From positions 1 to 52,984 of the forward strand of contig CAMCMT010000016.1 in assembly GCA_945875915.1 (NCBI GenBank): 52,984 bases of DNA. The letters run 5' to 3'. Below are positions 1 through 52,984 of this stretch, piece by piece. This DNA is from Synechococcus sp. UW140. Its GTDB lineage: Bacteria; Cyanobacteriota; Cyanobacteriia; PCC-6307; Cyanobiaceae. A program made the translations under genes and the position numbers. Under the pieces are notes generated by a model that did no database searches, had not been told where the DNA came from, and saw only the letters and a program-made list of their open reading frames with translations. The stretch's first letter is position 1; every line of letters starts with the position of its first letter.

Positions 1-121
1 AGCTGGGCCTGGCGGAGGCAGGACCGGAACCCAGGTGGGCAGGAGCCAGCTTGGGGAGCCTGGACCTGCTACTAGGCAGGCATCCAGACGGGGATGGAAC
101 GGCAAGGAGTCCAGGGTTGGG
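1..121. other. Intergenic space at the left edge, downstream of rpmJ
   Basis: No gene is supported here. This stretch follows the stop codon of rpmJ on the minus strand. In other cyanobacteria rpsM (S13) comes next, so rpsM is probably just outside the window. I see no clear terminator hairpin with a T-run. Confidence 0.5.
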
Positions 122-235
122 TCAACCCTGGCGCTGCTTGTGCTTGGGGTTGGGGCAGATCACCATCACCCGACCATGGCGGCGGATCACCCGGCACTTG
201 TCGCACATTTTCTTGACCGAGGCGCGCACCTTCAT
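122..235 (-). CDS. rpmJ: 50S ribosomal protein L36
   Basis: A 37-residue protein beginning [17 protein letters not shown] and ending KHKQRQG. It has the zinc-ribbon pattern C-x2-C (residues 11 and 14), a third Cys near residue 27 and a His near residue 32, which marks the zinc-binding form of L36. It belongs to the large ribosomal subunit. It lies 45 bases downstream of adk and is the last gene of the spc cluster visible here. The length is exactly that of the family. Confidence 0.96.
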
Positions 236-280
236 GGGTGTGAGCTCTCCACTTTCCAAACGACGACTGTACCACACGGG

Positions 281-829
281 TCAACTAGTGAGCTCCAGGA
301 TCCGAGCTGCAATGGCCTCGACGCTGCCGGAGGCTTCGACCGGTTCCAGCAGCTGGCGCTGGCGGTAGTAGCTGATCAGGGGTTCGGTTTGCTCCCGGTA
401 GACCTCGAGCCGGTGGCGAATCACTGCCTCGTTGTCGTCGGCCCGGCCCCGACCCAGCAGGCGCTGGATCAGGCGGTCGTCGTCGAGCTCCATCAGCACC
501 ACCAGCTCGATCTGCTGGGCCAGGTCCTCCAGGAGACTGTTGAGGGCTTCAGCCTGCGCCAGGTTGCGGGGGAACCCATCGAGCAGCCAGCCGCCGCTGT
601 GGCCCTCCAGGCGGCTGCGCACGATTGCCAACACCAGGCCATCGCTGACCAGTTCGCCCCGGGCCATCACCGCTTCGGCTTCGCAGCCCAGCTCCGTGGC
701 CGCGGCCACTTCACCCCGCAGCAGGTCACCGGTGGAGAGGTGCAGAAGACCTTGGCTGGCGGCTAGGCGCTCGGCTTGGGTGCCCTTGCCGGCGCCGGGG
801 GGGCCAAGGAAGAGAAGGCGTTGTTTCAT
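281..829 (-). CDS. adk: Adenylate kinase
   Basis: Adenylate kinase interconverts ATP + AMP and 2 ADP in the cytosol. The 182-residue protein has the P-loop GPPGAGKGTQ at residues 8-17, the AMP-binding stretch STGDLLR and the motif DGFPRN. It is the short form, lacking the long zinc-type LID insert (a short GRGRADDN stretch replaces it). ATG at 829 is chosen; a TTG one codon upstream is the only nearby alternative. It sits between secY and rpmJ, as in many bacterial spc operons. Confidence 0.96.
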   Translation of the reverse strand: MKQRLLFLGPPGAGKGTQAERLAASQGLLHLSTGDLLRGEVAAATELGCEAEAVMARGELVSDGLVLAIVRSRLEGHSGGWLLDGFPRNLAQAEALNSLLEDLAQQIELVVLMELDDDRLIQRLLGRGRADDNEAVIRHRLEVYREQTEPLISYYRQRQLLEPVEASGSVEAIAARILELTS

Positions 830-920
830 CAAGGGCTTGCGAAGGGATGCGTGAGGGGCCGGCCGGGATGGCTCAGGAGCCCAGGCTCTGGTCCGGGAGA
901 GGCTTCAGGAGCTGGCCGGC

Positions 921-2240
921 TCACTGCCGCACTAAGCCCTCGTAGCGCTGGGAGATCACGTAGGTTTGCACCTGCTTGGCCGTGTCAATCGCCACACCCA
1001 CCAGGATCAACAGGGAGGTGGCCCCCAGGCCTTGGAAGGTTTTCACCTGGGTGGCCGATTCGACTGCCGAGGGGATGATGGCCACGGCGCCGAGGAACAG
1101 GCCACCTAGCAGGGTGAGCCGGTTTTGCACCTTGCCGAGATAGAGGGCCGTGGCCGAACCGGGCCGCACCCCCGGCACGGCGACGCCGGAGCGCTTGAGG
1201 TTTGTGGCGATATCGATCGGGTTCACTGCCAGGCTGGCGTAGAAGAAGGAAAAGCCGCAGATCAGGGCAAAGAAGAGCAGGGCATAGAGCCAGGGGGTGC
1301 TGCTATTTGGGCTCAGGTAGCCAGCTGCCTTGATCAGCCAGGGGGCGTTGGTCATGTTGGCGACGGTCAGGGGCAGGAAGACCACCGCTGAAGCGAAGAT
1401 GATCGGCATCACGCCGCCGGCGTTGAGCTTCAGGGGCAGGTAGCTTTGGCGGGCGGCCAGCAGGTTGGCGCCGCCCACCTGGCGTTTGGCACTGACGATT
1501 GGGATGCGGCGATTGCCCTCCTGAACAAAAATGATGCCAAGGATCGTGACCAGGAACACGATCACCAGCACGACAATGCCACCAACCGTGCTGCGGTCTC
1601 CGCTTTGGGCCAGCTCGATCGTCGAGCCCAGGGCCTGGGGCAAGGTGGCAACGATGTTGACGAAGATCACCAGGGAGGCGCCCTGGCCGATGCCCCGTTC
1701 GGTGATCACCTCACTGATCCACATCACCACCATTGAACCCGTCACCAGGGCCAGGGAGGTTTGGACAACAAAGACCAGGTCGCTGGTGCCGGCCAAGGCA
1801 TAGGGCCGCAGGATCAGGGCAAACACGATGCTTTGCAGCAGGCCCCAGCCCAGGGCCACATAGCGGGTGATTTGGGCGATCTTGCGTCGTCCGGCCTCGC
1901 CCTCATTTTTCTGAAGATCTTCCAGCTGGGGCAGGGCGGCCGTGAGCAGCTGCAGGATGATCGAGGCGTTGATGAAGGGCAGGATGCCCAGGCCAAACAC
2001 CCCCAGGGTGGAGATGCCGCCGCCGGTGAAGATGTCGAGGAAGCCAATCAGTTGGCCGCCCTTGGCAATGAAGTCCTGGAAGGCGAGGCGATCGATGCCC
2101 GGCACGGGGATGTAGATCCCTAGGCGCACCAGTAGCAGCAGGCCCAGGGTGACGAGCACCCGGTCGCGCAGGCCCTTGGCCTGGATCAGCTGGCTGATGA
2201 TTTCCCCAGCACTGGGATTTCTGCCCCGGCTTACGAGCAT
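921..2240 (-). CDS. secY: Preprotein translocase subunit SecY
   Basis: A 439-residue polytopic membrane protein, the central channel of the Sec translocon in plasma and thylakoid membranes. It starts MLVSRGRNPSAGEII, followed by about ten hydrophobic segments. Family hallmarks include the N-terminal RIPVPG-like stretch (here IYIPVPGIDR), GQGASLVIFVNI, and the C-terminal SQRYEGLVRQ. The frame is open upstream, but ATG at 2240 matches the family start. An intrinsic terminator separates it from rplO, so its expression may be lower than that of the ribosomal genes or driven by an extra promoter. Confidence 0.97.
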   Translation of the reverse strand: MLVSRGRNPSAGEIISQLIQAKGLRDRVLVTLGLLLLVRLGIYIPVPGIDRLAFQDFIAKGGQLIGFLDIFTGGGISTLGVFGLGILPFINASIILQLLTAALPQLEDLQKNEGEAGRRKIAQITRYVALGWGLLQSIVFALILRPYALAGTSDLVFVVQTSLALVTGSMVVMWISEVITERGIGQGASLVIFVNIVATLPQALGSTIELAQSGDRSTVGGIVVLVIVFLVTILGIIFVQEGNRRIPIVSAKRQVGGANLLAARQSYLPLKLNAGGVMPIIFASAVVFLPLTVANMTNAPWLIKAAGYLSPNSSTPWLYALLFFALICGFSFFYASLAVNPIDIATNLKRSGVAVPGVRPGSATALYLGKVQNRLTLLGGLFLGAVAIIPSAVESATQVKTFQGLGATSLLILVGVAIDTAKQVQTYVISQRYEGLVRQ

Positions 2241-2276
2241 GGTGACGACAAGGGGAGAGGGGAAGGGGCGGAGGCG

Positions 2277-2318
2277 AAAAAAAACCGTCTGCCCGGCCCA
2301 AGGGGGCATGGCAGACGG
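2277..2318 (-). terminator. Strong intrinsic terminator/attenuator between rplO and secY
   Basis: A perfect 9-bp stem (2310-2318 paired with 2285-2293, arms CCGTCTGCC and GGCAGACGG) with a 16-nt loop is followed on the minus strand by eight T residues (2284-2277). It lies inside the apparently continuous ribosomal gene cluster, 33 bases downstream of the rplO stop and 36 bases upstream of the secY start. It reads as a terminator in the direction of transcription, so it should reduce read-through into secY-adk-rpmJ. Confidence 0.85.
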
Positions 2319-2350
2319 AAAAACCTTAGGAAAGGGAGTCCAAAGGCGGA

Positions 2351-2803
2351 TCAGTCGTTGACGTCGCAGCTGCCGCCGGCGGCTTCGATTTTGGCCCGGG
2401 CACTGGCGGTGAAAGCCGCCGCCTGAACCGTTAGCTTGACCGCCAGTTCGCCATTGCCGAGCACCTTGAGGGGGTACTTGGGACTGGTGACGATGCCGGC
2501 CTTCACCAGGGAATCCAGGGTGACCGTGCTGCCAGCCTCCAGGTCAGCCAGGTTCTCCACGTTGATCACGGTGAAGTTCTTGGGGTTGATCAGGGTGAAG
2601 TGCTTGAGCTTGGGCACGCGCCGGTAGAGGGGCATCTGGCCGCCCTCGAAACCGGGGCGGGTGGGACGACCCGAGCGGGACTTCTGACCGCGCATACCGA
2701 AACCGCAGCTGGCTCCCTGGCCGGCGGCGATGCCGCGGCCCTTGCGGGTTTTGCGGCGACGGGACCCAGGCTGGGGCTGGAGGGATTCAAGACGAAGCGT
2801 CAT
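2351..2803 (-). CDS. rplO: 50S ribosomal protein L15
   Basis: A 150-residue large-subunit protein. The basic, glycine-rich N terminus ([17 protein letters not shown]) and [21 protein letters not shown] are typical of L15. It starts 8 bases after the rpsE stop. There is no rpmD (L30) between rpsE and rplO, as expected for cyanobacteria. It is followed by a strong terminator. Confidence 0.97.
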
Positions 2804-2811
2804 GGCGATTC

Positions 2812-3486
2812 TCAGGAGTAGATCTGCTCAAGGGAAATGCCCCGCTCCTTGGCGGTCTCCTTGTGGGTGCGCAGCCCCTGGAGGGCTTCCATGGCGGCGC
2901 GGGCATTGTTCAGTGGCGTTTTCGAGCCGAGGCGCTTGGCCAGCACGTTCTTGATGCCGGCGAGCTCCAGCACCGTGCGGATTGAGCCACCTGCGATCAC
3001 ACCGGTACCAGGGGCAGCCGGACGGATCAGGACGCTGGCGGCGCCATCGCGACCATTGCTGAGGGTGGGGATCGAGCTGTGACGGGTGAGGGGCACCTTG
3101 ACCAGATGCTTTTTGCCATCGGTGACGCCCTTGCGGACGGCTCCGATCACATCGCCGGCCTTGCCGACACCGACGCCGACCTGGCCGCGTTCGTTGCCGA
3201 CAACAACGATGGCCCGGAAGCTCATCTTTTTACCGCCCTTAACGGTTTTGGACACGCGGCGGATTTGCACCACCCGTTCCTGCCATTCGGAGTCACGCTC
3301 CTGGCCCCGGCGGTTGTCCCGTCCGCGGCCGCCACCGCCGCGGCGGTCGCCGCCGCCCTTGCCTTCACCGCCACGGTTAACCCCGCCACCACCGCCACCG
3401 CGGGTCTGTTGACCCTCGGCGGCTGCGGGCACGTCGGAAGCCGCCGGAATGTTGCTGGACTGGATTTGATCGTTGGTTTCGGTCAT
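2812..3486 (-). CDS. rpsE: 30S ribosomal protein S5 with a Gly/Arg-rich N-terminal extension
   Basis: A 224-residue small-subunit protein involved in decoding fidelity. The S5 core starts near residue 67 ([19 protein letters not shown]) and contains [15 protein letters not shown] and the C-terminal domain with [10 protein letters not shown]. It is some 55 residues longer at the N terminus than E. coli S5. Residues about 29-63 are an RGG-like, low-complexity Gly/Arg stretch. Cyanobacterial S5 proteins commonly carry an extension, but its RGG character is notable. It sits between rplR and rplO. Confidence 0.97.
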
Positions 3487-3500
3487 GGTGAGAGCAGGGA

Positions 3501-3866
3501 TCAGAACTGAAGGCCCGCTTCCCGGGCGGCGTCAGCCAGGGCCTTGACCCGGCCGTGGTACAGGTTGCCGCCTCGATCGAAGACCACCTGCTGGATGCCC
3601 TTGGCGAGGGCGCGCTGGGCGACCAGCTCCCCGACGGCCACGGAGGCATCGCAGGTGGCACCGGTTTTGACCGTGACGCGCAGATCCTTGTCGAGGGACG
3701 ACGCGGAGCAGATCGTGCTCTGGGCGTCGTCGTCGATGAGCTGGGCGTAGATGTGGTTGTTGGAGCGGAACACAGCCAGACGTGGACGCTCGGCGCTGCC
3801 ATTGAGGTGGCGGCGCAGGCGACGGTGACGCTTCTGGGTCTGCTGTTTGCGGGAAATGGTAGCCAT
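3501..3866 (-). CDS. rplR: 50S ribosomal protein L18
   Basis: A 121-residue large-subunit protein that binds 5S rRNA. The basic N terminus ([16 protein letters not shown]), [16 protein letters not shown] and the C-terminal [23 protein letters not shown] are characteristic. It is 32 bases from rplF and 14 bases from rpsE. Confidence 0.97.
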
Positions 3867-3898
3867 GGGAATGCGGGGTAACGGCGATCAGGCAGATC

Positions 3899-4438
3899 TC
3901 ATTTCTTACCGGTCTTGCCGGCTTTGCGGAGAATCTTCTCGCCTTCGAACTTGATGCCCTTGCCCTTGTAGGGCTCAGGGGGACGAATGGCCCGCACCTT
4001 GGCGGCTTCGTTGCCCACAATCTCCTTGTCGGCGCCAGACACCAACACCGTGGTGTTGCCATCGACGGCGAAGGTGATGCCGGCAGGGGGATCCATCTCG
4101 ACCTGATGGCTGTAACCGGCGCTGACCACCAGCTTCTTGCCCTGAACAGCGGCGCGATAGCCCACGCCGATGATCTCGAGCTTGCGGGTGAAGCCCTGGC
4201 TCACCCCTTCGACCATGTTGGACACAAGGGTGCGGCAGAGGCCGTGGCGCTCGCGCGAGCGGCGGTGGCTGCTAGTTGGGCTCACCACAATGGTGTTGCC
4301 GTCCTGGGCAATGCTCACCCCGTCGGGCAGGGTGCGGCTTAATTCCCCTTTGGGGCCCTTCACGGTGACAGCGAGGCCATTAAGGCTGACGCTGACCTTA
4401 TCGGGAACAGAAATTGGTGCTTTACCAATACGAGACAT
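3899..4438 (-). CDS. rplF: 50S ribosomal protein L6
   Basis: A 179-residue large-subunit protein near the factor-binding site. It begins [15 protein letters not shown] and contains two L6 repeats, [16 protein letters not shown] and the C-terminal [27 protein letters not shown], the family signature. Length is normal. It lies 14 bases downstream of rpsH. Confidence 0.97.
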
Positions 4439-4452
4439 GGAAACCTCCCAGT

Positions 4453-4854
4453 TCAGTAGACGTAGCAGAGCACTTCGCCGCCCACGCCCTGTTTGCGGGC
4501 GTCACGGTCGCTCATCACACCTTTGGAGGTGGAGATGATGGCCACACCGAGACCGCCCAGCACTTTGGGGAGCTGGCGGGTGTTCTTGTAGATCCGCAGG
4601 CCGGGCTTGCTCACCCGTTGCACGGAACGGATGATCGGCAGGCGGTGTTTGCCGTTGTACTTGAGACCAAGCACGAGGGTGGTCAGAACGCCCTCTCCTT
4701 CTTCGGAGATGTCGCTGATGAATCCCTCCTGCTGCAGCACTTTGGCAATGCTGCGGGCCATGCGCGAGGCAGGCACCTTGGTGGTCTGGTGGCGCTTCTC
4801 ACTCGCATTACGAATGCGAGTGAGCATGTCTGAAATTGGGTCGTGGTTGGCCAT
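4453..4854 (-). CDS. rpsH: 30S ribosomal protein S8
   Basis: A 133-residue 16S rRNA-binding protein of the small subunit. It begins [16 protein letters not shown], and the C-terminal half carries the family signature [26 protein letters not shown]. The gene for S14 that separates rplE and rpsH in E. coli is absent, which is normal for cyanobacteria. Confidence 0.97.
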
Positions 4855-4874
4855 GGGTCGGGTCCGAGGAGGGC

Positions 4875-5414
4875 TCAGTTGCTGCGGAACGGCATTCCCA
4901 TCTCGCGGAGGAGGGCCCGGCCCTCTTCGTCGTTACGGGCACTGGTCACGATGGTGATGTCCATGCCCCGGATGGCGTCAATCTTGTCGAAGGAAATCTC
5001 CGGAAAGATGATTTGCTCGCGGACACCCAGGGTGTAATTCCCCCGGCCGTCAAAGCTTTTCGGGCTGACGCCGCGGAAGTCCCGGATGCGGGGCAGGGCC
5101 AGGTTGATCAGGCGCTCCAGGAAGGCGTACATGCGATCGCCGCGAAGGGTGACAGCAACGCCGATTGGCATGCCGGCACGAATCTTGAAACCAGCGATGG
5201 CTTTTTTCGCCCTGGTCACCAGGGCTTTTTGGCCGGTGATCGTGGCGATTTCCTGGATCGAGGCCTCGAGCGCCTTGGCGTTCTGGGCGGCCTCACCTAG
5301 GCCCCGGTTAATGGTGACCTTGAGCACCTTGGGGACTTCGTGGACGTTCGAGAGATTGAGATCTTTCAGCAACTTGGGCTGGATCGTCTCCCGATAGCTC
5401 TGTTTGAGGGACAT
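4875..5414 (-). CDS. rplE: 50S ribosomal protein L5
   Basis: A 179-residue protein of the 5S rRNA/central protuberance region. Recognised by [48 protein letters not shown] and the C-terminal [15 protein letters not shown]. Full family length. It lies 92 bases downstream of rplX, the largest gap among the small spacers of this part of the cluster. Confidence 0.97.
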
Positions 5415-5506
5415 GGCGGGGGGAAGGGGGTGCGCTTCTGGGCGTTGTCAGAAGGCGGACGGGATCGGGTCAGGGGATGGGGAATGGGGCAAAACGCGGG
5501 GGCTGC

Positions 5507-5863
5507 TCAAGGGAGCAGTTCACCGGTTTTCTTGAGGCGGCGCTGTTTGGTGCCGTCTGCGTTGACAACGATCTCGACGCGGCTGGCCACCTTTTTATCG
5601 GTGGAATACAGCATCACATTGGAGGCATGCAGCGAGGCTTCCTCGGTGACGATGCGGCCGGTCTCGCCTTCTTGCGTTGGCTTGACATGGCGCGTGCGCA
5701 GGTTGATGCCCTGCACGATCAGCCGATTTTCCGTGGGCAGGGTGCGCAGGACCTCACCGGTCTTGCCCTTGTCCTTGCCGCTGATCACTTGGACGGTGTC
5801 GCCCTTTTTGACACGCATCTTGATGCGAGTGGTGGGCTTGGCCTTGGGGGTGGCGGTTGCCAT
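5507..5863 (-). CDS. rplX: 50S ribosomal protein L24
   Basis: A 118-residue assembly-initiating protein of the large subunit. A KOW motif is visible at residues about 17-35 ([19 protein letters not shown]), followed by [19 protein letters not shown]. It starts 2 bases after the rplN stop, which suggests translational coupling. Confidence 0.97.
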
Positions 5864-5865
5864 GG

Positions 5866-6231
5866 TCAGATCACCTCCGGAGCGAGGGACACGATCTTGG
5901 TGAAGTTCCGTTCCCGCAGTTCACGGGCGACGGGACCGAACACGCGGGTGCCCTTTGGGTTGTTGTCGTTGCCCAGGATCACGGCGGCGTTGTCGTCAAA
6001 CCGGATCGAGTTGCCGGTGTCGCGGCGCAAGGTGGCGCGGGTGCGCACCACAACGGCCTTGACGACATCGGACTTCTTGACGCCCATGTTGGGCATGGCG
6101 TCCTTGACGGCGGCCACAATCACATCACCGACGTGGGCATAACGCCGGTTGGTGCCGAGCACCCGGATGCATTGGATGCGCTTGGCGCCGCTGTTATCAG
6201 CGACGTTTAGGTAGGTTTCCTGCTGAATCAT
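5866..6231 (-). CDS. rplN: 50S ribosomal protein L14
   Basis: A 121-residue large-subunit protein. The start [18 protein letters not shown] is the invariant N terminus of the family, so ATG at 6231 is preferred although the frame is open for 35 more codons upstream. It ends with [12 protein letters not shown], also typical. It lies 13 bases after rpsQ. Confidence 0.97.
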
Positions 6232-6244
6232 CGGTAGGGACTCC

Positions 6245-6496
6245 TCAGCTGGCGCTGGATGGGGACAGGATTTCAGCCACGGCCCAACGTTTGGTGCGGC
6301 TGAGGGGACGGGTTTCGGTAATGCGAACCCGGTCACCCACGCGGCAGGAATTCTCCTCGTCGTGGGCTTTGTAGCGGGTGGTGCGGCTGACGGTCTTTTG
6401 ATAGATGGGATGGGGGAAGCGGTTTTCGACCGCCACCACCACCGTTTTTTCCATCTTGTCGCTGACGACGGTGCCGACCCTTTCCTTGAGTGCCAT
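6245..6496 (-). CDS. rpsQ: 30S ribosomal protein S17
   Basis: An 83-residue small-subunit protein. It begins [21 protein letters not shown] and carries [19 protein letters not shown], the S17 signature region. Normal length; 17 bases downstream of rpmC. Confidence 0.97.
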
Positions 6497-6513
6497 GGCG
6501 TTTCAGTGGGGGT

Positions 6514-6726
6514 TCAGGAGGCGACGGTGGCGCGGCTGCGCTCCGTTTTCACCGTCATCAATTGGGCCAGCCGGATGCGGGCAGCTTTGAAACGGTGGGG
6601 TTTTTCGAGCCGGCGGGTGGCCTGCTCGAAGCGCAAGGTGAACAGTTCGCGGCGGATGCCATCGATCTGGTCGTTGATCTCGCTGTCGGTGAGCTTGCGG
6701 GCCTCGGCGATGTCGGGACGGGCCAT
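6514..6726 (-). CDS. rpmC: 50S ribosomal protein L29
   Basis: A 70-residue protein at the peptide exit tunnel. It has the two-helix pattern with [21 protein letters not shown] and [15 protein letters not shown]. It starts 2 bases after the rplP stop. Confidence 0.96.
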
Positions 6727-6728
6727 GG

Positions 6729-7205
6729 TCAGGACTCCACGGTGACGGCGGGTTCTGGGTTGGCCTTGACGGCAGCGCCAGAGGGGGCTTGGTCGGCCAG
6801 GGTCAGGAACTTGGTCCTGATCGGCAGTTTGAACTGGGCCAGACGCATGGCCTCCTTGGCGATTTCGAGGGTGAGTTCGGCACCACCCATCTCAAAGAGG
6901 ATGCGACCGGGCTTGATCACGGCCACCCAGAACTCCGGGTTGCCCTTACCAGAGCCCATCCGGGTTTCGGCCGCGCGCATGGTGACGGGCTTGTCCGGGA
7001 AGATCCGGATCCAGATCTGGCCGCCCCGCTTGACGTAGCGGCTCATGGCCCGACGGCTGGCTTCAATTTGGCGGGAGGTGATCCAGCCACATTCCTGGGC
7101 TTGAAGCGCAAACTCACCGAAGGCAATCGTGGCGCCCCGGGTGGCGACGCCGCGCATGCGGCCCCGCTGCTGTTTGCGGAAATTGACTCTTTTAGGACTT
7201 AGCAT
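6729..7205 (-). CDS. rplP: 50S ribosomal protein L16
   Basis: A 158-residue large-subunit protein near the A-site tRNA. It begins [19 protein letters not shown] and carries [14 protein letters not shown] and [20 protein letters not shown]. The family is usually 136-141 residues; the extra residues form a C-terminal Ala/Pro-rich tail (about 137-158) not needed for the fold. Confidence 0.97.
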
Positions 7206-7221
7206 AGTTCAGATTTCCTGA

Positions 7222-7950
7222 TCACTCCTCGTTGGAGCGGTCTTCGAACTGTTGGGGCCGCCGATTTGCGCGCCGCTTGGGTGAAACACCCACCGGCTGC
7301 TTGTCGGATTGCCCTGGCAGCACTTCACCCTTAAAGACCCAGACCTTGATGCCCAGGACGCCATAGGTGGTGGTGGCCACTTTGGTGGCGTAGTCGATGT
7401 CGGCCCGCAGGGTATGCAGGGGAACGCGACCTTCGCGGGTCCATTCGGTCCGGGCGATCTCGGCGCCATTAAGGCGACCGCTCACTTGGATCTTGAGGCC
7501 GAGCACGCCAGCCCGTTGGGCCCGCTGCACGGTCATGCGCATGACCCGTCGGAAGGCCACCCGCTTTTCCAGTTGCTGGGCGATGTATTCGGCCAGCAGG
7601 AAGGCGTCGGCGTCGACGCGCTCCACTTCCACCACGTTGATGCGCACCTGACGGTTGCGATCGCCAATGGTCGTTTGGATACCGGTGCGGAGGTCCTCAA
7701 TGCCGGTGCCTTGGCGGCCGACAAGCACGCCGGGGCGCGCCGTCTTGAGCTCCACTTCGAGCTGGTCGGCCTTACGGGCGATCAGCACGTCGCTGATGCC
7801 AGCGGCGCCGTATTTCTTGTGGATGAACTTGCGGATCCGGTCGTCCTCTTGGAGGAGGGTCGGATACGTTTTGCTGGGTGCATACCAGCGGGACCGGTGT
7901 TCCTGGGTGATCCCCAGGCGCAGTCCGGTTGGATGGATCTTGTGTCCCAT
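7222..7950 (-). CDS. rpsC: 30S ribosomal protein S3
   Basis: A 242-residue protein at the mRNA entry site. It has a KH domain with the loop region [14 protein letters not shown] and a C-terminal S3 domain with [13 protein letters not shown]. The family start [14 protein letters not shown] identifies ATG at 7950; an open frame of 14 further codons upstream overlaps the end of rplV and is not used. Confidence 0.97.
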
Positions 7951-7969
7951 CGGTCGGTGTCCTCGGGGG

Positions 7970-8323
7970 TCAGGCGGAAGGGGCCACAGCAATGCTGATG
8001 TGGCAGGTCTGTTTTTTGATCGCGTAGGCGCGACCCTGGGCGCGGGGTCGGAAGCGCTTCAGGGACGGACCCATGTCGGCGCTAGCGGTGGTGATCACCA
8101 GGGAAGAAGGATCGAGGCCCATGTTGTGCTCAGCGTTGGCCACGGCCGAACGCAGCACCTTGGTGATGGGTCCGGTGGAGCGGTAGGGCATGAACTCCAG
8201 CATGATCAAGGCGTCCCGATAGGTCCGACCACGGATCTGGTCGAGCACGCGACGGACCTTTGACACGGAGCCTCGGATGAAGCGCCCGTGGGCGAGTGCC
8301 TGGGTGGGGGATGGGTTGGCCAT
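7970..8323 (-). CDS. rplV: 50S ribosomal protein L22
   Basis: A 117-residue large-subunit protein with a hairpin lining the exit tunnel. The region [21 protein letters not shown] and the C-terminal [20 protein letters not shown] identify it. It begins 3 bases after the rpsS stop. Confidence 0.97.
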
Positions 8324-8326
8324 GTC

Positions 8327-8602
8327 CTAGCGACCTCCTTTCTTGTCCTTGATGTGGCCTCGGAAGGTACGCGTGGGGGCGAATTCTCCGAGTTTGTGGC
8401 CCACCATCTGTTCCGTCACGTAGACGGGGAGATGGGCCTTGCCGTTGTGGACGGCAATGGTGTGACCAATCATCATCGGCAGGATCGTGGAAGCCCGCGA
8501 CCAGGTCTTGATGACGGATTTGTCTTCGGTAGCGTTTTGCTTTTCAACCTTGCGAAGCAGGCTGTCGGCAACAAACGGACCTTTTTTGAGTGAACGTCCC
8601 AT
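8327..8602 (-). CDS. rpsS: 30S ribosomal protein S19
   Basis: A 91-residue small-subunit head protein. It begins [20 protein letters not shown] and contains [25 protein letters not shown], the S19 signature. Full length. Confidence 0.97.
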
Positions 8603-8637
8603 GGTGGTTTAAGCGAAAAGCAAAGCGGTGTGGTTCA

Positions 8638-9501
8638 TCAGGAATCGCGTCCGCCACGGCTCCGCTTGGAGGTGCGGCGACGTTTCCGGAGCACAAACCG
8701 ATTGCTGGGTTTGTTCCGCTTACGGGTCTTGTAGCCCAGGGCCGGTTTGCCCCAGGGGGTGACGGGACCCGACCGACCGATCGGTGCCTTACCCTCGCCG
8801 CCACCGTGGGGGTGATCGCAGGGGTTCATCACACTGCCGCGCACTTCGGGGCGGCGTCCGAGCCAGCGCTTGCGGCCGGCCTTACCGAGGCTGGTGTTAC
8901 GCACCTCGGCGTTGCCCACTTCACCCAGGGTGGCGTAGCACTCGCGGCGAACGAGGCGCACTTCGGTGGAGGGCAGCTTGAGGGCGACGTAATCGCCTTC
9001 CTTGGCCATCACCTGGGCGCTGGCGCCGGCGGTGCGCACCATTTGGCCGCCGCGGCCGGCGTAGAGCTCAACGTTGTGAACGTTGGAGCCCAGGGGGATG
9101 GACGAGAGGGGCAGGGCGTTGCCGGTCTCGATCGGTGATTCCGGGCCAGAGACCACGGTCTGACCGACTTCGATGCCGGCGGGAGCCAGGATGTAGCGCT
9201 TCTCGCCATCGGCGTAGAAGAGCAGGGCTAGGCGGGCGTTGCGGTGCGGGTCGTAGTGGATCGCGGCAACGCGGGCCACTACATCGTGCTTATCGCGACG
9301 GAAGTCGACGATGCGATAGAGGCGCTTGTGGCCGCCACCTCTGTGGCGGCAGGTGATCACACCGCGGTTGTTGCGGCCCTTGCGGCGGTGTTTGGCGACG
9401 ACCAGGCTGCGTTCCGGACGGCGCTCAGTGACTTCACTGAAGTCACTGGCGACCCGGGTGCGGGTGCCTGGGGTGATTGGGCGGTACTTACGGATTCCCA
9501 T
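8638..9501 (-). CDS. rplB: 50S ribosomal protein L2
   Basis: A 287-residue protein needed for subunit joining and peptidyl transfer. It begins [14 protein letters not shown] and contains the conserved C-terminal segment [20 protein letters not shown], which includes the functionally important His. Normal length. Confidence 0.97.
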
Positions 9502-9516
9502 GTCTGTTCAGACCCC

Positions 9517-9819
9517 TCAGGCCTCGGGGAAGAGCTGGATGGCGTTGCCCACGGCCAGGCGCACCACGGCCTTTTTCACCTGGGCACGCTTGCCGGCGAA
9601 ACGGCCGACGCGACGGCTGCGACGCGGCGGATTCATGGTGCTGATGCCGACGACCTTGACGTCGAACAGCTGTTCAACGGCGGCCTTGATGTCGGGTTTG
9701 GCAGCCCGGTGGTCCACCTCGAAGGTGTACTGGTTCTGCTCAATGGCCCGGGTGGCCTTCTCGGTGATCAGTGGCCGGCGGATCACATCCGCAAGCCGTC
9801 CTGCAAAACGTTCAGTCAT
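9517..9819 (-). CDS. rplW: 50S ribosomal protein L23
   Basis: A 100-residue exit-tunnel protein, docking site for trigger factor and SRP. It carries [15 protein letters not shown] and the [18 protein letters not shown] loop. ATG at 9819 is chosen because a GGAGG sequence lies 9 bases before it; the in-frame ATG at 9825 has only 3 bases of spacing. Its start lies 4 bases upstream of, and overlapping, the end of rplD, so the two genes are probably translationally coupled. Confidence 0.96.
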
Positions 9820-10447
9820 CGCCATAGACCTCCTGAATCTTCGCGAGTGCTTCGTCGCTCACCACCAGGGAACTGGCGTGGAGCAGGTCAAACACGTTGA
9901 GCTGATCGGCGGCGATCAGTTTGACCTTCTCGAGGTTGCGCACCGAGAGGCGCACCACATCACTGGGGGTATCGAGCACCAGCAACACCTTGGTGCCTTC
10001 GGCAATGCCGAGGCGGCCTAGGCCAGCGAGAATTTCCTTGGTTTTGGGAGCGGTGAGGCCCTCGGCAAAACCCTTCACCACCACGAGGTCTGCGCCGCGG
10101 CTCATCAGGGCCGTGCGCAGGGCCAGGCGACGTTCCTTGCGGTTCATCCCCAGGGTGTAGCTGCGGGGTTTGGGACCGAACACCACACCACCGCCGGGGC
10201 GGAGGGGGGTGCGGATCGAGCCCTGACGGGCGCGACCGGTGCCTTTTTGCTTGTAGGGCTTGCGGCCACCACCGGCCACTTCGGCCCGGGTGAGCGTGCT
10301 GGCCGTGCCCTGGCGGGCATTGGCGAATTGCCGAACGATAGCGCGATGCACCAGAGCGTTGGCAGTTGTTTCCTTGGCGACTTTCAGATCAAGGCTGGCC
10401 TTACCGGCTTCCTTGCCCTGCCAATCGCGGACGACACAGTTGACCAT
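9812..10447 (-). CDS. rplD: 50S ribosomal protein L4
   Basis: A 211-residue large-subunit protein and, in some bacteria, autoregulator of its operon. It contains the loop [19 protein letters not shown] and [20 protein letters not shown]. Normal length. It overlaps the rplW start and follows rplC by 18 bases. Confidence 0.97.
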
Positions 10448-10465
10448 GGCTTACTTACGTCCTCC

Positions 10466-11113
10466 TCAATTCGCGGCTTTGAAGCCAACCCGTTTAGCGG
10501 GAAGGATGTTAAGCAGGGAGCCAGGTTTCCCCGGTACCGAGCCCTTCACCACCAGCAGGTTGCGTTCGGTGTCCACCTTGAGGATGACCAGGCCCTTGGT
10601 GGTGATTTGCTTGCCGCCGTAGCGGCCGGCCATGCGCTTACCGGGGTAGACGCGACCGGGGGTCGTGCCCGCGCCAATCGAACCCGGTTCACGGTGGTTT
10701 TTCGAACCGTGGCTCATGGGGCCCCGGCTGAAGCCGTGGCGCTTTTGCAGGCCCGCAAAACCGCGGCCCATGGTGTCGCCGCTCACATCGACCTTCTGTC
10801 CGGCTTCAAAGTCGGAGACGGTGATGCTGCTGCCCAGGGAGAGGCCCTCCACGCTGTCGACGCGGTATTCGCGCAGGTGGCGTAGGGGCTCTTCGCCTGA
10901 TTTGGCGAGGTGGCCCGCAGCCGGCTTATTCACGAGCTTGACGCGAATGTCACCGAAGCCCAACTGCACAGCGGTGTAACCGTCAGTGCTGGTGGACTTG
11001 AGCTGGGTAATGCGGCAAGGGCCCGCCTCGATCACGGTGACCGGGATGGATTTGCCTGTGTCGTCGAAGAATTGGGACATGCCCAATTTCTTCCCAAGAA
11101 TGCCAATGGACAT
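10466..11113 (-). CDS. rplC: 50S ribosomal protein L3
   Basis: A 215-residue large-subunit protein and first gene of the cluster here. The start [18 protein letters not shown] is the family N terminus. It carries [20 protein letters not shown] and [17 protein letters not shown]. rpsJ (S10), which precedes rplC in E. coli, is absent from this position. The roughly 490-base upstream gap must hold its promoter and leader. Confidence 0.97.
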
Positions 11114-11602
11114 AGAACTCTGAACAAACGCCAGCGGGACCACCTAGGGATAGGGACCGGTTTGGTCGTCCCTGAGGTGAGGTTGATTCGAACGAAGCAG
11201 GCTGGGGAGGGCCACCGGGGTGGCGCTCGGTTGGCGCTAGCGACGCTTGAAGCAGCAGGCTGGGACTTACTCATCCGGGCTACTTGGTCGGGTTGGCATG
11301 AACCAACCCAGCAGCGTGAAAAGCAGTTTCCCGGCGATGGCACCAGCTCAGAAGAGCAGGTTTCATGGCACTGGCCGAGGGAATTGCCCCCAAGGGCAAC
11401 CCTGTGCAATGCGCTGGAGGCCCGGCTAGCGGTCGGGCACAGGCAGTAACACAAGTGAATAATCTACCCCATAGCATGACCCCTATGCCGGCCCAATGAC
11501 GAGGCTCGTATCCATGGCTGACCGGTCCAGCCCTGCGGTATGCATTCCCCATAGATGGATGGCTGCTGTCAAAGTGGACTGACCTGCCCCATCGACCTGC
11601 GC
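11114..11602. promoter_or_regulatory. Divergent intergenic region between rplC and ndhN
   Basis: About 490 bases without a supported gene. It must contain the promoters for the large minus-strand ribosomal operon and for ndhN on the plus strand. Near 11450-11485 there is a locally AT-richer patch in otherwise GC-rich DNA, the likeliest promoter core. A perfect 7-bp inverted repeat (GGGTTGG/CCAACCC, 6-nt loop) lies at 11290-11309, in what would be the rplC leader. I could not assign -35/-10 elements confidently. Confidence 0.45.
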
Positions 11603-12061
11603 ATGCCCTTGCTGCTCACTGGCCGCGGTTTTCGTCGGGATCTCGAGCGCTCCGGTGCCCTGGCCCTCTACGTCCCCTTAGAAGGGGGATCGGAAACCCG
11701 GCTGTTGCGGCGCCTGCGCGCCGCCGGTTATCGGGCCCAGATGACCTCGGCCCGGGGCCTGGGCGATTTAGAGGCCTTTCTTTATCAATCCCACGGCATC
11801 CGCCCTCCCCACCTGGGTCACCAGAACGTGGGCCGCAGCGCCGCCGTCGGCGAGGTGCAGCGGGTGATGCCCCAGTTGGGTGCCCTGCTGGAGAGCTCCC
11901 AACCGATGTTGCTTTGGTTGCTTGAAGGTCAGGTGCTCTCAGACGCTGAACGGGCCTCCCTGGTGGAACTTACCCAGCGTGATGGGCGCCTGAAGGTGGT
12001 CGTGGAGATGGGGGGTGCCCGGGCCCTGCGCTGGCAACCCCTCGCCCAGGTCGTCGCCTGA
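11603..12061 (+). CDS. ndhN: NAD(P)H-quinone oxidoreductase subunit N (NDH-1)
   Basis: A 152-residue subunit of the cyanobacterial NDH-1 complex of the thylakoid membrane, which supports respiration, cyclic electron flow and CO2 uptake. The start [20 protein letters not shown] and the following [21 protein letters not shown] match NdhN. The frame extends 16 codons upstream, but the family starts at this ATG. ldpA follows after 5 bases, a gene pair conserved in cyanobacteria. Confidence 0.93.
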
Positions 12062-12066
12062 GCTGG

Positions 12067-13140
12067 GTGGCGCCGGAGCTGGCCCTGGCCCGGGGCCGGT
12101 GGGTCAAGTTGATCTGCGGAGCCAGCAACCACGACCTGGCCGCGATCGAAGATCTGTGTGCGCTGTACAGCTTGGTAGGCGTTGATTGCATCGATGTGGC
12201 GGCCGATCCGGCGGCGGTTGCCGCTGCCCGGCGCGGCATCGCCTGGGCCGAGACCCACAGCCAACAGGGCCAGCTCGAGGAGCACCCCCAGGGCTTCCAA
12301 CCCCCCTGGTTGATGGTCAGCTTTAGCGATGGCGATGACCCCCATTTCCGCAAGGCAAGCTTCGATCCCCGGCTCTGCCCGTCGGATTGCCCCAGGCCCT
12401 GCCAGCGGGTCTGTCCGGCCCTGGCGATCGGCGCCGTGGGCGGGGTGGAGCCTGATCGCTGCTACGGCTGTGGTCGGTGCCGGCCCGCCTGTCCCCTCGG
12501 ACTGATTGAGGAGCGCCAGACCGTGTTTAGTGCCGAGGCGGTGCCAGCGCTTTTGGCCGAGTTGCGGCCCGACGCGGTTGAGATCCACACCCGCATTGGC
12601 CGGGGAAGGGCCTTTGGGCTCCGCCTGCAACAGGTGCTGGCGAGTGGGGTGCCGTTGCGGCGATTGGCGGTCAGTTGTGGGCTGGAGCGGGACGGACCCG
12701 GGCCCGCTAGTGCCAGGCAGCTGGCCGCAGAGCTCTGGCATCGCTTCGCTCTGCTACGTCAGGCGGGTCTTCGGCCCCTCTGGCAGCTGGATGGCCGGCC
12801 CATGAGTGGTGATGTGGGCGTGGGCACCGCCCGGGCGGCGGTGGCCCTTCTCCAGGCGGTCCGCCCCTGGGCGCCGCCGGGCCCCCTGCAATTGGCAGGC
12901 GGTACCAATGGAGCCAGCCTTGCCCTTCTCCCTGATCACTCCGGCGCCGCAGGGGTGGCCTTTGGCGGCATGGCCCGCAGCCTGCTCCAGCCCCTGCTTT
13001 TGGAGGCCGAAGCCCGGGGGGTACCCCTGCGCGAACAGGTCGACCTGCGCCGCCAGGCCCTGGGGCTGGCCCACGGCTTGGTGGCCCCTTGGCGCCAACG
13101 CCGCTGGTTAGAACTGGGTTCGGCCGCGCCGAGCTCTTGA
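12067..13140 (+). CDS. ldpA: Light-dependent period modulator LdpA, iron-sulfur protein
   Basis: A 357-residue protein. In Synechococcus elongatus LdpA senses redox state and adjusts circadian period by input to the Kai clock. Two Cys clusters are visible: CPSDCPRPCQRVCP (about 107-120) and CYGCGRCRPACP (about 133-144), the second a classical [4Fe-4S] ferredoxin motif. The start is GTG at 12067, 5 bases after ndhN. Its stop TGA overlaps the next gene's ATG by one base, so the three genes are likely one operon. Confidence 0.88.
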   Translation: MAPELALARGRWVKLICGASNHDLAAIEDLCALYSLVGVDCIDVAADPAAVAAARRGIAWAETHSQQGQLEEHPQGFQPPWLMVSFSDGDDPHFRKASFDPRLCPSDCPRPCQRVCPALAIGAVGGVEPDRCYGCGRCRPACPLGLIEERQTVFSAEAVPALLAELRPDAVEIHTRIGRGRAFGLRLQQVLASGVPLRRLAVSCGLERDGPGPASARQLAAELWHRFALLRQAGLRPLWQLDGRPMSGDVGVGTARAAVALLQAVRPWAPPGPLQLAGGTNGASLALLPDHSGAAGVAFGGMARSLLQPLLLEAEARGVPLREQVDLRRQALGLAHGLVAPWRQRRWLELGSAAPSS

Positions 13141-15131
13141 TGGCCCTCCCATCGGCCCCTGGGCCCCAGCCCGATCAGCCCTTAGGCCCTCCGCGCGCCC
13201 AGTCCCTTGGGGCCGGTTGGGTTGGGCCCCCGGCTAGGCATCCAGCTGCAGGGTTTGCTGTAGAGCGCCTTGGGGATCTCCAGGGAGAGGGGACCAACCT
13301 GCAGCGGATGGCTGATGACCTCGATCGCCTGCTGGATCTCCTGCCTGAGCCCGTGCGCCTGGCCCTGGCAGCGCCCGAGGCCCGCGATCAATTGCTGGAA
13401 GTAGTGCTGGATCTGGGCCGGATCCCGGAGGCCCGCTATCCCGGCCGGGCCCTGGCCCTGGGTTCGGCGGTGATCGAGCGCCGGGATCTGGGGGCGGTGG
13501 TCGAGCAGCTGGGGCCCTTCGGAGGCGATAACCGGGCCGGGATCGAGCGCACCCTGCATCGCATCAGCGCCATCCGCAATCGCACCGGCGAGATCGTGGG
13601 CCTGACCTGCCGGGTGGGCCGGGCCGTCTATGGCACGGTGGCGATGGTGCTGGACCTGCTCAATACGGGCCAGTCGTTGCTGCTGATGGGGCGGCCCGGG
13701 GTGGGCAAAACCACGGCCCTGCGGGAGATCGCCCGGGTGTTGGCCGATGACCTGCTGCGCCGCGTGGTCGTGATCGACACCAGCAACGAGATCGCCGGCG
13801 ACGGCGACATCCCCCACCCCGCCATTGGCCGGGCCCGGCGCATGCAGGTGGCCCGGCCGGAGCTGCAACACCAGGTGATGATCGAGGCGGTGGAAAACCA
13901 CATGCCCGAAGTCATCGTCATCGATGAGATCGGCACCGAGTTGGAGGCCCAGGCGGCCCGCACGATCGCCGAGCGGGGCGTGATGCTGGTGGCCACGGCC
14001 CATGGCAACGCCCTCAGCAACCTGCTCAAGAACCCCACCCTCAGCGACCTGGTCGGCGGTATTGAGTCGGTGACCCTGGGCGATGAGGAGGCGCGGCGCC
14101 GCCGCACCCAAAAGACCGTGCAGGAACGGGCGGCCGAACCCACTTTCCCCCTGGCCGTGGAAATGCGTAGCCGCAGCCTCTGGTTGGTGCACCTTGATGT
14201 GGCGGCCACCGTTGATTTGCTGCTGCGGGGCCAGGCCGCCAGGCCCCAGTTGCGCCAGCTGGGAGCGGACGGCCAGGTGTTGGTGCAGGAGCCAGCCCCG
14301 CCACCGCGCCCGCCGGCCAGCCAGGCCCCCTCCTTCCCCAGACCCTTAGGTTCTACGAGCAATTTCCTCACCCCCAAACCGAGCCCCCCCAGCCCGTTCG
14401 CTGCCCAGGGGCCGGCCCGACCGCGCCTGGTGCCCCTCGCGCCGGTTCCCCTGCCCGATCCCCGCCGCCGCCCCGGCCCGGGGGGGCATGGGGCGTTCAG
14501 CCCAGCCATAACCCATCCCATCGAGACCTGGGCGACTGGGGATCGGGAGCCAACCCCATCGTCCGAGCTGGATCCCCCCGGGCCGCTGCGGCTCTTCGGG
14601 GTGGGGGTGAGCGCCCATCTCTGGCAGCAGGCTGTCAGGAGTCGGGATCTGGCCGTGCAGCGGGTGGAGTCGCTCGAACAAGCGGAGGCGGTGTTGGCGG
14701 TGCGCCAGCAGTTGGGCCTCGATCCCCAGGTGCGCCGATCGGCCCATCGTCAGAGCTTGCCGATTCTGGTGATCAAGGCCGACACCCTGCCCCAGATTCA
14801 GCGGGGCCTGGAGCGGCTGCTAACCCGTCGCGGCGGCCCACCAGGCCAGCCCAGGGGTGGTCAGGCCAGCCCCGGGAGGCATGGCCCGCTCCCCAGCTCG
14901 CTTGGCTCCTCCAGCGGCTCCCCCAGTCGCCCAGACGACAGCCTGGAGGCCCTGGAGGAGTGCCGTCTGGCCGTGGAGCAGGTGGTGCTGGCCCAGGGGC
15001 GGCCGATCGAGCTCCTGCCCCGCAGGGAGCCCATTCGGGCCCTGCAGGCCGAGCTGGTGGCCCGTTACCGGCTGGCGTCGGCCGTGTTCGGTCGGGGCGA
15101 CCAGCAGCGCCTGCGGGTGTTCCCGCCCTGA
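13140..15131 (+). CDS. Ycf45-like AAA-type ATPase with C-terminal R3H-like domain
   Basis: A 663-residue protein related to plastid-encoded Ycf45 and to the SpoIIIAA ATPase fold; the cellular role is not established. The N-terminal third holds an ATPase with Walker A GRPGVGKTT near residue 185, VVVIDTSNEI and Walker B-like VIVIDEIGTE. A Pro-rich linker follows (about 385-460). The C terminus ends in an R3H-like nucleic-acid-binding segment (IRALQAELVARYRLAS). In this segment the His of the R-x3-H motif appears to be replaced. The ATG at 13140 overlaps the ldpA stop. Confidence 0.78.
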   Translation: MALPSAPGPQPDQPLGPPRAQSLGAGWVGPPARHPAAGFAVERLGDLQGEGTNLQRMADDLDRLLDLLPEPVRLALAAPEARDQLLEVVLDLGRIPEARYPGRALALGSAVIERRDLGAVVEQLGPFGGDNRAGIERTLHRISAIRNRTGEIVGLTCRVGRAVYGTVAMVLDLLNTGQSLLLMGRPGVGKTTALREIARVLADDLLRRVVVIDTSNEIAGDGDIPHPAIGRARRMQVARPELQHQVMIEAVENHMPEVIVIDEIGTELEAQAARTIAERGVMLVATAHGNALSNLLKNPTLSDLVGGIESVTLGDEEARRRRTQKTVQERAAEPTFPLAVEMRSRSLWLVHLDVAATVDLLLRGQAARPQLRQLGADGQVLVQEPAPPPRPPASQAPSFPRPLGSTSNFLTPKPSPPSPFAAQGPARPRLVPLAPVPLPDPRRRPGPGGHGAFSPAITHPIETWATGDREPTPSSELDPPGPLRLFGVGVSAHLWQQAVRSRDLAVQRVESLEQAEAVLAVRQQLGLDPQVRRSAHRQSLPILVIKADTLPQIQRGLERLLTRRGGPPGQPRGGQASPGRHGPLPSSLGSSSGSPSRPDDSLEALEECRLAVEQVVLAQGRPIELLPRREPIRALQAELVARYRLASAVFGRGDQQRLRVFPP

Positions 15132-15310
15132 GGGTCCGGCCGGGGTGAGCTGCTGGGCTTTTCAGCTTTTGGCGGGTCCCTGGGCCGAGTTGGGCGCTCG
15201 GACGTTGACGAAGGTCGGCCCGCTGTGGGTAACTATCAGGGTGTTCAAGGGAGATTCAGCGCGTCTCGGTTCCAGCCGCTGATCCTGCTGTTTCGACCTG
15301 CTGAACCTGT

Positions 15311-15382
15311 TGGGTCGTCGCCAAGTGGTAAGGCAGCGGGTTTTGGTCCCGCCATTCCTAGGTTCGAATCCTAGCGACCCAG
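15311..15382 (+). tRNA. tRNA-Gln (anticodon TTG)
   Basis: A 72-nt cloverleaf. The acceptor arms TGGGTCG and CGACCCA pair fully, the D-loop contains AAGTGGTAAGG, the anticodon loop reads TTTTGGT with TTG as anticodon, and the T arm is CTAGGTTCGAATCCTAG. No CCA is encoded. A HAD-hydrolase gene begins about 20 bases later, so the two could share a transcript. Confidence 0.95.
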
Positions 15383-15403
15383 TTTTAACTCCCTTAAAAG
15401 CCC

Positions 15404-16159
15404 CTGACCACAGCTCCCCTGCTGGTTTTTGACTTTGATGGCGTGCTTGTCGATGGCATGGCCGAGTACTGGTGGAGCGCTCGGCGCGCCGCCCTGGCCC
15501 TCCAGCCTCAGGTTCCGTTGCCAGCCATGGCCCCGCCTGGTTTTGGCCTGTTGCGACCCCTGATCCACAAGGGCTGGGAGATGGTGTTGGTCGCCCTCGA
15601 GCTCTCCCGCCCAGACCTGGACCTGCGGGCCTATCTAGCCCACTACCGGCTCCAGCTCCCGGCGGCCCTAGAGCGTTGGCAGCTGGCCCCTGAGTCGCTC
15701 CAGCTGGCCCTCGAAGCGGGTCGCCACCAGGCCCTGGACCACGATCGGGCCGCCTGGCTCGCGCTCCACCAGCCCTATCCGGGAGTCGCCAAGAGGTTGG
15801 CCCAGCTGGCCGCTGAAGGCTCCGACTGGATCGTTCTCACCACCAAGGGCCGGGCTTTCGCCTGCGAGCTGCTAATGGCCCATGGCCTGGAGCCCCGGGC
15901 CGTGTACGGCCACGAGCAGGGCAGCAAGACCGAGATCTTGCTGCGCTTGGCCCAGGAGCGACCAGACGTGCCGCTCTGGTTTGTCGAAGACCGGCGAGCC
16001 ACCCTCGAGCAGGTGCGCTCCACTCCGGGCCTCGAATCCGTGCGCTGCTTGCTGGTGTCTTGGGGCTACCTGGGTCCTGGGGATCGCCAGGGCTTGCCCC
16101 GCGGGATCGCGCTGCTGGAGCCGGATCGCTTTGCGGCCCCCTTGGCGAGCTGGCCCTGA
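15404..16159 (+). CDS. HAD-family hydrolase, apparent CTG start
   Basis: A haloacid-dehalogenase-type phosphatase; substrate unknown. All four HAD motifs are visible: nucleophile motif FDFDGVLVDG, motif II WIVLTTKG, the Lys in GSKTEI, and acidic motif IV FVEDRR. The nucleophile motif lies upstream of the first possible GTG (15443) and ATG. The frame is open back to a TAA at 15395, with only CTG codons available; CTG at 15404 gives an N terminus MTTAPLLVFDFDG that fits the family (251 residues). The start is inferred. The gene follows tRNA-Gln and precedes recA. Confidence 0.72.
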   Translation: MTTAPLLVFDFDGVLVDGMAEYWWSARRAALALQPQVPLPAMAPPGFGLLRPLIHKGWEMVLVALELSRPDLDLRAYLAHYRLQLPAALERWQLAPESLQLALEAGRHQALDHDRAAWLALHQPYPGVAKRLAQLAAEGSDWIVLTTKGRAFACELLMAHGLEPRAVYGHEQGSKTEILLRLAQERPDVPLWFVEDRRATLEQVRSTPGLESVRCLLVSWGYLGPGDRQGLPRGIALLEPDRFAAPLASWP

Positions 16160-16167
16160 TTCGCTAG

Positions 16168-16181
16168 GGTACGCCTGTACT
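16168..16181 (+). promoter_or_regulatory. LexA (SOS) box upstream of recA
   Basis: GGTACGCCTGTACT fits every position of the cyanobacterial LexA-box consensus RGTACNNNDGTWCB. It lies 8 bases after the HAD gene stop and about 260 bases before the recA start, so recA would have a long 5' leader if this is its operator. A palindromic site just upstream of recA is where an SOS operator is expected. Confidence 0.7.
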
Positions 16182-16440
16182 AGATGCGTCCCCCCGGGGC
16201 TGCCCTCTCCCGTTCGGCCTCCCGGCTTCGGTGGCCCGATCCCAATCCCCAGTCCGTTCCCCTGGGACGCCTGAGCTTTCCGGTGGCATTGGCTTCTGTG
16301 GGGTCGCCCCGGTGACCATGCCTGGTGAACTCCCTGGGGTCATTCATCCTGGGAGATCTGGGGTCGGCCTCGATTTCGGCTTCGGCCTTGCCGTTGCCCC
16401 GCTCCAGCCCTGCGGCCCATTCCATCGCTGATTCGCAGAC
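16182..16440 (+). promoter_or_regulatory. Long recA leader region
   Basis: About 260 bases between the LexA box and the recA ATG. It contains no recognisable RNA gene or Rho-independent terminator. A short open frame starting at 16184 has no recognisable features and is not called. The region probably holds the recA transcription start and untranslated leader. Confidence 0.4.
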
Positions 16441-17613
16441 ATGCCTGCCGACGACAAATCCTCCGACTCCAAAGCCGCTTCCAGTCGGGGTACCGATTCC
16501 CGGGGAGCTGAAACGCGCCTGGGTGATGTCCGCGGGTCGGATGCCCGCGCCGCCGGCGAACGGGACAAGGCCCTAGGCCTGGTGCTCAATCAGATCGAGC
16601 GCAACTTCGGCAAGGGGTCCATCATGCGGCTGGGGGATGCCTCCCGCATGCGGGTTGAAACCACCCCCACCGGCGCCCTCACCCTGGATCTGGCCCTGGG
16701 CGGCGGCTATCCCAAGGGGCGGGTGGTGGAGGTCTACGGCCCGGAAAGCTCCGGCAAGACCACCCTCACCCTCCATGCCATTGCCGAGGTGCAGCGGCGT
16801 GGTGGTGTGGCGGCCTTCGTGGATGCGGAGCATGCCCTCGATCCCGTCTATGCGGCGGCCCTGGGGGTGGACATCGAAAACCTGCTGGTGTCCCAGCCCG
16901 ACACCGGCGAAATGGCCCTGGAAATCGTCGACCAGCTGGTGCGCTCCGCCGCGGTCGACATTGTGGTGGTGGACTCGGTGGCGGCCCTGACGCCCCGGGC
17001 GGAGATCGAGGGGGAGATGGGCGATCTGGCGGTGGGGGCCCAGGCCCGGCTGATGAGCCAGGCCATGCGCAAGATCACCGGAAATATCGGCAAATCCGGT
17101 TGCACCGTGATCTTCCTCAACCAGCTGCGCCAGAAGATTGGCGTCACCTACGGCAACCCGGAAACCACCACCGGTGGCAATGCCCTGAAGTTTTACGCCT
17201 CGGTGCGCCTCGACATCCGCCGTATTCAGACCCTCAAGCGGGGCACGGAGGAATACGGCATCCGCGCCAAGGTGAAGGTGGCCAAAAATAAAGTGGCCCC
17301 CCCCTTCCGCATCGCCGAATTCGACATCCTGTTTGGCCGCGGCATCAGCACGATCGGCTGCCTGCTCGACCTGGCCGAAGAAACCGGTGTGGTGGTGCGT
17401 AAGGGCGCTTGGTATAGCTACGAGGGCGACAACATTGGCCAGGGTCGCGACAACACGATCATCTGGTTGGAGCAAAACCCGGCTCCCAAGGACGCGATCG
17501 AAGTGCTGGTGCGCCAGAAGCTCACCGAAGGGGCCGATGTCAGTGCCAACTCGATGAAGCCCTTGGCTGCCGCGGCAGCGGTGGAGGAGGCGGCCAACTT
17601 GCCGGTTGACTGA
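16441..17613 (+). CDS. recA: Recombinase RecA
   Basis: A 390-residue DNA strand-exchange ATPase and activator of LexA self-cleavage. The core starts near residue 40 ([20 protein letters not shown]). Walker A is GPESSGKTT, followed by [10 protein letters not shown], the DNA-binding loop region [16 protein letters not shown] and [19 protein letters not shown]. The first 38 residues are a hydrophilic Ser/Arg/Asp-rich extension, longer than in E. coli, as in related picocyanobacteria. A LexA box upstream suggests SOS control. A bidirectional terminator follows. Confidence 0.98.
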
Positions 17614-17763
17614 CCGCCTGGCGGCCGTCCTTGGGCCGGCCAGTGTGCTGGGGGTGGGGGCCCCGACCCGCTTTCTCGCTAGGTGGGTTGGGGCTCCAAG
17701 GTCCAGGCGGCCAAGCCCAGGTCTTCTGGGCCAAGCCCAGGCAGTGTCCAAGGGCTGAGAACC

Positions 17764-17799
17764 AAAAAGCCACCCAGGGCCTGGCCTTGGGTGGCTTTT
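17764..17799. terminator. Bidirectional terminator between recA and a DUF1815 gene
   Basis: A perfect 12-bp inverted repeat (17764+1 to 17776 against 17788-17799; arms AAAAGCCACCCA and TGGGTGGCTTTT) with an 11-nt loop. The A/T-rich outer ends supply a T-run on either strand. It lies between the convergent recA (plus) and the DUF1815 gene (minus). Confidence 0.85.
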
Positions 17800-17852
17800 G
17801 CATCGGTTTAGTTCCGTTGAGCGGGGGCTGACCCAGCAAAGAATTTGGAGGC

Positions 17853-18218
17853 TCAGGCGGCGATTTCCTGGGGGCCCAGGGGTTCGGCTGTTGGCACGGC
17901 GACTAGGTTGCCCACGCCTTGGACGACCCGTGCCACCCGGTCGAGCTCTTCGATTGCCGCCGCGCCTTCCAGCTTGATCAGCTCGTGGCCGTTGCGGGAC
18001 TCCACCCAGCTGATGCCATCGTCGGAAACCAGGAAGCGCACCATGTGGCCCTCGCCCAGGTCGGCCACGAAGGAGGCCCCTTGGCCGTCGCGACCATCGC
18101 CGCAGACATAGCAGGTGGCGGCATGCCCCTGACGCTGTAATCGGTCGGCTAGGGCGCGCAGGCTGAGGACCAGATCTTCGACCAGGGCTCGGTAGTGTTC
18201 GGCGAGACGGGGAAACAT
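17853..18218 (-). CDS. DUF1815 family protein
   Basis: A 121-residue cyanobacterial protein of unknown function. It begins MFPRLAEHYRALVEDLVLSL and has a Cys pair in TCYVCGDGRDGQGASFVADLG that could bind a metal. The family is largely limited to cyanobacteria. It is transcribed toward recA and ends before their shared terminator. Confidence 0.8.
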   Translation of the reverse strand: MFPRLAEHYRALVEDLVLSLRALADRLQRQGHAATCYVCGDGRDGQGASFVADLGEGHMVRFLVSDDGISWVESRNGHELIKLEGAAAIEELDRVARVVQGVGNLVAVPTAEPLGPQEIAA

Positions 18219-18379
18219 GAAGTCTGGGGCACAAAATCTGAAGGAATCCTAAGGATTACTTCCTGGGGATGCTGCAAGGCGTGCTGGATCCCCCACAGGA
18301 ATGGCGACGCTGCTTGTTCCGTCTGGGTTTGGATGCGGCGACAGCTCCTCAACGGCCCCCTAAAGGTCCTAATTAACGG

Positions 18380-18625
18380 TCAACCGTCCGCCAGGGCCCA
18401 CCAGCCGGCGGCCGGCCCGATGAAGCGCACGGTTACCCAGAAGACGGCAAGGGCGCCGATGCCGATCCAGGCGCTGCGGGTCGTGATCGATACGAAACGC
18501 TCCCCCTGGTTTCGGGTCAGCGGCAACCAGGGCAGGAACCGCGGCGAGGTGTCCTTGGCGTCCTTGCTGGGCCTGGGGCCGCGGGGGGGCAGACCCTGGT
18601 CGCTACGTCGTTTTGCTTCGCCCAT
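18380..18625 (-). CDS. DUF2839 family membrane protein
   Basis: An 81-residue cyanobacterial protein. The N terminus MGEAKRRSDQGLPPR is a family signature; a single transmembrane helix is seen at about residues 52-72 (WIGIGALAVFWVTVRFIG). ATG at 18625 gives that N terminus; an in-frame ATG seven codons upstream (18646) is an alternative. Function unknown. Confidence 0.75.
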   Translation of the reverse strand: MGEAKRRSDQGLPPRGPRPSKDAKDTSPRFLPWLPLTRNQGERFVSITTRSAWIGIGALAVFWVTVRFIGPAAGWWALADG

Positions 18626-18736
18626 GACCTGGTCCTCGATCGTCATGGCCAGGCTAATTCGGCCACCCTGGCCAGGGTCCCTTTGGTTTGTGGGAACTTG
18701 GCATCTCGCCAGGCCAGCCAAGCCGCCACCAGGGGG

Positions 18737-18774
18737 CGATTACCGGGGCAGGAGCCGATTACCGGGGCAGGAGC
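18737..18774. repeat. Perfect 19-bp tandem duplication over a stop codon
   Basis: Two adjacent identical copies (18737-18755 and 18756-18774) of the unit CGATTACCGGGGCAGGAGC. The right copy encodes the last residues LLPR and the TAA stop of the minus-strand helicase-like gene; the left copy lies just beyond the stop, untranslated. This looks like a recent slippage duplication. Confidence 0.9.
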
Positions 18775-20216
18775 CGTGGCAGGGCCACCCAGGGTTCCAG
18801 GGCTGTCATCACTTGCCGGCCCCAGCCGCGGCGCCGCATGCGGCCATCAAGCACGGCCAGGCGGCCGCCGCTGCGGCGCAGGTTGGCCACCGCCCGTTGC
18901 AACCGGCCCAGGGCCTCGGGCAGGAGCAGCTCCCGGAACCAGTCCAGGCCCTGCTGGCGCAGGGCCTGGACCTGGGCGGCGGTGAGAGGCGACTCCAGGC
19001 TGGCCAGGGGCAGGGTGCAGGCGATCACCTGGCAGGGGACGGGCAGGCAGGCCTGCTGGTCCAGCCACCAGCCCCAGCTGGCGCAGATCACGCCATTGCT
19101 CTCGGGAGCAGTGTCCTGATGGACTACCCGGCTGCCGAATTCCGCCGCCAGGCCGCTGGTGAGGCCCCGGCGCAGGCCATCGTCATCGAGCAACACCAGG
19201 GTGAGGCCCTCCTGGCCCAGCACCAGCCTGCGCGCTTGATCAAGCAGGTGGCCGGCGAAGTGGGGGCTGTTGGGCAGGGGCTGGCCGGCTGGGGCAAAGA
19301 CCGGCAGGGGGTCCTGCAGGGGTGGATCCCCCAGGGCCACCTCCACTTGGGGCCGGAAGCCGGCCCGGGAGCCAGCGTTGCCGGGGCTACCCAGGCGCCC
19401 GCCGCTGGGGAGTTCCCCCACCAGCAGGGCACCCCGATCGGCGAACAGGCCGGCCAGGGCGGCCAGGGGATCGAGCGGTTGGCGGTGCAGTTGCCAGCGC
19501 AGCAGGCTGGGATTGACCGTGGCCCAGCTGACCCAGTCGCTGCCGCCACAGGCCAGCCAATGGGGCCAGGGCTCCGGTAGGGCCTCCATCAGCGCCAGTA
19601 ATTGGCGTAGGGGCGCTTCCTCCTCCGGGCTCACGCCCACCTGTTCCACGGGGCCCTGGGGATGGGCGAAGATCCGCCGGCTGAGCCGTTCATGCAGGCC
19701 CAGCAGGCCGGTGGAGGCGGCGGGCAGGCTGCGGCGCAGCACCTCCCAGTCGTGGTTTTCGATCACCAGGCCCAGGGCGCTGCGCAGCAGTCGCTCCAGG
19801 TTTTCGGCCTCGGGGATCACCAGCTGGCGAGCGCCCAGGCCCTGGGCGCGCCAGGCCTGCACTAGCTGGCGGTGATCGAGCAGCCACAGCCGCGCCTGGG
19901 GCGGGGCGGCTGGGCCCTCCCAGCAGGGCAGGGTCAGGCCGGCGGCCTGGAGTCGGGGCAGTTCCACCTGCAGCAGCCGTTGGCGCAGCCCTTCGCTGAC
20001 CACCAGGGCCAGGCCGGTGTCGGTGAGGGCGATGGGCACCAGTAGGGCCAGTAGCCAGCTGGGGTCACTGCCAGGGGCCAGGCGCACCAGGGTTTGATCG
20101 CCGCGCCGCAGGCTGCGGGCCGCCAGACGGCTGAGGGTGAGGTGGTGGGGCCAGCGGGTTTCCCCCTCCAGCCGGAGGAGTGCCTTGAGCTGCTGGTGGG
20201 CCAGGGCTTCCAACAT
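18759..20216 (-). CDS. DinG-like helicase-related protein lacking a clear Walker A
   Basis: A 485-residue protein. The C-terminal part (EALGRLQRAVANLRRSGG followed by LAVLDGRMRRRGWGRQVM) resembles motif VI and the end of DinG/XPD-type helicases. The N-terminal part aligns in shape with the Q motif/Walker A region but shows no GxGKS/T, and no DEAH box is evident. It may be a degenerate or non-catalytic relative. ATG at 20216 (MLEALAHQQLKALLRL) is preferred; the frame is open for 23 more codons. It is divergent from tyrA. Family assignment is moderate. Confidence 0.55.
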   Translation of the reverse strand: MLEALAHQQLKALLRLEGETRWPHHLTLSRLAARSLRRGDQTLVRLAPGSDPSWLLALLVPIALTDTGLALVVSEGLRQRLLQVELPRLQAAGLTLPCWEGPAAPPQARLWLLDHRQLVQAWRAQGLGARQLVIPEAENLERLLRSALGLVIENHDWEVLRRSLPAASTGLLGLHERLSRRIFAHPQGPVEQVGVSPEEEAPLRQLLALMEALPEPWPHWLACGGSDWVSWATVNPSLLRWQLHRQPLDPLAALAGLFADRGALLVGELPSGGRLGSPGNAGSRAGFRPQVEVALGDPPLQDPLPVFAPAGQPLPNSPHFAGHLLDQARRLVLGQEGLTLVLLDDDGLRRGLTSGLAAEFGSRVVHQDTAPESNGVICASWGWWLDQQACLPVPCQVIACTLPLASLESPLTAAQVQALRQQGLDWFRELLLPEALGRLQRAVANLRRSGGRLAVLDGRMRRRGWGRQVMTALEPWVALPRLLPR

Positions 20217-20323
20217 GGGGCGATCGTAGGAAGCTGGGGCCAGCAAACTGGCGCATCGATGACCGACTGGTTCAGCCATGACCAACGGAGGGGTTTAGCC
20301 ATCGCCAATCCAGGGGGTCTGCC

Positions 20324-21160
20324 ATGACCATTTCCTGGCGCGATCGTCCAATCGGTGTGGTGGGCCTGGGCCTGATCGGCGGCTCCCTGGCCCTCGATTT
20401 GCGCGCCCAGGGGTTGCGGGTGCAGGCCCTGGTGCACCGGGAGGCCACGGCCCAGCGGGCCCGCCAGCGGGGGCTGGCCGATCAGGTGAGCACCGATCCG
20501 GCCGTGCTGGCCGATTGCGCCCTAGTGGTGCTGGCCCTGCCCCTGGATCGCTTGCTTGAGCCCAGCGCTGATCTGCTGGCTGCCCTGCCCCCAGGGGCGG
20601 TGGTCACCGATGTGGGCTCGGTCAAGGGGCCGGTGCTGGATCGCTGGGGCCAGTGGCCCCGCTTTGTGGCCAGCCATCCGATGGCCGGCACGGCGCAAGC
20701 CGGGGTGGAGGCGGGGCTGGCGGGCCTGTTTGCCGGCCGGCCCTGGGTGGCGACGCCCACGGACGCCACCGACCCCGAGGCCCTGGCGGTGGTGAGGGGT
20801 TTGGCCGAGGCGGTGGATGCCCAATGGATTGAATGCCAGGCCAGCGACCACGACCAGGCCGTGGCGCAGATTTCCCATTTGCCGGTGCTGCTGGGGGCCG
20901 CCCTGATTGAGGCTGCCGGCCAAGCGCCCCTGGCCCGGGCCCTGGCCTCCAGTGGCTTCGCCGACACCAGCCGCGTCGGCGCTGGCAACCCGGAACTGGG
21001 CAGCCTGATGGCCCGATATAACCGCGAAGCGCTGCTGGTAGCCCTGGCCCGCTACCGAACCAGCCTGGCGGCCCTTGAGCAGTTGGTTCAGGGCGGCGAT
21101 TGGCCGGGATTGGAGCAACGGCTCGTCCAGGCCCAGGCCCACAGGCCCGAATTTCTCTGA
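20324..21160 (+). CDS. tyrA: Prephenate/arogenate dehydrogenase
   Basis: A 278-residue NAD(P)-dependent dehydrogenase of tyrosine synthesis; cyanobacterial enzymes usually prefer arogenate and NADP. The Rossmann motif GVVGLGLIGGSLALDLR is at residues 11-27. DVGSVKGPV, SHPMAGT and QISHLPVLLGAAL are family motifs. No ACT or chorismate mutase domain is present. It is divergent from the helicase-like gene and convergent with crtD. Confidence 0.93.
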   Translation: MTISWRDRPIGVVGLGLIGGSLALDLRAQGLRVQALVHREATAQRARQRGLADQVSTDPAVLADCALVVLALPLDRLLEPSADLLAALPPGAVVTDVGSVKGPVLDRWGQWPRFVASHPMAGTAQAGVEAGLAGLFAGRPWVATPTDATDPEALAVVRGLAEAVDAQWIECQASDHDQAVAQISHLPVLLGAALIEAAGQAPLARALASSGFADTSRVGAGNPELGSLMARYNREALLVALARYRTSLAALEQLVQGGDWPGLEQRLVQAQAHRPEFL

Positions 21161-21180
21161 GCTGGAGCCGTTGGAGGGGG

Positions 21181-22803
21181 TCAGTTCGCCTTGAGCCGCA
21201 GCGCCCGGCCCCGGCCCGCCAGGAGCTGGCGGGCCACCATCAGGGCGCAGAGCGATACCCCGGCGGTGCCTTCGCCGGGGTGGATGCCGTCGCCGCAGAG
21301 CCATAGGCCTGGCAGGGGGGTGCGGCTGGCCAGGCCGAAGGGCCCGAAGCGGTCTGGTTGCTGGCCGAGTCCGCCCACAAAGCCAAACGGGCGGCCGGTC
21401 CAGCGGGCAAAGCCCCTGGGGGTGGCCAGCTCCTGGTGCAGAAACTGCTGCGGTTCGATGCCGAGCAATTCGGTGAGGCCCGCCTGGATGCCCCGTAGGG
21501 CCTGGGCTTTGCGGGCCTGGTAGCTGGCCCGATCGAGGCCAAACCAGGGGCGCGCTGCGGTGAACACGCTGGCGATCACCGTGGCCTGCCCCGCCGGCGC
21601 CCGGCCATCGCCCTCGCGGCTGATCGACACGAACAGGTTGCCGGGGTCGGCCCATTCCAACTGGCCGTGCAGGCCGAGGTCTTGGACTAGGTCCTCGCGG
21701 GGGGCGGCCCCGTAGAAGACCAGGGCGCCGGAGGGATCGCCAAAGCCGCTGATGCGGCGGTCGTAGCCCCGGGGCATGGCGTCCCCCAGCAGGCCTTTGA
21801 GCGCCTGGGGGGGCAGGGTCAGCACCACCTCCCGGGCGTCCAGACGGAATGGCTCACCGCCTTGTCCCCCACCATGGCCGTCCGCCCCAAGGCGACCTTG
21901 CAGGCCGTCCAGGCTCCAACCGCCGCCAGGGATTGGCCGCAGACCCATAAGGCGGTGGTTGCAGTGGATCGCGCCGCCGGCCGCGGCCAGGGCCTGCTCC
22001 AGGGCGCGGCTTAGGTCCTGCATGGAGCCCTCCAGATGCCAGAGGCCCTGGGGTCCCTGGGCCATGGCCAGCACGGTGGCGCCGTAAAGGGCGGCGGTGC
22101 GATCGGCCGGTTCCTGGGAATAGAGCTTGAGCTGCAGGTCGAGGAAGCGGCGTAGGCGGCCATCGCCACCGCAGCCGCTCACGCTCAGCAGGTCGGCCAC
22201 GGTGGCGAGGCTGGCCAGGCCACTGGCCAGGGTGGCGGGGCGGATGGCCTGCAGCAGCTGGGCCAGATCCCAGCCGTTGCGGGGCGGCAACACCGGATCG
22301 CGGCCGGCGAAGGCCCAGTTGCTGCCATGGAGGGCGGCGCAGAGGTCCCAGAAGCGCTCGCTGCCGGGGAACTGGCGCCGCCGCTCGGCCCGCCAGCGCT
22401 CGGGATCGCGCCAGAGCCGGATCGGCTCCCGTTCGCCGGCCAGCTGCACGCTGCAGCCGGGATCGAGCCGGGTCGCCGCCGGCAGGTCCAGGCCGAAATG
22501 GTCGAACAGGCGGCGATGGATGCCGCCGCTCTCCAGGCCCGCCACCTGGGTGGCGCCCACATCAAAGGTGTAGGGGCCGCGGCGGAAGGTGCCGGCGCAG
22601 CCACCGCTTTGGCTGTGGGCCTCCAGCAGCACCACCTCCAGCCCTTCGCCGGCCAACAGGGCGGCGGCGGTGAGACCGGCGATGCCGGCCCCGACCACGG
22701 CCACATCGCAGCGCTGGGGGCGATCGAGGGGGGAGCGATCGAGGTTGGGGCGAGCCGTGAGGGGCAGGAGCCAGCACCAGGGGAGCGGGCGGCATGCTGG
22801 CAA
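21181..22803 (-). CDS. crtD: Carotenoid C-3',4' desaturase CrtD-like
   Basis: A CrtI/phytoene-desaturase-family FAD enzyme. It has the dinucleotide motif DVAVVGAGIAGLTAAALLA, then E..SQSGGCAGTFRRGPYTFDVGA, and the C-terminal GLWLCGDGIHPGEGTAGV for FAD binding. In cyanobacteria this family member acts in myxoxanthophyll-type carotenoid synthesis. The start is unclear: no in-frame ATG or GTG lies between the divergent kinase gene and the FAD motif. TTG at 22803 is listed; CTG at 22767, or the start at 22917 overlapping the kinase gene, are alternatives. Confidence 0.78.
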   Translation of the reverse strand: MPACRPLPWCWLLPLTARPNLDRSPLDRPQRCDVAVVGAGIAGLTAAALLAGEGLEVVLLEAHSQSGGCAGTFRRGPYTFDVGATQVAGLESGGIHRRLFDHFGLDLPAATRLDPGCSVQLAGEREPIRLWRDPERWRAERRRQFPGSERFWDLCAALHGSNWAFAGRDPVLPPRNGWDLAQLLQAIRPATLASGLASLATVADLLSVSGCGGDGRLRRFLDLQLKLYSQEPADRTAALYGATVLAMAQGPQGLWHLEGSMQDLSRALEQALAAAGGAIHCNHRLMGLRPIPGGGWSLDGLQGRLGADGHGGGQGGEPFRLDAREVVLTLPPQALKGLLGDAMPRGYDRRISGFGDPSGALVFYGAAPREDLVQDLGLHGQLEWADPGNLFVSISREGDGRAPAGQATVIASVFTAARPWFGLDRASYQARKAQALRGIQAGLTELLGIEPQQFLHQELATPRGFARWTGRPFGFVGGLGQQPDRFGPFGLASRTPLPGLWLCGDGIHPGEGTAGVSLCALMVARQLLAGRGRALRLKAN

Positions 22804-22818
22804 GGGTGTGACGCCAGC

Positions 22819-23790
22819 GTGGATCCGGTGCAGCAGGCCCCCCTGAGCGACTGGCTGGAGCGGCGCCTGGGGGTTCCCCTGGTGGCCCAGAACGTGGTGG
22901 GAGGGGGCTGCATCCACCAGGCCTGGGCCCTGGATCTGGCCGATGGCCGGCGCCTGTTTGCCAAAACCAATCGCCTCGCCGCGCTGCCCCTGCTCAGGGC
23001 CGAGGCCGACGGCTTGGCGGCCCTCTCTGCCCTGGCCGGCGACCTGGTGATTCCCCAGCCGCTCGCCTGCGAAGCCCTGGACGATCGGGCGTTGTTGCTG
23101 ATGGAGTGGTTGCCCTTGGCTGGGGCGGCCTCCGGCTCCGGGGGCGGCTTAGGGAGTGGTCCCGGGGCTGTTGCGTCCCTCGCCGGATCGCCTGGCCCCG
23201 CCAACCCGATGACCCCGGCCCAGGCCTGGAGCCGTTTCGGGGCGGCCCTGGCGGACCTGCATCGCCGCAGCCTGGCCTGCAGTGATGGCCGCTTCGGCTG
23301 GCAGCAGGACAACTTCATCGGCTCCGGCCCCCAGGCCAACGGCTGGTTGGCCGGTTGGGGCGAGTTCTTTGCGGAACGGCGCCTGGGTCCCCAGCTGCTC
23401 CTGGCTGCCCGGGCGGGCCGGCCCCTGCGCCAGGCGGAAGCGTTGCTGGCACGGCTGCCGGCCTGGCTGGATCAGCATGGGGCTGGGCCCTGCCTGGTCC
23501 ATGGCGACCTCTGGGCCGGCAACGGCGGCCTCCTTGTGGATGGGCGTGGCGCGATCTTCGATCCAGCCGTCTACCGGGGCGACCGGGAGGTGGACTTGGC
23601 CATGGCCCGGTTGTTTGGCGGCTTCCCGGCCAGCTTCTTTGCTGGGTACGAGGGCCGCTGGCCCCTGCCCCCCGGCCACGGCCGCCGCCTTGAGATCTAC
23701 AACCTGTATCACCTGCTCAACCACGCCAACCTGTTTGGCGGCGGCTACTGGCGCCAGGCCCAGGCCGGCATCGACGCCCTAGTGGGCTAG
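22819..23790 (+). CDS. Fructosamine kinase family protein
   Basis: A 323-residue kinase of the fructosamine/ketosamine-3-kinase family, which phosphorylates glycated amines so that they decompose (protein deglycation). It contains LFAKTN (ATP Lys region), LLLMEWLPL, LVHGDLWAGNGG (catalytic loop) and IFDPAVYRGDREVDLAM (metal-binding DPA). GTG at 22819 is chosen; another GTG lies three codons later. An internal Gly/Ser/Pro-rich loop at about residues 99-133 is longer than usual. It is divergent from crtD with a 15-base spacer. Confidence 0.85.
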   Translation: MDPVQQAPLSDWLERRLGVPLVAQNVVGGGCIHQAWALDLADGRRLFAKTNRLAALPLLRAEADGLAALSALAGDLVIPQPLACEALDDRALLLMEWLPLAGAASGSGGGLGSGPGAVASLAGSPGPANPMTPAQAWSRFGAALADLHRRSLACSDGRFGWQQDNFIGSGPQANGWLAGWGEFFAERRLGPQLLLAARAGRPLRQAEALLARLPAWLDQHGAGPCLVHGDLWAGNGGLLVDGRGAIFDPAVYRGDREVDLAMARLFGGFPASFFAGYEGRWPLPPGHGRRLEIYNLYHLLNHANLFGGGYWRQAQAGIDALVG

Positions 23791-23867
23791 GGCCGCCTTG
23801 GTCGATCAGCCCCCAACCCAAGCCCAGTCATCCCAGAAAAGACTTGGATAGGCAAAAAACTGGCCAT

Positions 23868-23915
23868 AAAAAAACCTGCTGAACGTCCCCCACGGCAGGG
23901 AAAGCATCCAGCAGG
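23868..23915 (-). terminator. Terminator of the CAAD-protein gene
   Basis: On the minus strand, arms CCTGCTG (23915-23909) and CAGCAGG (23881-23875) pair around a long loop and are followed by seven T residues (23874-23868). It lies 28 bases beyond the stop of the minus-strand CAAD gene. Confidence 0.65.
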
Positions 23916-23943
23916 CATTGGGGCCCAGAGGGCAGGTCAAGGC

Positions 23944-24309
23944 TCAGCCCAGGTATTCCTGGCGCAGGGTCTGCAATTTGGTGACCACCGCCTGGCGTTT
24001 GTCGCTGGTGGTGAGGTTGTGCCAGCTCCAGGTGCCCACCACTACCAGGCCCAGCAGTTCGAGCAGGCCGGGAATCACGGGCAAGAGATTAATGGTGTCG
24101 AGCACACCCTTAATAAGCACCTGGGCGACGATGACCGCCACCAGGACCCCTAGTCCCTTGCCGAGGCGACCCATCTGGGTCCAATCCACCTGGTCGAGGG
24201 TGGCGTTGACCTTGCCAAGGATTTCGCTGTAGCGCTCGGTGAAGTTGGCGCCGGTGTCTGCGGCAGAGGCGGTTGCCTGCTCCTGTTGGTCGGTGGTCTC
24301 GTCGCTCAT
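23944..24309 (-). CDS. CAAD domain (CURT1-like) thylakoid membrane protein
   Basis: A 121-residue protein. After a hydrophilic acidic N terminus (MSDETTDQQEQATAS) come an amphipathic region, two transmembrane helices (about 51-72 and 79-98) separated by a short loop LLPVIPG, and a basic C terminus. This is the architecture of CAAD/CURT1 proteins, which bend thylakoid membranes. ATG at 24309 is preferred; the frame continues upstream without homology. It is divergent from the JAMM gene with 40 bases between. Confidence 0.8.
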   Translation of the reverse strand: MSDETTDQQEQATASAADTGANFTERYSEILGKVNATLDQVDWTQMGRLGKGLGVLVAVIVAQVLIKGVLDTINLLPVIPGLLELLGLVVVGTWSWHNLTTSDKRQAVVTKLQTLRQEYLG

Positions 24310-24349
24310 GTCAACAGGGCTTAACTCACGTTGCCCATAAGGTATCGGT

Positions 24350-24835
24350 GTGAGCTCGTCCACGCCAGCGCTGTTGCGCCTCAATTTGGATTGGCTGACG
24401 ATCCTTGTGGGAGTGCTCGCGGCTGCGGCCCCCGAGGAGGGCTGCGCCTTGCTACTGGGGCAGCGGATGCTGGTTACCCCGGGGAGACATCTTCTGCAGT
24501 TGAGCGAGGTCTGGCCCTGCCAGAACAGATGGGAGCCCAAACGCGAACGTTGCCAGCGTTTTTTGCTTGATCCGCGCGAGCAGTTGCTGGCCCAGCGCTG
24601 GGCTCGGCAGCGGGGAGTTCAAGTGCTTGGTTCGGCCCACAGCCACCCGGCCAGCCCAGCGCAACCCTCCGCCACCGACCTGGACCTGGCCGTTGGCCCC
24701 ACCTTGATGGTCATCCGTTCTGGCCTGGTGGGGGCTGGGGGCCAGCCTGGCGGTCCCCTGACGGGCCTGGGGGCCTGGTGGCTGCCGGGGGACAGGGCCG
24801 CGCCCCTGGCCCTGGAGATCGAGATCGCGTCCTAA
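24350..24835 (+). CDS. JAMM/MPN (Mov34) family metallopeptidase
   Basis: A 161-residue zinc isopeptidase-like protein. The JAMM motif is complete: Glu30 in APEEGCALLLG, then H97-x-H99-x7-S107-x2-D110. In bacteria such stand-alone JAMM proteases release sulfur-carrier proteins or amino acids from their C termini. The GTG start at 24350 fits the divergent arrangement. The E1-like/rhodanese gene follows after about 130 bases, so the two probably act on the same ubiquitin-like sulfur carrier (inference). Confidence 0.82.
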   Translation: MSSSTPALLRLNLDWLTILVGVLAAAAPEEGCALLLGQRMLVTPGRHLLQLSEVWPCQNRWEPKRERCQRFLLDPREQLLAQRWARQRGVQVLGSAHSHPASPAQPSATDLDLAVGPTLMVIRSGLVGAGGQPGGPLTGLGAWWLPGDRAAPLALEIEIAS

Positions 24836-24966
24836 CTCTCGCCATGGCCGCTGCCGGGATGGCGGACCTGGGCCAGGGCAGGCTTCCATTTCTTGTGATC
24901 GAGCCGCCCGGATCCCGATCCGGTTCAGGCATTTGGGAGAATGGGGATCTGGAGCCGAAACCGACC

Positions 24967-26139
24967 ATGCTTCCCCCCGATACCAGTGGCATCACCCTGA
25001 GCCCCGATGAAGTGGCTCGCTTTTCCCGGCACCTGATCCTGCCGGAGGTGGGTATGGAGGGCCAGAAGCGGCTGAAGGCCGCCTCCGTGGTCTGCGTCGG
25101 CACCGGTGGCCTTGGCTCACCGCTGCTGCTTTATCTGGCCGCCGCCGGGGTGGGGCGCCTGGGCATCGTCGATTTCGACGTGGTGGACCACAGCAACCTG
25201 CAACGCCAGGTGATCCATGGCACCAGCTGGGTCGGTAAACCCAAGATCGAATCGGCCAAGGCCCGGATCCTGGAGATCAACCCCCACTGCCAGGTGGACC
25301 TCTACGAAACCGCCCTCACCAGCGAGAACGCCCTCGAGATCATTGCCGGCTACGACCTGGTCTGCGATGGCACCGACAACTTCCCCACCCGATACTTGGT
25401 CAACGACGCCTGCGTGCTTCTGGGCAAGCCCAATGTGTATGGCTCGATCTTCCGCTTCGAGGGCCAGGCCACGGTTTTCAACCTCACCAGCGAGAGCCCC
25501 AATTACCGCGACCTCTTCCCCGAGCCGCCACCGCCGGGCATGGTGCCCTCCTGCGCCGAGGGCGGCGTAGTTGGGGTGCTACCCGGGATTATTGGCGTGA
25601 TCCAGGCCACCGAGGCCGTCAAGATCATCACTGGCATTGGCACCACCTTGAGCGGTCGGCTGCTCCTGTTTGATGCCCTGGCGATGAAGTTCCGCGAGCT
25701 CAAATTGCGCCCCAACCCCGAGCGCCCCGTGATCGAGAAACTGATCGATTACCAGGAATTCTGTGGCGTCGGCGGCTCGGCTCCCGGTCAGGAGGAAGCC
25801 GGCTCGGTTGAGAGCATCTCGGTGGGCGAACTCAAGGCCCTGCTCGATGGCGACACCAGTGGGTTGGTGTTGATCGACGTACGCAATCCGCCCGAGGCTG
25901 ATATTGCCGTGATCCCTGGGGCGATTTTGATTCCCCTTGATCAGATTGAAAACGGCACCGCGATTGAGCGCATCCGGGAGCTGGTCGCCGGCAAAACCCT
26001 GTACGCCCATTGCAAGCTGGGGGGGCGCTCCGCCAAGGCCCTGATTGCCCTAAAGCGCTCCGGCATCGACGGGATCAACGTCGCCGGCGGCATTGACGCT
26101 TGGAGCCAGGAGGTGGATTACAGCGTGCAGCGCTATTGA
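24967..26139 (+). CDS. moeB: E1-like adenylyltransferase with rhodanese domain (MoeB/ThiF type)
   Basis: A 390-residue protein. The N-terminal ThiF/MoeB domain (1-270) has GTGGLGSPLLLYLAAAGVG for ATP binding, DFDVVDHSNLQRQ and the PSCAEGGVVGVLPG Cys region. The C-terminal rhodanese domain (about 285-390) has the active-site loop YAHCKLGGRSAKA. Such proteins adenylate the C terminus of MoaD/ThiS-like carriers and pass sulfur to them, for molybdopterin or thiamin synthesis or tRNA thiolation. Which carrier is used cannot be told here. ATG at 24967 is chosen by homology. Confidence 0.87.
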   Translation: MLPPDTSGITLSPDEVARFSRHLILPEVGMEGQKRLKAASVVCVGTGGLGSPLLLYLAAAGVGRLGIVDFDVVDHSNLQRQVIHGTSWVGKPKIESAKARILEINPHCQVDLYETALTSENALEIIAGYDLVCDGTDNFPTRYLVNDACVLLGKPNVYGSIFRFEGQATVFNLTSESPNYRDLFPEPPPPGMVPSCAEGGVVGVLPGIIGVIQATEAVKIITGIGTTLSGRLLLFDALAMKFRELKLRPNPERPVIEKLIDYQEFCGVGGSAPGQEEAGSVESISVGELKALLDGDTSGLVLIDVRNPPEADIAVIPGAILIPLDQIENGTAIERIRELVAGKTLYAHCKLGGRSAKALIALKRSGIDGINVAGGIDAWSQEVDYSVQRY

Positions 26140-26170
26140 GATTGGGAAGCGAAAGGCTGCTTTTTGGTGC

Positions 26171-27418
26171 TCAGTAATCCACGCCACGCTTGAGGTCCAC
26201 GCCCCGTTCGGCGTAGTGCTTGTGGCAAACCATCTCAGAGTGCACGCTAGCTAGATCGAAGTAGGCGGGCGGATTTTTGCAGCGGCCGGTGATAATCACC
26301 TCCGTTTCGGCTGGTTTGCGTAGCAGGGTTTGCACGATCGGCTCCACCGGCAGTAGCTCCAGGTCCACGGTGGGGTTGAGCTCGTCAAGGATCACGGTTT
26401 TGTAAAGGCCACTGGCGATCGCGGCCCGGGCTATCTCCCAGGCCCGCTCCGCTTCCACGTAGTCGATCGGCTGCTGCTGGCCGCGCCAAACGATCGCATC
26501 GCGGCCGGAGCGCAGGTGGTCGACCAGGTGGGGATAGCTCTCGCGTAGGGCGGCGATGGCGGCGTCTTCGGTATAGCCGCTGCCACCCTTGAGCCATTGC
26601 AGGATCAGCACCCGGTGGCTCTTGTCCTGGCTGATGCCACGGCCAATCGCCTGCAGGGCCTTGCCGAGGGCGCTGGTTGATTTGCCCTTGCCTTCACCGG
26701 TGTAAATCTCGATGCCATCGAGTCCCGGGTTGGCGGCCCCATCCGGGTAGCCCTCCTCGTCGAGCCAGAGATCCTTGCGGCGATGGGCCCGCATTTCCGA
26801 GTGGAGATCGGCGATCTGCACCAGCTGGCGCGGGGCGCCCCGGCCGGTGACGATCACTTCCATGCCGCCGGGCTTGGCGGCCAGGGTCTGAACCACATCG
26901 GCGATGTCGAGCAGGCCCAGGTCCAGCACCGGGCTCAGTTCATCGAGCACCACCACCGAATAGAGGGCGCTGGCGATCGCTCCCTTGGCGATGTCCCAGC
27001 CCCGCTGGGCCTCCTGACGATCGAATTTGGTGGCTTCATCGGCGGTGAAGAACTCACCGCGGCCGGTGCGCACCTGGTCAATGAGGTGGGGAAAGCCCTG
27101 CTGCAGGGCCTCGATCGCGGCGTCTTCGTCGTAGGAGCGGCCCGGACCCTTCAAAAACCGCAGCAGCAGCACGCGCGTGCGTTTCTGTTCGCAGATGCCC
27201 AGGCCGATCGTGCGCAGCACCACCCCTAGGGCGGCCTGGCTTTTGCCCTTGCCGTCGCCGTCATAGACGTGCAGCTGGCCATGGCTGCGCTCACTGGCGT
27301 CAGCGGCGGTGCGAATGCCGATACCCCGCGAGCTGCCGGCGGTGGAACTACTGCTGGAACGGCGGTTGGCGATGCCTGTCACGGAGGTGCTGCCCTGCAG
27401 GGCCATGCCAGGGCTCAT
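26171..27418 (-). CDS. cobO: Cob(I)yrinic acid a,c-diamide adenosyltransferase, duplicated domain
   Basis: A 415-residue protein made of two CobO/BtuR-type domains, about 47-215 and 233-415. Each has its own P-loop (GDGKGKS and GEGKGKS), a DELSP/DELNP Walker-B-like segment and a TGR...HSEM segment. BtuR-type enzymes are normally about 200 residues with a single domain. The second repeat keeps the family C terminus (GVDY); the first ends differently. The first 46 residues are Ser/Arg-rich and divergent. The enzyme adds the adenosyl group to the corrinoid. No cobalamin riboswitch fits in the 40-base upstream gap. Confidence 0.85.
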   Translation of the reverse strand: MSPGMALQGSTSVTGIANRRSSSSSTAGSSRGIGIRTAADASERSHGQLHVYDGDGKGKSQAALGVVLRTIGLGICEQKRTRVLLLRFLKGPGRSYDEDAAIEALQQGFPHLIDQVRTGRGEFFTADEATKFDRQEAQRGWDIAKGAIASALYSVVVLDELSPVLDLGLLDIADVVQTLAAKPGGMEVIVTGRGAPRQLVQIADLHSEMRAHRRKDLWLDEEGYPDGAANPGLDGIEIYTGEGKGKSTSALGKALQAIGRGISQDKSHRVLILQWLKGGSGYTEDAAIAALRESYPHLVDHLRSGRDAIVWRGQQQPIDYVEAERAWEIARAAIASGLYKTVILDELNPTVDLELLPVEPIVQTLLRKPAETEVIITGRCKNPPAYFDLASVHSEMVCHKHYAERGVDLKRGVDY

Positions 27419-27459
27419 ACCGTTGAATCCTAACGACGGCCCTGGGGGGCTCCGACACG

Positions 27460-28404
27460 ATGAATCGCCACCGGCAAGTGGAGACGCTGGCTCCTGCCCA
27501 GCAGCAGGCGCTGGCGGCCCTGCGCGAGCGCATCGCCAGCTATGGCCAGGTGCTGGTGGCCTATTCCGGCGGGGTGGACAGCGCCTTAGTGGCGGCGATC
27601 GCCGCCGAGCAGCTGGGCGAGCGGGCGGTGGCCGTGACCGGTATCTCTCCCGCTCTCGCTCCCCACCTGCGTAGCGAGGCCCAGCTCCAGGCCGCCTGGC
27701 TGGGTCTGGTCCACCGCGAGATCGCCACCGCCGAGCTGCAGGATCCGGCCTATGCCAGCAACCCGATCGACCGCTGCTACGCCTGCAAAAAGGAATTGCA
27801 TGGTCTACTCGCCGCTCTGGCAGAGGCCGAACGGGTCGGGCTTGCCGAGGCTGCCTGGGGTGAGCAGGTTGGTGAGGCCCTGGCTCCCACGGTGCTGGAT
27901 GGCGTCAACCTCGACGACCTTGGTGACCACCGCCCGGGCCTGCGGGCGGCCCAGGAGCGCGGCGTGGTCTCTCCCTTGGCTGAGCTGGGTATCGACAAGG
28001 CGGCGGTGCGGGCGATTTCCCGGGCCCTGGGCTTTCCCTGGTGGGATAAGCCGGCCCAGCCCTGCCTGGCCTCCCGTTTCCCCTATGGCGAGCCGATTTC
28101 GGCCACCCGGTTGCAGCGGGTGGCCGCCGCCGAGGACTGGCTACGGGCCCGGGGCCTGCCGGAGGTGCGGGTGCGCAGCCAGGGGGAGGCGGCCCGGATT
28201 GAGGTGCCGGCGGCCCTGATCGCCGGCCTGCTGGTCGATGGCGCCCGCGAACCCCTGGTGGCGGCTTTCCGCCAGCTGGGCTTCAGCGCCGTGAGCCTGG
28301 ATCTGGAGGGATTGGTGAGCGGCAAGCTCAACCGCGACCACCTCGAGGCCGCTAGTCGCGGGGAGGCCCAGGCGCCCACAAAAAAGGGGCCCTTGGGCCC
28401 CTAG
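27460..28404 (+). CDS. larE: ATP-dependent sacrificial sulfur transferase LarE
   Basis: A 314-residue PP-loop ATPase. It has the pyrophosphatase loop VAYSGGVDSALVAA (residues about 33-46), CYACKKEL, and KPAQPCLASRFPYG, where the Cys in CLASR lies where LarE carries its sulfur-donating Cys. LarE-type proteins sulfurate the nicotinate-derived precursor of the nickel pincer cofactor; no larB/larC is visible nearby. Its last codons form the stem of the speD terminator on the other strand. The final seven residues (KKGPLGP) thus reflect a hairpin rather than conserved protein. Confidence 0.82.
   Translation: MNRHRQVETLAPAQQQALAALRERIASYGQVLVAYSGGVDSALVAAIAAEQLGERAVAVTGISPALAPHLRSEAQLQAAWLGLVHREIATAELQDPAYASNPIDRCYACKKELHGLLAALAEAERVGLAEAAWGEQVGEALAPTVLDGVNLDDLGDHRPGLRAAQERGVVSPLAELGIDKAAVRAISRALGFPWWDKPAQPCLASRFPYGEPISATRLQRVAAAEDWLRARGLPEVRVRSQGEAARIEVPAALIAGLLVDGAREPLVAAFRQLGFSAVSLDLEGLVSGKLNRDHLEAASRGEAQAPTKKGPLGP
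28378..28402 (-). terminator. speD terminator embedded in the 3' end of larE
   Basis: A perfect 8-bp stem AGGGGCCC/GGGCCCCT (28385-28392 with 28395-28402) is followed on the minus strand by a run of T residues (28385-28380). It lies 28 bases beyond the speD stop and overlaps the last larE codons and the first base of its TAG stop. Confidence 0.8.
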
Positions 28405-28430
28405 CTCAGATCGCTTGATCGTCCTTGGCG

Positions 28431-28925
28431 TTAGTTGTGCCGGGCTGCGGCCGCAGCTACTACGGGAGCACGGTCGGCACCGGCCACTTCGCTGGGGGTT
28501 TCCCGCAGGAAACTCTTGAGCTTGAAGCGGGCGGCGTTGAGTTCTTCACTCAACACGGCGCAGGCCCGTTCAGGCATGGTGTGGTCGCCACAGGTGAACA
28601 CATCCACCGCGGCGTAGCCCGATTCGGGCCAGGTGTGAATCGAGATGTGCGATTCGGCGAGGAGGGCTAGGCCCGTGACTCCCTGCGGTTCAAACCGGTG
28701 GGTAATCAAGTTCAGGAGAGTGGCGCCAGCACGCTTGGCTGCTGTCGTGATGGCGGTCCTGAGAAAGGCTTCGTCATCGAGCTTTGCGGAATCGCAGTTG
28801 TAGAGCTCGAGAATGCAGTGTTTGCCCACCATGTCGGTGGCACTGAGGTTGGGATTGGGGCTTGGGGAGAAGGGGCTCGCAGCTCCGGTCCATCCCGGGT
28901 TGGGGTGGAGGCAGGCCTGGGTCAT
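28431..28925 (-). CDS. speD: S-adenosylmethionine decarboxylase proenzyme
   Basis: A 164-residue proenzyme of spermidine synthesis. Autocleavage within [13 protein letters not shown], between Glu and Ser, creates the pyruvoyl cofactor; the downstream Cys (VFTCGDH) is the conserved catalytic proton-donor region. The core starts at [12 protein letters not shown] (residue 31 onward). The first 30 residues are Pro/Ser-rich, and ATG at residue 32 is an alternative start. The C-terminal tail after about residue 140 is Ala-rich. Confidence 0.92.
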
Positions 28926-28951
28926 CGAATCCAGTCAAACAGCATCCCATC

Positions 28952-30109
28952 TTAAGCACCGATTAAGCCCTTTTCGACCCGAATCACTTGGGATGTCTTG
29001 GACCAGTCATCGCTGAAGCTGCCCAGGTGGGTGGCGCTGACCAAGCATTGGTAGCCCTCCCCCTGGCCCACGGCTTCGAGGAGCAGCTGCTGGCGGGTGG
29101 GATCGAGTTCGGCCAGCACGTCATCAAGCAGCAGCAGGGGTGGTTCGCCCCAGAGTTGACGTATTAGTTCGAGTTCGGCCAGTTTCAGGGCCAACACCAG
29201 GCTGCGCTGCTGGCCGGCGGAGCCATAGCGCCGGGCCGGCTGGCCGCCCAGCTGCAGCTGGATTTCGTCCCGGTGGGGACCCACGCCGCATTGCCCCAGC
29301 CGTAGCTCGCTGTCCCGTTGCTGGCGCAGTTGCCAGGCCAGGGCCTCCCGCCAGGGGGCTTCGGCCTCCTCCCCCTCCAGCACCGTGCCGGGCTGGTAGT
29401 GCAAAAGCAGTTGTTCGTTGCCGCCGCTCAGGTGCCGTTGCCAGGCGGCTGCCAGGGGTTCGAGCCGGAGCAGGGCCCGCCGCCGCCGCCGGTGCAGGCG
29501 CGTGCCGATCAAGGCCATCTGCTGGTCAAAGGCATCGAGCAGGTCGGCTAGATGGGCGCCGCCCAGGCCGCGGCGCAGCAGCTGGGCCCGTTGACGCAGC
29601 AGGCGGCCATACCGGCTGAGCAGTTCGGCGTAGACCGGCTCCAGTTGCAGCACCACCCGGTCGAGCCATTGGCGCCGTAGGGCGGGTTCGCCCCGCACCA
29701 GCTCCAGATCCAGGGCGCTGAAGCCCACGCAGCGCAGGGGACCAACCAGATCCAGTTGGCGCTCGAGCAGCTTGCCGTTGCGGCGCGCCTGGCGGCCCCC
29801 CTGGCGCCGCAGTTCCAGCTCGAGCGCATCCCCCTGGCTGGCCCCCGCCCCCACCCCGGCCTCGCCCCTGCCCCCTGGGCCACCACCACAGAGCCCCCGC
29901 ACCAGGGCCGTGGCTTGGCCTTGCTGGATCAGGTCCCGGTCGCTGCTGCAGCGGTGCGAGCGCAGGCTGCCGAGCAGCTCTACCGCCTCGAGCAGGTTGG
30001 ATTTGCCCTCGCCATTGCTGCCGATCACGAGCAGGCGCGGCGCCTCGATCGCCAGGCTGAGCTGTCCGTAGTTGCGGAAGTGGTGCAGCTCCAGGCGATG
30101 CAGCCGAAT
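28952..30109 (-). CDS. recF: DNA replication and repair protein RecF, apparent ATT (or CTG) start
   Basis: A RecF ABC-type ATPase that loads RecA at gaps. Walker [13 protein letters not shown] and Walker [13 protein letters not shown] are intact. The first ATG/GTG/TTG-type start is GTG at 30028, directly before Walker A, which would delete the first beta strand and the conserved FRNY. The frame is open upstream to a TAA and encodes [16 protein letters not shown], a normal RecF N terminus. ATT at 30109 (385 residues) or CTG at 30103 are the only reasonable starts. An internal Gly/Ala-rich insert lies near residues 74-95. Confidence 0.85.
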
Positions 30110-30195
30110 GGGTCTGGGGCCGTCTGCGGTTTAAGGTAAGCCCCTCGGTATGGCCCCAGGCTTGCCGTGCTGTGCAGGGCCTTGGGCTCTTGCAC

Positions 30196-30269
30196 GGGCA
30201 TGTAGCTCAGTTGGATAGAGCGTCAGATTCCGGTTCTGAATGTCGGGGGTTCGAGTCCCTCCATGCTCG
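30196..30269 (+). tRNA. tRNA-Arg (anticodon CCG)
   Basis: A 74-nt cloverleaf: acceptor arms GGGCATG and CATGCTC pair with one G-T, D-arm GCTCAGTTGGATAGAGC, anticodon stem TCAGA/TCTGA around loop TTCCGGT, and T arm GGGGGTTCGAGTCCCTC. The discriminator base is G and CCA is not encoded. Confidence 0.95.
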
Positions 30270-30334
30270 TTAAATCACAGCTAGGGAGCTTCAGGTTGGC
30301 ACTGACGATCAGGCCTTGCCCACCAAAGTTCCTT

Positions 30335-30811
30335 CTAGCCAAGCCGCAAGCCCATGGCCCGGATGCCACCGGGATCTAGGACAAATCCTTGCAGGGCCAA
30401 GGCTTTCACCGCTTCTGGCGGTGCTGAGAGCGAAATACTGCAGCCGGGCAGCTCCCGCCGCAGTCGCGTTAGGGCTGTGGCAATCAGCACCAGCACCACC
30501 TGGTCGCGGTGGGGATCGCCGGGATGGCCGCTGAGGTTCCAGAGATTGGCATTGAGGGCCAGGTCACTGGTGGCTCGCACGAAACCCACCAGCTCCCCGG
30601 CCGGATTGCGCACGCTGAGGTGCCAGATGCTGCGTTGCAGCGCCAGCTCCAGCCGCTCCGGCTTGCGGGGGGGGTCACCGCAGGCGAGGAGGAGGTCCTG
30701 CAGTTCCGAAGCGGCGGCTGGGTCGCCGCTCTCGATCCCGTAGCCCTGGGGCAGGGTTGGCGGAATGGGCTGGTTGCGGAAGGGGATCAAAAGGGATTGG
30801 ATCGTCTTCAA
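30335..30811 (-). CDS. GNAT-family N-acetyltransferase-like protein
   Basis: A 158-residue protein with a GNAT outline: [19 protein letters not shown] for the central strands, a basic [16 protein letters not shown] segment where acetyl-CoA-binding R/Q-x-x-G/A is expected, and a C-terminal [13 protein letters not shown]. Substrate unknown. Its start overlaps the ppc stop by 4 bases (ATGA), so it is the last gene of the trpE-gshA-ppc operon. Confidence 0.7.
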
Positions 30812-33800
30812 CCGGTGTTGCGCATGCCGGCGGCGATGCCATTGATGGTGAGCAGGGCGCCGCGCAGCAGTTCGCTACGGCTATAGGTGCGGCCATCGTC
30901 ACCACTGTTGCTACTGGCCTCACTCATGGGCGGCTGGCGGTTTTGGTCGCGCAGGCGCCGCAGCAGGGCCACCTGCAGGAAGCCCAGGGGAATGATCGTG
31001 CGGTTGCGTAGATCCACCGACAATTGCAGGGCCGGGTCGCCATCGAGTAGGCGCCCGTGGCCACTGATCTTCAGCACCAGGTCGCGGGTCAACACGAATT
31101 CCGAGGCAATCACCTGGAAAATCGCCTCGAACGACTCCCGGTGGCTGGGCCTGCCCAGGGCCTGGACGTAGTGGTGGGCTAGGTCGAGATCCACCTTCGA
31201 GAGGGTCATCTCCACTTTGGAGATGAGCATGCGGAAGAAGGGCCAGCGCTGGTAGAGCCGCTGCAGCAGCTCTAGCTGTTCCGGATCGCGATCCAGTTCC
31301 TCCTGCAGGGCTGCTCCCACACCAAACCAGCTGGGCAACAGGAAACGGCTCTGGGTCCAGCCAAACACCCAGGGAATCGCCCGCAGGCTGGATAGGTCTT
31401 TAGCGCCACTCTTGCGACGGGCCGGCCGGCTGGAGATCTGCAGCTTGCTGATTTCCTCGATCGGGGTGACCTGCTGGAAGAAGGCCACCAGATCGGGGTT
31501 GTCGTGCACCAGGCTGCGGTAATGCTGGCGGGATCGGGCCGCCAGCCGCACCATCAGTTCGTTCCAACTGGGGGTGTCGTCCACATGGCTGGTCACCAAG
31601 CTGTTTTGTAACACCGCCGTGGTGACCGTTTCCAAGTTATAGAGCGCTAGCTCCGGCAGGGAATATTTGGAGGCGAGCACTTCGCCCTGCTCGGTGATCT
31701 TGATGCGGCCATTGAGGGTGCCGCTTGGTTGGGCCAGGATCGCCTGGTAGGCTGGCCCGCCGCCCCGGCCGACCGAGCCACCGCGGCCATGGAAGATGCG
31801 CAGGGCGACGTCATATTGGATCGCTAGTTGTTGCAGGGCAATCTGGGCCCGATGGATCTCCCAATTGCTCGATAGGAAGCCGGAATCTTTGTTGCTATCG
31901 GAATAACCGAGCATCAACTCCTGCAGGGGCTGGCCAGCCCCATTGCTACTGGCCAGGAGCTGGCGGTAAAAGGGTTCGTTGAACAGGCGCTCCATCACGG
32001 CCGGGGCAGCCTGGAGATCTTCTACGGTTTCAAATAGGGGCACCACCAATAGGTTGGAGTGCTGGGTTTTGGGATCGACCAGACCCGCTTCTTTGGCGAG
32101 CAGCAACACCTCCAGCAGGTCGGAGACCGTGTGGTTCATCGAGATGATGTAGGTGCGGCAGATGCGCGAGCCAAATTCCTGCTGCAGGCGCTGCAGCAGG
32201 CGAAACACATCGAGGGTTTCAGCCGTGGCCGCAGTCCAGCGGGCTGCGGCAGACACCAGGGGCCTCCTGGTCCGTAATTCCCCCAGCAACCAGGCGATGC
32301 GCTGCTGCTCATCCATCTCGCCGTAGGCCAGGGGGAGTTGCAGGTAGCGGCTCAGTTCGTCGAGGGCATCGCTGTGGCGAGTGCTCTCCTGGCGAATATC
32401 AAGGCTGGCCAGGGTGAAGCCGAAGATATGCACCTGGCTGACCAGCTTTTGTAGCGGTTCGCAGCTAAGGCCTGTGGCTTCGAGGCTATCGCCGATTAGT
32501 TCGAGGTCGTTGCGAAATTCAGCGACGGCGGTGTAGTGCAGGTCCTGGACCGGCTGGCTGCCGAGGATGCCGTCATCGGTGGAGGTGGAGCCATCAATCG
32601 GTGACTCCCAGCTGCTGGCGGCCAGTTGCTGGTTGCGCAGATGGGTGAGGCGCAGCCGCTCCAGGGTGTAGCTCAACTTGAGCCGGTAGGGCTCAAGCCG
32701 ATAGCGGGCGGCCCGCTCCTCGTAGATCTCCGGAAAGCGCAGCCGGTCCATCTCCAGGGATTCCAGCAGCGGCGCGCTCACCTGGCTCCACTGCATCGAA
32801 ATGCTGAGTTGATCCCTAAGCCCCTGCACGGCGCTGATGTAGCGCTCCAGCATCAACTTACGCTGGTAACAGGCGGTGCGCCAGGTGATCTCCGGTGTCA
32901 CCGAGGGGTTGCCATCCCGGTCGGAGCCCACCCAGGAGCCGAAGGTGCAGAAGGCATCCTGGGGCGGCACCACATCTGGATAGCTGGCCTGGAGGGCGCC
33001 ATGGATCCGTTGGACCAGCTGGGGCATGGCCTCAAAGAGCACCTGCTGGAAATAGTGAAGGGCGTAATCCACCTCATCCAGCACCGAGGGTTTGAACTGG
33101 TGCAGTTCATCGGTGCGCCACCACAACCGGATCTCCTCTTCCAGTTGCAGGCGCAGGCTGGGCCGATCGTCGAGGTTGAGCTGGTCGCTTTGCTGCAACT
33201 TCTGGATCAGAGCCGCCACCCGCCGCTGCTTATGGCGCACGGTGTGGCGCACGATTTCGGTGGGGTGGGCCGTGAACACCAGGCGGATGTCGAGTTCCCG
33301 CAGGAGTTGCTCGAGCTGGGCCGGCGGTAGCCCCAGACCCCGCAGGCGGGTGAACAGTTCCCGGAAGGTGGCGGGCTGGGTCTGGCTGGCCAGGGGCGGC
33401 ACGAACGGGTCACTCAGGCCGCTGGGGTGCTGGGCCTTGAGGCTGGCCAGGTAGCTGTCTTCCTCAATGTGCTGCTCAAGGATGTTGACCAGCTGGAAAT
33501 AGAGCGAAAAGGCCCGGGCGGCGGAGATGGCCTCGGCCAGGTCCATTTCCCGGATCAGTTGCACGATCGCGTCCGCCGCCACGGCCGTTTCGGTTGGGGC
33601 GCCGGGCCGGCGGTCGGCCGGGCCATCGCCGCCACTCAGCGCTTTGAGCCGAAGGAGCCGTTCGGCTTGCAGCGGTGGACACTCGCTGCGCAGCACGGTC
33701 TGCCAGAGGTCTTCTACCAGTTCCAAACGCTCGCCCAGCAGCTGGGTCACCTGGGGGGCCGGCTGGGGTTGGATGGATTTGGAGGCGGGCGCATCGTTGG

Positions 33801-33876
33801 CGCCGCCCGGAGTCTCGATGGCTGGCAGGGGCTGCCGCATGGGGGCCGAAGGGGCGCTCGAAGGTTCCATGATCAT
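30808..33876 (-). CDS. ppc: Phosphoenolpyruvate carboxylase
   Basis: A 1022-residue anaplerotic enzyme: phosphoenolpyruvate + bicarbonate to oxaloacetate. Catalytic signatures: [20 protein letters not shown] (His), [31 protein letters not shown] and the invariant C terminus ending MRNTG. ATG at 33876 overlaps the gshA stop as ATGA; ATG at 33870 is two codons later. The first 40 or so residues are Pro/Ala-rich and not part of the catalytic core. It is third in an operon with 4-base overlaps on both sides. Confidence 0.96.
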
Positions 33877-35026
33877 CCCAAAGGGCTGGGCGCGTCTGTC
33901 GCCAGTTGTGCGTTCAGCGCCTCTTCCCGCTGGGCCATGGCCTCGGCGCTGAGGGCCACGATCGTGGCAATCGGCATCCCCTGGGCCATGCGCTGCAGCC
34001 AGCGCATGGCCTGGTTGCCGCCGCTGAGCACCGCTTGGAGGGGCGCCAGGGTGGCGCTGAGGTTCAGCTCTTTCGCCAGGGGGGTAAGGGCTTCCAGATC
34101 CCGGCCGATCCAATCGGCGGCCAGGATCGGCTCGCCCGTACGCCAGTCGCGCAGGCTGGCCTGCAGGCTCGAGCGGGCTGCGGCCCGGTCATTGGCATCG
34201 GCCAGGTCCGCCAGCTCCTTGGGACTGAGCTGGCTTGCGATTTGGGGATCGTGCCCGGCGGGATCGGCCAGCAATTGATGGATGCGCAGTTCGCAGTAGG
34301 CGGTGATGGCCAGCAGCAAGGATGGATCGGTGATCAAATCGCAGATCCGCAGTTCGAGGCGATTGAGCCCATGGGGACGGTTGTCGCCGTTGGGCCGCAC
34401 CGAGGTCCAGAGGTGGCGCACGTTCTGCATGGCGCCGCTGGCCAGCTGCTCCTCCACCCAGGCGATGTAGTGGCCGTGGCTGCTGAATAGGGGCACCTCG
34501 GGAGGAGTGAGCGGGAACTGCAACCAGCGCTGGGAATGGGCCCCGGTGGCCACGCCATCGAGGAAGGGAGAGCTGGCGCTGAGCGCCAGCAGCAGCGCGG
34601 CTTCGCAGCGGATCAGCCGGCAGGCGGCAAAGAGGGCCTCCATGTCGGTGAGGCCCAGGTTGATGTGCACGCTGGCGGTCACCACCTGGGTGCCGTAGGT
34701 GGTTTCGATGTAGTCGTGGTAAGGGTTGTCCGGGTTGGAGCGCTCAAAGCGGTGGCTGTCCCCCAAGCTCAAGGTGCTGCCCGGCAGGATTGTTAAGCCC
34801 CGTTGCGCCAGCCAGGCCCGCAGGCGCCGGCGGGGTTCAAGGAGGAGCTCCAGCTGGCGCTGGTATCTGGCATCGGGGGCGGTGATGTATTCGAGGTTGC
34901 GGTGATCCGGCTCAGTCACAAAGCCGTCCAGGGCGGCTGCCGCCGCCGGCGAACAACCCACCACGGTGCCATCGGGGCGACCGGTGAAGAGCTCCACCTC
35001 AAATCCCTTCAGCAGCAGGTCGCCAC

Positions 35027-35030
<4 letters not shown>
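33873..35030 (-). CDS. gshA: Glutamate-cysteine ligase, cyanobacterial type
   Basis: A 385-residue enzyme for the first step of glutathione synthesis, of the cyanobacteria-specific GshA group. Conserved segments include [60 protein letters not shown] and [15 protein letters not shown]. Its ATG overlaps the trpE stop and its TGA overlaps the ppc ATG, each as ATGA. Confidence 0.9.
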
Positions 35031-36610
<1,580 letters not shown>

Positions 36611-36627
36611 CACGGCGAAGGGCAGGC

Positions 36628-36652
36628 AAAAAAAACGGGGCGCCTGGCCCCG
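36628..36652 (-). terminator. psaD terminator immediately upstream of trpE
   Basis: On the minus strand, CGGGGC (36652-36647) pairs with GCCCCG (36641-36636) around a 5-nt loop and is followed by eight T residues (36635-36628). It lies 40 bases past the psaD stop and 18 bases before the trpE ATG. Confidence 0.8.
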
Positions 36653-36691
36653 CCTTTATAGATGCAGCGGTGACCGCTTCAGGCCTGGAAC

Positions 36692-37123
36692 TCAGGAGTC
36701 GAAGGTGTTGCGACCGCTGAATTTGAGGTTGGCGGGGTTGGGGTTTTGGCCAATCCGGCGGGCATTGTGGCCGACCATGGTACGACCCTCGTTCACTTTC
36801 TCGGGGAACACACCATCTTTGGGGTGGAGGAATTCCGTGTCACCACCGGGGAAGATTCGGTAAATCTTGAAATCTTCGATGCGGGGCTTGAACTTGGTGC
36901 GCAGTTGGGTGCCTAGGGCCAGGCACTGTTCCTTGCGGGCGAAATACATGATGTTTTCGCCCTCGTTCATCTCGGCAGCCCCGCCGGTGGGCAGTTCGAA
37001 GACCTGGGCTTTGCTACTGGTCCAGGTGATGGCGTACTTCTCTTCCGTCTCAGCGGCGTTGAGGAGGCCGCCTGTGCTGCCGATGTACTTCGGGAGATGA
37101 CCGCTCAGCGCCGTTGCTGTCAT
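36692..37123 (-). CDS. psaD: Photosystem I reaction centre subunit II (PsaD)
   Basis: A 143-residue stromal/cytosolic-side subunit of photosystem I that docks ferredoxin. Recognised by [60 protein letters not shown] (residues about 87-106) and the conserved C terminus. Full length. It is monocistronic, to judge from the following terminator. Upstream, 158 bases separate it from the histidine-kinase gene and must hold its promoter. Confidence 0.97.
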
Positions 37124-37281
37124 GGCTGTTCTAGAGGGGGAGTCGGCAGGCCGTTTCGAGCGGAAACTAGCACCGAGATCCGGGCCGTTTTGGCCAACGG
37201 GCTCCTCTCTTCACACCCGTCAACAAACGGCAAGTGGTCGCCCAGGCCCTGCCTTCGGCCCTTGCGGGTGCCAGCCTGTCG

Positions 37282-38667
37282 TTAGCCGGGGGCAAGGGGG
37301 AAGAACACGGTCAGGCCGCGGCCCGAGCCTTCCGTCAGCCGTCCCCCCAGGCTATGGAACAGGCGGGCGGTGGCTTGGCGGCTGAGTTGCAAGCTGCCGG
37401 TTTCGGGGTTCCAGCTCAGCACCGGCCCCACGGCCTGAGGGCTGCCTAGATCGCTGCCAAAGCCAGCGTCGAAGCGGGTGGCGCCGGCGGCGCCCAGGCC
37501 CAGCCGCAGGCGCGAACCGGCCGGTTCCAGGCTGATCACCAGGGTGGAGCCGGCCGTTAGCCGGCGGCTGTAGCGGTCCATCAGACCGCCCAGCATCGTT
37601 TCCAAGCGGCTCGGATCACTGAGCACCGGCGAGAGGTCGGCGCCGATCTCCAGCTGCAGTTCCAGGCCACGGCGCTGCAGCTGGTGGCGCCAAAGCGGTT
37701 CGAGCTGTTGCAACAGCTGGGCCAGGTCGGTGCGGGCCAGGGCCTGGGGCTTGGGGGCGGCCGGCTGACGTTGCAGTTCGGCCGCATGGAAGATCAGGCC
37801 GAAGCGGTCGATCTGTTCGCTGCATTCGCCATCGATTTGCTGCAGCCGTTGGCGCACCAGCTCGGTGAGGTCCTGGCGGCGCAGCAGGGAGCGGATCAGG
37901 GTGCGGATCGTCGCCAGGGGCGTGCGCACCTCATGGGTGAGGGCTTCGAGCAGGGCCAGTTCGCTGCTGGAGCCGCTGCGGCCCTCGTCGCTGCCGGCCC
38001 GGCGATGCACCAGGGGTTGGAGCGTCACGCTTGGGGCCATGGCGGCTAGCCGTTCGGCTAGGCGCGGCCAGAAGCTGGCGGCCAGGTTGCTGTCGCTTTC
38101 GAGACTGCCCAGGGCCTGCAGGGCCTGGCGCAGGCGCAACCCCTCCTCGGGGGCGCTGCGTTGCAAGCGCTCATCGAGCAGGGCCAGGGCCGCCGAAAGG
38201 CTGGCGGGGTCGGTGCGCACCAGTAGTTGACGTCCATCGGTTGGACCATGGAGGGCCATGGCGATCTGCAGGTGGGGCGTGATCACCAGCAGCAGGGGAT
38301 CGGTGCCATCGGCAGCGCCCAGCGGTAGGCGCGCAAAGCGGGCGGGGTCGTAGGCACCCGTCCTGTCTGGGGCTGGGGCTCGGCCGGGCAGCAGGGGCGG
38401 GGCCGGTTGCAGCAGGTTGCCGAGCTCTTCCGGAGCCCAGACCCAGCCCTGCAGATGGCGCAGCAGGTCCGGTTCATAGAGGGCTGGCAGGGGCGAGGCG
38501 AGCCATAGACCGCTGCGGGGCTGGAGCGGCAGCAGGAACTCCTCCTGCAGGCAGGCCAGGGCTGCCCACCACTGACGCCGGACGCTGTCCTCATCGCTGC
38601 GGCCCGGCGGCACCCCGCCTGCCAGCAGCTGCCTGAGGGCCTCCAGGCTGGGACCCTGGGGGTTCAT
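37282..38667 (-). CDS. Sensor histidine-kinase-like protein with degenerate ATP-binding domain
   Basis: A 461-residue soluble protein. The dimerisation/phosphoacceptor motif is clear: LEALTHEVRTPLATIRTLI, with His near residue 252. The C-terminal catalytic domain is atypical: where an N-box is expected it reads LMDRYSRRL without the Asn, and no DxGxG box is seen (GLGAAGATRFDAGFG instead). It may not bind ATP normally. No transmembrane segments; the N-terminal 240 residues are a likely sensory domain. It overlaps the mrp stop by 4 bases. Confidence 0.75.
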   Translation of the reverse strand: MNPQGPSLEALRQLLAGGVPPGRSDEDSVRRQWWAALACLQEEFLLPLQPRSGLWLASPLPALYEPDLLRHLQGWVWAPEELGNLLQPAPPLLPGRAPAPDRTGAYDPARFARLPLGAADGTDPLLLVITPHLQIAMALHGPTDGRQLLVRTDPASLSAALALLDERLQRSAPEEGLRLRQALQALGSLESDSNLAASFWPRLAERLAAMAPSVTLQPLVHRRAGSDEGRSGSSSELALLEALTHEVRTPLATIRTLIRSLLRRQDLTELVRQRLQQIDGECSEQIDRFGLIFHAAELQRQPAAPKPQALARTDLAQLLQQLEPLWRHQLQRRGLELQLEIGADLSPVLSDPSRLETMLGGLMDRYSRRLTAGSTLVISLEPAGSRLRLGLGAAGATRFDAGFGSDLGSPQAVGPVLSWNPETGSLQLSRQATARLFHSLGGRLTEGSGRGLTVFFPLAPG

Positions 38668-39779
38668 GGTGCCGGGACGAGGGCGCGCAGGCGGGCGGCC
38701 AGGGCCAAGAAGGCCTGGGCTGAGGCCGACTCCGGCGCGGCGAGCACCACCGGTAGGCCCTGGTCGCCACCGGAGACCACGGCCAGTTCCATCGGCAACT
38801 GGGCGAGGAGCGGCACGGCCGCCTCGTCGGCAAGCAGCTGGCCACCGCCCCGGCCGAATAGCTCGTAGCGCTTCTCGGGGGCGTCGGGCGGGATAAAGGC
38901 GGTCATGTTCTCCACCACCCCCAGCACCGGCACGCCCATTTGCAGGAACATCGCCAGGCCGCGGCGGGCATCCTGCAGGGACACCTGCTGGGGGGTGGTG
39001 ACGATGATCACGCCGGCCATGGGCACCGCCTGGGCCAGGCTGAGCTGGGCATCCCCCGTGCCGGGGGGCAGGTCCACCACCAGCACATCCCGCTCACCCC
39101 ACGCCACTTGATAGAGGAATTGGCGGATGATGCCGTTGAGCATCGGGCCCCGCCAGATCACCGGTTGGTTCTCGCCGATCAGCAGACCCATCGACACCAT
39201 GGCAATGCCACAGCTGTCGATCGGCGTCAGCCGCTGGTCAGCCCCTTGGCCTTGCACCTCGGGGGTCTGGCCAGCCACCCCCAGCATGGTGGGGGCATTG
39301 GGGCCATAGATATCGGCATCGAGCAGGCCCACCCTCAGGCCCGCCTGGGCCAGGGCGCAGGCCAGGTTCACCGCCACGGTGCTCTTACCAACGCCGCCCT
39401 TGCCACTGCTGACGGCGATCACCTGCTTAACCCCCGCAATCGGCTGGCGCTCGGCGCCGCCCCCGTGGCCGCCGGCGCCGATTGGCGCTCCCTGGTGGGA
39501 ATGGCCGCTGGGGCCGGCCTGGGCCGGGGCCGGGGCCAATTCGATCTGGACATCGTCGATGCCAGCGAGGCCAAGCAGGGCCGCCCGGGCCTCGCTGACA
39601 ATCCGCTCCCTTTGGCTGGTGGCAAAGCCCGGCAGGGCCAGGCAAAACACGGCCCGATTCGGTTGCAGGCGCACCTGATCGATCCATTGCAGCTCCAACA
39701 GGGAGCGACCGCTGCCGGCGTCCTTTAGGGGCGCTAGGGCGGCGAGGGCCCGATCGAGTGCCTGGTCTGGGCTGGCCAT
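38664..39779 (-). CDS. mrp: Mrp/NBP35-family P-loop ATPase, Fe-S cluster carrier
   Basis: A 371-residue protein with an N-terminal DUF59/MIP18-like domain (about 1-90) and a ParA-like ATPase with the deviant Walker A SSGKGGVGKSTVAVNLA. DADIYGPNAPTMLG and DLPPGTGDAQLSL are family signatures. The CxxC seen in E. coli ApbC is absent (IPPDAPEKRYELFG), as in other cyanobacterial and chloroplast HCF101-like members. ATG at 39779 is chosen over TTG-type alternatives four codons upstream. It overlaps the histidine-kinase start. Confidence 0.9.
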   Translation of the reverse strand: MASPDQALDRALAALAPLKDAGSGRSLLELQWIDQVRLQPNRAVFCLALPGFATSQRERIVSEARAALLGLAGIDDVQIELAPAPAQAGPSGHSHQGAPIGAGGHGGGAERQPIAGVKQVIAVSSGKGGVGKSTVAVNLACALAQAGLRVGLLDADIYGPNAPTMLGVAGQTPEVQGQGADQRLTPIDSCGIAMVSMGLLIGENQPVIWRGPMLNGIIRQFLYQVAWGERDVLVVDLPPGTGDAQLSLAQAVPMAGVIIVTTPQQVSLQDARRGLAMFLQMGVPVLGVVENMTAFIPPDAPEKRYELFGRGGGQLLADEAAVPLLAQLPMELAVVSGGDQGLPVVLAAPESASAQAFLALAARLRALVPAP

Positions 39780-39933
39780 CCGGCGGAGCAAGGCAGGGCC
39801 CGGATCCTAGGGACCGTCAAACAAGGGTCGTTTGCCGGCCTGGGGGCGTGACGATCCTTCTCGCAGGCTTGTGCGGCGGGACCGTGGGCTGAAATGGTGG
39901 GCTGGTTTCGAGCGCCCCTCGGGCGTGGCGTTG

Positions 39934-41067
39934 ATGCTGAAGGGCCTGCTGTCCCGTGCCAAGACCAAGGTGAGAGGCCTCGCTGGCGGGATCGCCTCCG
40001 GTTCGGTTCCGGGCGACGCCAGCCCGGGCGCGGACCTGGCCCTGGAGCGCCCCCCGGCCGACTCCCGCGCCCGGGCCAAGGCCCTGTTGATGGGTCTGCA
40101 GGATTCGATCTGCGCCGGCCTGGAGAGCCTCGATGGCGGCGCCAGCTTTGCGGAAGAGAGCTGGATCCGGCCCGAGGGCGGCGGCGGTCGCTCGCGGGTG
40201 ATGACCGGCGGCCGGGTGTTTGAACAGGGAGGCGTGAACTTCTCCGAGGTGGAGGGCGACCAGTTGCCCCCTTCGATTCTCAGCCAACGCCCCGAGGCCA
40301 AGGGCCAGCGCTGGTTTGCCACCGGCACCTCGATGGTGTTGCACCCCCGCAGCCCCTACATCCCCACCATTCACCTCAACTACCGCTACTTCGAGGCCGG
40401 TCCCGTGTGGTGGTTCGGCGGCGGCGCCGACCTCACCCCTTACTACCCCTTCTTGGAGGACGCCAAGCACTTCCACCAGACCCTTAAAAACGCCTGCGAC
40501 AGCGTTAATCCGGCCTACTACCCGGTGTTTAAGCCCTGGTGTGACGAGTATTTCTTCCTGAAACACCGCCAGGAAACCCGGGGCGTGGGCGGCATCTTCT
40601 ACGACTACCAGGACCCCCGTGGCGTGCTCTACAAGGGCCAGGATCCCGAGGGCCTTGCTGCGGCCGCCGGTGCCGCCCAGGGGCCCATCGGCCAGAACTG
40701 GGAGCAACTCTTTGCCCTGGCTTCGGCCTGTGGCAATGCTTTTTTACCCAGCTACGTGCCGATCGTGGAGAGGCGGCAGCACCTGCCCTACGGCGAGCGC
40801 GAGCGCCAGTTTCAGCTCTACCGCCGCGGCCGCTATGTGGAGTTCAACCTGGTGTTTGACCGGGGCACGATTTTTGGTCTTCAGACCAACGGTCGCACCG
40901 AATCGATCCTGATGTCCCTGCCGCCGCTGGTGCGCTGGGAATATGGCTACAAGCCAGCCGAAGGCAGCCGCGAGGCCCTGCTCACGGATTTGTTCACCCG
41001 CCCCCAGAACTGGCTTGCGGACCCGGCCCTGACGGCTCGCTGCCAACCGCACCAGGCGGTGGATTGA
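39934..41067 (+). CDS. hemF: Oxygen-dependent coproporphyrinogen III oxidase
   Basis: A 377-residue enzyme converting coproporphyrinogen III to protoporphyrinogen IX in heme and chlorophyll synthesis; requires O2. Signatures include [57 protein letters not shown] and [19 protein letters not shown] at 39934 gives [10 protein letters not shown]; a GTG three codons earlier is possible. Its last 74 bases overlap the end of the convergent amidase-like gene. Confidence 0.96.
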
Positions 41068-41848
41068 TCCCCAGCCCCAGTTCGAGGGCAGCGACAATCC
41101 TCTCGGCAATGCCGGCGATGCTCGCTTCCCGCCGGCGGGGATCCCTTAAGGACGCCTCCAGCTGGCCTTCGAGCTTGCCGATTTCCAAGATGGCGATGCC
41201 CCGTTTTGGGGCGCCCAGCCCCCCCCGGAAAAGGCGTGGATAACCGCCAAAGGCCAGGGCCAGGCTTTCATCAAGCTGGCTGAAGGGCCGGTTGATCGGC
41301 GGCATCAGGCCAGAGCCAACGCCATCGGGGCCGTAGGCGTCGTAGTGGATCTCCAGGGCGTAGCCGCCGGCGGCGGCGAAGGCCTTGCCGATGCTCCAGT
41401 TGGTGCGGGGATCGTTGCCATTGGCGATATCCCGAACCGGCGGCACATAGAGCTGGATCTCGAGGCCGCGGCTGCGGCCCAGGGCCACCACAGCGGCGGC
41501 GGTGCGCAGGTTCCAGAAGAGCTCGTCCTGGATGTCGGCTTGCATCGGCGCGGCGCCCCGCAGGGCCACGGCGGCGCCGGAGGTGCCAGCGCCGGCAATG
41601 CCCTGGGAGTCGGCATGGCCGGCCAGCACCAGGATTGGTGTCTGCGCTGCCAGGGACGTGCGGCCGACCCAGTCCTTGGTCAGGCGGGCGCGGGGGCCGG
41701 TGAAGCCGGCAGTCAAGCTCAGGGGCGCCAGCCGGGCAAAGGCCCCCTGGGCCGATGCGCTTGGCATGGCGCAAAGACCGACCAGGCTGACCAGCACCGG
41801 CAGCAGTTGGCCCAGGTCAGGGCGTTTTTTGGGGGGGTGGTCTGTCAC
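40994..41848 (-). CDS. N-acetylmuramoyl-L-alanine amidase-like exported protein
   Basis: A 284-residue protein with an N-terminal signal peptide ([13 protein letters not shown] then a hydrophobic core ending ASA-Q). The mature part shows [18 protein letters not shown] and [10 protein letters not shown], positioned like the H, H and E metal ligands of Amidase_3. It would act on periplasmic peptidoglycan if catalytic. GTG at 41848 gives the signal peptide; longer forms up to 41905 exist. A C7A6 homopolymer tract lies in codons 4-8. The Pro/Gly/Ser-rich C terminus overlaps hemF. Confidence 0.6.
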
Positions 41849-42012
41849 AAGTACCAGGATGGCGGCTATCTGGGGGCCCGTCACGGCCTGGAAGGGATTT
41901 GGCAACGACGAAGCTGGAATCCCGTTAAATCCATTACCAAAATTCTTCCGGTTGCTTCGCTTCGCAGGGGTTTTGGCTGCTTGCGGGTTCGATCCAGCTG
42001 GTGGCAGGCGCT

Positions 42013-42579
42013 TCAGATCGGCGAACTCAATAGGGAGCCATCGCTGGCCAGTTGCAGGCTTGGGCCCAATTCCACTTCCATGGCAATTAATTCATCGCGA
42101 TGGGCCCGAACCCGCAGGCTGCTGCCGGTGGCGTCATCGGCGCTGATCAGGCGCAGCTCCAGGGATTCGGCCCGGGCGGCCCGGCGGCGATAGACCTGGC
42201 CCGCCAGGGGCCCCACCAGGGCCAGGGCCACGGGCCACCAGCCCAGTTGGGGCAGCAACTGGCGCAGCACCAAACCAAGACAGCCGGCGCCCACGCCCCC
42301 CAGCAGGGACAGCAGCCAGGCCAGGGCTGTGCTGGCGGCCACCTGGCCGCGGAAGCGCAGCAGCCGCTGTTCCGGACTGCTGGTGTCGGCCTGCCAGCCC
42401 CGTTGCCCCAACCACTGGCTCAGGCCGGAGAGCACCTCCAGGGCCGGCCGCGGCGAGTGGATCTCCACCACCGTGGTGCGGTCCTTACTGGCAGCCCGCA
42501 GGAAGAACACCAGGCCGATGGCCAGCAGCAGGGTGAGCAGCAGGGTGGAGCCCAGGGCTGGGGACATGGTGGCTGACAC
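42013..42579 (-). CDS. Cofactor assembly of complex C (CCB)-like membrane protein
   Basis: A 188-residue cyanobacterial membrane protein with one helix near the N terminus (about 10-28) and two more at about 85-108 and 111-127, and a polar C-terminal domain. The stretch AASKDRTTVVEIHSPRPALEVL resembles picocyanobacterial proteins annotated as cofactor assembly of complex C subunit B, which attach heme cn to cytochrome b6. Which CCB family it belongs to I cannot say. ATG at 42567 is an alternative start. Confidence 0.5.
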   Translation of the reverse strand: MSATMSPALGSTLLLTLLLAIGLVFFLRAASKDRTTVVEIHSPRPALEVLSGLSQWLGQRGWQADTSSPEQRLLRFRGQVAASTALAWLLSLLGGVGAGCLGLVLRQLLPQLGWWPVALALVGPLAGQVYRRRAARAESLELRLISADDATGSSLRVRAHRDELIAMEVELGPSLQLASDGSLLSSPI

Positions 42580-42674
42580 AGGCGGGACGGACGTTCATTG
42601 TCCTCCAACCAGCGGCGCCATGGGGGCTCAACGGGTTGGCTCCGGGTTTGGGCGCCAGTCCCTGATCCGCGACC

Positions 42675-43349
42675 ATGGCAGCAGTTCGCTTTGGCCCCAT
42701 GGCTCCCGCCCCCGGCTCCGCCCCTGCCCGCTTTGCCGTGCTTGATGGCGACCTCTCGAGCGAATGGCATGGCCTGCTTGGGGCCGCCCAGGCCCTGGCG
42801 GTGGACACCGAGGCCATGGGGCTGGTGCATGGCCGCGACCGCCTTTGTCTGGTGCAGATCTGCGACGACCAGGACAACGTTTGCTGCATCCGCATCGCCC
42901 GGGGCCAGACCCAGGCGCCCCTGCTCAAGCAGCTGATGGAGGCGCCTGGCATTGAGAAGGTGTTCCACTTCGCCCGTTTTGATGTGGCCGCCCTGGCCGA
43001 GGGGCTCGGGATCGCCGTGGCGCCGCTGTTCTGCACCAAGGTGGCCAGCCGCCTGGCCCGCACCTACAGCCCCCGCCACGGCCTGAAGGAGGTGGTGCAG
43101 GAGCTGGTGGGAGTTGAACTGGACAAGCAGGCCCAGAGCAGTGATTGGGGCCGGGTTGAGGAACTCAGTGATAGTCAGCTGGCCTACGCCGCCAACGACG
43201 TGCGCTACCTGCTACCGGCCCGGGACCGGCTTCATTTAATGCTGGTGCGCGAGGAGCGGCTGGCGCTGGCGGAGCGCTGTTTTGCCTGCATCCCCGTGTT
43301 CTCCGACCTCGATCGCGGCCAGTACGGCCAAATCTTTGAACATCGCTAA
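42675..43349 (+). CDS. RNase D-like 3'-5' exonuclease
   Basis: A 224-residue exonuclease of the DEDDy group: Asp44 and Glu46 in AVDTEAMG, Asp103 in FHFARFDVA and Tyr171/Asp175 in YAANDVRYLL are the expected metal ligands and catalytic Tyr. It lacks the HRDC domains of E. coli RNase D, as is usual in cyanobacteria. Likely role: trimming 3' ends of tRNA or other small RNAs. ATG at residue 9 is an alternative start. Confidence 0.88.
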   Translation: MAAVRFGPMAPAPGSAPARFAVLDGDLSSEWHGLLGAAQALAVDTEAMGLVHGRDRLCLVQICDDQDNVCCIRIARGQTQAPLLKQLMEAPGIEKVFHFARFDVAALAEGLGIAVAPLFCTKVASRLARTYSPRHGLKEVVQELVGVELDKQAQSSDWGRVEELSDSQLAYAANDVRYLLPARDRLHLMLVREERLALAERCFACIPVFSDLDRGQYGQIFEHR

Positions 43350-43365
43350 GTTGAATTTAACCGTA

Positions 43366-43385
43366 CTGGGCTGGGCTGGGCTGGG
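43366..43385. repeat. Short tandem repeat (CTGGG)4
   Basis: Four perfect copies of CTGGG followed by a degenerate fifth (CTGAG), in the 76-base gap between the RNase D-like gene and the convergent small unknown gene. No function seen; likely replication slippage. Confidence 0.9.
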
Positions 43386-43425
43386 CTGAGGGCGGCAAAG
43401 CGCTACCGGGCTTATATATTGCGCT

Positions 43426-43683
43426 TTAGTCTTCATCCATGAAGTTGGCTTCTGAAGCCTCAGCTTCGAGCAGGACATCGAGGTGCAGGCGGGCGGCCTG
43501 ACTGCCGGGCTCGGCCTCGGTGACGAGTCTTGCGGCTAAGGCGATACGGCCAGGGATATCGCGGATCCCTTCCTTCACGGCCGCCAGGTCGACCCGGCGG
43601 CGGGCGGAGGAAATGCTGATGCTCATCAGGCTGGCCAGGCGACTGCAGGCTGCCATGTAGTCGCGATCGGGGGGGGCTGCCAT
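43426..43683 (-). CDS. Small conserved-looking protein of unknown function
   Basis: An 85-residue, mostly helical hydrophilic protein beginning MAAPPDRDYMAACSRLASLM and ending EASEANFMDED with an acidic tail. No motif recognised. The upstream ATG at 43692 is an alternative start. Codon usage is like the neighbours. It may form a helical dimer; this is a guess from the regular Leu/Ala/Arg spacing. Confidence 0.6.
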   Translation of the reverse strand: MAAPPDRDYMAACSRLASLMSISISSARRRVDLAAVKEGIRDIPGRIALAARLVTEAEPGSQAARLHLDVLLEAEASEANFMDED

Positions 43684-43714
43684 GGCGGGCATCTCTGGGG
43701 CGGGGATAGACCCA

Positions 43715-44971
43715 TCATCCCTGCCCCCAGGCCAGCAGCCGTTTCTCCACTAGGGCGGCCAGGGCCTCGCTACCGCCGGGTTGTCCCATCCGCTGCCGGC
43801 CGATGGCCCCCAGCCGCAGGCGGCCTTCGGGGTCTCCCAGGAGCTGCTGCAACCTCTCTGCCAGTTCCTCTTGGCTGTGACAAACCGCCACGGCCCCGCC
43901 CAGCAGCCGGCTCTGGCGTTGGGCAAAGCCGAGCTTGAATTGGGGGCCAGGCCCTGGCAGGGACAGGGCCGCAATCCCCAGGCCCACGAGCTGTTCGGTG
44001 GCGGTACCGGCCGTGGCCAGCCCCAGCTCGCCCCAGCTCGCCCAGGGGGTGAAGCGCCCCGGTCCGAGCAGCAACAGCAGGCTCCGCCGCCGCCAGGCCG
44101 CCTCGGCCCCACTGCCTGCAGGGGGCTCAGCGGGCTCGAAGTCCCGCCACCGCAGGATCGGGGCCAGGTCCTGGGGGACCGGCCGGGTGCCGCCTGGGGC
44201 GAGCAGCACCATGGGAGTGTCGTCCCTGCGTCCATCGCTCCAGGCCAGCAGGGCATCCAGCAGCCGGGCGAAGTTGGCCCGGGCCTCCGGCATGCGGCTA
44301 CCTGAAAGCAGCACCAGCCGGCGATAGCCCCCGAGGCTGGCGGGTAGGGGAGCCCCCACCAGGCCATCCAGCATTGGATTGCCGGGGGCAAGCGCCGCCA
44401 CGCCATGGCGCGCCAAGCCCCGGGCCGTGAGCGGATCACGCAGGGCTACCAGCCGGCAGCGGGGCCGCCCCATCAGGGCCCATTCCCAGGGGTCCCATTC
44501 GCTGCCCTTGAGCCGGTGGTAGGCATCGGCGGGCCAGGCCTGGCCGGGGCCGCTGCGCCAGGTGTAGTCGCTTTTGGGGGTGCCGATGAAGCCATAGGGC
44601 GCCCCACTGGCCCAGGCCAGCAGCAACGGCAGGAGGTCCCCCACGGCCAGTACGGCACCGCCCTGGCGCCCCCAGCGCCGCACCAGCCGCCATTGGCGCC
44701 AGCTCAACAGGGGCAGGCCGGCGGCCAGATCCCTTAGCAGTCCCCTCAGGCTCTGGTTGCTGAAACCGCCACTGGGCAGGGCCTGGCGGGGTCCAACCCG
44801 TTGCAGCCAGCCCTCAGCTTCGGCCGCGGCAAAGGCACTGCCTTCCCCCACCAGGGGCAGCACGGCCACGGCCAGCCCGGGCTGGTTGACCCGCAGGGCC
44901 TGGAGCACCCGCAGGGCAATCAGATCTTCCCCATGGCCATTACTGAGAACCAGTAGCCTGGAGGCCATCAC
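43715..44971 (-). CDS. Lipid-A-disaccharide synthase-related protein (TIGR03492-like)
   Basis: A 418-residue protein with a GT-B-like layout: N-terminal LLVLSNGHGEDLIALRVLQAL, a C-terminal GELGLATAGTATEQLVGLGIAAL and PGPGPQFKLGFAQRQSRLLGG, resembling LpxB-type glycosyltransferases. It belongs to a cyanobacterial/Deinococcus group whose substrate is unknown. ATG at the second codon (44968) is equally possible. It is divergent from tRNA-Cys by about 40 bases. Confidence 0.8.
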   Translation of the reverse strand: MMASRLLVLSNGHGEDLIALRVLQALRVNQPGLAVAVLPLVGEGSAFAAAEAEGWLQRVGPRQALPSGGFSNQSLRGLLRDLAAGLPLLSWRQWRLVRRWGRQGGAVLAVGDLLPLLLAWASGAPYGFIGTPKSDYTWRSGPGQAWPADAYHRLKGSEWDPWEWALMGRPRCRLVALRDPLTARGLARHGVAALAPGNPMLDGLVGAPLPASLGGYRRLVLLSGSRMPEARANFARLLDALLAWSDGRRDDTPMVLLAPGGTRPVPQDLAPILRWRDFEPAEPPAGSGAEAAWRRRSLLLLLGPGRFTPWASWGELGLATAGTATEQLVGLGIAALSLPGPGPQFKLGFAQRQSRLLGGAVAVCHSQEELAERLQQLLGDPEGRLRLGAIGRQRMGQPGGSEALAALVEKRLLAWGQG

Positions 44972-45010
44972 ACGCTGATACGATCGCTACCTGGGAGTTT
45001 GCTCCCAGAT

Positions 45011-45081
45011 GGCGGCATGGCCAAGTGGTAAGGCAGAGGATTGCAAATCCTTTACCCCCAGTTCGAATCTGGGTGCCGCCT
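45011..45081 (+). tRNA. tRNA-Cys (anticodon GCA)
   Basis: A 71-nt cloverleaf: acceptor GGCGGCA/TGCCGCC fully paired, D region AAGTGGTAAGGC, anticodon loop TTGCAAA with GCA, and T arm CCCAGTTCGAATCTGGG. A T-run follows directly. The character of the DNA changes just beyond it, so it may mark the edge of an integrated region. Confidence 0.95.
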
Positions 45082-45288
45082 TTTTGTCTCTAAGCGCAAA
45101 AAACAGTGTATCCCGTTCAGGATGCCTGTTTTTGAGCGCATGGCGCTAGGAGTCAAGCTTTATCGTGATCTTGATCTTGTTGGCAAGTCCGTTGACAAGT
45201 TTTTCCGCTGAGGCTCCTTCCCCCTATCCCAGGTGACCCAGTATACCAATTTTTACAGCATGATGACTAATGCCACCTACTGGCAGGC
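45082..45288. other. Transition zone after tRNA-Cys
   Basis: About 200 bases of lower-GC DNA with no supported gene. A consensus TTGACA at 45192-45197 has no matching -10 at the right distance. The first micro-protein gene starts at the right end, so a promoter for the island operon is likely here, but I cannot place it. Confidence 0.4.
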
Positions 45289-45480
45289 ATGAACCATCCA
45301 GAGTTGCTCCTGGTTCCGTGGACGGTCTTTGCGGTTGCCCTTGCCCTCAGGGTCTGGCAGTTCGGCAGTGCCCTGAAACGGCACCTAATCGCTGCAACCC
45401 CCAGTACCGAACAGTTCAGGCAGATCTTGGAGAGAAGCTGGGAGCAAGAGGCGCAAGAGGAGGCGAAATGGAAAACCTGA
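45289..45480 (+). CDS. Single-TM micro-protein A upstream of type I R-M
   Basis: A 63-residue protein: short N terminus, one transmembrane helix at about residues 6-22 (LLVPWTVFAVALALRVW), a basic junction ALKRH, and a charged helix with EQFRQILERSWEQEAQ. It is similar to the next protein: the shared pattern is L-x-V-W-x2-G-S ... F-R-x2-L-E-R-x-W-x2-E in the same register (13 identities over 35 ungapped positions by eye). The two genes overlap by 13 bases. Function unknown; I do not recognise the family. Confidence 0.65.
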   Translation: MNHPELLLVPWTVFAVALALRVWQFGSALKRHLIAATPSTEQFRQILERSWEQEAQEEAKWKT

Positions 45481-45638
45481 ACTGGGGATACATCCAACTG
45501 GGTCTGGTTGCCCTTGCCTTTGGCGGTCTGCAGGTCTGGTGGATCGGCAGCGTTTTTTGGAAAAGGAAACTGGCAAGACCCCTGAACGAGGGTGAGTTCC
45601 GTAAGGCGCTGGAGCGGATTTGGACGAGTGAGAAATGA
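45468..45638 (+). CDS. Single-TM micro-protein B, paralogue of A
   Basis: A 56-residue protein: MENLNWGYIQLG, a transmembrane helix at about 9-30, then basic WKRKLAR and a charged helix with EFRKALERIWTSEK. Same layout and motifs as micro-protein A. The start ATG at 45468 lies inside the end of gene A and is preceded by a purine-rich GAGGAGGCG sequence, a good ribosome-binding site. It precedes hsdM by 113 bases. Function unknown; a paired membrane accessory or regulator of the R-M locus is only a hypothesis. Confidence 0.65.
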   Translation: MENLNWGYIQLGLVALAFGGLQVWWIGSVFWKRKLARPLNEGEFRKALERIWTSEK

Positions 45639-45669
45639 AGGGGTAAAAGTCTATTGAATGCAGTTCTAA

Positions 45670-45701
45670 GTTATGCTCAAAATGATGCACAAACGCATAA
45701 C
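45670..45701. promoter_or_regulatory. Inverted repeat upstream of hsdM
   Basis: GTTATGC (45670-45676) and GCATAAC (45695-45701) form a perfect 7-bp inverted repeat separated by 18 bases, within the 113-base gap before hsdM. The spacing would place the arms a little over two helical turns apart, as in dimeric repressor operators. Could be chance. Confidence 0.35.
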
Positions 45702-45751
45702 GAATAAAATGAACTCCCAGGGGAGATAATGGGAGCAAGCGACCTGACCTA

Positions 45752-47482
45752 GTGACCGACTCAGCGACCTTCACCACGCCCGAAGCAGACGACGATGAGA
45801 CGGGTGAAGACCTGGGCGGACTGGATGACCTGCTGGCATCGCTGAGGTCAGACGAGGAACCAGCACCCAAGCGAGGTCGAGGCAGGGCGAAGAAAGAAGC
45901 ACCCGCCAAGGATTTCAAGGCAGTGCTCTGGGCAACTGCCGACAAACTTCGTGCCCAGATGGATGCGGCGGAATACAAGCATCTGGTTCTGGGTCTGATC
46001 TTCCTCAAATACATCTCAGACACCTTTGCCGCCCAACAAGGCAAGGTGCTGCTGATGGTCAGCAACCCTGACTCTGACAACTATGTGGGCGATGACCCTG
46101 CCGATCACCAGGCAGCACTGGAAGACCGTGACTACTACACCCAGGAGAACGTGTTCTGGGTGCCTGCTGATGCTCGCTGGGAGTCGCTACGGGCACGGGC
46201 AAAGCAACCTGATATTGGTCAACTGATCGATAAGGCCCTGGTTGCCATCGAGAACGAGAACCTGCCCTTGAGGGGCAAGTTGGATAAGCGGTTTGGTGCT
46301 GCCCAACTGGAACCTGGGCGAATGGGTGAACTGGTGGATCTGATCTCCACCATTGGATTTGCCGACGACCAGCGTTCAGGTGATGTGCTGGGTGAGGTCT
46401 ACGAATACTTCCTCGGTCAGTTCGCCAGCGCAGAGGGCAAGAAGGGCGGTCAGTTCTATACGCCTGCTCACGTCGTCAAAATGCTCGTTGCTGTGCTGGC
46501 ACCCCATAAGGGTCGGATCTATGACCCCTGCTGTGGTTCAGGAGGAATGTTCGTTCAAAGCGTCAAGTTTGTTGAAAGTCATGGATGGCGTGTAAATAAA
46601 CCAGGTAGACGTGACGACATCTCGATCTACGGGCAGGAGAGCAACCCCACGACGTGGAAGTTGGCGGCAATGAATCTGGCGATCCGTGGGTTCGCTGCGG
46701 ATCTGGGTCAGGAACCTGCTGACACCTTTGCTAGAGATCAGTTCCCTGACAAGAAGTTTGACTACATACTTGCCAATCCACCGTTCAACATTTCGGATTG
46801 GGGTGGGGAGAAATACGAGAGCGATCCTCGCTGGGTGTATGGCAGGCCACCTGTAGGCAATGCGAACTATGCGTGGTTACAACATATGCTCTGGAAACTA
46901 CGCCCTGGTGGTGAGGCAGGCGTAGTGCTGGCAAACGGATCAATGAGTTCCAACCAAAGTGGTGAGGGGCAGATTCGTGAAGCGATGGTTCGTGGTGATG
47001 TGGTTGAGGTGATGGTGGCACTGCCTGGGCAACTGTTCCTCAACACCGCCATACCTGTTTGCCTGTGGTTCTTGACGAATGACAAGACCCAGCGTGGTCG
47101 TGATCGCCGTGAAGAAACGCTGTTTATTGATGCCCGTCAGATGGGCACGATGAAGACAAGGGTTGAGCGGGTGCTGACTGATGAGGATATTGCCAAGATT
47201 GGAGACACCGTTCACGCCTGGCGTGGTGATGGTGAGGTGTCTGATGCTTATGAGGATGTCGCTGGATTCTGCTACAACGCCAAGTTAGGGGAGATCGAGA
47301 AGAATGGTTTTGTGCTCACGCCTGGGCGCTATGTGGGAGCAGCAGATATTGAAGATGATGGCGAAGGATTTGAGGAGAAGATGAAGCGCCTCACTGGGTT
47401 GCTCAAGCAGCAGCAGGAAGAAGGGGCAAGGTTGGATCAGCAGATTTCTGAGAATCTGAGGAGGTTGGGATATGAGTTCTGA
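45752..47482 (+). CDS. hsdM: Type I restriction-modification DNA methyltransferase subunit HsdM
   Basis: A 576-residue N6-adenine methyltransferase subunit. The HsdM N-terminal helical domain spans about 50-190 (EYKHLVLGLIFLKYISDTFA). The SAM-binding motif I DPCCGSGGM is near residue 257 and catalytic NPPF near 341. The first 50 residues form an acidic then basic (KRGRGRAKK) tail not seen in all homologues. The start is GTG at 45752; stop codons block an earlier ATG nearby. It overlaps hsdS by 11 bases. GC and codon use are lower than in the core genes. Confidence 0.95.
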   Translation: MTDSATFTTPEADDDETGEDLGGLDDLLASLRSDEEPAPKRGRGRAKKEAPAKDFKAVLWATADKLRAQMDAAEYKHLVLGLIFLKYISDTFAAQQGKVLLMVSNPDSDNYVGDDPADHQAALEDRDYYTQENVFWVPADARWESLRARAKQPDIGQLIDKALVAIENENLPLRGKLDKRFGAAQLEPGRMGELVDLISTIGFADDQRSGDVLGEVYEYFLGQFASAEGKKGGQFYTPAHVVKMLVAVLAPHKGRIYDPCCGSGGMFVQSVKFVESHGWRVNKPGRRDDISIYGQESNPTTWKLAAMNLAIRGFAADLGQEPADTFARDQFPDKKFDYILANPPFNISDWGGEKYESDPRWVYGRPPVGNANYAWLQHMLWKLRPGGEAGVVLANGSMSSNQSGEGQIREAMVRGDVVEVMVALPGQLFLNTAIPVCLWFLTNDKTQRGRDRREETLFIDARQMGTMKTRVERVLTDEDIAKIGDTVHAWRGDGEVSDAYEDVAGFCYNAKLGEIEKNGFVLTPGRYVGAADIEDDGEGFEEKMKRLTGLLKQQQEEGARLDQQISENLRRLGYEF

Positions 47483-48695
47483 ATGGGTTCGGTGTCGCCT
47501 GGGTGATGTCATAAACCTCAAAAGAGGTTATGACCTTCCAAAACAATCACGAGAACAAGGCACTGTGCCTATTGTCTCATCATCTGGAGTATCCGATTAT
47601 CACAATGTGGCGATGGCAAAGGCGCCAGGCGTCGTCACGGGTCGATATGGAACCATAGGCAATGTTTACTATGTGAAAGAGGATTACTTCCCGCTAAATA
47701 CAACCCTGTATGTCAAGGATTTCAAGGGCAATGATCCTGGGTTTATCTCCTATCATCTGAGAACTATTGACTTCAACAGTTGCTCAGACAAGGCGGCGGT
47801 TCCAGGTGTAAACAGAAATCATCTCCACGAACTTGAAACGGCAATACCCCCCATAGCAGAACAAAAAGCAATCGCTCATATCCTCGGCACCCTTGACGAC
47901 AAGATCGAACTGAACCGCAAGACCAAAGAAACCTTAGAGGCGATGGCAAAGGCGCTCTTCAAGTCGTGGTTTGTGGATTTCGATCCAGTCAGAGCGAAGA
48001 CAGAAGGTCGCCCAACTGGATTGCCAGCAGAGATCAGCGACCTGTTCCCAGATTCATTTGAGGATTCGGAACTCGGCGAGATTCCGAGTGGGTGGAGAGA
48101 TGGTGAGATTCAAGACATTGCCGAACTGAATCCTGAAACTTGGGGCAGCAGAAACAAACCTCTTAGCGTTAGATACCTAGACCTATCCAACGTAAAGCAC
48201 GGGAAAATAGATAGCATTGAGGAGTATCAATGGGAAGATGCTCCAAGCAGGGCACGGCGGATCCTGAAAACTGGCGACACTGTTGTGGGAACAGTCAGAC
48301 CTGGGAATGGATCATATTGTCTCATTGGAGAAGATGGCATCACTGGAAGCACGGGTTTTGCCGTGTTGCGCCCGAAGAACAAGAACGACAGTGCTTTCGT
48401 TTATTTGGGTTCTTGCTCAAAAGAAAATATTGATCGCCTGGCGCATTTGGCAGATGGTGGAGCGTATCCAGCAGTGAGACCTGAGTTAGTAGCGCAAACT
48501 CCTATCATTATTGCCCCCAGGGATTTGCTGGATTGCTTTTCAAGAAGTGTTTCGCCGCTCTTTGCCGCTGCGGAAGAAAGGAAACAGTCGTCAAAACTCC
48601 TTTGCCAAGCAAGGGATGCCCTCCTCCCCAAACTCATCTCAGGTGAAATCCGAATCCCTGATGCCGAGAAGATGCTTGAGGGGGTCGTGCTATGA
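47472..48695 (+). CDS. hsdS: Type I restriction-modification specificity subunit HsdS
   Basis: A 407-residue protein with two target-recognition domains (about 1-130 and 205-350), each followed by a conserved helical spacer: AEQKAIAHILGTLDDKIELNR after the first and RKQSSKLLCQARDALLPKLISGEIR after the second. The recognition sequence cannot be predicted. It is intact and overlaps hsdM (11 bases) and the AlbA_2 gene (4 bases). Confidence 0.94.
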   Translation: MSSEWVRCRLGDVINLKRGYDLPKQSREQGTVPIVSSSGVSDYHNVAMAKAPGVVTGRYGTIGNVYYVKEDYFPLNTTLYVKDFKGNDPGFISYHLRTIDFNSCSDKAAVPGVNRNHLHELETAIPPIAEQKAIAHILGTLDDKIELNRKTKETLEAMAKALFKSWFVDFDPVRAKTEGRPTGLPAEISDLFPDSFEDSELGEIPSGWRDGEIQDIAELNPETWGSRNKPLSVRYLDLSNVKHGKIDSIEEYQWEDAPSRARRILKTGDTVVGTVRPGNGSYCLIGEDGITGSTGFAVLRPKNKNDSAFVYLGSCSKENIDRLAHLADGGAYPAVRPELVAQTPIIIAPRDLLDCFSRSVSPLFAAAEERKQSSKLLCQARDALLPKLISGEIRIPDAEKMLEGVVL

Positions 48696-50101
48696 GGACG
48701 TCTCCGCAGCAGATCGATCTCTGGCGGCAAGCGGCCTCTGAGCATCAGAGGCTGGAATTCAAGGAAGCGAAGCAGCAGTTTGATACCCGCAAGCTACGCG
48801 AATACTGCGTCGCCTTGGCCAATGAGGGTGGCGGTGTGCTTCTTCTTGGGATAGCGGATCAACCTCCACGCCAGGTTGTCAGCACTCAGGCCTTCCCAGA
48901 CACGGTTGCGGCAGCAGAACAACTGTTCAGAGCTGTCGGATTTAGAGTGGACATTGAAGATGTTGCCCATCCCGATGGGCGTGTACTCGTCTTTCATATT
49001 CCATCGCGACCCCGCGGAACGGCCTACAACCTTGAAGGCAAGTACCTGATGCGTGCAGGTGAAGCATTAGTGCCGATGAGCGAAGACCAGTTGAGGCGCA
49101 TTTTCTCTGAAGGTCAACCCGATTGGCTCGAGGAGCCTTCCCGTCGTGGCCTCGATGGTCAGGAGGTCGTAGAGCTGCTCGATACACAGACTTTTTTTGA
49201 GCTTCTGCGGTTGCCCTATCCCACAAATCGAGCTGGCGTCCTTGACAGACTCATTTCAGACAAGCTTGTGGATGACATTGGCGGCAGCTACACCATCCGT
49301 CGACTGGGAGCCCTGTTGTTAGCTCGACGACTGAGTGATTTCCCAGATCTATCACGCAAAGCCGCGCGCATCGTCGCCTACTCAGGCTCATCCAAATTGC
49401 AGACAAAGCTAGATCATGTCTTCAACCGCGGATATGCAGCGGGATTTCAAGAGCTTGTACAATTTGTTTACTCACAACTACCGCAGAACGAAGTCATTGA
49501 GCACGCCTTGCGCAAAGAGGTGAAGCTTGTTCCTGATGTTGTGATTCGCGAGCTTTTGGCCAATGCCTTGATTCATCAAGACTTCGCGGTGGCCGGGGCT
49601 TCGGTGATGATTGACATCTTCGCTAATCGCGTTGAGATCTCCAATCCGGGCGAGCCCTTGGTGCCTGTGGAGCGCTTCATCGATGGCTATCAATCTCGCA
49701 ATGAACACCTTGCTGATCTGATGCGACGCTTCGGTATCTGCGAAGAGAAGAGCAGCGGTATCGATCGGGTGGTTGATGCCGCTGAGGTATATCAATTGCC
49801 TGCTCCAGATTTTCACGCAGGATTCCGCCGCACGATTGTGACGATCTTCGGCCCCCTGCCATTTGATCAAATGGACCGGAACAACCGGGTTCGAGCCTGT
49901 TATCAACACTGCGCGCTCCGGTGGGTGATGGGCGAGCGGATGACCAATCAGACGCTTCGAGAGCGATTTCGGCTTGGGGAGGAGAAGGCCGCCGTGACGT
50001 CCCAGGTCATTTCAGCCACCATTGAGGCCAATCTGATTAAGCCAGACGGCAGCATCGGCGCCTCTCGCAAATTCGCCCGCTACCTCCCCTTCTGGGCATG
50101 A
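48692..50101 (+). CDS. AlbA_2 (Schlafen-type) / HATPase DNA-binding protein in the R-M operon
   Basis: A 469-residue protein. The N-terminal AlbA_2 domain (about 15-130) shows RLEFKEAKQ and CVALANEGGGVLLLGIAD. The middle/C-terminal region has a GHKL-type ATP-binding site: VVIRELLANALIHQDF (N-box) near 288-303 and IFANRVEISNPGEPL near 311-325. The last 70 residues resemble a winged helix. Genes of this family often accompany type I R-M loci; their role (regulation or extra defence) is unresolved. ATGA overlap with hsdS indicates coupled translation. Confidence 0.85.
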   Translation: MRTSPQQIDLWRQAASEHQRLEFKEAKQQFDTRKLREYCVALANEGGGVLLLGIADQPPRQVVSTQAFPDTVAAAEQLFRAVGFRVDIEDVAHPDGRVLVFHIPSRPRGTAYNLEGKYLMRAGEALVPMSEDQLRRIFSEGQPDWLEEPSRRGLDGQEVVELLDTQTFFELLRLPYPTNRAGVLDRLISDKLVDDIGGSYTIRRLGALLLARRLSDFPDLSRKAARIVAYSGSSKLQTKLDHVFNRGYAAGFQELVQFVYSQLPQNEVIEHALRKEVKLVPDVVIRELLANALIHQDFAVAGASVMIDIFANRVEISNPGEPLVPVERFIDGYQSRNEHLADLMRRFGICEEKSSGIDRVVDAAEVYQLPAPDFHAGFRRTIVTIFGPLPFDQMDRNNRVRACYQHCALRWVMGERMTNQTLRERFRLGEEKAAVTSQVISATIEANLIKPDGSIGASRKFARYLPFWA

Positions 50102-50145
50102 GGCCTTTTTAATGGCAACCTGTCGCCGCCGATGCTTAATCCCCC

Positions 50146-50170
50146 AAACCGACCGGGCCGCAGTCGGTTT
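50146..50170. promoter_or_regulatory. Hairpin between the AlbA_2 gene and hsdR
   Basis: A perfect 8-bp stem AAACCGAC/GTCGGTTT (50146-50153 with 50163-50170) and a 9-nt loop. No proper T-run follows (CGTATTT), so it is a weak terminator at best or a regulatory/processing hairpin. It separates hsdR from the hsdM-hsdS-AlbA_2 group by 138 bases of spacer. Confidence 0.5.
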
Positions 50171-50239
50171 CGTATTTAAGGCTTTCCCCGGGGCCGCCGT
50201 CCCAGGCTTGGCCACCGGCAGATTCTCTGGCTTCACCCC

Positions 50240-52780
50240 ATGGCCCTGATCACCGAAGACCATCTCGAACAGCAGTGCCTGGAGTGGTTCCAGGAGCTGG
50301 GATACAGCCACGTCTTCGCACCCCAACTCGACAGCGACGGCACCTCCCCTGAACGCACCGACTTCAGGCAGGTCATCCTCACGGGTCGCCTTCGCACAGC
50401 ACTCCGCCGCCTGAACCCAGAAGTTCCAGCGAGCACCATCGAGTCAGCGGTGCTCCAACTGGCGAACCCCAACGTGCCTGGTCTGCTGGTATCAAACCGC
50501 AACTTCCACCGCTGGATGACCCAGGGTTTACCCATCACCTATCTAGATGGGAACCAGCAGGTCGGAATTCGACTCAAGGTGATCGGATTTGACGACCCTG
50601 CTTCTAACGACTGGTTGGTGGTTAACCAGTTGGCGATCCAGGGCACCAAGCACAACCGCCGCCCTGATGTGGTGGTCTACGTCAACGGTCTACCGCTGGC
50701 GGTGATCGAACTGAAGAACCCTGCCGATGAGAAGGCAGACATCTGGGCAGGGTTCAACCAACTCCAGACCTACAAGCAAGACATCCCCGACCTGTTCACA
50801 TCGAACGTGCTGCTGGTGATCAGCGATGGCATCCAGGCACGGTTGGGTTCATTGAGTGCTGATCGGGAACGGTTCCAGCGGTGGCGAACTATCGAAGGGG
50901 AGAACCACCTCGATCCGCTGGGTAATCACCGTGACTTAGAGACCCTGGTGAGGGGCATCTTCGACAAGGGGCGACTGCTGGAGTTCGTTCGCTCCTTTTG
51001 CCTGTTTGAAGAAGACGGGCAGATCATCAAAAAGATCGCTGCCTACCACCAGTTCCACGCCGTCAGAGCAGCAGTGGAAAGCGTGGTCAAAGCAAGCAGA
51101 CCCGATGGCGACAAGAAAGGTGGCGTGGTCTGGCACACCCAAGGTGCTGGCAAGAGCATTGAGATGGCGTGTCTGGCGGGCAAGTTGCTCACTGATCCAC
51201 GCCTGGAGAACCCCACCCTGGTGATGGTCACCGACCGCCAAGACCTGGATGGTCAACTGTTTGGGGTGTTCGCTGGAGCAGGCGATCTGCTGGGTGAATC
51301 CCCCAAGCAGGCAGACAGTCGCCAAGAACTGAGAGAACTGTTGGGCAACAGGCCTAGTGGCGGCATCATCTTCACCACCATTCAGAAGTTCGCTACTGAA
51401 GATGGAGAAGACAAGTTCCCTGCCCTGAGCGAGCGCCACAACGTCGTGGTGATCTGCGATGAAGCACACCGCACCCAATACGGGTTCAAGGGTCGCTTCG
51501 ACACCAAGACAGGGGAGATCAAATACGGGTTGGCAAAGGCACTCAGAGATGCCCTGCCCCAAGCAACCTTCCTTGCCTTCACAGGAACGCCCATCTCCCA
51601 AGACGACCGTGACACCCAGGCGGTGTTTGGTCACTATGTCTCCGTCTACGACATTCAGCAGGCAGTGGAAGACGGTGCCACGGTGCCGATCTACTACGAA
51701 TCCCGCCTGGCAAAACTGGCGCTCAAGGAACCACTGCTGCCCCAGATCGATGCGGCGGTGGATGCCCTGTTCGCCGATGAAGCCGAAGGCTTCCCCGAAG
51801 GGATAGATGATAGTCCTGCTGCTGAACGGGCAAAGAGCAGGTGGGCAGCACTGGAAGCACTTGTGGGCGCTGAACCACGCCTAAAGCAGGTGGCAGCAGA
51901 TTTGATTGCCCACTTTGAGCAACGCTCACGCACCCAACCAGGTAAGGCGATGGTGGTAGCGATGAGCAGGGATATCTGTGCCCGCCTCTATGCCGCCATC
52001 GTTGCTCTGAGACCTGACTGGCACGATGACGACCCCAAAAAAGGTGCCATCAAGGTGGTGATGACGGCAGCGGCATCGGATGAGCAATATCTCCAACCGC
52101 ACCACACCACCAAGCAGCAGAAGAAGGATCTCGAGAGAAGGTTCAAGGATCCTGCCGACCCGCTCAAAATTGTGCTGGTGCGGGATATGTGGTTAACGGG
52201 GTTTGATGCACCCTGTCTGGCGACGATGTATGTGGATAAACCGATGAAGGGGGCGAACCTGGCGCAGGCGATTGCCCGTGTGAACAGGGTTTTCAAAGAC
52301 AAACCAGGCGGTCTGGTGGTCGATTACATCGGCATCGCCCCCCAACTCAAGGAAGCACTATCGACCTACACCGCATCGAAGGGCAAAGGACAAATCAAAC
52401 TGGATGTTGATCAGGCGCTACGGATCCTCAAAGAGAAACTCCAGGTTGCCCGTGACCTGCTCCACCCCATCGACTGGAGTGGATTCACCGATCCCAAGAC
52501 AGCGATGGCACTGCTGCCCAACTGCCTGGATCACATATTGACATTGCCAGATGGTAAGCAGCGCTATTGCGATACCGTGCTGGCAATGACCAAAGCATTT
52601 GCCCTGTGCGGAACGCTTGATCAAGCGCTGGTACTAGATCCCGAGGTCACCTTCCTTCAAGCGATCCGAGCACCACTAATCAAAGGTGATGGAGACGGAG
52701 GAGATGGTCGTGCCCCCAAGAATGTTGATTTTGAGTTGCGCCAACTAATGGGCACCTCGAAAAATCAACAAGGCACTTGA
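50240..52780 (+). CDS. hsdR: Type I restriction enzyme HsdR, C-terminally truncated by an IS
   Basis: The ATP-dependent translocase/nuclease subunit. The PD-(D/E)xK nuclease core is visible at [22 protein letters not shown] (here residues about 140-160), Walker A HTQGAGKS near 300, DEAHR near 410 and motif VI-like [14 protein letters not shown]. The family is about 1000 residues; this one stops at 846. Homology ends at FELRQL (residue about 836), and the last ten residues come from IS DNA. The missing C-terminal domain contacts the methyltransferase core, so the product is probably not functional. Confidence 0.9.
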
Positions 52781-52984
52781 TTCCGGCGTGATCTCATTTA
52801 TGATTGGTTGAGCAATTTTAATGCCAACAGTGGGCCAGAGAGGCTTCTGGGACGAACAGCAAAGAGTCACAAAGCTCCAGGACAAAAAGCCGGTTCTAAA
52901 GAGCCTTGCTGATTCAATCCCATGGGAATCATTCCGCCCACTGCTTGACAAGGGCTATGAGCATGAGCGCAAGAGCAATGCAGG
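52749..52984 (+). mobile_element. Left end of an IS5-family insertion sequence (runs off the window)
   Basis: The element begins at about 52749, directly after CTAA (52745-52748), which matches the YTAR target of IS5-subgroup elements. Its first bases TGGGCACCTCGAAAAATC are a plausible terminal inverted repeat. A transposase reading frame starts 72 bases in. The right end and the second target copy are outside the window. Confidence 0.75.
52821..52984 (+). CDS. IS5-family transposase, N-terminal part
   Basis: ATG at 52821 opens a frame that stays open to the window end (54 codons). The segment RGFWDEQQRVTKLQDKKPVL and SIPWESFRPLLDKGYEHERK is the typical N terminus of IS5/IS1182-like DDE transposases common in cyanobacteria. 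The catalytic DDE region lies beyond the window. Confidence 0.85.
   Translation, partial: MPTVGQRGFWDEQQRVTKLQDKKPVLKSLADSIPWESFRPLLDKGYEHERKSNA

Follow-up and report, generated by a model that had tools for sequence, protein, structure and literature searches.

Genes and features of the locus

The window is the whole stretch of 52,984 nucleotides that we analysed, from a Synechococcus genome (G000) of the family Cyanobiaceae. Towards its right end two overlapping micro-protein genes, P1 and P2, lie between a tRNA gene and a type I restriction-modification (R-M) operon, and the following features were annotated there:

43715-44971, minus strand: c3, a conserved neighbour gene (418 aa) marking 'spot A', syntenic with tRNA-Cys and family copies elsewhere
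45011-45081, plus strand: tRNA-Cys (GCA), bounding the variable spot on its left (ARAGORN; Rfam RF00005)
45289-45480, plus strand: P1 micro-protein gene, 63 aa, one transmembrane (TM) helix, P1 subfamily
45457-45463, plus strand: GAGGAGG, lying within P1 just 5' of the P2 ATG and resembling a Shine-Dalgarno sequence for P2 (read from the sequence)
45468-45638, plus strand: gene for the 56-aa micro-protein P2 with its single TM helix (P2 subfamily), sharing 13 bases with P1
45620-45630: synteny breakpoint against the same-genus genome G285, with ~92% identity up to 45627 and unrelated DNA beyond
45680-45777, plus strand: conserved hsdM head (upstream leader and N-terminal TDSATFTTPEA codons), common to divergent hsdM genes
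45752-47482, plus strand: hsdM, type I N6 methylase (PF02384, E=3.5e-102)
47472-48695, plus strand: hsdS (PF01420)
48692-50101, plus strand: SLFN/AlbA_2 and HATPase_c_4 protein (PF04326, PF13749)
50240-52780, plus strand: hsdR, 846 aa, truncated (by its match to a 1063-aa relative)
52765-52984, plus strand: start of a multi-copy, transposon-like repeated element, left end at or before 52765

The pair does head a type I R-M locus, as an earlier note on this DNA had claimed, with hsdM, hsdS, the SLFN/AlbA_2 gene and hsdR all lying after P2. HsdR matches its 1063-aa relative (L171) at 91% over residues 1-840, where the match stops, and the repeated element that begins at ~52765 is present in nine copies in the window's genome; its short open frame gave no Pfam match. 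The hsdR gene was probably cut by an inserted mobile element. Because hsdR is truncated by this element, the R-M locus is probably broken and restriction probably non-functional. The conserved head of hsdM, comprising ~85 bases of upstream DNA and the TDSATFTTPEA codons, is shared by the window, L162, L163, L168, L169, L171, L175, L176 and L178, in genes that are otherwise ~35-40% to 95% identical. This suggests that the R-M genes carry their own expression signals, independent of P1 and P2.

P1 and P2 are paralogous genes under purifying selection

The earlier note had described two small genes of 63 and 56 residues with a 13-base overlap and a common layout, and both the frames and the layout were borne out. 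In each protein a basic junction follows the single hydrophobic stretch and leads into a charged C-terminal helix with the motif F-R-x2-L-E-R-x-W (FRQILERSW and FRKALERIW). AlphaFold models agree with this layout, giving a long helix and a C-terminal helix for P1 (H8-34 and H40-62, pLDDT 73) and for P2 (H4-35 and H41-55, pLDDT 78). The proposed paralogy is also well founded: BLASTP aligned P1 and P2 with 17 of 42 positions identical (E=1e-6), none of 5000 segment-wise shuffles matched their similarity score, and profile-profile comparison gave a probability of 97.8% (E=9e-13). Within the genus dN/dS was ~0.11-0.23 for P2 and ~0.26-0.41 for P1. Purifying selection thus acts on both, and similarity beyond chance, the common layout and dN/dS below 0.5 together indicate that P1 and P2 are real genes. 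In family alignments the C-terminal helix is the best-conserved region.

P1 and P2 form two old subfamilies of a Cyanobiaceae-specific family

We searched 299 genomes of the order, most of them drafts; family positions were taken from two single-sequence searches, among the matches listed, and locus counts are therefore approximate. Relatives of P1 occurred in at least 93 of the genomes and relatives of P2 in at least 109, frequently in several copies, which amounts to homologues in some 100 genomes. Iterated profiles started from either protein retrieved essentially one set of sequences. In a sample of the whole class, convincing scores were confined to Cyanobiaceae; no match from other lineages had an E value better than 3e-5, and several such matches fell within long open frames. 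The named relatives belong to Cyanobium and Synechococcus, marine and freshwater. Neither protein had a significant relative in Pfam, NCBIfam, PHROGs or the PDB. As the phages, plasmids and viral contigs searched contained no P1 or P2 relative, a phage or plasmid origin was dropped. By these sequence comparisons, P1 and P2 belong to one uncharacterised, Cyanobiaceae-specific family that is absent from the family libraries tested.

In a tree built from 100 copies, P1-type and P2-type proteins were separated by a branch with 100/100 support. The two lie on opposite sides of this branch, which places the duplication far back rather than at this locus. The earlier suggestion of a tandem duplication with both products kept therefore stands as to paralogy and retention, but not as a local event.

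Homologues do recur as pairs, a point that the earlier note had proposed to check. P1 and P2 overlap by 1, 4 or 13 bases in the ten loci measured (the window, L062, L063, L068, L079, L080, L093, L094, L096 and L101) and are adjacent in L078, L089 and L090. Loci with only P1 or only P2 are, however, common in the family, which makes an obligate heterodimer of the two doubtful.

Restriction-modification genes are frequent neighbours of the family

Position alone would make P1 and P2 candidates for an accessory subunit, a regulator or a membrane effector of the R-M locus, but we consider such a role very improbable. In 46 methylase-bearing genomes, with ~86 family loci (counted by hand) and 125 methylase genes, six family loci lay within ~3.5 kb of a methylase. 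Uniform placement, a null that disregards a possible island preference of both gene types, predicts 0.62 (P=5e-5); two of the six, G000 and G113, moreover share the spot at tRNA-Cys. The six are G000 (the window), G183 (L175), G030 (L176), G113 (L163), G198 (L162) and G054 (L068/L177). In all of them, and in L184, the family gene is upstream of the hsdM or N6-methylase gene and co-directional with it, and remnants of hsdM heads persist downstream of P2 in L098 and L110. Against an R-M role, ~80 of the 86 loci have no N6-methylase within ~3.5 kb, and the same-genus genomes G285 and G294 carry the P1/P2 pair and yield no hsdM or N6-methylase match. Many hsdM genes conversely have no family gene nearby (among them those in L168, L169, L170, L178 and L179), hsdM carries its own conserved head, and G198 combines an intact hsdM with broken P2 copies.

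Comparison with known R-M and defence proteins gave no Pfam match and, in PADLOC, one irrelevant Cas8g match (E=0.0099). Most family copies adjoin housekeeping genes. Neighbours elsewhere, taken from longest-ORF lists, include an AhpC/TSA protein (by Pfam) and genes that, on reading their sequences, we take to be alanine racemase-like, ilvC-like, ABC1-kinase-like and P450-like. On the hsdM-less relatives and these family-wide neighbours we rejected the pair as an R-M component. Of the adjacency to hsdM that the earlier note had proposed to tabulate, what holds is that R-M genes lie downstream of P2 above uniform chance; it fails at ~80 of 86 loci. We conclude from these comparisons that R-M is a frequent neighbour of the family and not its functional partner. 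The excess downstream of P2 is not fully explained by simple passenger status, and we read it as island insertion beside P2.

At the G198 locus (L162, 11872-13439) a DDE transposase gene splits one P2 copy, and a second copy, which sits immediately before hsdM, carries a frameshift.

The 3' end of P2 as a possible island junction

G285 is collinear with the window from c3 through tRNA-Cys, P1 and P2 at ~92% DNA identity, and the collinearity ends at the last P2 codons. This breakpoint raises the possibility that islands preferentially join at the P2 3' end, with P2 copies supplying homology and cargo landing downstream in the same orientation, a reading that we think less likely than not. It would account for the R-M neighbours, seven of seven of which lie downstream of P2 and co-directional with it, hsdM in L184 starting within ~100 bases after the P2 match. 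One small methyltransferase gene also lies directly behind P2 at two chromosomal spots (L100 and L101), with P2 on both sides in L100, and contigs end inside P2 in L104/L191, L107/L195 and L069. The case is weakened by several points. A second P2 3' repeat was not found in the window's genome, no recombinase gene was identified, and the partial P2 pieces may be ordinary decayed copies. In addition, protein conservation ends at ERIW, so BLAST alignments would stop there anyway. The idea that P2 ends in an attachment site for site-specific insertion was, for want of a second repeat in the window's genome, kept as a rival only. The junction reading is compatible with the accessory membrane-protein explanation given below.

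Family loci lay within 2 kb of a tRNA gene in 17 of 78 cases, compared with 6.6% of the remaining positions in those loci. A general tRNA-site element was rejected, since the cases near tRNAs come from few syntenic spots; c3 stands beside tRNA-Cys and family copies also in L062, L075, L090, L110, L191, L195 and L197. In L107 (G235) an exact 30-base copy of the tRNA-Cys 3' end (6320-6349) lies ~3 kb downstream of the tRNA gene itself and immediately ahead of a P2 copy, with an acyltransferase/SGNH gene between the tRNA and the copy of its end. This arrangement likely reflects a tRNA-site insertion.

c53 is the strongest recurrent partner of the family

Clustering of open reading frames near family copies revealed c53, a hydrophobic protein of 57-58 aa encoded in many loci on the opposite strand just downstream of family copies and convergent with them at several different chromosomal spots. 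In the class sample its matches were confined to Cyanobiaceae. We searched c53 in 80 genomes, where it is nearly always present once per genome; 30 of the 61 genes that entered the count had a family copy within 2 kb, where 0.19 such cases would be expected. By this measure of gene neighbourhood c53 is the strongest recurrent partner of the P1/P2 family. Decayed family pieces stand beside c53 in G294, G136, G216 and G198, which would fit an ancestral locus of P1-P2 and c53 that was later lost in places and scattered. Against a general partnership, c53 in the window's genome lies on contig C31 with no adjoining family copy.

P1 and P2 as probable membrane proteins

The best overall explanation, to which we give a probability of roughly 0.55, is that P1 and P2 are Cyanobiaceae-specific accessory single-pass membrane micro-proteins and not R-M parts. 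The positive-inside rule would place the N terminus outside, and the basic junction and conserved C-terminal helix (EFRxxLERIW) in the cytosol. The gene overlap suggests that a single message would yield both proteins through coupled translation, and their shared layout that they may pair via their TM helices; lone copies of P1 or P2 would then act as homomers. The cytosolic helices might offer a docking surface for a larger membrane complex, possibly with c53. The R-M operon would have been placed, or later replaced, immediately 3' of P2 in a hypervariable spot at tRNA-Cys. Judged from sequence, P1 and P2 are most likely a membrane-anchored heteromer outside defence, acting as a docking or regulatory subunit; a type I-like toxin or an R-M accessory is less likely. 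A fuller version, in which P1, P2 and convergent c53 make up a three-part membrane micro-protein module specific to picocyanobacteria, and R-M and other islands repeatedly land at the 3' terminus of P2, appears to us rather unlikely.

With ~60 aa, a single TM helix and a charged tail, P1 and P2 resemble membrane type I toxins of the Hok, Ldr and TisB kind. They are small single-TM hydrophobic peptides, and the resemblance in size and layout extends to the occurrence of the family in multiple and tandem copies, some decayed or disrupted by insertions (L090, L162, L097). They might thus be toxin-like peptides restrained by antisense RNA, which we regard as improbable. Rfam, which covers described RNAs, found the tRNA but no known antisense RNA antitoxin family in 44800-46000. 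Unlike such toxins, P1 and P2 form an overlapping, apparently coupled pair, their predicted cytosolic helix is the most conserved part, and many copies are kept in housekeeping contexts.

In the window P1 and P2 are adjacent to, and co-directional with, the genes for the type I R-M subunits HsdM, HsdS and HsdR. In sequence the micro-proteins resemble no R-M subunit, and the majority of family copies stand apart from R-M genes. The small membrane proteins of cyanobacteria include HLIPs and small photosystem subunits. P1 and P2 are single-pass micro-proteins like these, but they match no Pfam or NCBIfam model, and the chlorophyll-binding motif of HLIPs, ExxNGRxAMxG, is absent by eye from alignments A1, A3 and A4.

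Picocyanobacteria count among the most abundant of photosynthetic organisms. What emerges here is an accessory membrane-protein family of this group, missing from the libraries tested and, on the comparisons above, not part of the neighbouring DNA-defence locus; family-wide comparison disposes of the misleading idea that the pair is a new component of R-M. A conserved, lineage-specific membrane micro-protein pair with a recurrent third micro-protein as neighbour offers a well-defined object for knock-out and proteomic studies.

Other small proteins near family copies

Two further small proteins, both with no Pfam match, recur beside the family. A Cys/His protein (LRGQSLLFRCLETGFVTTAPAL...CEHCG...HQQ..RC) is encoded upstream of family copies in L088, L091, L092, L095, L098, L103, L110, L130 and L131. 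A 99-aa protein (FVQVPQWDNDWTKCSVSVPDTACHWYVVNPDNTFGKGF) is found downstream of P2 at different spots, in L063, L086, L094, L106, L108, L119 and L122-L124.
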